Positions 1-26,386 of a DNA stretch of 26,386 bases are shown here, piece by piece. Positions within the stretch are counted from its first letter, which is position 1; each line of letters starts with the position of its first letter. The translations under genes were made by a program, and so were the position numbers. The notes below the pieces were generated by a model. It did not search any database and had not been told where the DNA came from. It saw only the letters and a list, made by a program, of their open reading frames with translations. Source of the stretch: a virus. The stretch lies in IMG/VR virus record IMGVR_UViG_3300042310_000828, positions 1 to 26,386 of that record. One strand, given 5' to 3'.

Positions 1-117
1 GCCGGACAGCGCCTTGTAATGGCTGTCTGCGCGCGCAAAGAGCACGGCCACGTCCGCGCGGTGCGGCCTAACCCCTCGCTCAAGCTGACCGGCCACGGCA
101 TCACTGTTGGTTGTCAT
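1..117 (-). CDS. Partial phage protein of unknown function, 5' end only
   Basis: An ATG at 117-115 opens a frame that stays open to the left edge (39 residues visible, starting MTTNSDAVAG). A strong ribosome binding site, AAGGAG, lies about 5 bases upstream, which supports the start. The visible part contains DVAVLFARADSHYKALSG. I associate this kind of N-terminus from memory with a phage family starting '(V)AVL(F/Y)ARADSVYK', but too little is present to name an enzyme. It is the last gene seen in the leftward operon, 41 bases after the preceding small gene. The frame is sure; the function is unknown. Confidence 0.7.
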   Translation of the reverse strand, partial: MTTNSDAVAGQLERGVRPHRADVAVLFARADSHYKALSG

Positions 118-158
118 CGTTGCTCCTTGCGGCCGTGTCCGGCAGCTTAGCTCGAACG

Positions 159-338
159 TTAGGCGCTAGTCAGCTTGCCCAGCAGCGCAATGGCAAAGTA
201 GGCCACTGCCACGATGACCGCGACCTCAATGCGTGCCTGCCGCTTGCCGGCAATGAAGCCTTCCTGCCACTTTCGCTGCTGCGGGTCGCGCGCCAGGTGT
301 AGCTTCAGGCTGTCGGTTATGCGTTCCATGTCGGGCAT
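159..338 (-). CDS. Small single-pass membrane protein (59 aa)
   Basis: Translation from the ATG at 338 gives MPDMERITDS... ending ...LLGKLTSA and stopping at TAA 161-159. The N-terminal half is charged and the C-terminal half (about residues 38-55, EVAVIVAVAYFAIALLG) is one hydrophobic helix, so an inner-membrane protein is likely. GAGGA lies about 7 bases before the start, inside the end of the upstream gene, which it overlaps by 22 bases; this suggests translational coupling. No family is recognised. Phage operons often hold small membrane proteins such as superinfection-exclusion or lysis-timing factors, but nothing here singles out either. Confidence 0.72.
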   Translation of the reverse strand: MPDMERITDSLKLHLARDPQQRKWQEGFIAGKRQARIEVAVIVAVAYFAIALLGKLTSA

Positions 339-1003
339 ACGTTTCCTCGCGTTTGCTCCATCTCGGCCGCCAACGCCGCCCAGGCGCTTTCCTGCCGCGA
401 GGTGAGAACCCGGAACGTCTGCCCGGCGCTGGCCTCTGCCGCGTTCGCATCACGCACAGCCTGCACCCGCGCGCGCAGCCGCTCCAGCCGCGTCCGCGCC
501 CGCCACAGCGCCGCCACGGTGTGCGCGATCGACTCCCCGCAGTGGCCCGGCTCGTCGGTGAGCATGTGCATCTGCCCCTGCTTGATCAGGTGCTCGGCGA
601 TCAGCGCCGCGTGCCGGCTGGCGGCGCACGTGTTGCCGGGAAAGTCCCGCGCCTTGCGCATGGCCTTGAGCGCGCCTTTCGGGTGCTGGTGAAGCGGTGG
701 GCGCTTCGCGCGCTTCGCGGGCTTCGGCAGCTGCACCTCCACATCGCCGCTGGCGATCCACATGCTGCTGCCGACGACGGCGCTGCGCCTGTCGGCGTGG
801 CCGAGCGCCCATTCGCCCGGGTAGGGGTCAAACGCATCCATCAGCCACAGCGCCCTGAGCTCCAGCACGGTGCCCGCACGCGCCATCAGCTCGGCCACGC
901 CAACAGGCGCTGCGCCGACGTAGTTGCGCCGCGGCCGGAACACAGCCAGGACGCCCGGGCCGTAGCGGTGCGAGGCCCAGTCGAAGGTGGGTTTGCTTGC
1001 CAT
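317..1003 (-). CDS. Hypothetical early phage protein (228 aa)
   Basis: The chosen start is the ATG at 1003 (MASKPTFDWASHRYGPG), with AAGAAAG just upstream and 11 bases after the previous stop. A GTG at 1018 in frame is a weaker alternative. The protein is soluble-looking: an N-terminal mixed region, a Lys/Pro/Arg-rich linker (about residues 90-110, KPAKRAKRPP), a His/Cys-containing stretch (KQGQMHMLTDEPGHCGES) and an Arg-rich, probably coiled helix near the C-terminus (RARTRLERLRARVQAVRDA). No family is recognised and no catalytic motif is convincing. It belongs to the leftward early operon, where phages keep accessory and host-takeover genes. Confidence 0.75.
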   Translation of the reverse strand: MASKPTFDWASHRYGPGVLAVFRPRRNYVGAAPVGVAELMARAGTVLELRALWLMDAFDPYPGEWALGHADRRSAVVGSSMWIASGDVEVQLPKPAKRAKRPPLHQHPKGALKAMRKARDFPGNTCAASRHAALIAEHLIKQGQMHMLTDEPGHCGESIAHTVAALWRARTRLERLRARVQAVRDANAAEASAGQTFRVLTSRQESAWAALAAEMEQTRGNVCPTWNA

Positions 1004-1014
1004 GCTGTCTTTCT

Positions 1015-1518
1015 TCACAGTGTTCCGGCGTCGATCACGCACACGCCCGCCGGCACGGTGGGGCTGCGCATCAGGCGCCGCACGCGGGCAGCCACGCGGG
1101 CCTCGCACTCGTAGAGCTGCGCGTGGGTGACGGCGGCCAGCACGTCGGAGTAGGCCGTCACCACGTCGCCCAGGGCCGCGAGCTCGGCGGCGCGGGCGGC
1201 GCGCACGCCGGTGTGCTGCTGCCGGGCCAGGATGGCGGCCACGGCGGCTTGCCCGGCCTGTACGAGGCCGGCGTCGTCGCGGCACACGCCCATGCGCACA
1301 AACTCCTCGATCAGGTTGATGGCGTCGAACAGGGCCGCCCACTGCGGGCGCTGGGCCGTGCCGGTGCGCACCGCGGCCAGGGCGTCGCGCAGGGCCAGCA
1401 GCCACGCCACGCGGTCGTCGCGCGTCAGCAGCGCGGCGCCGCGCATCGCCATCTCGTGGGCGTGCCGGTTCACCGGGCGCGCACGGTAGGGCTTGGCGGG
1501 TTTGCGGTTGCGGCCCAT
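1015..1518 (-). CDS. Hypothetical early phage protein (167 aa)
   Basis: The start is the ATG at 1518 (MGRNRKPAKPYRARPV), preceded by GAGGCG and placed 4 bases after the upstream stop. The frame is open for 52 more codons upstream, but those are the shadow of the neighbour. A basic N-terminal tail is followed by an Ala/Leu-rich all-helical body and the C-terminus PTVPAGVCVIDAGTL. I remember similar 'MGRNRKP(T/R)K(A/P)YRP' starts in proteins of Burkholderiales prophages, function unknown. No enzymatic motif seen. It sits mid-operon with small gaps on both sides. Confidence 0.75.
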   Translation of the reverse strand: MGRNRKPAKPYRARPVNRHAHEMAMRGAALLTRDDRVAWLLALRDALAAVRTGTAQRPQWAALFDAINLIEEFVRMGVCRDDAGLVQAGQAAVAAILARQQHTGVRAARAAELAALGDVVTAYSDVLAAVTHAQLYECEARVAARVRRLMRSPTVPAGVCVIDAGTL

Positions 1519-1522
1519 CGCC

Positions 1523-1837
1523 TCAGCGCCCGGTGCGGGCCACGCGCACCAGGTGCGGCTGCTCGTCATGCCGCACCAACACGCCGGTGCCCAGGCCGTA
1601 GTCGAGGGCCTCGCGCGCCATGTCCAGCACGGGCGGGCTGTGCTCGCGCTCGTCAAGCATGGGCCTGACGTCATACCAGGTGTACCGGCCGCAGGCGCTG
1701 CGCTGGGCGGGGCAGCTGGTCTGCACGTCGGCCACCACAGCGTCGTTGGCGATGCGGATGGCGGCCTGCACGCGCGGGTACAGGTGCGCCGGCAGGGGCA
1801 CGGGCGGCGGCGGCACGGGCTGGGGCTGGGGGTGCAT
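1523..1837 (-). CDS. Hypothetical early phage protein (104 aa)
   Basis: The start is taken as the ATG at 1837 (MHPQPQPVPPPPVPLPAH), 4 bases after the stop of the preceding gene. An extra 15 codons open upstream belong to the neighbour's region. A Pro-rich N-terminus (residues 1-18) leads into a compact domain with two Cys (QTSCPAQRSACGRYTWYDV) and a helical C-terminus ending LVRVARTGR. The two Cys could bind metal or form nothing at all; there is no full zinc motif. Family not recognised. Overlap and spacing show it is cotranscribed with its neighbours. Confidence 0.7.
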   Translation of the reverse strand: MHPQPQPVPPPPVPLPAHLYPRVQAAIRIANDAVVADVQTSCPAQRSACGRYTWYDVRPMLDEREHSPPVLDMAREALDYGLGTGVLVRHDEQPHLVRVARTGR

Positions 1838-1841
1838 GGGC

Positions 1842-2252
1842 TCAGTCCTCACGGTCGTTGGCAGCCAGGCGCTTGACGTCAAGCCAGCCGGCGGGGGCTA
1901 TGCGGGAAAAGCTGCCCAGGTTGGTGCCGCCGCGCGGCAGCGGCTCGGCTTGCGGCTTTGCGCGCTTGGCCGGCGGCGGGTGGGCCGGGGTGGGTGGCAC
2001 CACCGCGTTGTTGTTCACGCCGTGCAGCGGGCGGGGCTGCGGGCGCCACGCGGGGCGGTCAAGCTGGCGAGCGAGGCCGTTGATGCAAACGCGGTAGTGC
2101 TGCACCTGCAGCGCGGCATCCAGCGTGCGGGGCCAGCCGGGGCGGGCCAGGTGCCGGTAGGCCATCTCGAGCTGCTGGCGGGTGGGCTGGGGTGCGGCGC
2201 GTTCAGCGGTGGCCTCAGGGGTGGGCTTGGCAAGCGGGCGGGCGCGGATCAC
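1842..2252 (-). CDS. Hypothetical early phage protein with Pro-rich middle (136 aa)
   Basis: The start is a GTG at 2252 that overlaps the upstream TGA (GTGA). GGAAGGGG lies about 7 bases before it, which makes it better than the ATG further upstream at 2309. Residues about 20-70 form a predicted helical region (QQLEMAYRHLARPGWP, then ALQVQHYRVCINGLAR). After it comes a Pro/Ala/Lys linker and a C-terminal tail (SFSRIAPAGWLDVKRL). I recall similar helical 'YR.CI.GLAR' proteins in betaproteobacterial prophages, always without a known role. No catalytic motif seen. Confidence 0.72.
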   Translation of the reverse strand: MIRARPLAKPTPEATAERAAPQPTRQQLEMAYRHLARPGWPRTLDAALQVQHYRVCINGLARQLDRPAWRPQPRPLHGVNNNAVVPPTPAHPPPAKRAKPQAEPLPRGGTNLGSFSRIAPAGWLDVKRLAANDRED

Positions 2253-2512
2253 AGCCACCCCTTCCAGGCCGCCCAGTGCAGCAGCGTGGCAATGGCCAGC
2301 AGCGCGCACACGCCGAGCACGAGCCAGACGACGTCTTCACCAACCAGGCTGTGGTCGATGGGATCGTCACCCTGCAGCTCGCTGGCCGCGTGCGCCCCGT
2401 CGGGGTGGGTGGGGTGCGGCGCGCTCCGGGCGCTGCGGTCGAGGTTGTCGCTCGTCCAGACGCCGGTGTCGCGCCGGCCCTGCTGGTCAGCACCGTGGGG
2501 GATGTACGCCAT
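2249..2512 (-). CDS. Small C-terminally anchored membrane protein (87 aa)
   Basis: Translation from the ATG at 2512 starts MAYIPHGADQQGRRD; GAGGAG lies 7 bases upstream. The first 60 residues are polar and low in structure (His, Pro, Asp, Ser). A single hydrophobic helix at about residues 62-82 (VWLVLGVCALLAIATLLHWA) ends the protein, so it looks tail-anchored in the inner membrane with its polar part probably in the cytoplasm. It overlaps the next gene by 4 bases. No family recognised. Confidence 0.72.
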   Translation of the reverse strand: MAYIPHGADQQGRRDTGVWTSDNLDRSARSAPHPTHPDGAHAASELQGDDPIDHSLVGEDVVWLVLGVCALLAIATLLHWAAWKGWL

Positions 2513-2522
2513 GGCGCGCTCC

Positions 2523-2633
2523 TCAGTTAAGGCCCACCGCGGCCAACGCGCCGATGGCGGCGCAGGCCAGCACGCAGACGACGGCGCGGGCGACCTCGGC
2601 CCAGCGCCACGGGGGCGTGTGGTGCTGCTTCAT
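2523..2633 (-). CDS. Very small membrane protein (36 aa)
   Basis: The ATG at 2633 overlaps the stop of the preceding gene (ATGA), giving a 36-residue product, MKQHHTPPWRWAEVA followed by a hydrophobic helix (VVCVLACAAIGALAAVGL). A longer open frame upstream to 2732 is Arg-rich shadow of the neighbour. A short polar head plus one membrane helix is typical of tiny phage membrane proteins; the role is unknown. The stop lies inside the ribosome binding site of the next gene, so translation of the two may be coupled. Confidence 0.6.
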   Translation of the reverse strand: MKQHHTPPWRWAEVARAVVCVLACAAIGALAAVGLN

Positions 2634-2818
2634 CGCTGCACCACGGTGTCGAGGAGCCAGCCGCGGGCCGTGGCGCGCACCACGCGCACGGCGCGCAGCC
2701 ACTCGCGCTGGTTGCGCTCGCTGTCGGGCCACAAGCGCTGGGCGCGCTGCAGCATCGGGTCTGGCCGGGCCGGGGGCGGCGCAAGGCGCAGGGTGGGTAG
2801 GGTGGCGACGGTGCTCAT
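2630..2818 (-). CDS. Hypothetical small phage protein (62 aa)
   Basis: The ATG at 2818 follows the upstream stop by 4 bases, with GTGAGG as a close ribosome binding site. The product is a 62-residue basic protein with the core QRLWPDSERNQREWLRAVRV and the end GWLLDTVVQR. I recall this 'RIWP....Q.QWL.AVRVVR...GWLLD' pattern from small unannotated proteins of Burkholderiales prophages. No membrane segment or catalytic motif. It overlaps the next gene by 4 bases. Confidence 0.7.
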   Translation of the reverse strand: MSTVATLPTLRLAPPPARPDPMLQRAQRLWPDSERNQREWLRAVRVVRATARGWLLDTVVQR

Positions 2819-2822
2819 CGCC

Positions 2823-3194
2823 TCACCCCTGCGCCGCGGCCGTTTGCCCGCCGTGCAGCACGTGCCGCGGCTCGGCCCGCAGGGTGCGCAGGCCGATGCG
2901 CCAGGTGCGGCGGATCTCGGCCAAGCCGTGCTCCAGGCGGGTGCGTTCGATCAGCCGCGCGATGTGGCCCCGCAGCAGCAGCTGCGGGCCGGATGCGCGG
3001 GCGCCGAGGCGCCGCGCGTCGGCGATCAGGCCCGGGCGGGAGTGCCGCGAGCTCGTGGCGCAGTCAACCGGCAGCCAAGGGCCGGGCGAGAGCACACACA
3101 GCGCCGGGCTGCAGCTGTGGGTGCGACGACGCAGCTTGTGCGCTGCGAGTACGAGGCGCAGATCGTCTGCGCGGATGCTGGCGGGGTGTGGCAC
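2823..3194 (-). CDS. First gene of the leftward early operon, hypothetical (123 aa)
   Basis: The start is a GTG at 3194 (MPHPASIRADDLRLVLAAHK) with GGAGG 7-8 bases upstream and a consensus promoter about 30-58 bases upstream. The product is basic, with several Cys and His in the first half and an Arg/Leu-rich second half (RLIERTRLEHGLAEIRRTW). Its position is that of lambda N, the first gene after the leftward promoter. It does not have the short Arg-rich N-terminal motif of N proteins, so I do not call it an antiterminator. Family not recognised. Confidence 0.65.
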   Translation of the reverse strand: MPHPASIRADDLRLVLAAHKLRRRTHSCSPALCVLSPGPWLPVDCATSSRHSRPGLIADARRLGARASGPQLLLRGHIARLIERTRLEHGLAEIRRTWRIGLRTLRAEPRHVLHGGQTAAAQG

Positions 3195-3216
3195 TGGGCG
3201 CCTCCGTCGGGGTGAC

Positions 3217-3252
3217 GGGGCGCATTATCGGTTAACCGTTACGGAGTGTCAA
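3217..3252 (-). promoter_or_regulatory. Leftward early promoter (PL-like)
   Basis: Read on the minus strand, TTGACA (3252-3247) is followed after exactly 17 bases by GATAAT (3229-3224), a near-perfect sigma-70 promoter. The expected transcription start is about 3217, some 23 bases before the GTG of the first leftward gene. Operator-like words overlap the -35 box and the spacer, so repressor binding should block it. Confidence 0.85.
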
Positions 3253-3264
3253 CGGCATTCCGAT
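3240..3264. promoter_or_regulatory. Repressor operator pair at the leftward promoter
   Basis: AACGGCATTCCGAT at 3251-3264 matches the site at 4469-4482 in the cI-cro gap in 12 consecutive bases, CGGCATTCCGAT. An adjacent weaker copy in the opposite sense, ACGGAGTG (3241-3248), shares CGGAGTG with the site at 4447-4460. The two centres are about 11 bp apart, one helical turn. The strong copy overlaps the -35 box of the leftward promoter and also the last codon area of the lipoprotein gene (stop at 3268-3266). Confidence 0.72.
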
Positions 3265-3265
3265 A

Positions 3266-3781
3266 TCACCGCAGCGGAGACGGGTCACTCAGGATCATGG
3301 ACTCTGCGCCGCCGTCGGCAATGGTGACGGCAGCCATCACTGAGCCGCCTTGACGTCGCCCGGCGACGTCCCAGGTTACCTCTGTGATGACGATGTAGCG
3401 CCCGCCCGGTAGCTTGTCGAAGCCGAAGTTCCCCTGCGCGTCGCATTGAGTTCGGCGGATGACTCGACCAAGCGCCGCCATGGTTTGTTCGTCATGTTCG
3501 ACGCGTCGGCGCTCCCGCATGTACCAAGTCCACTCAAGGAAATACTCCGCGTGCGGCAAAAGAAAAGCAGTGCTCCCGGCGCAGGTGACTACGCCACCAC
3601 CACGTTGGCGCAGAAACGCTTGCGCGCGCAAGCTCCCGGTGCCGTCGCGGGCAAACGCAGCATAGTCGGCAGCCACGAAGGGCGTCCGAAGCCTGTCAGG
3701 CTCGCGCGCGGTGGGAGGGGTCGCCACACAACCCGTCAAGGCAAAGGCGACCAAACAAAACGCGGTGAATCGATGCTTCAT
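3266..3781 (-). CDS. Prophage lipoprotein (lysogenic-conversion candidate, 171 aa)
   Basis: The N-terminus has a basic start, a hydrophobic core and the lipobox LTGC with the lipidated Cys at residue 18, so it is a signal-peptidase-II lipoprotein. The next residue is Val, not Asp, which fits outer-membrane sorting. The C-terminal half contains NFGFDKLPGGRYIVITEVTW, which looks like a carboxypeptidase-regulatory-like beta-sandwich. The ATG overlaps the repressor stop (ATGA), so it is expressed with the repressor in the lysogen. That makes it a moron-type gene acting on the host envelope, perhaps in exclusion or fitness; the exact job is unknown. Its G+C is visibly lower than the flanking phage genes, a sign of transfer. 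Confidence 0.85.
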   Translation of the reverse strand: MKHRFTAFCLVAFALTGCVATPPTAREPDRLRTPFVAADYAAFARDGTGSLRAQAFLRQRGGGVVTCAGSTAFLLPHAEYFLEWTWYMRERRRVEHDEQTMAALGRVIRRTQCDAQGNFGFDKLPGGRYIVITEVTWDVAGRRQGGSVMAAVTIADGGAESMILSDPSPLR

Positions 3782-4422
3782 GACTGTCCTACGCGGCCTT
3801 CCATGCCTACAAAAACGGCCATTAGGGTAAGGCCCTCGCGTTCTGAGTCAAGCGATTGATAGAGGTCGTTCAAGGGCTTAGCTTCCCAGGCCGACGCGGA
3901 TCGTGGGCGGTACAGGCGCAAGTAGAACCGACTCTGCGAGTCCTCTACGAGCACAATGTCGCCAGGACTGGGCGTCAAGGCGCGTTCAAGGTAAACCACA
4001 GAGCCGCTTCGTAGAAACGGGCTCATAGAGTCGTCAGGGCATTTGACGGCAAACCGGTTCGGAGCACTTAGCGGCATCAGGTTCTCCCAGGCAATAACGG
4101 GAACCTGATCAAACCGCACCTTGGAAGTCGACAGGTGCGCCGGATTTCCCCGTAGGCGCTGACTGTCAACGGGCCGTTGTGACACTGGCCAGCCAGGGGT
4201 TTCTTCGCGTACTGCCATGAACCCAGTCGCCAGCCATTCTGAGCTGACGTTGTACAACGTAGCCAACTGCACCGTGTAGCCGCTTGAGTGAGCCTGCTTC
4301 TCAAGCTCGGCCAGTGTGCCCTGCGAGATGCCTACCGCTTTGGCGGCTTGATCCTGCGTGAGTTGGGCGGCCTTGCGCGAATCAAGCAAGCGCTTGCCGA
4401 AGGGAGTGCGTTGGTAGCTCAC
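3778..4422 (-). CDS. cI: CI-like phage repressor, XRE HTH plus S24 domain (214 aa)
   Basis: Residues about 7-65 form an XRE-type helix-turn-helix (DQAAKAVGISQGTLAELEKQ as recognition region). Residues about 105-210 are an S24/LexA-like domain with the nucleophile motif DDSMSP (Ser132). The general-base Lys of this family lies 37 residues after Ser in LexA and UmuD; here position 169 is Arg (FYLRLY). No Ala-Gly or Cys-Gly scissile pair is obvious in the region before VPVIAWENL. It may therefore fold as S24 but not self-cleave. The start is a GTG at 4422, the first start after an in-frame stop, with no clear ribosome binding site. It is divergent from cro and cotranscribed with the lipoprotein; lower G+C than the late genes. 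Confidence 0.92.
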   Translation of the reverse strand: MSYQRTPFGKRLLDSRKAAQLTQDQAAKAVGISQGTLAELEKQAHSSGYTVQLATLYNVSSEWLATGFMAVREETPGWPVSQRPVDSQRLRGNPAHLSTSKVRFDQVPVIAWENLMPLSAPNRFAVKCPDDSMSPFLRSGSVVYLERALTPSPGDIVLVEDSQSRFYLRLYRPRSASAWEAKPLNDLYQSLDSEREGLTLMAVFVGMEGRVGQS

Positions 4423-4446
4423 GGGAGCATGCTGGCAGGCTCACGC

Positions 4447-4482
4447 ATCGGAGTGCCGTTGCAAAAATAGCGGCATTCCGAT
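4447..4482. promoter_or_regulatory. Operator pair between repressor and cro genes
   Basis: ATCGGAGTGCCG (4447-4458) and CGGCATTCCGAT (4471-4482) form a 12-bp inverted repeat with one mismatch. Each copy is itself an imperfect dyad of the type CGGNNNNCCG. Centres are about 22 bp apart, two helical turns. One site touches the -35 box and the other lies between -35 and -10 of the rightward promoter. The second word recurs at the leftward promoter, supporting operators for the phage repressor and Cro. Confidence 0.8.
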
Positions 4483-4494
4483 ATTCTCTGAGCC
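4459..4494 (+). promoter_or_regulatory. Rightward early promoter (PR-like)
   Basis: TTGCAA (4459-4464) and TATTCT (4482-4487) are spaced 17 bases apart. The expected transcription start, about 7 bases after the -10 box, is 4494-4495, at the cro ATG. The -35 hexamer is self-complementary. A leftward partner for the repressor gene is less clear: TATTTT (minus strand, 4469-4464) is a weak -10 candidate. Confidence 0.68.
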
Positions 4495-4719
4495 ATGAAC
4501 TGGCCAGACTTGATCAAGCAGCTGCAGGCGCGCGGACTCACCCAGGTGGAAGTCGCGCGCCGCTGCGGTGTTTCTCAGTCCACTGTGAGCGATCTGGCGC
4601 AAGGTCGCACGAAGTCTCCCAGCTTCCGGTTGGGGGCGGCGCTGGTGGCGACTTTGGCGCAAGACACGGCCGCGCCGCAGCCCACCGCCACCCCTGAGCC
4701 CACCCATGCCGCAGGCTGA
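4495..4719 (+). CDS. Cro-like XRE-family regulator (74 aa)
   Basis: Residues about 5-50 are a compact XRE helix-turn-helix (LTQVEVARRCGVSQSTVSDL), followed by a short Ala/Pro/Thr tail. The small size, single domain and divergent position to the repressor fit a Cro role: binding the shared operators to shut off repressor synthesis in the lytic cycle. The ATG is at 4495; the predicted transcript starts on or within a base or two of it, so the mRNA may be leaderless. It is the first gene of the rightward early operon. Confidence 0.88.
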   Translation: MNWPDLIKQLQARGLTQVEVARRCGVSQSTVSDLAQGRTKSPSFRLGAALVATLAQDTAAPQPTATPEPTHAAG

Positions 4720-5011
4720 CCGCCGCCGCCTGCTGGCGCCCGTCAGGGCATGTCCAGCTCCAACACCACCCGAGGCGGTGATCCCGCTTCGTCGAAGTGA
4801 AAGTGGCGCCCTGTACAGCGCAACACACGCATGTCCGGCCCAGGGTGCATGCCAGACCCTGCGAGGGGTGTCTCCATCACTCCGCTGGTGCCGGCCTATC
4901 CGGCGGCTGCCTTCTCCTCCTGCGGCGGCCGGGGTGACCTGGCCCTCGGCCCACGGGCCGGGGGCGTTTTCTTCAACCGCGGCTGAGCCGCCAGCATTGC
5001 ACACGCCATGA
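4706..5011 (+). CDS. Doubtful ORF filling the cro to RHH gap (101 aa)
   Basis: This open frame overlaps cro by 14 bases and the next gene by 4 (ATGA), the spacing typical of this operon. The protein is low in complexity (Pro, Ala, Arg, Ser) and resembles no family. Its third-codon G+C looks lower than in the neighbours, and no ribosome binding site stands out. A competing frame at 4831-4986 (51 codons, MSGPGCMPDPARG..., ending GGVFFNRG) has more gene-like codon use but also no binding site. If neither is real, 4720-5007 is a non-coding leader. Confidence 0.28.
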   Translation: MPQADRRRLLAPVRACPAPTPPEAVIPLRRSESGALYSATHACPAQGACQTLRGVSPSLRWCRPIRRLPSPPAAAGVTWPSAHGPGAFSSTAAEPPALHTP

Positions 5012-5223
5012 GCCTTGACCGCAAAGACCTGCGCATCAAGTTGGACCCCGACGATCACGCCGGCCTGCAGCTGCTGGCCGATGCCGAAGACCAGGACATG
5101 AGCGCCTGGGCCGAGGCCCTGCTCAAGCGTGAGATCCGTCGTCGTGTGCATGCCGCCATCGTGCTGGCCAAGCGCGCGCAGCGCTTGGGAATAGCCGGGA
5201 GTGCACTCCCGGATGAGCGCTGA
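5008..5223 (+). CDS. Possible ribbon-helix-helix (Arc-like) DNA-binding protein (71 aa)
   Basis: The N-terminus DLRIKLDPDDHAGLQLLADA gives one amphipathic strand followed by a helix. A second helix (MSAWAEALLKREIRRRV) completes the order of a ribbon-helix-helix fold, and the C-terminal tail is basic. Such proteins bind DNA as dimers, often to their own early operon. The ATG lies in ATGA with the preceding frame; no strong ribosome binding site is visible. The end of the gene carries an 18-bp perfect palindrome (5195-5212), a possible binding site for this or another regulator. The fold call rests on pattern only. Confidence 0.65.
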   Translation: MSLDRKDLRIKLDPDDHAGLQLLADAEDQDMSAWAEALLKREIRRRVHAAIVLAKRAQRLGIAGSALPDER

Positions 5224-5253
5224 CATCAGGGAGTGGCCGGGAATGGACTCCCT
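5195..5253. repeat. Perfect palindrome plus near-identical direct repeat
   Basis: CCGGGAGTGCACTCCCGG (5195-5212) is an 18-bp perfect palindrome. GCCGGGAGTGCACTCCC (5194-5210) is repeated 42 bases later as GCCGGGAATGGACTCCC (5236-5252) with two changes. AGGGAGT (5228-5234) and ACTCCCT (5247-5253) pair around a 12-base loop. The array spans the end of one gene and the start region of the next. Confidence 0.85.
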
Positions 5254-5596
5254 AGACCTCTTCGACCGCGGCCCGGGCCGGCCTCGAGGCACCTACGGCG
5301 AGGTGCGCGAAGCGCTCGTCACGGCTTGGCGCGAGGGCCCGGCGCCCGTGCGCGAGGCCGCGCAGCGCGCCTGCGTGGGGCACGCCGTGGCGCGCTACAC
5401 CGCCAGCCGCATGGCCGATGAGGGCCAGCTCTGCGTGGTGGTGGGGCGCAGGCCGGCCGTGATGGCGCTGGCCGATGACGAGCGCGTGTGCCCGCTGCCG
5501 CAAGGCGGCGGCGCAGAGCCGATGAGCGCTGAGCGCGTGCGCGATGAGCTGCACCGCCTGGGCGCCGCCTTTTGGGGCACGGAAGCCGACTTGTGA
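5243..5596 (+). CDS. Hypothetical early protein (117 aa)
   Basis: The chosen start is the ATG at 5243 (MDSLDLFDRGPGRPRGTYGE), with AGGGAG about 9 bases upstream. In-frame alternatives are ATG 5213 and GTG 5201. The product has an AT-hook-like GPGRPRG at residues 9-15 and then a helical part (VREAAQRACVGHAVARYTASRM) compatible with a winged-helix or HTH segment. Near the end come RVRDELHRLGAAFWGTEADL. It may bind DNA, but no family is recognised. The start lies inside a stem-loop made by the repeats at 5228-5253, so its translation could be controlled. Its stop shares one base with the next ATG (TGATG). Confidence 0.7.
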   Translation: MDSLDLFDRGPGRPRGTYGEVREALVTAWREGPAPVREAAQRACVGHAVARYTASRMADEGQLCVVVGRRPAVMALADDERVCPLPQGGGAEPMSAERVRDELHRLGAAFWGTEADL

Positions 5597-6555
5597 TGAC
5601 GCCGCAAGATGTCATCGGCCAGATGCTGGCTGCGGGCCTTGATCCGCCAAAGGCGGCGCTTGACCTGAGCGGCCGCATCGTGCGCTTTGGGCCCAAGAAG
5701 CGCCAGTGGTACGCGCTGCGCGAGATGCGCACGCAGGCCGGCACTTACGTGGTGGTTGGCTCCTTCGGTGACTGGCGAGGCCAGGAAACCCACAAGGTGG
5801 CCGTCGACTGGAAAGGCCTCACCGCCGCCGACCGTGACGAGCTCGACGCCCGACGCCGCGCGCGCCAGGCCGAGGAAGACGCCCGCCGCGCCCGGCTGGC
5901 GGCCCTGGCCGCCATGGGTGCGGCTGAGCTGTGGGCCGCGGGTGCGCGCCAGGGCGAGAGCGCTTACCTGCAGCGCAAGGCCGTCGAGCCCGAGGCCTGC
6001 CGCTACCTGCCCGACGGCAGCATCGTGGTGCCGCTGCTGCGCTACGACATGCCCCGCGAGCATGCGCTGCGCGCCGTGCAGCGCATCTGGCCCGATGGCG
6101 CCAAGCGCTTCACCAAGGGCTTCCAGAAGCCCGGCGTCGGGCTGCGCCTCGGCCACGTGGCCGTGGGCGAGCCAATCCTGGTTTGCGAGGGCTACGCCAC
6201 GGGCCTGACGCTGCGCATGGCCGTCGAGCGCCGGCTGCCGGTGTTCGTGGCGCTGGATGCGGGCAACCTGCAGCCGGCTTGCGAGCTGCTGCGCACGCTG
6301 TACCCGCACGCGCCGCTGCTCATCTGCGCAGACGACGACTGGCGCACCGCCGGCAACCCGGGGCGCGACAAGGCGCACAAGTGCTCGCGCACGGTCGACG
6401 CCTGCCTCTACACGTGGCCCACGTTCGCCGCTGGCCGTGGCGACAAGGACACCGACTTCAACGACCTGCACCAGCGACAGGGCCTTGGGGCCGTGCGCCG
6501 GCAGTTGCGGCACGTGTTGCCGTTGCTCGATTCGAATGTTCTGAATGCAGCCTGA
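5596..6555 (+). CDS. Toprim-domain replication protein (319 aa)
   Basis: The ATG at 5596 sits in TGATG with the upstream gene. Residues about 90-125 are a long Arg/Ala/Glu helix. The C-terminal half is a Toprim domain: ILVCEGYATG with the catalytic Glu at 198 and ICADDDW with Asp246-248. Toprim proteins of this layout act in phage and plasmid replication as primase components or helpers. The N-terminal zinc finger of full DnaG-type primases is not visible, so priming may need the partner encoded next, which overlaps by 11 bases. The two are probably a primase-helicase pair. Confidence 0.85.
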   Translation: MTPQDVIGQMLAAGLDPPKAALDLSGRIVRFGPKKRQWYALREMRTQAGTYVVVGSFGDWRGQETHKVAVDWKGLTAADRDELDARRRARQAEEDARRARLAALAAMGAAELWAAGARQGESAYLQRKAVEPEACRYLPDGSIVVPLLRYDMPREHALRAVQRIWPDGAKRFTKGFQKPGVGLRLGHVAVGEPILVCEGYATGLTLRMAVERRLPVFVALDAGNLQPACELLRTLYPHAPLLICADDDWRTAGNPGRDKAHKCSRTVDACLYTWPTFAAGRGDKDTDFNDLHQRQGLGAVRRQLRHVLPLLDSNVLNAA

Positions 6556-7990
6556 CAACGTCGTGCCTATGGAACCGCCTACCCCACCCGATGGCGGCGC
6601 ACCCGCGCCCAAGGGGGGAGGGGCGGCGCGCAAACGCAAGGCCCGCACGATCAACCTGGGCAACTACACCAAGCTGATGGAGCGCTTCGTGCTCATCTAC
6701 GGCACCAAGACCGTATGGGACGAAGAAAGCCACCGCATCGTGCCGGTGGATGCACTGCGCCTAGCGATGACGCCCGACTCGGTGAAGGCCTGGCTCAACA
6801 ACCCCACGCGGCGCATCGTGATGCCGGAGCAGCTGATGTTCGAGCCTGGGGAGGCGCTTCCCGAGGGCTGCATCCAGCTCTTCGGCGGGCTCGAAATCGA
6901 GCCGCTGGCCTGCGAGGCGCGCGAGGTGCAGCCGATGCTCGAGCTGCTGCGCCACCTGTGTGCCAACAGCGCCGACAACGCGGACGACGTCGACGCCATC
7001 GTCAACTGGGTGCTTTGCTGGCAGGCGCTGCCGCTGCAGAACCTGGGCGCCAAGATGCAGACGGCCATCGTGATGCACGGGCCCCAGGGCACGGGCAAAA
7101 ACCTTTACTGGGACGTGTGGCGCGACCTGTACGGGCGCTATGGCATCACCGTGGGGCAGACCGAGCTCGAAGACAAGTTCAACGGCTGGCTTAGCCAGAA
7201 GCTGGGCATCATCGGCGACGAGGTGGTGAGCCGCCAGGAGATGTACCACAACAAGAACCGGCTCAAGCTCATCGTCACGCAGCAGCAGAAGTTCCCGATC
7301 CGCGAGATACAGCAGGCCACGCGCTGGGAGAGCAACCACGCCAACGTGGTTTTCCTGTCCAACGAGAGCCAGCCGCTGGCCCTGGAAGAGCGCGATCGGC
7401 GCTACATGGTGGTGTACACGCCGCTGGCCGATGAAAAGGGCCTGTACCTCAAGGTGCGCGACTTCCTGGCCGCCGACGGCGCGCGCAAGTGGCTGCACTA
7501 CCTGCTGACCTATCCTCTAGACGGCTTCGACCGACACACCAAGCCGCTGATGACGAAGGCCAAGGAAGAGCTGATCCAGCGCGGCTGGCGGCCCTCTGAG
7601 CGCTTTGCGCATGAGTGGATGGCGGGGTATCTCCCCCTCCCTCTGAGGGGGTGCTCGGCCGAGCAGCTGTACCGCGCCTTCAGGCGCTGGGCAGACGTCA
7701 ACGGCGAGCGGTTTCCGCCACCTCAGGCGCAGTTCACCAGCGAGGTGGGGCGCTGGATCAAGGAACACAGCGGTAGCGACCCCGCAGGCCCGCGGCTGGC
7801 CTACAAGGTGGTGCAGCTGCATGGTGCCGATGGGCGCAAGGCCGTCCGCTGCTGGTTGCCGCGCGGCGTGGCGCCGCCTGAGGGCAGCAGCGAGGGGGCC
7901 TGGGCCGCTGAGAGCGTGCACAGCTTCGAGGACACCCTGCGCGACTACACCCGCAGCATCAGCGGGAACCGCTTCGAGGAGGCCGCCTGA
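6545..7990 (+). CDS. SF3-type phage replicative helicase, primase C-terminal-like (481 aa)
   Basis: Residues about 175-300 hold an AAA+/superfamily 3 ATPase core: Walker A GPQGTGKN (179-186), Walker B GIIGDE (Asp225, Glu226), a conserved Asn-containing strand (NVVFLSNES) and an Arg stretch (EERDRRYMVV) fitting sensor and Arg-finger roles. This matches the DUF5906-type NTPase found in phage and plasmid primases. The N-terminus is disordered and basic (KGGGAARKRKAR). The C-terminal 120 residues (GCSAEQLYRAFRRWADVNGE) look like a D5-type winged helix. It probably unwinds DNA at the phage origin, together with the Toprim protein. The sequence after it (7991-8201) has an origin-like repeat array. 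Confidence 0.9.
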   Translation: MQPDNVVPMEPPTPPDGGAPAPKGGGAARKRKARTINLGNYTKLMERFVLIYGTKTVWDEESHRIVPVDALRLAMTPDSVKAWLNNPTRRIVMPEQLMFEPGEALPEGCIQLFGGLEIEPLACEAREVQPMLELLRHLCANSADNADDVDAIVNWVLCWQALPLQNLGAKMQTAIVMHGPQGTGKNLYWDVWRDLYGRYGITVGQTELEDKFNGWLSQKLGIIGDEVVSRQEMYHNKNRLKLIVTQQQKFPIREIQQATRWESNHANVVFLSNESQPLALEERDRRYMVVYTPLADEKGLYLKVRDFLAADGARKWLHYLLTYPLDGFDRHTKPLMTKAKEELIQRGWRPSERFAHEWMAGYLPLPLRGCSAEQLYRAFRRWADVNGERFPPPQAQFTSEVGRWIKEHSGSDPAGPRLAYKVVQLHGADGRKAVRCWLPRGVAPPEGSSEGAWAAESVHSFEDTLRDYTRSISGNRFEEAA

Positions 7991-8201
7991 TGGCCGCGGT
8001 GTTACGCGCAAGGGCCGGTGTTACGACCCATGTTTCGCCGCAAACCCGCGTCGTTACGCGTGTTTCGCCGTTACGCCACCCGCACGCGTACACATGCGCA
8101 GGCGCGTGCGCGCATGTATGAGCACAACCCCGTAACAGCGAAACGCACGTAACCACGCGCCTTTCCAGCGTAACGCCCGTCGAAACACCCGTAACACCAC
8201 C
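7991..8201. other. Candidate replication origin: inverted hexamer array around a hairpin
   Basis: GTTACG occurs four times on the left (8001, 8020, 8053, 8070) and its complement CGTAAC four times on the right (8131, 8148, 8169, 8190). TGTTTCGCCG occurs twice on the left (8031, 8061) and CGAAAC twice on the right (about 8139 and 8181). In the middle ACATGCGC (8092-8099) pairs with GCGCATGT (8110-8117) around a 10-base loop. The stretch lies directly after the replication genes. A 43-codon frame (7990-8121) coupled to the helicase stop exists but is built from the repeats, so I do not call it a gene. Confidence 0.6.
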
Positions 8202-8399
8202 ATGAGCACTGAGCAGAAAAGGGAAGGGATGAGGGAAGTGATGCCGCAGACGGCGGCCTGGGTGGCCGAGCTGCGCCAGTTGCTGGGTGCGGAGCGTGTC
8301 GATGCGGCCATCAGGGCGGGCCAGCAGACGCGCCGCAAGCACCAGCAGCTATTGGAGCTGCAGGGCAAGGCCGCCGCCGATGCCTGGCTTCAGCGGTAG
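8202..8399 (+). CDS. Small phage protein ending at a suspicious amber codon (65 aa)
   Basis: The outer start is ATG 8202, which has no ribosome binding site. ATG 8229 and especially ATG 8241 (MPQTAAWVAELRQLLG) have AAGGGAAGGG and GAGGGAAG upstream and may be the true starts. The core TAAWVAELRQLLGAERVDAAIRAG resembles, from memory, a small betaproteobacterial phage family with 'AW(V/I)D.LR..FGA..(I/V)...IRAG' and a C-terminus like 'F(W/Y)A.ENGH.VGT'. In this gene the frame stops at TAG 8397-8399, but the same frame continues after it with GCFFASENGHTVGMRRA to a TGA at 8463. Function unknown. It sits just before the antiterminator candidate. Confidence 0.65.
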   Translation: MSTEQKREGMREVMPQTAAWVAELRQLLGAERVDAAIRAGQQTRRKHQQLLELQGKAAADAWLQR

Positions 8400-8465
8400 C
8401 GCTTCCCTGCTGGGTGCTTCTTCGCCAGTGAGAACGGGCACACGGTCGGGATGAGGAGAGCCTGA
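8400..8465 (+). other. In-frame extension after amber codon (possible readthrough or broken tail)
   Basis: The 21 codons after TAG 8397 in the same frame translate to RFPAGCFFASENGHTVGMRRA and end at TGA 8463-8465, one base before the next gene's ATG. Third positions are mostly G or C. The ENGHTVG stretch resembles the C-terminal signature I associate with the family of the gene in front, so this looks like a coding remnant or a readthrough tail. Confidence 0.5.
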
Positions 8466-8466
8466 G

Positions 8467-8835
8467 ATGGCGCGCATTGACGAGATCGACGGGCTGCTGT
8501 GGCTGTGGATGGAAGAGCTGAAGGTGGGCGACGGTAGCGGCTACCCGACCAAGAGCACGCTCCACGAGGATTGGTCGCCCCCGTCGCCGGGTGTGACGCC
8601 GACCATGAAGGTGAGCAGGGGCGGGAGCTGCGGCATCGGCGCTCTGGTTGTGAAGCTGCCGGCCAGTCTTAGGGCGACCTTGGCCGCGAAGTACTACCTG
8701 CGCATGACCGACCGCGAGGCGGCTGCGGCGTTGTCGTGCGCTGAGGCCACGGTCGGCCAGCGCATCGTGCGTGCGCACCAGCTGCTGGCTGGGATGATGG
8801 AGAAGCCTGCCTCGGTTTTTGCAACAACGGACTAG
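8467..8835 (+). CDS. Q-like late antiterminator / sigma-70 region-4-like HTH protein (122 aa)
   Basis: The ATG has GAGGAG about 9 bases upstream. The N-terminus MARIDEIDGLLWLWMEELKV and the phrase VGDGSGYPTKSTLHEDW are typical, from memory, of a small betaproteobacterial phage antitermination family. The C-terminal half (KYYLRMTDREAAAALSCAEATVGQRIV) is a helix-turn-helix like sigma-70 region 4. The gene is the last early gene and is followed at once by a promoter and an intrinsic terminator, the same order as lambda Q, pR' and tR'. It should let RNA polymerase read through 8884-8915 into the late genes. Antitermination is inference; plain DNA binding is the safer call. Confidence 0.72.
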   Translation: MARIDEIDGLLWLWMEELKVGDGSGYPTKSTLHEDWSPPSPGVTPTMKVSRGGSCGIGALVVKLPASLRATLAAKYYLRMTDREAAAALSCAEATVGQRIVRAHQLLAGMMEKPASVFATTD

Positions 8836-8853
8836 ACCGCTACAGTCGCGCAG
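8819..8853 (+). promoter_or_regulatory. Candidate late promoter (pR'-like)
   Basis: TTGCAA (8819-8824) and TACAGT (8841-8846) are spaced 16 bases apart, overlapping the end of the antiterminator gene. A start near 8853 would give a short transcript ending at the terminator 30-60 bases on, as for lambda pR'. Confidence 0.55.
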
Positions 8854-8883
8854 CCTACCCGCAGTTCCTCTCGTGCTGCCTCA

Positions 8884-8915
8884 AGCCCCGCCGGCCCCGC
8901 CGCTCGGGGCTTTTT
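8884..8915 (+). terminator. Rho-independent terminator before the late genes
   Basis: AGCCCCG (8884-8890) pairs with CGGGGCT (8905-8911) around a GC-rich 14-base loop, followed by a run of five T (8911-8915). It lies between the Q-like gene and the first late gene, the place of lambda tR'. Confidence 0.82.
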
Positions 8916-8922
8916 CTTGCCC

Positions 8923-9348
8923 GTGTCAAACCACCGCCACCTCTACAACAGCGCCGCCTGGAAGCGGGCGCGCTCGCGGCAGCTGGCGCTTGAGCCGCTG
9001 TGCCGCATGTGCCGCGAGCTGGGGCGCTACGTCGAAGCGGGCGTGGTTGACCACGTGATCCCGCACCGCGGCGACGAAGGCCTGTTCTTCGACGACGACA
9101 ACCTGCAGAGCCTGTGCAAGCCCTGCCACGATGGCCACAAGCAGGCGCAGGAGCACCAGCGCAACGGCTTGGTCCGCGGCGCCGGCCACACCGGACAGCC
9201 CCTAGACCGGGCGCACCCCTGGCACACCGCCGGGCGCCCCCGGGTAGGGGGGGGTCAAAAGTCTGAAGCCCTACAAGGGAAGACCGGTCCCTGCACATCT
9301 TTTGCAGAACCGCGAAATCGACAGGGGGGGGGTCATGCAGACTTCTGA
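8923..9348 (+). CDS. Phage HNH endonuclease (141 aa)
   Basis: The start is GTG 8923 (MSNHRHLYNSAAWKRAR); TTG 8917 is a less likely in-frame alternative. The zinc-binding pairs CRMC (Cys27, Cys30) and CKPC (Cys65, Cys68) frame the catalytic part: DHVIPH (Asp43, His44), Asn60 and the final His69. This is the small HNH type that sits next to the terminase genes of cos phages and helps the large subunit cut DNA during packaging. The tail after residue 85 is low complexity (DRAHPWHTAGRPRVGGG) and contains an 8-G run. It overlaps the next gene by 14 bases. Confidence 0.9.
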   Translation: MSNHRHLYNSAAWKRARSRQLALEPLCRMCRELGRYVEAGVVDHVIPHRGDEGLFFDDDNLQSLCKPCHDGHKQAQEHQRNGLVRGAGHTGQPLDRAHPWHTAGRPRVGGGQKSEALQGKTGPCTSFAEPRNRQGGGHADF

Positions 9349-10021
9349 CCTCCTGCTCGATGTCGACGGCTGCTTCGCCGACTTCGACGAGATCGAGATC
9401 GATCCCGAGGCCCGTGCGCGCCGCCTTGCAAAGCGCGTACTGGCTCGCGCCACGCGCACGCGCAGCCGCATACAAACGCGCCGCGCCAGTTCAGAGGCCA
9501 CGCTTGGCAGCCTGCTGCCGTCGCGCATTGATGCAGGCGACTCCTGGCACGTTATCAGCGGCGGCGACGTTGACAGCCTGAGCTACGCCGCCCACCTGCT
9601 GGCCGGCGAGCCGTTTCAACGCATGGTGCTGAGCACCTGGTGCATGGCGATTGATGACGTGGCCACACTGCGCGCCTGGCTGGATGCCGGCAAGCTGAAG
9701 CGCCTTGACTGCTACGTCGGCGAGATCTTCCCGAGCCAGTACCAAGAGGCATACGCGGCGCTCTGCGCTGCCGTGCGCGCGCATCACGGCCGCGTGGCTA
9801 CGTTCCGCAACCACAGCAAGGTGATGCTGCTGGGCAACGACAGCACGCAGCGGTACATCGTGATCGAGTCCAGCGCGAACGTGAACACGAACCCGCGGAC
9901 CGAGCAAACGTCAGTGACGGCTGACGCCGAGCTCTTCCGCTTCTACGACGACTTCTTCGCCGACATCAAGTCGTACAGCCGCAACTTCGACGACTGGCAG
10001 CGCCATGGCACGACCGCGTAA
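9335..10021 (+). CDS. Phospholipase-D-superfamily-like protein with one HKD motif (228 aa)
   Basis: The start is ATG 9335 (MQTSDLLLDVDG), with a G-rich ribosome binding region just upstream; an in-frame TTG at 9302 is less likely. After a basic helix (residues about 25-50) a globular domain ends with NHSKVMLLGND (His160, Lys162) followed by IESSANVN (Ser179, Ser180, Asn182). This fits the H-x-K-x(n)-D...(G/S)S-x-N pattern of the PLD superfamily, single-copy as in PLD nucleases. It lies between the HNH and terminase genes, so a DNA-cutting or packaging role is more likely than a lipid one; this is inference. It overlaps the small terminase gene by 17 bases. Confidence 0.68.
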   Translation: MQTSDLLLDVDGCFADFDEIEIDPEARARRLAKRVLARATRTRSRIQTRRASSEATLGSLLPSRIDAGDSWHVISGGDVDSLSYAAHLLAGEPFQRMVLSTWCMAIDDVATLRAWLDAGKLKRLDCYVGEIFPSQYQEAYAALCAAVRAHHGRVATFRNHSKVMLLGNDSTQRYIVIESSANVNTNPRTEQTSVTADAELFRFYDDFFADIKSYSRNFDDWQRHGTTA

Positions 10022-10469
10022 GCCGACCGCGCTAAAGCTGATCGAAGGCAACGCCGGCAAGCGTGCCATCAACGCCAAAGAGCCCGAGCCTGTTTTCCTG
10101 CAAGACCTGACGCCGCCGCCACACTTGCCCGCTGCTGTGGCCGAGGTGTGGCGCGAGCTCGCGCCAAAGCTGGCCCGCGCCCACGTGCTCACCGAACTCG
10201 ACACACCGCTGCTCGAGATGACAGCCGCCGCGATGGCGAACTTTCGCCTGACGATGGCCCGCACGGACGGCGGCAAAGTCATGCAGCGCAACGAGGAAAC
10301 GGGCTCTGTCAGCCTCAACCCCTACACGATGCTGCAGAGCATGGCCTTCAAGCAGGCCATGAGCGCACTGCGCGAGTGGGGCGCCACGCCTGCTGCGCGC
10401 AGCCGCGTCGTGGTCGATCCGCAGGCCGACCTGTTCAGCAACAGCAGCACCGAGCGCTTCTTCAAGTGA
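10005..10469 (+). CDS. terS: Terminase small subunit, P27 family (154 aa)
   Basis: The N-terminus MARPRKPTALKLIEGNAGKR is the hallmark of P27-type small terminases (ARP.KP...KLL.GN...R). The body is helical and the C-terminus short and polar (ADLFSNSSTERFFK). The small subunit recognises the packaging start and hands DNA to the large subunit. Length is normal for the family. Its stop overlaps the GTG of the large subunit (GTGA), the usual coupled arrangement, which keeps the two subunits in proportion. Confidence 0.94.
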   Translation: MARPRKPTALKLIEGNAGKRAINAKEPEPVFLQDLTPPPHLPAAVAEVWRELAPKLARAHVLTELDTPLLEMTAAAMANFRLTMARTDGGKVMQRNEETGSVSLNPYTMLQSMAFKQAMSALREWGATPAARSRVVVDPQADLFSNSSTERFFK

Positions 10470-12211
10470 CCGTCGCCGAAGCCCCCGTCGCCAAGCCCGC
10501 CCGCAAGCGCGCCCCGCGCCGCGCCGCGCCGGCCGACCGCACCACCGCCTACGCGCGTGACGTGCTCAGCGGCCGCCTCATCGCCGGGCCGCACGTGCGC
10601 GCCGCCTGCAAGCGCCACCTCGATGACCTCGAGCACGGCGCCGCCCGCGGCCTGCACTTCGACCTTGCCCAGGCCAACGAGGCCATGGCGTTCTTCGAAG
10701 AAGTGCTGCGCCTCAACGGCGGCGCCTTCGAGGGCACGCCCTTCAAGCTGCAAGGCTGGCAGGCCTTCATCGTGGGCAGCATCTACGGCTGGATGCGCGG
10801 CGACGTGCGCCGCTTCCGCGTGGCCTACGTCGAGACGGCCAAGGGCAGCGGCAAAAGCCCGCTGGCCGCCGGTGTCGGCATGAAGGGCCTCACCGCAGAC
10901 GGCGAGCCGCGCGCCGAGGTCTACGCCGCAGCCACCAAAAAAGACCAGGCCATGGTCATGTTCCGCGATGCCGTGGCCATGTTCCAGCAGAGCCCCGAGC
11001 TGCAAGCCCGCCTGCAACCGAGCGGCGTGGGCGAGAACGTCTGGAACCTCGCGTACCGCGCCACCAGCAGCTTCTTCCGCCCCATTAGCGCCGACGACGG
11101 GCAAAGCGGCCCGCGGCCGCACGTGGCCCTGATCGACGAGGTGCACGAACACAAGACCATGACCGTGGTCGAGATGATGCGCGCCGGCACCAAAAGCCGC
11201 CGGCAGGCGCTCATCTTCATGATCACCAACAGCGGCGCCGGCAAGACCACGCCCTGCGGCGTGTACCACGACTACGCCTGCGAGGTAGCCGCGCGCAAAC
11301 GCCAAGACGACGCCTTCTTCGCCTACGTCTGCGGCCTGGACGAGGGCGAAGATCCGCTGCAGGACGAGGCCTGCTGGCCGAAAGCCAACCCCTCCCTGCA
11401 AGAGGCCGGCATCCCGGGCCTGCAGTACCTGCGCGAACAAGTCACCGAGGCGCGCGGCATGCCCTCGAAAGAGTCCATCGTTCGCCGCCTCAACTTCTGC
11501 GAGTGGACCGACGCCATCAACCCCTGGCTCAGCAGCCTCGTGTGGGAACCCTGCCAAGCCGACTTCAGCGCCGATCAACTCCGCGGCCGCCGCGCCTACG
11601 GCGGGCTTGACCTTTCCAGCACCACCGACCTGACCGCATTCGTCCTGCTGGTCGAGCCCGCCGGCCCCGGCGAGCCCTGGAGCATCCTCCCCTACTGCTG
11701 GCTGCCCGAGCAGGGCCTGCGCGAGCGTTGCGAGCGTGATCGCGTCGACTATGACACCTGGCGCAGGCAGGGCTACCTGCACACCACGCCCGGCGCCGCC
11801 ATCAGCAAGCGACACGTTCTGCAAGAGGTGGCGCAGATTTGCGCCCAGTTCGAAGTGCAGGCCATCGCCGCCGACCGCTGGCGCCTGGCCGACTTCCGCC
11901 AGATCGCTGAGGATGAAGGCATCGCCCTCCCGCCGCTGCTTGAGTTCGGCCAGGGCTTCAAGGACATGAGCCCCGCCGTCGACCGCTTCGAGACCGCCAT
12001 CCTCAACCGCACGCTGCAGCACAACGGCCACCCAGTGCTGACCATGTGCGCCGCCAACGCCGTGACCGACACCGATCCCGCCGGCAACCGCAAGCTCAAC
12101 AAGGCGCGAGCCATGGGCCGAATCGATCTGGTGGTGGCTGCAGTCATGGCCTACGCCAGCGCTGCCGCCGAGCCGGACGACAACACCATGCCCGAGATCT
12201 ACGTCCTATGA
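10466..12211 (+). CDS. terL: Terminase large subunit (581 aa)
   Basis: The start is GTG 10466 in GTGA with the small-subunit stop; the frame is open further upstream but that is the small subunit's shadow. A basic linker (KPARKRAPRRAA) precedes the ATPase: Walker A-like AKGSGKS (about 125-131) and Walker B VALIDE (Asp224, Glu225). A threonine-rich coupling segment (MITNSGAGKTTPCG) follows. The nuclease domain starts with GGLDLSSTTD (Asp382), the first acidic residue of the RNase-H-like centre. It pumps DNA into proheads and cuts it. The family is the terminase type usual in HK97-like cos phages. Complete. Confidence 0.95.
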   Translation: MTVAEAPVAKPARKRAPRRAAPADRTTAYARDVLSGRLIAGPHVRAACKRHLDDLEHGAARGLHFDLAQANEAMAFFEEVLRLNGGAFEGTPFKLQGWQAFIVGSIYGWMRGDVRRFRVAYVETAKGSGKSPLAAGVGMKGLTADGEPRAEVYAAATKKDQAMVMFRDAVAMFQQSPELQARLQPSGVGENVWNLAYRATSSFFRPISADDGQSGPRPHVALIDEVHEHKTMTVVEMMRAGTKSRRQALIFMITNSGAGKTTPCGVYHDYACEVAARKRQDDAFFAYVCGLDEGEDPLQDEACWPKANPSLQEAGIPGLQYLREQVTEARGMPSKESIVRRLNFCEWTDAINPWLSSLVWEPCQADFSADQLRGRRAYGGLDLSSTTDLTAFVLLVEPAGPGEPWSILPYCWLPEQGLRERCERDRVDYDTWRRQGYLHTTPGAAISKRHVLQEVAQICAQFEVQAIAADRWRLADFRQIAEDEGIALPPLLEFGQGFKDMSPAVDRFETAILNRTLQHNGHPVLTMCAANAVTDTDPAGNRKLNKARAMGRIDLVVAAVMAYASAAAEPDDNTMPEIYVL

Positions 12212-13512
12212 CCACGATCCTCGACCTCCACGCCCGCCGGCATGACAGCCGCGTGCTCACCGCCTGGCTGGCCACCCGCCCGGGCGCGGCTGATCGCGTG
12301 CAGAGCAACGTGCACACCGTGGCGGCGCTTGAGCGTGGCGACGGCCCCATCACGCACCAGCAGCTGGCGGCGGCGCTTGGTGGCCTGCCGTCGTCGGCTG
12401 GCGTCGTCGTCAACGAAACCGTCGCGCGCAGCGTCTCGGCCGTGTGGGCCTGCGTTGACCGCATCGCCGGCGCCATCGCCTCCATGCCGCTGCCCGTGTA
12501 CGAGCGCACCGGGGACGGCCGCTCCCGCGTCGATCACGATGTCTGGTGGCTCCTGAACGAAGAGCCCTGGGACAACGTCAGCGCCGCCACCTGGCTTGAG
12601 TACCTCGTCGGCTGCCTGCTGCTGGGCGGCGATGCGTTCGCCGAGATCCTGCGCCCCGGCTTCCGCTCCGCGCGCATCACCGGCTTCCGGCCGCACCACT
12701 GGAAAGACGTGTCCGTCGGCTTTGACCCCGATGGCCTGCTGATGTACGACGTGCACGACAACATCACCGGCGAGATGCGCCGCGTTCCCGCTGCCGACAT
12801 GATCCACGTGCCCGGCCTGTTCTTCGACGGCAAGCGCGGCCTGTCGGTGCTGCGCGCCGCCGCGCGCGATGCCGTGGGCATCAGCAGCGCCGCGGCCGAC
12901 TTCTCCGGCCGCTTCTTTGCCAACGGCGCGGCCCCGTCCGTGGTGCTCAAAACGGCCAAGGGCCTCGAGCCCGGCCAGGCCGACGCCCTGCGCACCAGCT
13001 TCGAGGCGCGCTTCACCGGCCAGGGCAACATGCACCGGCCCATCGTCCTGGCCGGCGGCATGGAGCTCGAGAAGCTCTCCATCACCCCCGAAGACGCTTC
13101 CCTGCTCGATACCCGCCGCTTCCAGGTCGAAGAGATCGCCCGCATCTTCGGCGTGCCGCCGCACATGATCGGCCACACCTCGGCCTCTACCTCGTGGGGC
13201 ACCGGCATCGAGCAGCAGAGCATCGGCTTCGTCAAGTACACCCTGCAGCGGCACTTGGTGAAGATCGAGCAAGAGCTCAACCGCAAGATCTGGCCGACGC
13301 GTGCGCGCTACTACGTCGAGTTCTCGGCCGTCGGCCTTGAGCGCGGCGACACCAAGACGCGCAACGAGGCCTACCGCATCGCACTCGGCCGTGCGGGTGA
13401 GCCCGGCTGGATGTCGGTCAACGAAGTCCGCCGCGCCGAAAACCTGCCACCCGTTGAGGGCGGCGACATCATGGGAGCGCCCAATGCGCAAACTCCTGCA
13501 GCTGCTGGCTGA
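12208..13512 (+). CDS. Portal protein, HK97 family (434 aa)
   Basis: The ATG at 12208 overlaps the terminase stop (ATGA). The longer open frame from 12046 is the shadow of the terminase gene. Typical portal features are present: SVSAVWACVDRIAGAIASMP, a LLNEEPWDN segment, the core RRFQVEEIARIFGVPPHMIG and the C-terminal RAENLPPVEGGD. Twelve copies form the ring through which DNA enters and to which the connector and tail attach. The length is normal. It overlaps the protease gene by 29 bases. Confidence 0.95.
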   Translation: MTTILDLHARRHDSRVLTAWLATRPGAADRVQSNVHTVAALERGDGPITHQQLAAALGGLPSSAGVVVNETVARSVSAVWACVDRIAGAIASMPLPVYERTGDGRSRVDHDVWWLLNEEPWDNVSAATWLEYLVGCLLLGGDAFAEILRPGFRSARITGFRPHHWKDVSVGFDPDGLLMYDVHDNITGEMRRVPAADMIHVPGLFFDGKRGLSVLRAAARDAVGISSAAADFSGRFFANGAAPSVVLKTAKGLEPGQADALRTSFEARFTGQGNMHRPIVLAGGMELEKLSITPEDASLLDTRRFQVEEIARIFGVPPHMIGHTSASTSWGTGIEQQSIGFVKYTLQRHLVKIEQELNRKIWPTRARYYVEFSAVGLERGDTKTRNEAYRIALGRAGEPGWMSVNEVRRAENLPPVEGGDIMGAPNAQTPAAAG

Positions 13513-14239
13513 CAACCGCGGGCCGCGCGCCCCGGTGCAGCTTGAGGGCTCCACCCTCTACGTCTACGACGCCATCGTCGGCACCAACGCCGAGGCCGAT
13601 TTCTGGGGCGGCGTCAGCGCCGAGGCCCTGGTGCCCGTGCTGCTGAACCAGCCGCAGGGCGCCACCCTCACCATGCGCATCAACAGCGGCGGCGGTGATG
13701 CGTTCGCGGGGCAGGCCATCCTCAACGCCATGCGGCAAAGCCCCGCCACCATCAACGTCGAGGTCGACGGCCTGGCCGCCAGCGCCGCGTCGATCATCGC
13801 CCTCGGTGGCGACCGCGTGCGCATCGCCGAAGGCGCCATGGTCATGATCCACAACGCCTGGATCATCGCCATGGGCAACGCGCAGGACATGATCGAAACC
13901 GCCGCCCTGCTGTCCAAAGTGGACGACACCGCCGCGCAGCAGTACGCCGACAAGACCGGCAAAGACAAAGCCCGCATGGCCGACCTCATGGCCGCCGAAA
14001 CGTGGTTCACCGCCTCCGAGGCGCTTGACATCGGCCTCGTCAACGAGATCGTCAAGCCCGCCGCCAAAGCCCAGGCCCAGGCCAGCGCCCCGGCCAAGGT
14101 GTGGAACCTCTCCGCCTACAGCAAGCCGCCCCAGGCGGCCTGCCAAGCCCCCCAGCCGCCGGCCGAGCCGGTGCTGAGCCCCGAACAAGCCCGCGCCCTC
14201 ATGGCGCGGGTTGACAAGCGCTGGCGCCGCGCAGCATGA
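13484..14239 (+). CDS. Prohead protease, ClpP-type serine peptidase (251 aa)
   Basis: The start is ATG 13484 (MRKLLQLLADNRGPRAP), with GGAG about 7 bases upstream, inside the portal gene. The fold is that of ClpP-like head maturation proteases: MRINSGGGDAFAG, the nucleophile in GLAASAAS (Ser100) and MIHNAW (His123). GLVNEIV near residue 187 ends the domain. The tail is Pro/Ala-rich, with LSPEQARALMARVD at the end. It cleaves the delta domain of the capsid protein during head maturation. A terminator follows directly. Confidence 0.93.
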   Translation: MRKLLQLLADNRGPRAPVQLEGSTLYVYDAIVGTNAEADFWGGVSAEALVPVLLNQPQGATLTMRINSGGGDAFAGQAILNAMRQSPATINVEVDGLAASAASIIALGGDRVRIAEGAMVMIHNAWIIAMGNAQDMIETAALLSKVDDTAAQQYADKTGKDKARMADLMAAETWFTASEALDIGLVNEIVKPAAKAQAQASAPAKVWNLSAYSKPPQAACQAPQPPAEPVLSPEQARALMARVDKRWRRAA

Positions 14240-14261
14240 CGCTGCAGACGCCCTCGTACCG

Positions 14262-14284
14262 GCCCGCCTTGTGCGGGCTTTTTT
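14262..14284 (+). terminator. Intrinsic terminator between protease and capsid genes
   Basis: GCCCGC (14262-14267) pairs with GCGGGC (14273-14278) around a 5-base loop, followed by six T. It is a complete intrinsic terminator inside the head operon, 40 bases before the capsid start. The late antiterminator would have to override it, or it trims upstream transcripts. Confidence 0.78.
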
Positions 14285-14323
14285 GTGCCCGCTCGGGCGC
14301 CATCCCTACCTGAAAGGTAACCC

Positions 14324-15610
14324 TTGAAGCTGCAACAACGCCTCCAAGCGCTGCGTGCCGAGCGTGACACCGCCGCCACGACTCTGCGCCAGCACGTCGA
14401 AACCAAGACCGGCAACGGCTGGACCGCCGACGACACCGCCAAGTACGACGCCGGCCTGTCCGACATCGACCGCATCGATGCTGAGATCGACCGCATCGAG
14501 AAGGTCATCAAGACCGACAGCGCCGTCAACCAGGCGCTTGACCGCCGCGCCGGCACCCGCGACATCAGCGACCAGCGCGCGCAAGACGAAGCCAACGCCG
14601 AAATGGCCGTCTTCATGGGCTGGCTCAAGAACGGCATGCAGGGCCTCACGCCCGAGCAGCAGGCCGTCGCGCAGCGCCACCTCACCACGGTGCAGGGCGC
14701 CGGCGTGGCCACCGGTGCCGCCGGTGGCTTCACCGTGCCGCAGGAGTTCATGGCCGTGCTCGAGACCGCCATGCGCCAATACGGCGGCATGCGCGAGGTG
14801 GCCACAATCATCCGCACCGCGTCGGGCGCCGACATGCCCATGCCCACCAACAACGACACGTCCAACTCGGGCTCGATCATCGCGGAGAACACCGCGCAGT
14901 CCGTGCTCGACGTCACGTTCGCCCAGGTCATCCTGCGGGCGTTCATGTACACGAGCGGCATCGTCCCGGTGAGCTACCAGCTCCTCAACGACACCGCCTT
15001 CGACATGGGCACCTGGCTGGCGCAGCAGCTCGGCGTGCGCCTGGCCCGCATCGAGAACAATCACTTCACGCTCGGCACCGGTGTGGCCACGCAGCCCCAG
15101 GGCATCGCCAACGCCACTGTGGGCCTCACGGTCGGTCACCAGCTGCCCACCGGCGCGGCCAACGTCACGGGCTTCACGTACCAGGGCCTGGTCACGGTGC
15201 AGCACAGCGTCGACCCGGCCTACCGCCGCATGCCCAACTGCGTGTGGATGATGTCCGACACGGCGCTGCGCCAGGTTCGCCTCATCCTGGACACCCAAAA
15301 CCGCCCGATCTTCGTGCCGGGCTACAGCATCGGCAACGACGCCGTGGGTGCTGCGCCCGACACCATCATGGGCCACCGCCTGGTCATCAACCAGGACATG
15401 CCCGTGCCGGCGGCCAGCGCGCGCTCCATCGCCTTCGGCGACTTCTCGCGCTACTTCATTCGCGAGGTGCAGGGCATCCAGGTCGTGCGGCTGAACGAGC
15501 GCTTCGCCGATGCGCTGCAGGTGGCCTTCTTCGGCTACCAGCGCGTGGACGGCCGCATCGTCGACGCCGGCACCAACCCCATCCGCCTGCTGCAAAACAG
15601 CGCCACCTGA
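14324..15610 (+). CDS. Major capsid protein, HK97 fold (428 aa)
   Basis: The start is TTG 14324 (read as Met, then KLQQRLQALRAERDTAA), with GAAAGG upstream. Residues 1 to about 110 are helical and charged (SDIDRIDAEIDRIEKVIK): the delta domain that scaffolds assembly and is removed by the protease. The HK97 core follows, with GGFTVPQEFM, ISYQ-like PVSYQLLNDTAFD and the C-terminal FGYQRVDGRIVDAGTNPI. A TTG start for the most abundant virion protein is odd. The gene lies between a terminator upstream and a strong hairpin downstream. Confidence 0.96.
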   Translation: MKLQQRLQALRAERDTAATTLRQHVETKTGNGWTADDTAKYDAGLSDIDRIDAEIDRIEKVIKTDSAVNQALDRRAGTRDISDQRAQDEANAEMAVFMGWLKNGMQGLTPEQQAVAQRHLTTVQGAGVATGAAGGFTVPQEFMAVLETAMRQYGGMREVATIIRTASGADMPMPTNNDTSNSGSIIAENTAQSVLDVTFAQVILRAFMYTSGIVPVSYQLLNDTAFDMGTWLAQQLGVRLARIENNHFTLGTGVATQPQGIANATVGLTVGHQLPTGAANVTGFTYQGLVTVQHSVDPAYRRMPNCVWMMSDTALRQVRLILDTQNRPIFVPGYSIGNDAVGAAPDTIMGHRLVINQDMPVPAASARSIAFGDFSRYFIREVQGIQVVRLNERFADALQVAFFGYQRVDGRIVDAGTNPIRLLQNSAT

Positions 15611-15625
15611 CCCCGCGCGCCATCG

Positions 15626-15664
15626 CGTGCACCAACGCGCCCATCGCGGCGCCGTTGGTGCACG
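15626..15664. repeat. Strong 12-bp hairpin after the capsid gene
   Basis: CGTGCACCAACG (15626-15637) and CGTTGGTGCACG (15653-15664) are perfectly complementary; CGCC and GGCG extend the stem inward with one bulge. No T run follows, so it is more likely an mRNA stabiliser or a factor-dependent stop than an intrinsic terminator. Confidence 0.85.
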
Positions 15665-15695
15665 TTGAGGCGCGCTGCACAGCCGAAGGCCACTC

Positions 15696-16067
15696 ATGAG
15701 CATCCAGCCCCACGACAACCTCACCACGCCGCGGGTGGTGAACCACGGCGACGGCACGCACTCCGAGGCGGCTGTGCTGTCTGGCACGCGCGAGTACAGC
15801 GTGGCCGACAAGGTGCGCGTCAACATCGGCGCAGCCAGCGTAGCCGCCGCGCTGCCGCCGCTCTCCGAAGTGCGCGAGCTGTACGTGCTCAGCTCGGCGC
15901 GCTGCTTCTTCCGCACCGGCGACAGCAACGTCACGGCATCGGCCGCCACCGCGCACCCGCTGCCGGCGGACGAGCGGTTTCACCATCGCATCCCGGCCGG
16001 CCACACCCACATCGCGGTCATCCGCGACGCGGCCGACGGGGTGCTTGACGTGGTGCCGGTGGCCTAA
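15696..16067 (+). CDS. Probable virion accessory protein (123 aa)
   Basis: The ATG at 15696 opens MSIQPHDNLTTPRVVNHGDG. The sequence is rich in beta-type stretches (VRELYVLSSARCFFRTGDSNV, then ERFHHRIPAGHTHIAVIRDA), compatible with a small beta-barrel. It has no signal peptide or catalytic motif. It lies between the capsid gene and the lectin-like protein, with which it overlaps by one base (TAATG). The place suggests a capsid decoration or head-fibre base protein; this is inference, since no known decoration family is recognised. Confidence 0.72.
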   Translation: MSIQPHDNLTTPRVVNHGDGTHSEAAVLSGTREYSVADKVRVNIGAASVAAALPPLSEVRELYVLSSARCFFRTGDSNVTASAATAHPLPADERFHHRIPAGHTHIAVIRDAADGVLDVVPVA

Positions 16068-18514
16068 TGTTCGGCGTAGGCAACACGGGCCGGCTGAGCG
16101 TGGGCTCGGCCTCGCGCCGCAGAGCGCCCGGCGCGGTGTTGCCGCCGCTGAGCCTCATCAGCGCCACGGCCGCCGCTGCCTACGGCCCGCGCCGCTTGCG
16201 GGCGGACTACACCGGCCCAGCCATGCGGGTGCGGCGCAGCGCGGACGACGCCCAGCTCGACATCCCGCTTGCCACGGCGGTGCAGACTCGCACCAACCTG
16301 ATGCCCGTGCCGCTGGTTGATAACGGCCCACCCGTTGGCGGCATCACGGTTACGCAGCTCGGCAGCGGTGTGGAGTTTGGGCAGCCGTACATCGACGTGC
16401 GCTGGCAGGGCACGGCAACCGCGTCGGGCGCGCTGGTGTTTCGGCAGGGCCCAGGAGGTATCTACAACCCCGCAGTGCACGCGGCGGTAACGCCTGGGTT
16501 GGTCTACACGGCATCGCTCGGCTACCGCCTCATTGGTGGCACGGCCCCTACTCAGCAACTGAGCATTCGGCTGATTCAGCGCGCCGCAAACGCGACCGCA
16601 ATTTCTTTCGGCACGGTCTACAACCTGCCCGCGCCAACGGCAGCCCTGCGCCGCGCTGTCGCAATGGACGTGATTTTGTCCGGCGTTACTTACGCCCATG
16701 CGCAGTTTGGCTACTCGCTCGCCATCAACGACACGGTAGACGTAACGCTGCGCCTGTATGCCAACAATCTGGAGCAGGGGATCGGAAACCTGCGCCCGCT
16801 GCTGCAGCGCAACGTGCCTGAGGTTGTGGCCGCGCCCGGCGACTTGGACTTGGAAACGCTCGCCAATTTCGTGGGCGGCGAAAACCTGCTCACGTGGAGC
16901 GACGATGTTTCCAACGTGGCCTGGAGCGGGACCGGGCTCAGCTCGCGCACGGCGACGGAGATTGTTGAAGACGCAGCCGCAGCCACTCAGCACCGGCTGT
17001 CTCGCTCGATTTCACTGGGCCTTGGTGCTAACACCGTTTCAACGCGCGTGCAACGCGGTTTTGGCACGAGACAGTTTCAGTTTGGCATTTCCGGCACCGG
17101 GCTTGTAGCGCGGGCCTACTTCGACCTTGGCACGGGCACCGTGGGCGCCACGGATCAGTGTACCGCCGCGATTGCCGATCTGGGCGGTGGCGAATTCCTG
17201 GTGAGCATGACGGCCACTGTCGTGACCGCCGGGGCTCATACCGTGTTTTATGCCATGGCCAACGGCACCACTATCGGCAGCGAGACGTACACCGGCAACG
17301 GCACCAGCAGCCTGTTCATCCGCAACACGCAACTGCGGCAGGGCCTGCTCGGCAGGTACAACGCCACCACGAGCACAGCCATTGCACTGACGGCGGTGCA
17401 TAACGGATTAATCCCGACGTGGTATGACCAGGGGCGCTACTGGCACGCGGTGCCGCGCAACCTGCTGACGCACACAGAGGAGTTAGACAACGCCGCGTGG
17501 TCAAAGACTGGCGTCACGGTCACGGCAAACTCCGTTACAGCGCCTGATGGCTCGCTGACCGCTGATGTCTTGGCGGGAACTCCGGGCGCTAGCACGATAT
17601 TCCTGCAACAAACCCTCACGCGGGCAATCAATCCTGGCGATGCTTTTGCAGGGTCGGTTTGGGTTCGGAACGCCAGTTCGAATATTCAGATGCGAGTGTT
17701 CAGAACAGGCCCGTCTACTGCGGAGTCTGCCACCCTTATTGTTCCTCAGTCGTCAAGCTGGCAGCGTCTCGCCATTCCGATAACATTCGCTCTTGCACAC
17801 ACTGGGGTACGGCTGGATTTCGTCGCACAGAATTCCAATCCGGTATCCATTGAGGTATGGGGCGCGCAACTTGAGAACGCAACGCTCTCCGACTACCAGC
17901 CCATTCTGACGGGCACGCCCCTTAACGCCACCCAGGCCACGGCCGCAAACCAGCCACAGATCGTGGTGGGTGGCGCAGTGCATATTGCCGGCACCCGCGC
18001 CGTGCCCAGCTTCGCGGGCGCACAGGGGCTGCTGGTCCCGGAAATCACCAGCCTCGGCAATACCTACTCGCTCAATGCGGTGGCGACGACAAACGCTGCC
18101 ACGGGTGCGATCTTGTCGTCGCGTGGGGCCGCCGGCATCAACCCGCAACTTGACATCGTGGCAGCGGCGACCCTGCGCCTTTTGGTGCGCGACAACTCGG
18201 CGGCAAACAGCATCGCTGCCCAGCGCGCCATGCCAGCCGGCGAGCAGACCGTGATCTCGGCCATTCGTGCCGGCAACTCCGGCGCGCTGTCAACCAACGG
18301 CGTGACGACTACCGGAGCGGCAACGCCAGCAGCCATCGGCGCATTGACGACGACAACCGGCCTTGGCATTGGCGCTGATTTCGCGCCGACATTCGGCGCT
18401 TGGCTGACGGGATCGGTCGGCGAGTGCATCGTGTTCGCCTCGGCCCTCTCCACCGCCGACCGCCAAGCCCTCGAACGCAACCAGGGCGCTTACTACGGCG
18501 TGCCGGTCGCCTGA
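16067..18514 (+). CDS. Large lectin-like structural protein with nested binding modules, head-fibre candidate (815 aa)
   Basis: The protein starts MFGVGNTGRLSVGS. Residues 38-68 (AYGPRRLRADYTGPAMRVRR) match the start of an arabinofuranosidase-B/concanavalin-like module known from phage adhesins. The next blocks of that module, DLDLETLANFVG (259-270), TWYDQGRYWHA (451-461) and ATQATAANQPQIVVGG (621-636), appear in order but far apart. Three segments interrupt it: about 73-254 (TNLMPVP...), 272-446 (ENLLTWSDDVSNVAW...) and 464-619 (RNLLTHTEELDNAAW... ending VWGAQLENATLSDY). Each begins with an NL motif and ends like the carbohydrate-binding-like modules of tail fibres. The C-terminus (GECIVFASALSTADRQALE) closes a LamG-like fold. 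G+C drops inside the inserts. It probably binds surface glycans; its head-gene location suggests a head fibre. Confidence 0.82.
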   Translation: MFGVGNTGRLSVGSASRRRAPGAVLPPLSLISATAAAAYGPRRLRADYTGPAMRVRRSADDAQLDIPLATAVQTRTNLMPVPLVDNGPPVGGITVTQLGSGVEFGQPYIDVRWQGTATASGALVFRQGPGGIYNPAVHAAVTPGLVYTASLGYRLIGGTAPTQQLSIRLIQRAANATAISFGTVYNLPAPTAALRRAVAMDVILSGVTYAHAQFGYSLAINDTVDVTLRLYANNLEQGIGNLRPLLQRNVPEVVAAPGDLDLETLANFVGGENLLTWSDDVSNVAWSGTGLSSRTATEIVEDAAAATQHRLSRSISLGLGANTVSTRVQRGFGTRQFQFGISGTGLVARAYFDLGTGTVGATDQCTAAIADLGGGEFLVSMTATVVTAGAHTVFYAMANGTTIGSETYTGNGTSSLFIRNTQLRQGLLGRYNATTSTAIALTAVHNGLIPTWYDQGRYWHAVPRNLLTHTEELDNAAWSKTGVTVTANSVTAPDGSLTADVLAGTPGASTIFLQQTLTRAINPGDAFAGSVWVRNASSNIQMRVFRTGPSTAESATLIVPQSSSWQRLAIPITFALAHTGVRLDFVAQNSNPVSIEVWGAQLENATLSDYQPILTGTPLNATQATAANQPQIVVGGAVHIAGTRAVPSFAGAQGLLVPEITSLGNTYSLNAVATTNAATGAILSSRGAAGINPQLDIVAAATLRLLVRDNSAANSIAAQRAMPAGEQTVISAIRAGNSGALSTNGVTTTGAATPAAIGALTTTTGLGIGADFAPTFGAWLTGSVGECIVFASALSTADRQALERNQGAYYGVPVA

Positions 18515-18536
18515 ATCACCACCTAAGGAAATCACC

Positions 18537-18965
18537 ATGCCTCGCAACTACGACACGACCGGCGGCCTGCCGTACCCGCGGGTAGGCCGCATCGTCATCG
18601 ACAACCTGGAGTCGGGACCACTGCAGGTCGAATACATCGAACGCACGGCCATCGTCGACGCATCGGGTGCTGTGCGCATGCTCGATGGCGGCGGCCAGCA
18701 AGTCCGCATGCACATCCCCCCGCCGCTGCAGCCGGTGCAACTCGTCGACCCGGCTACGGGCGCCGTCATTGCGGGCACTACGTCGGTACGCGAGCTGATG
18801 CTCGGCATCACCGCGATGCTGCGCCGCGATCAACTGCTGCGCGACGGCGAGGTCAACCCCCTGGCCGTCGCCCCGGAGCCGCCGCCGCCCGCACCGCCCC
18901 CGCCTGCCGAGCCCCCGGCCGAACCCCCGGCCGAGCCGCCGGCCCCGCCCCCGGCCGAGGGCTGA
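18537..18965 (+). CDS. Structural accessory protein with Pro-rich tail (142 aa)
   Basis: The ATG has AAGGAA 7-8 bases upstream, one of the better ribosome binding sites in this region. Residues 1-105 are a small beta-rich domain (GRIVIDNLESGPLQVEYIER). Residues about 113-142 are almost only Pro, Ala and Glu with repeated AEPP units, probably an extended flexible spacer. It follows the lectin-like protein, and the two may form one appendage. No family recognised. Confidence 0.7.
   Translation: MPRNYDTTGGLPYPRVGRIVIDNLESGPLQVEYIERTAIVDASGAVRMLDGGGQQVRMHIPPPLQPVQLVDPATGAVIAGTTSVRELMLGITAMLRRDQLLRDGEVNPLAVAPEPPPPAPPPPAEPPAEPPAEPPAPPPAEG
18906..18959 (+). repeat. 12-base tandem repeat coding for AEPP units
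   Basis: GCCGAGCCCCCG (18906), GCCGAACCCCCG (18918) and GCCGAGCCGCCG (18930) are tandem in-frame copies, followed by two decayed copies. Slippage could change the length of the Pro-rich tail. Confidence 0.8.
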
Positions 18966-18967
18966 TC

Positions 18968-19450
18968 GTGCTGGTCGCCCACTACGTTGGCGCCCACCGT
19001 GGCGACACGCTGCTCACCCGCCTCGGCTGGGCCGTGGTGCGCCTGGTGCAGCGCGGCCCGTGGCGCCGCGTCACGCACGTCGAGGCCATCCACGAAGTGC
19101 ACGACGACGGCACCGTCACCATCGCCAGCAGCAGCCTGCGCGACGGCGGCGTGCGTGACAAGCGCGTGCGGCTCACCCCGGGCCACTGGCTCATCGTCGA
19201 CGTGCCGCAGTGGAGCGTGCGCGACAGCCTGCGCCTGCTGGCCGAGTCCCGCGGCATGCCGTATGACTGGCGCGGCGCCGCCGCCACCGTGCTCCCGCTG
19301 CGCCAGAGCCGCCGCGGCTACTTCTGCACCGAGTGGGTGGGGCGGCCGTTCCTGCAGGCCTCGCACCTCTTCGGCCCGGCGCAGCTCGCCGCCATCACCC
19401 TGTCGCTCGGCGAGGACGTGACCGAGCGGTTCTTTGCCGCGCGTGCCTGA
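18968..19450 (+). CDS. Permuted papain-like (YiiX/YaeF, NlpC/P60-type) protein (160 aa)
   Basis: The start is GTG 18968, 2 bases after the previous stop. The motif order is that of permuted NlpC/P60 enzymes: an early His in THVEAIH (His37) and a late Cys in GYFCTEWVG (Cys120), with GHWLIVDVP between. Such enzymes cut amide or thioester bonds, in phages perhaps in peptidoglycan or in virion maturation. There is no signal peptide, so it acts in the cytoplasm or as a virion part. A place among head and connector genes is unusual for a cell-wall enzyme. The fold is fairly clear, the substrate unknown. Confidence 0.68.
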   Translation: MLVAHYVGAHRGDTLLTRLGWAVVRLVQRGPWRRVTHVEAIHEVHDDGTVTIASSSLRDGGVRDKRVRLTPGHWLIVDVPQWSVRDSLRLLAESRGMPYDWRGAAATVLPLRQSRRGYFCTEWVGRPFLQASHLFGPAQLAAITLSLGEDVTERFFAARA

Positions 19451-19451
19451 C

Positions 19452-20033
19452 ATGCCGACCACCCTGCGCCCACTCAACCCGCCCACGGCGCTGCCCGTCA
19501 GCCTGGCCACGGCCAAGCTGCACTGCAAGGTCGAACACAGCGCTGACGACGCGCTGATCACCTCCATGATCCGCGCCGCCGCCCGCTCGGCAGAGCAGCA
19601 GCTCAATCGCGCGCTCATGGAGCAACAGTGGCTCTGTAGCCTCGACGAGTTCCCCGCCACCGGCATCGTGCTGGGCAAGCCGCGCGTCATCGCCATCGCC
19701 AGCATCATCTACACTAACCCCGCGGGCGCCGATGTCACGCTGCCGGGCAGCGCCTACACGCTGGATGCCGACGCGCTGCCCGGCCTGGTGCTGCCCGCGC
19801 TGGGCACCACGTGGCCCGCCACCCGCGCCCAGCCCAACGCCGTGCGCGTCACGTTCACCGCCGGCTACGGCGCCGATGCCGCCGCCGTGCCCGACGACGT
19901 GGCCGTGTGGCTGCTGCTGCAAGTGGCCACGCTCTACCGCAACCGCGAGGCCTTCGCCCAGGGCGTGAGCGTGGCCGAGCTCCCCGGCCGCTTTGCCGAC
20001 GGCCTGCTTGATGCGCAGAGGCTCTACTGGTGA
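19452..20033 (+). CDS. Head-tail connector protein, phiE125 gp8 / HK97 gp6-like (193 aa)
   Basis: The ATG at 19452 follows the previous stop by one base. The N-terminus TLRPLNPPTALPVSLATAKLHCKV and the helix TSMIRAAARSAEQQLNRALM are the signature of the phiE125 gp8 family. The middle forms beta strands (VTLPGSAYTLD), and VAVWLLLQVATLYRNREA is the conserved C-terminal helix. It forms the ring under the portal that accepts the tail. Its stop overlaps the GTG of the next gene. Confidence 0.9.
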   Translation: MPTTLRPLNPPTALPVSLATAKLHCKVEHSADDALITSMIRAAARSAEQQLNRALMEQQWLCSLDEFPATGIVLGKPRVIAIASIIYTNPAGADVTLPGSAYTLDADALPGLVLPALGTTWPATRAQPNAVRVTFTAGYGADAAAVPDDVAVWLLLQVATLYRNREAFAQGVSVAELPGRFADGLLDAQRLYW

Positions 20034-20383
20034 GCCTGCCCGCACTCAACGCTGGCGCGCTCGATCAGCGCGTCACCATCCAGGCCCGCACCGTGGGGCA
20101 AGACGAGCGCGGCCAGGCGCGCGACACGTGGGTGGACGTGGCCACCGTCTGGGCGCGCGTGGCGCCGCGCCGCGGGCGCGACTTCTTCGCCGCCGCGCAA
20201 GACCAAGCCACCTTCGACTGCACCGTGTGGCTGCGCTACCGCAGCGACATCACCGCCGCGCACCGCCTGCTGTGGCGCGGCCAGCCGCTCAGCATCGAAG
20301 GCCAGCCCGTCGACGTGGCCGGTGCCGGCGTCATGCTCGAGCTGATGTGTGTGCAGGGTGTGCGCGCGGGGGGCGCAGCATGA
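20030..20383 (+). CDS. Head-tail joining protein, SPP1 gp16-like (117 aa)
   Basis: The start is GTG 20030 in GTGA with the connector gene stop. LDQRVTIQART, DTWVDVATVWARVAPRRGRDFF and FDCTVWLRYRSDI are the standard blocks of the phage head-tail adaptor family. The protein plugs the channel under the connector ring and holds the DNA until infection. Length normal; overlap with the next gene is 4 bases. Confidence 0.92.
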   Translation: MSLPALNAGALDQRVTIQARTVGQDERGQARDTWVDVATVWARVAPRRGRDFFAAAQDQATFDCTVWLRYRSDITAAHRLLWRGQPLSIEGQPVDVAGAGVMLELMCVQGVRAGGAA

Positions 20384-20862
20384 TGCGGGCCACCGTTACC
20401 GGCATCCCCGATCTGAAGGCCGCGCTGGCCAACGTGCACGCGCAGCTCAAGCGCCGCGTGCTGCGCAACGCCCTGGCGGCCGGCGCCCGCGTGGTGCGCG
20501 ACGATGCGCGCCAAAACACGCCCGTCATCAACGTGGCCTCCGCGCCGGTGCGGCGCGGCGAGCGCAAGCCCGGCACCGTGCGCCAGGCCATCGTCGTGCG
20601 CACCAGCAAGCAGGCGCGGCGCGAGGGAAACGTGGGCGTCTTCGTCAACGTGCGGCCGGCCAAGCGCGGCGCCCGGGGCGCCAAGAACCCGAACGATCCG
20701 TTCTACTGGCGCTGGCTGGAGTTCGGCACCAAGTTCATGCAGCCCAGGGGCTTTCTGCAGCGCGCCGCAGACCGCTTGCCCCAGGCGCTGCAGGTGTTCA
20801 TCGCCCAGGCCGGCCGGCAGATTGAAAAACTCAACCGCCCCGGCGGCGGGGGCAGCCCATGA
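20380..20862 (+). CDS. HK97 gp10-like tail-completion protein (160 aa)
   Basis: The start is ATG 20380 (MMRATVTGIPDLKAALANV), overlapping the previous stop. The longer open frame from 19993 is a shadow. The pattern matches the HK97 gp10 family: a basic helical N-terminus (LKRRVLRNALAAGARVV), a flexible middle, FYWRWLEFGT and a short helix at the end. It completes the tail end of the connector. The C-terminus is Gly-rich. It overlaps the next gene by 4 bases. Confidence 0.9.
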   Translation: MMRATVTGIPDLKAALANVHAQLKRRVLRNALAAGARVVRDDARQNTPVINVASAPVRRGERKPGTVRQAIVVRTSKQARREGNVGVFVNVRPAKRGARGAKNPNDPFYWRWLEFGTKFMQPRGFLQRAADRLPQALQVFIAQAGRQIEKLNRPGGGGSP

Positions 20863-21224
20863 GCGCCGAACTGGAGTTCCGCAACCTGCTCACCAGCCAC
20901 CCCGGCCTGGCCGCGCTGGTGGGCACGCGCATCGCCGAGGCGGCCGTGCCCGAGGGCGCCGTGCTGCCCTACGTGGCCTTCAACTCGCGCCACGACATCA
21001 CGCACAACCTCCTCGGCCAGGTCATGTCTGACGAGGTGCAGTTCACCGTGCAGTGCTGGGCGGAGAGCGCCAGCGCCGCCGCCGCGGTGGCTGCCCAGGT
21101 GATGCTGGCCGTGACCGCCGCCGACGTGCAGCGCGGCGCCGCGGTGCTGAGCACCGAAACCGCGTACGACCCCGAACTGCGGCTTGATGCCGCCATCCTC
21201 ACCGTCGAGTGGTGGGCGCTGTAG
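20859..21224 (+). CDS. DUF3168-like tail terminator protein (121 aa)
   Basis: The ATG overlaps the previous stop. FRNLLTSHPGLAALVG, AVLPYVAFNSRHD and QFTVQCWAESASAAAAVAAQV match DUF3168, the lambda gpU-like tail terminator family, which caps the tail tube and sets its final length with the tape measure. Length normal. It closes the run of connector genes; a strong hairpin lies after it. Confidence 0.88.
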   Translation: MSAELEFRNLLTSHPGLAALVGTRIAEAAVPEGAVLPYVAFNSRHDITHNLLGQVMSDEVQFTVQCWAESASAAAAVAAQVMLAVTAADVQRGAAVLSTETAYDPELRLDAAILTVEWWAL

Positions 21225-21258
21225 CGCCGCCCCCCACACCCCGCAGCCCAACCCCCAG

Positions 21259-21290
21259 CGGCCCGCCCGGCACCCAGCCGGCGCGGGCCG
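21259..21290. repeat. Strong GC hairpin before the tail tube gene
   Basis: CGGCCCGC (21259-21266) pairs with GCGGGCCG (21283-21290) and CCGGC (21267-21271) with GCCGG (21277-21281), leaving a 5-base loop and one bulge: 13 paired bases. Only three T follow (21297-21299), so it is not a clear intrinsic terminator; processing or attenuation ahead of the abundant tube protein is possible. Confidence 0.75.
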
Positions 21291-21341
21291 CGCCGCTTTC
21301 ATCAACCGCCGGCCGCGCCGGCAATGCGAGAGGAGCATCTC

Positions 21342-21983
21342 ATGCCCAACATCAGAGGGCGCGGCATCCGCGTCGAGATCGGTGCCACCTTCGGCACCGC
21401 CAAAGTCGTGACGGCCGTCACCAAGGCGAGCACCGGCGTGGCCACGAGCACCGCGCACGCCATGACGAACAACACCGTCGGCTACTTCCAGAACGTGGTC
21501 GGCATGGTGCAACTGGAGCGCCAGGCCTGCCGCCTGAAGAACGTCGCCGCCAACGCCTTCGATCTGCAGGGCCTGAACACCACGCCCTTCACCGACTTCG
21601 TCTCGGGCGAGTTCATCAACGTGCTCACGTGGCAGACGCTGGCCGAATCCACCAACTACGAGCTCGGCGGCGGCACGGCCGAGCGGCTGAACGCCACGCG
21701 CCTGATCGACGTGATCGCGCAAGAGGAGCTCGGCAACCTGCCCGCAGACACGCTGAGCATCGGCGTGCTGGCGCAGGACACCCCGCCCGCGGCCATGCTG
21801 CTGCTGGACAACGCCGCGCAGACGCAGGGCTTTGTGGTGGTGCGCATCACGCTGGCCAACGGTGCCGTGCGCGTGTGCACCGCCGAGCCCGGCCTGCCGG
21901 GTGAAAGCGTGCAGCAAGGCCAGCTCGCCACCGGCAACATCGAGTTCGCCGTCAAGGGCCTGGTGCTCAGGCTGGCGCCCTGA
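21342..21983 (+). CDS. Major tail tube protein (213 aa)
   Basis: The start is ATG 21342 (MPNIRGRGIRVEIGATFGTAK) with GAGGAG 6-7 bases upstream; an ATG at 21324 is in frame but has no such site. The sequence is beta-rich, with TNNTVGYFQNVVGMVQLE, VVVRITLANG and an end typical of tube proteins (GNIEFAVKGLVLRLAP). Hexameric rings stack into the tail tube. The best ribosome binding site of the late region fits high production. It sits just before the tail assembly chaperone as expected. Confidence 0.85.
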   Translation: MPNIRGRGIRVEIGATFGTAKVVTAVTKASTGVATSTAHAMTNNTVGYFQNVVGMVQLERQACRLKNVAANAFDLQGLNTTPFTDFVSGEFINVLTWQTLAESTNYELGGGTAERLNATRLIDVIAQEELGNLPADTLSIGVLAQDTPPAAMLLLDNAAQTQGFVVVRITLANGAVRVCTAEPGLPGESVQQGQLATGNIEFAVKGLVLRLAP

Positions 21984-21985
21984 AC

Positions 21986-22369
21986 GTGAGCGCCCCCGCA
22001 AAGCCCGCAGGCGCCTTCGACCCTGCCGACTACGTGGTGCGGCGCCTGCGCGAGCAGCGCCTGCGCTGGGTTGACGTCGGCCAGGGCCGCCAGGTGCAGG
22101 TGCTGATGCTGCGCGAGACCGAGATGGTCCGCCTGCGCCGCGACCCGCTGGTCGACATCGTGGTTGAACAGGTTGTTGACTGGCGCGGCTTCAGCGAGGC
22201 CGCCCTCTTCGGCGCACACGACGGCCCCAGCGACCCGCTGCCCTTCAGCCCCGCCGTCTGGGACGCCGTGGCGCGCGACAGCATCGAAATCGTCAGCCTC
22301 GTGGGCGACGTGCTGGTGCAGCACGCCACCGAGCAGATGGAGCAGAGGGCCGCCGCAAAAAAAGCCTGA
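21986..22369 (+). CDS. Tail assembly chaperone, G form (127 aa)
   Basis: The start is GTG 21986, 2 bases after the tube gene. The product is acidic and helical (FDPADYVVRRLREQRLRWVDV) and ends EQRAAAKKA. Its position between tube and tape measure and the slippery A7 at its end identify it as the lambda gpG-type chaperone that wraps the tape measure protein. Most ribosomes stop at TGA 22367. A fraction should slip back one base at 22357-22363 and go on into the next frame, giving a fusion of about 211 residues. Confidence 0.88.
   Translation: MSAPAKPAGAFDPADYVVRRLREQRLRWVDVGQGRQVQVLMLRETEMVRLRRDPLVDIVVEQVVDWRGFSEAALFGAHDGPSDPLPFSPAVWDAVARDSIEIVSLVGDVLVQHATEQMEQRAAAKKA
22357..22363 (+). promoter_or_regulatory. 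-1 programmed frameshift site (A AAA AAA)
   Basis: Seven A lie in the zero frame as A AAA AAA just before GCC TGA. This is a canonical slippery heptamer, and the -1 frame is open from here to 22620. Confidence 0.88.
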
Positions 22370-22620
22370 TCGCCCTCCTCGACGAACGGGCCGATGAAGA
22401 CGGCTCTGAAGTGGAGGGCGCGGCGCTGCAGCAGCCCGACGCCGACGAAGCCACCGCCATCGCCGTGTTCCACGCGCTCAAAACCGGCCAGGGCGGCATT
22501 GACTGGGCGGGCCTGCCCACGATGTTGGAGTGGTTCGGCGTGTCTGACGTGGCCGGCCTGCTGCAGCGCCTGATCGTCATCAAGACCTACCGCAAACCCG
22601 CCGAGCGCAACGACGAATGA
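22363..22620 (+). CDS. Tail assembly chaperone, T extension of the GT frameshift product (85 aa)
   Basis: After slipping, translation continues SLIALLDERADEDGSEVEG and ends KTYRKPAERNDE at TGA 22618. An internal ATG at 22411 has no ribosome binding site, so independent translation is unlikely. The T part binds the tube subunits while the G part coats the tape measure, as known from lambda gpG/gpGT. The helix GLPTMLEWFGVSDVAGLLQR is typical of this domain. The stop lies 13 bases before the tape measure start. Confidence 0.85.
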   Translation, partial: SLIALLDERADEDGSEVEGAALQQPDADEATAIAVFHALKTGQGGIDWAGLPTMLEWFGVSDVAGLLQRLIVIKTYRKPAERNDE

Positions 22621-22633
22621 GCCACACCGCACC

Positions 22634-24658
22634 ATGAGCAAGGGCCTCGCCACCCTCAGCATCAACCTCGAGGCGCGTCTGGCCGAGCTGCAGGCCGGCT
22701 TCGACAAGGCCGCCCGCATGGCCGAGAAAAACGCGTCTGCGGTCGAGGCGCGTTACAACCGGCTGGCCAGTGCGGCTGCCGGCGTGGGCACCGCCATCGC
22801 CGCGGCTTTCTCGACCACGGTGCTGGTGCAGTTCGCCCGCGCCACCATCAACGGCCTGGACGCCCTCAACGACCTGTCGGACGCCACCGGCGCCAGCATC
22901 GAGAACCTCTCGGCGCTCGAAGACATCGCCGCCCGCACCGGCACCACGTTCGACACCGTGGGCTCGGCCCTGGTGCGCTTCAACGCCGAGCTGGCCGGCG
23001 CAACGCAGGGCAGCCAAACCGCCGAGATCCTGCAGCGCATCGGCCTGAGCGCCGAAGAGCTGCGCCAGCAAGACCCCGCCGAGGCCCTGCGCCGCACCGC
23101 CGTAGCGCTGGCCGAGTTCGCCGACGACGGCGACAAGGCCCGGGCCGTGCAGGCGCTGTTCGGGAAGAGCGTGCGCGAGGTGGCGCCGCTGCTGAAGGAT
23201 CTGGCCTCAGCCGGGCAGTTGAACGCCACCGTCACCACCGAGCAGGCCAAGGCCGCGGAGCGCTTCAACCTGCAGTTGGCAGATTTCACCAAGAATCTCG
23301 GCGATGTCGCCCGGGCGATCACCAGCGATGTGTTGCCGCCGCTGAACAGCCTTCTTGAGGGGCTAGGTGCATTGGCTCGCTTCCGCTTGTTGAACCTTAG
23401 CTCCGTGGGCGAGGTGCTCAAGGGAAACACCTTCTTTGACGCCGCCGAAGGCGCAGCGTTCTACGCCCGCGAGTTGGAAAACCTGCAGCGGCAGTTCGCC
23501 AACGTGGCCAGCACGGAAGCGGGCCGTTCGCGCACCGGACTGCTGGGCGACTTGGCCAAAGACATCGAACAGGCAGCGCGCCTGCGCGACTTCTACCGCC
23601 AGTTCGCTCAGCAAGAACTGCCACAGGCCAGCTACAGCAACGAAGGCCGCCCGCGCGGCATCGGCGCCTTGCCAGACCTCACGCGCCCCGCCAAACCCGC
23701 CGCCCAGCCCTCCGCAGAGCTCTTCGGCCCGCTGCTCGATCCCGTCACCGAGGCCGCCCTCAAGCGGCTGGAAAGCACCGACACCGCCCGCATCGCCGCC
23801 CTGACCGCCGAGCTTGAGCGCCTCATCGCCATCGGCGGCGACACGTCCACCGGCAAGCAGGGCGAGGCCCTGCGCGCAGTGCGTGACGAGCTCGCCAAGC
23901 TCGACCCCGAACAAGTCAAAGCCGCCGCCAGCCGCGCCCGCCTGAACCAGCTGCTGGCCGAAACGCCCACCGGCCGGCTCAACACCGTGCTGGCCGATAT
24001 CGAGCTGCTCAACGCCGAGTTCGCAAAGAGCCCTGAGCTCGTGGAGCAGTGGGCCGAGGCCGTGCGCAGCGTGACGGCCCGCCTGCCGCGCGACACCGAA
24101 AAAGCCCTCGACGAGCTCAGCGAGTTCACCAAGCAGTTCCAGCGCAACGTGCAAGACGTGCTCGGCGACAACATCGCCAGCGCCCTGAAGGGCGACTTCG
24201 ACAGCATCGAAGACGCCTGGAAGACCATGCTCCTGAACATGGCCGCGCAGGCCGCCGCCGCCGAGCTGGCCAAGGGCTTGTTCGGCGCTGACGGCCGCGG
24301 CGGCTGGCTCGCCAGCCTGCCCAGCATCCTGGGCTTCGCCAAGGGCGGCGTCTTCAGCCAGGGCCAGCCCGTCACCGCCTTCGCCGACGGCGGCGTGCTC
24401 ACCCGCCCCACCTTCTTCGGCATGGGCGGCGGCCGCATGGGCGTGGCCGGCGAGGCCGGCGCCGAGGGCATCCTGCCCCTGCGCCGCGGCCGCGGCGGAA
24501 AGCTGGGTGTTGAGGCCTACGGCGGCGGCGGCACCACCAACATCTACAACGTGGCCGCGGGCGTCACACGCACCGAGCTTGTCAGCGCGCTGCAGCTCAT
24601 GAGCCAGCAGACCGAGGCGCGCGTCATGTCCAACCTCCGCAGCGCCCGGGTGCTCTGA
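22634..24658 (+). CDS. Tail tape measure protein (674 aa)
   Basis: The start MSKGLATLSINLEARLAELQ and the helix FDKAARMAEKNASAVEARYN are standard for phage tape measures. A hydrophobic helix (residues about 47-70, AAAGVGTAIAAAFSTTVLVQ) is followed by long helical stretches (DALNDLSDATGASIENLSAL). The C-terminal Gly-rich part (GMGGGRMGVAGEAGAEGILP) is the conserved end near the tail tip. With about 0.15 nm per residue the tail would be near 100 nm, a rough estimate. It lies in its usual place after the chaperone. Confidence 0.94.
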   Translation: MSKGLATLSINLEARLAELQAGFDKAARMAEKNASAVEARYNRLASAAAGVGTAIAAAFSTTVLVQFARATINGLDALNDLSDATGASIENLSALEDIAARTGTTFDTVGSALVRFNAELAGATQGSQTAEILQRIGLSAEELRQQDPAEALRRTAVALAEFADDGDKARAVQALFGKSVREVAPLLKDLASAGQLNATVTTEQAKAAERFNLQLADFTKNLGDVARAITSDVLPPLNSLLEGLGALARFRLLNLSSVGEVLKGNTFFDAAEGAAFYARELENLQRQFANVASTEAGRSRTGLLGDLAKDIEQAARLRDFYRQFAQQELPQASYSNEGRPRGIGALPDLTRPAKPAAQPSAELFGPLLDPVTEAALKRLESTDTARIAALTAELERLIAIGGDTSTGKQGEALRAVRDELAKLDPEQVKAAASRARLNQLLAETPTGRLNTVLADIELLNAEFAKSPELVEQWAEAVRSVTARLPRDTEKALDELSEFTKQFQRNVQDVLGDNIASALKGDFDSIEDAWKTMLLNMAAQAAAAELAKGLFGADGRGGWLASLPSILGFAKGGVFSQGQPVTAFADGGVLTRPTFFGMGGGRMGVAGEAGAEGILPLRRGRGGKLGVEAYGGGGTTNIYNVAAGVTRTELVSALQLMSQQTEARVMSNLRSARVL

Positions 24659-24660
24659 CC

Positions 24661-25272
24661 ATGCCCACCATCAACTGGCCCGAGGCCCTCATCCCCCAGA
24701 GCGCGCAGCTCACCCTGCGCAAGGCCGGCGCGCAGTTCGCCAGCCCGTTCAACGGCACCTTGCAGGCGCTGGACTTCATCGCCGAGCGCTGGACGCTCAG
24801 CGCCAGCCTGGCGCAGATGGCGGCGCGCAACCCCCGCGGGGTGGATGCGTTCTGCAACCTCCTGGCCGGCGGGGTAGAGCGCGTGCGCGTGTGGCCCTTC
24901 CACACCGGCGGCGTGCCGCGCGGCAGCCTGCGCGGCAACGTCACCGTGCGCGTGGCCGCCGCGCGGGGCGACACCGTGCTCAGGGTGCAGGGCGCCACGT
25001 CCAACGCGGGCGGCGCACCCACCCTGCGCGCGGGCGACTTTCTCGGCTGCGCCGGCCAGCTCTTCCAGGTGGCGGCCGACTTCGCCCTGGCCGTGGGCGG
25101 CACCGGCGACGTGCCCGTCATCAACCGCGTGCGCGGCACCATCGCCGTGGGCGCGGCCGTCACGTGGGCGCGGCCCACGTGCGAGATGGTGATGCCCGCC
25201 ATGCAGGCCGGCCCCGTGCGCCGCGCAGGCGCCATCGAAAGCACCGCGCTTGACTTCGTGGAGGTGTGGTGA
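24661..25272 (+). CDS. Distal minor tail protein (203 aa)
   Basis: The ATG follows the tape measure stop by 2 bases. MPTINWPEALIPQSAQLTLRK leads a beta-rich protein with a Gly/Ala-rich middle (ALAVGGTGDVPVINRVRG) and the end AIESTALDFVEVW. The order after the tape measure matches the distal tail or tail-tip proteins of betaproteobacterial siphophages. No exact family is named. The stop overlaps the next ATG (TGATG). Confidence 0.78.
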   Translation: MPTINWPEALIPQSAQLTLRKAGAQFASPFNGTLQALDFIAERWTLSASLAQMAARNPRGVDAFCNLLAGGVERVRVWPFHTGGVPRGSLRGNVTVRVAAARGDTVLRVQGATSNAGGAPTLRAGDFLGCAGQLFQVAADFALAVGGTGDVPVINRVRGTIAVGAAVTWARPTCEMVMPAMQAGPVRRAGAIESTALDFVEVW

Positions 25273-25838
25273 TGCGCACCATCGCCCCCGCCGCCCAGGC
25301 CGTGCTGGCCGGCCCCGTGGTGCCCATGGCGCTGCTGCTCGATCTGGCCTTTGCCACGCCCGTGCGGCTGTGCACCGGCAGCGTGGCCATCCAGTGGGCG
25401 GGCAACCTGTACTTCGGCACCGGCACGCTCGGCGCGGTGGATGCCGTCACCGACGAGGTGCAAAGCACCCAGGGCCTGCGCTTCACCTTGAGCGGCGTGC
25501 CGCAAGACAGCATCGCGCTGGCGCTGGGCGAAACCGTCCGCGGCACCGGGTGCGTGCTGCGCCTGGTGATCCTGGACCCCACCACCCACGCCGTGCTCGA
25601 TGCGCCCACCGTGTTTGCCGGCACGCTGGACACCATGGCCGTGAGCCACGGCGCCGAAGACTGCACCATCGCCGTCACCGCCAGCCACCGCGGCGACACC
25701 TACCGCCGCGCCAAACCGCTGCGCTACACCGACGGCGACCAGCAGCTGCTCCACCCCGGTGACACCAGCCTGCGCTACGTGCTCAGCCAGGCCAACGCGC
25801 AAGACGTGTGGCCCGCGGCCAGCTTCTTCCGGCAATGA
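25272..25838 (+). CDS. Tail-tip/baseplate minor tail protein (188 aa)
   Basis: The start is ATG 25272 in TGATG; GTG 25266 is an in-frame alternative. The sequence is beta-rich: PMALLLDLAFATPVRLCTGS, then WAGNLYFGTGTLGAVD and GLRFTLSGVPQD. Similar proteins stand between the distal tail protein and the NlpC-like protein in many siphophages of proteobacteria and belong to the tail tip complex. The C-terminus QANAQDVWPAASFF is a short helix. It overlaps the next gene by 4 bases. Confidence 0.75.
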   Translation: MRTIAPAAQAVLAGPVVPMALLLDLAFATPVRLCTGSVAIQWAGNLYFGTGTLGAVDAVTDEVQSTQGLRFTLSGVPQDSIALALGETVRGTGCVLRLVILDPTTHAVLDAPTVFAGTLDTMAVSHGAEDCTIAVTASHRGDTYRRAKPLRYTDGDQQLLHPGDTSLRYVLSQANAQDVWPAASFFRQ

Positions 25839-26278
25839 GCGCCCCGCTGCCCGCCCACCGCCTGCGCGACTGGCCCGAGCGCCTGGCGGCGCTGTTCGCC
25901 GCCCGCGCCGCCGAGCCCTTTGCCTGGGGCCGGCACGACTGCTGCCTCTTCGCGGCCGATGCCGTGCTGGCCGTCACCGGGCACGACCCCGCCGCCGATC
26001 TGCGCGGCGCCTACACCACCGCCGCCGGTGCGGCCCGCGTGCTCGAGCCCTTCGGCAGCGTGGCCGGCGTGGCCATCGCCCGCGCCGGCCGCGTGGTGCC
26101 CGTGGCGCTGGCCCAGCCCGGCGACGTAGGCCTGAGCCACCAAGACCCTGCCCGCCCCACCCTGGCCGTGTGGGGCGGCGGCGCCTGGCACGCTGCCGGC
26201 GCCGTAGGCGTGGTGGTGGTGCCCACCGAAACCGTGGTGCGCGCCTGGCGCTGCACCGCAGACACCCCCGGAGCCTGA
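25835..26278 (+). CDS. DUF6950 / NlpC-P60-like tail protein (147 aa)
   Basis: The ATG overlaps the previous stop (ATGA). WGRHDCCLFAADAV (Cys36, Cys37) is the active-site-like helix of the DUF6950 and NlpC/P60 group. A His follows in GLSHQDP and another in GGAWHAAG. Such proteins sit at the tail tip, where they are thought to open peptidoglycan locally or to act as structural relics of that enzyme. Length fits the family. It is followed after 4 bases by the hub gene. Confidence 0.8.
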   Translation: MSAPLPAHRLRDWPERLAALFAARAAEPFAWGRHDCCLFAADAVLAVTGHDPAADLRGAYTTAAGAARVLEPFGSVAGVAIARAGRVVPVALAQPGDVGLSHQDPARPTLAVWGGGAWHAAGAVGVVVVPTETVVRAWRCTADTPGA

Positions 26279-26282
26279 CGCC

Positions 26283-26386
26283 GTGCCGCAAGCCGTAGCC
26301 ACGTGGATCGCCACGTACACGCTCACCGCCACGAGCGTGCTCACGTACTCGCAGATTCTCGCGCTCACCTACACCGCCTTCGCCGC
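26283..26386 (+). CDS. Partial tail hub / host-specificity protein, 5' end
   Basis: GTG 26283 opens a frame to the window edge (MPQAVATWIATYTLTATSVL..., 34 residues). The hydrophobic, Thr/Ala-rich N-terminus and the place after the NlpC-like gene fit the large central tail hub (lambda gpJ-like) of siphophages. Only the first helix is present, so the call rests mostly on gene order. Confidence 0.65.
   Translation, partial: MPQAVATWIATYTLTATSVLTYSQILALTYTAFA

Follow-up and report, generated by a model that had tools for sequence, protein, structure and literature searches.

An inverted array of short repeats directly downstream of an SF3 helicase gene, a putative replication origin of temperate phages

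The array and its gene neighbourhood

The window, meaning the whole stretch of 26,386 nt analysed here, is a fragment of a viral genome. A Toprim primase and an SF3-type helicase are encoded in it by two overlapping genes (5572-7990), which correspond to a single protein in phage S1. The helicase stop (7990) and the next ORF (8202) are separated by a gap that is entirely occupied by an element of about 200 bases, whose two arms are sets of short repeats facing each other around an unusual zig-zag sequence. The features of the region are the following.

5572-6555, + strand: Toprim primase, split partner of the helicase
6545-7990, + strand: SF3-type helicase (DUF5906), proposed initiator, with a C-terminal winged-helix-like domain at about residues 346-440
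7991-8201, + strand: whole element, inverted iteron array in the non-coding gap after the helicase stop, putative replication origin
8001-8075, + strand: left iteron set, GTTACG at 8001, 8020, 8053 and 8070, GTTTCG at 8031 and 8062
8037-8052, + strand: box GCCGCAAACCCGCGTC between outer and inner left iterons, with a counterpart (CACGCG...) at 8154-8168; the box reads CTAAGTnnTTGAT in other relatives
8081-8120, no strand assigned: centre, with alternating purine-pyrimidine runs of 20 nt from 8081 and 19 nt from 8102; holds the hairpin
8131-8195, - strand: right iteron set in opposite orientation, CGTAAC at 8131, 8148, 8169 and 8190, CGAAAC at 8139 and 8181
8202-8399, + strand: 65-aa ORF after the array, thought to lie outside the origin

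A preliminary description of this DNA had reported four GTTACG words on the left and four CGTAAC words on the right, pointing to a central hairpin and accompanied by companion words of the same polarity. All eight hexamers were found at exact positions. The companions are GTTTCG and CGAAAC, one-letter variants of the GTTACG word, two per side and identical in polarity. The hairpin is also as described, spanning 8092-8117, where ACATGCGC (8092-8099) pairs with GCGCATGT (8110-8117) in a stem of 8 bp closed by a loop of 10 nt. CRISPR arrays and direct iteron sets are made by repeats in one orientation; the window repeats occur in both, and the array is neither, as had been proposed.

The array is not due to chance. 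GTTACG occurs 11 times in the window, against 3.75 expected and a maximum of 10 in shuffled sequences (n=100), and just three copies in 26 kb lie outside the array. A score taking polarity into account is 8 for one hexamer, the maximum being 7 in 2000 dinucleotide shuffles of the region and 5 in 1420 control stretches from related loci.

The region is no conserved coding sequence, because its open frames vary from one relative to the next in both strand and frame, and about half of the relatives (33/67) have none. The 65-aa ORF is kept in the closest relatives only (48–72% identity in close relatives), and gave no Pfam or PHROG match. No match was obtained when the whole region was searched as DNA against the phage collection, and a promoter scan found none.

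Arrays beside the helicase gene in related phages

Searches with the helicase yielded 80 viral loci and two genome loci, with helicase relatives 39–91% identical. In nearly all, an inverted array lies directly 3' of the helicase stop. The same layout at the same place was found in more than 60 related phages, which differ in the spelling of the repeats. A score computed de novo is at least 5 in 63 of 69 distinct segments, and inspection by eye revealed degenerate or mixed words in some of the lower-scoring ones (e.g. L077, L079, L097). In the one helicase locus that seemed an exception, having nothing at this position, L092, the array is found about 500 nt further downstream, behind one short gene; this gene overlaps the helicase stop, and now separates helicase and array (L092, 4350-4830). 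Inverted words were recognized by eye in Stenotrophomonas S1 (GTGCGGG), Pseudomonas LPPA56 (GTTGGGT) and Halomonas H4907 (TCAGACAG); the de novo score supports the first two (10 and 9, respectively), and does not support the third (3). The array is doubtful in Moraxella Mcat7. No clear array follows the primase gene in Bordetella phage BPP-1, which is a point against the origin model.

The reverse search, in which public viral contigs were scanned with three sequence patterns of the array, retrieved 22 stretches, all featuring a helicase match which ends within about 230 nt (22/22); the check is independent in part, since several contigs are the same as those found by the helicase search. A second, weak match to the window helicase (28–32% over about 200 aa) was noticed in L118, L120, L122 and L123. 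It is located on the opposite strand, about 4–6 kb before the array and upstream of the true helicase, and may represent another helicase-like gene.

Genes located 3' of the array vary among relatives, and include the 65-aa ORF, an antiterminator-like gene, HNH, the terminase small subunit, a minor tail protein, PAPS reductase and methyltransferase. The array stays beside the helicase as the downstream genes change; its partner is hence the helicase, and neither the antiterminator nor the terminase. The preliminary description had placed a logical origin between helicase and antiterminator. The origin reading is supported, at the level of sequence, by the linkage to the helicase; the antiterminator has no bearing on it, as relatives usually lack this neighbour.

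The same comparison bears on the view that the array is a packaging site, with cosB- or pac-like repeats serving a terminase encoded 1–4 kb downstream. HNH and terminase genes do occupy 8917-12211 in the window, and terminase genes are near in some relatives, but tail, lysis, methyltransferase or other genes are found downstream in many others, and the helicase adjoins the array in every array-first stretch. A role in packaging is highly unlikely.

Words, spacers and centre

Most phages use a single word, which occupies 6–11 sites across the two arms, and the choice of word is not the same in all phages. GTTACG, GTTGCG, GTTTCG, GTCCCG, CTCCCG, GTCACG and TTTACG are all represented; two related words are mixed in a few (L017, L020, L097, and the window itself). 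On average, the arms of one locus have 32 6-mers in common, versus 13 with the arms of other loci. Since GTTACG is common to many phages, the strict best match of a left arm is its own right arm in just 19 of 57 loci. When close relatives are compared, the columns of the hexamers are 88% identical and the other columns 58%, in line with the conservation of hexamers against flanks on which the preliminary description had proposed a check.

Two layouts were distinguished. In group A, a mirrored box (CTAAGTnnTTGAT or CGCAAACCCGCGTC) is placed between outer and inner words. In group B, iterons of 8 bp form one set of two and one of three on the pattern of doublets and triplets, with a box that has the same orientation on both sides. 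The arms of the window are 83% complementary in the words and 44% in the spacers. Complementarity of the spacers is poor in the window and close relatives (44–45% in the window, L002 and L022), and reaches 70–84% in some group A relatives. Conserved words, variable spacers and the non-mirrored box of group B favour sites bound by a protein over one long hairpin.

These data weigh on two alternatives based on folding. The transcript of the gap could be an RNA element, with a long hairpin that terminates or regulates transcription where early genes give way to late ones, for example as a site for the downstream antiterminator. A folding energy of -93.8 kcal/mol was computed for the + strand (z -3.8 versus shuffles), the gap is located at the border of early and late modules with an antiterminator-like gene (8467-8835) nearby, and cumulative GC skew in the window peaks, and turns, at 8805, near the array and likewise at that border. 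Complementarity is however confined to the words rather than extended to the whole stem, the arms of group B, with their same-oriented box, are no simple hairpin, and other genes are found downstream in most relatives. The gap moreover has no Rfam match and hosts no terminator-like site, the only ones being at 8394 and 8893, both outside the array. We regard the RNA element as improbable. The skew turn was not used as evidence for an origin either, because its sign is opposite to that of a bidirectional origin with G-rich leading strands, and the early/late border coincides with it.

The second alternative is an origin recognized by shape rather than by words, as a single long cruciform or stem-loop. 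In plasmid pRN1, a stem-loop of 100 nt located just after the primase-helicase gene is required, and phage BIP-1 has been proposed to have a similar one (PMC4234260). The window element resembles these origins in that it immediately follows a primase-SF3 helicase gene and is poorly conserved in sequence between relatives (PMC4234260), and the complementary spacers of some group A relatives would be compatible with such a structure. In pRN1, however, iterons are missing and the single stem-loop is the signal. The window has iterons, and its arms are not complementary throughout, as the spacers show. Moreover, words are conserved and spacers are not, and group B boxes are not inverted. An origin recognized by its structure is very unlikely.

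The words change in concert between phages. This stands against a partition centromere or a repressor-operator array merely adjoining the helicase gene. Short repeated sites are typical of such arrays. No partition gene was found among the window proteins scanned (a subset of the ORFs), and the array is located 3' of the helicase, not of the repressor genes (3778-4422 and 4495-4719). This explanation is extremely improbable.

The centre of the array differs from what had been described. The hairpin is present in the window, but the conserved feature is a tract of alternating purines and pyrimidines. The two runs at 8081 and 8102 are the longest of this type in the window. In 67 arrays the longest alternating run has a median length of 22 nt, versus 8 nt in control stretches, and 66 of the 67 are at or above the 99th percentile of the controls; the longest run among the controls belonged to the displaced array of L092.

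The helicase and the putative origin

Primase and helicase match two parts of one 802-aa family of phage primase-helicases, phrog_2249. The helicase as modelled by AlphaFold (mean pLDDT 86) matches the helicase region of NrS-1 (Z 27.0, 365 residues), the SaPI5 primase-helicase (Z 17.3, 356 residues) and PriRep1 (Z 13.7). To judge from the model, the helicase is related to the SaPI Rep helicases at the fold level only. The C-terminal domain, modelled alone (pLDDT 92), has the order of elements of a winged helix. The P4 origin-binding domain (1KA8) ranked first in comparisons with it, at a modest Z of 6.3 (rmsd 3.7, 83 residues); Foldseek alone found no significant match for the isolated domain. 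The predicted structure fits an origin-binding domain of the P4 type, the match being modest.

Word differences were compared with helicase differences by partial Mantel tests, in which words had been assigned by hand: in group A the partial correlation is 0.41 for the C-terminal domain and 0.44 for residues 38-118, and in group B no correlation with helicase domains was found. The recognition-helix sequence of L037, whose word is CTCCCG, is almost identical to that of the window, whose word is GTTACG; this speaks against the origin model.

Known systems in which a helicase acts on nearby repeats offer a frame for these data. In P4, the crr region lies directly 3' of the alpha gene, and its 8-bp type 1 repeats (TGTTCACC) occur in both orientations; short iterons in both orientations are likewise found in the window, directly 3' of the primase-helicase genes. 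The C-terminal winged helix of alpha binds the crr repeats, and is the domain ranked first for the window helicase. The two systems differ in several respects. P4 has two 120-bp copies of crr and a separate ori, whereas the 26-kb window, a genome fragment, has one array and no second cis site comparable to ori and a duplicated crr. The crr is AT-rich (39% GC), and its longest alternating run measures 7 nt, in contrast to the alternating, GC-rich centre of the window. Unlike P4 alpha, primase and helicase are separate genes.

In PICIs the origin adjoins the 3' end of the initiator gene and has an AT-rich region between two iteron sets, and a PICI rep-ori drives plasmid maintenance (PMC6092414). 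Their organization has been held to be common to no other known replicon (PMC6092414). The window array, as a putative origin, shares with the PICI/SaPI rep-ori the position immediately 3' of the initiator gene, the two iteron sets and a helicase with a SaPI5-like fold; the flanked region is AT-rich in PICIs, and 65% GC with alternating purines and pyrimidines in the window. SaPI and SCCmec helicases bind downstream repeats through the C-terminal domain, as exemplified by Cch2, a SaPI5 Rep homologue, whose C-terminal domain binds repeats downstream of its own gene (PMC7581432). Differently from the window, binding at the SCCmec Cch2 origin needs only three direct 5-nt iterons, and no inverted iteron array is present.

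The two iteron sets of a PICI origin are thus found in the window, the AT-rich centre of the known relatives is not, a further point against the origin model. The element was not classed as a PICI or P4 origin because an AT-rich centre and a double cis site are lacking. The alternating tract takes the place of the AT-rich melting region, and the array, as a putative origin, is a widespread new form of a known kind, differing in its centre.

Its anatomy and conservation, the linkage to the helicase, the concerted change of words one by one, and the predicted fold of the helicase argue that the region 7991-8201 is most probably the replication origin of the phage, working like P4 crr and the PICI/SaPI origins. 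A common layout kept at a common place despite differing words makes this a likely start site for the copying of DNA. On each arm, a group of copies of the helicase encoded upstream would use the winged-helix-like domain at the C-terminus to bind the GTTACG-type words. Because the arms are of opposite polarity, two helicase rings would be loaded face to face, one on either side of the centre. Opening of the centre would follow, as the alternating tract may be easily unwound and prone to form Z-DNA or a hairpin, properties predicted from the sequence. The Toprim primase encoded beside the helicase would prime, and host enzymes would extend in both directions.

A more specific scheme may be entertained, though we consider it rather doubtful. 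The strand-opening element would be the alternating tract itself, flipping to the Z-form or extruding under supercoiling; rings placed head-to-head would so open a GC-rich origin, and the wholesale swapping of iteron words would generate many mutually exclusive origin specificities.

For temperate phages of a broad group, both uncultivated and cultivated, the array and the helicase are a concrete candidate for origin and initiator. Although described as restricted to satellites, the PICI/P4 plan may be widespread in phages proper. Words that have changed in nature from phage to phage supply a ready data set on how SF3 initiators read DNA, and the conserved alternating centre raises the question of how a GC-rich origin opens without an AT-rich tract.
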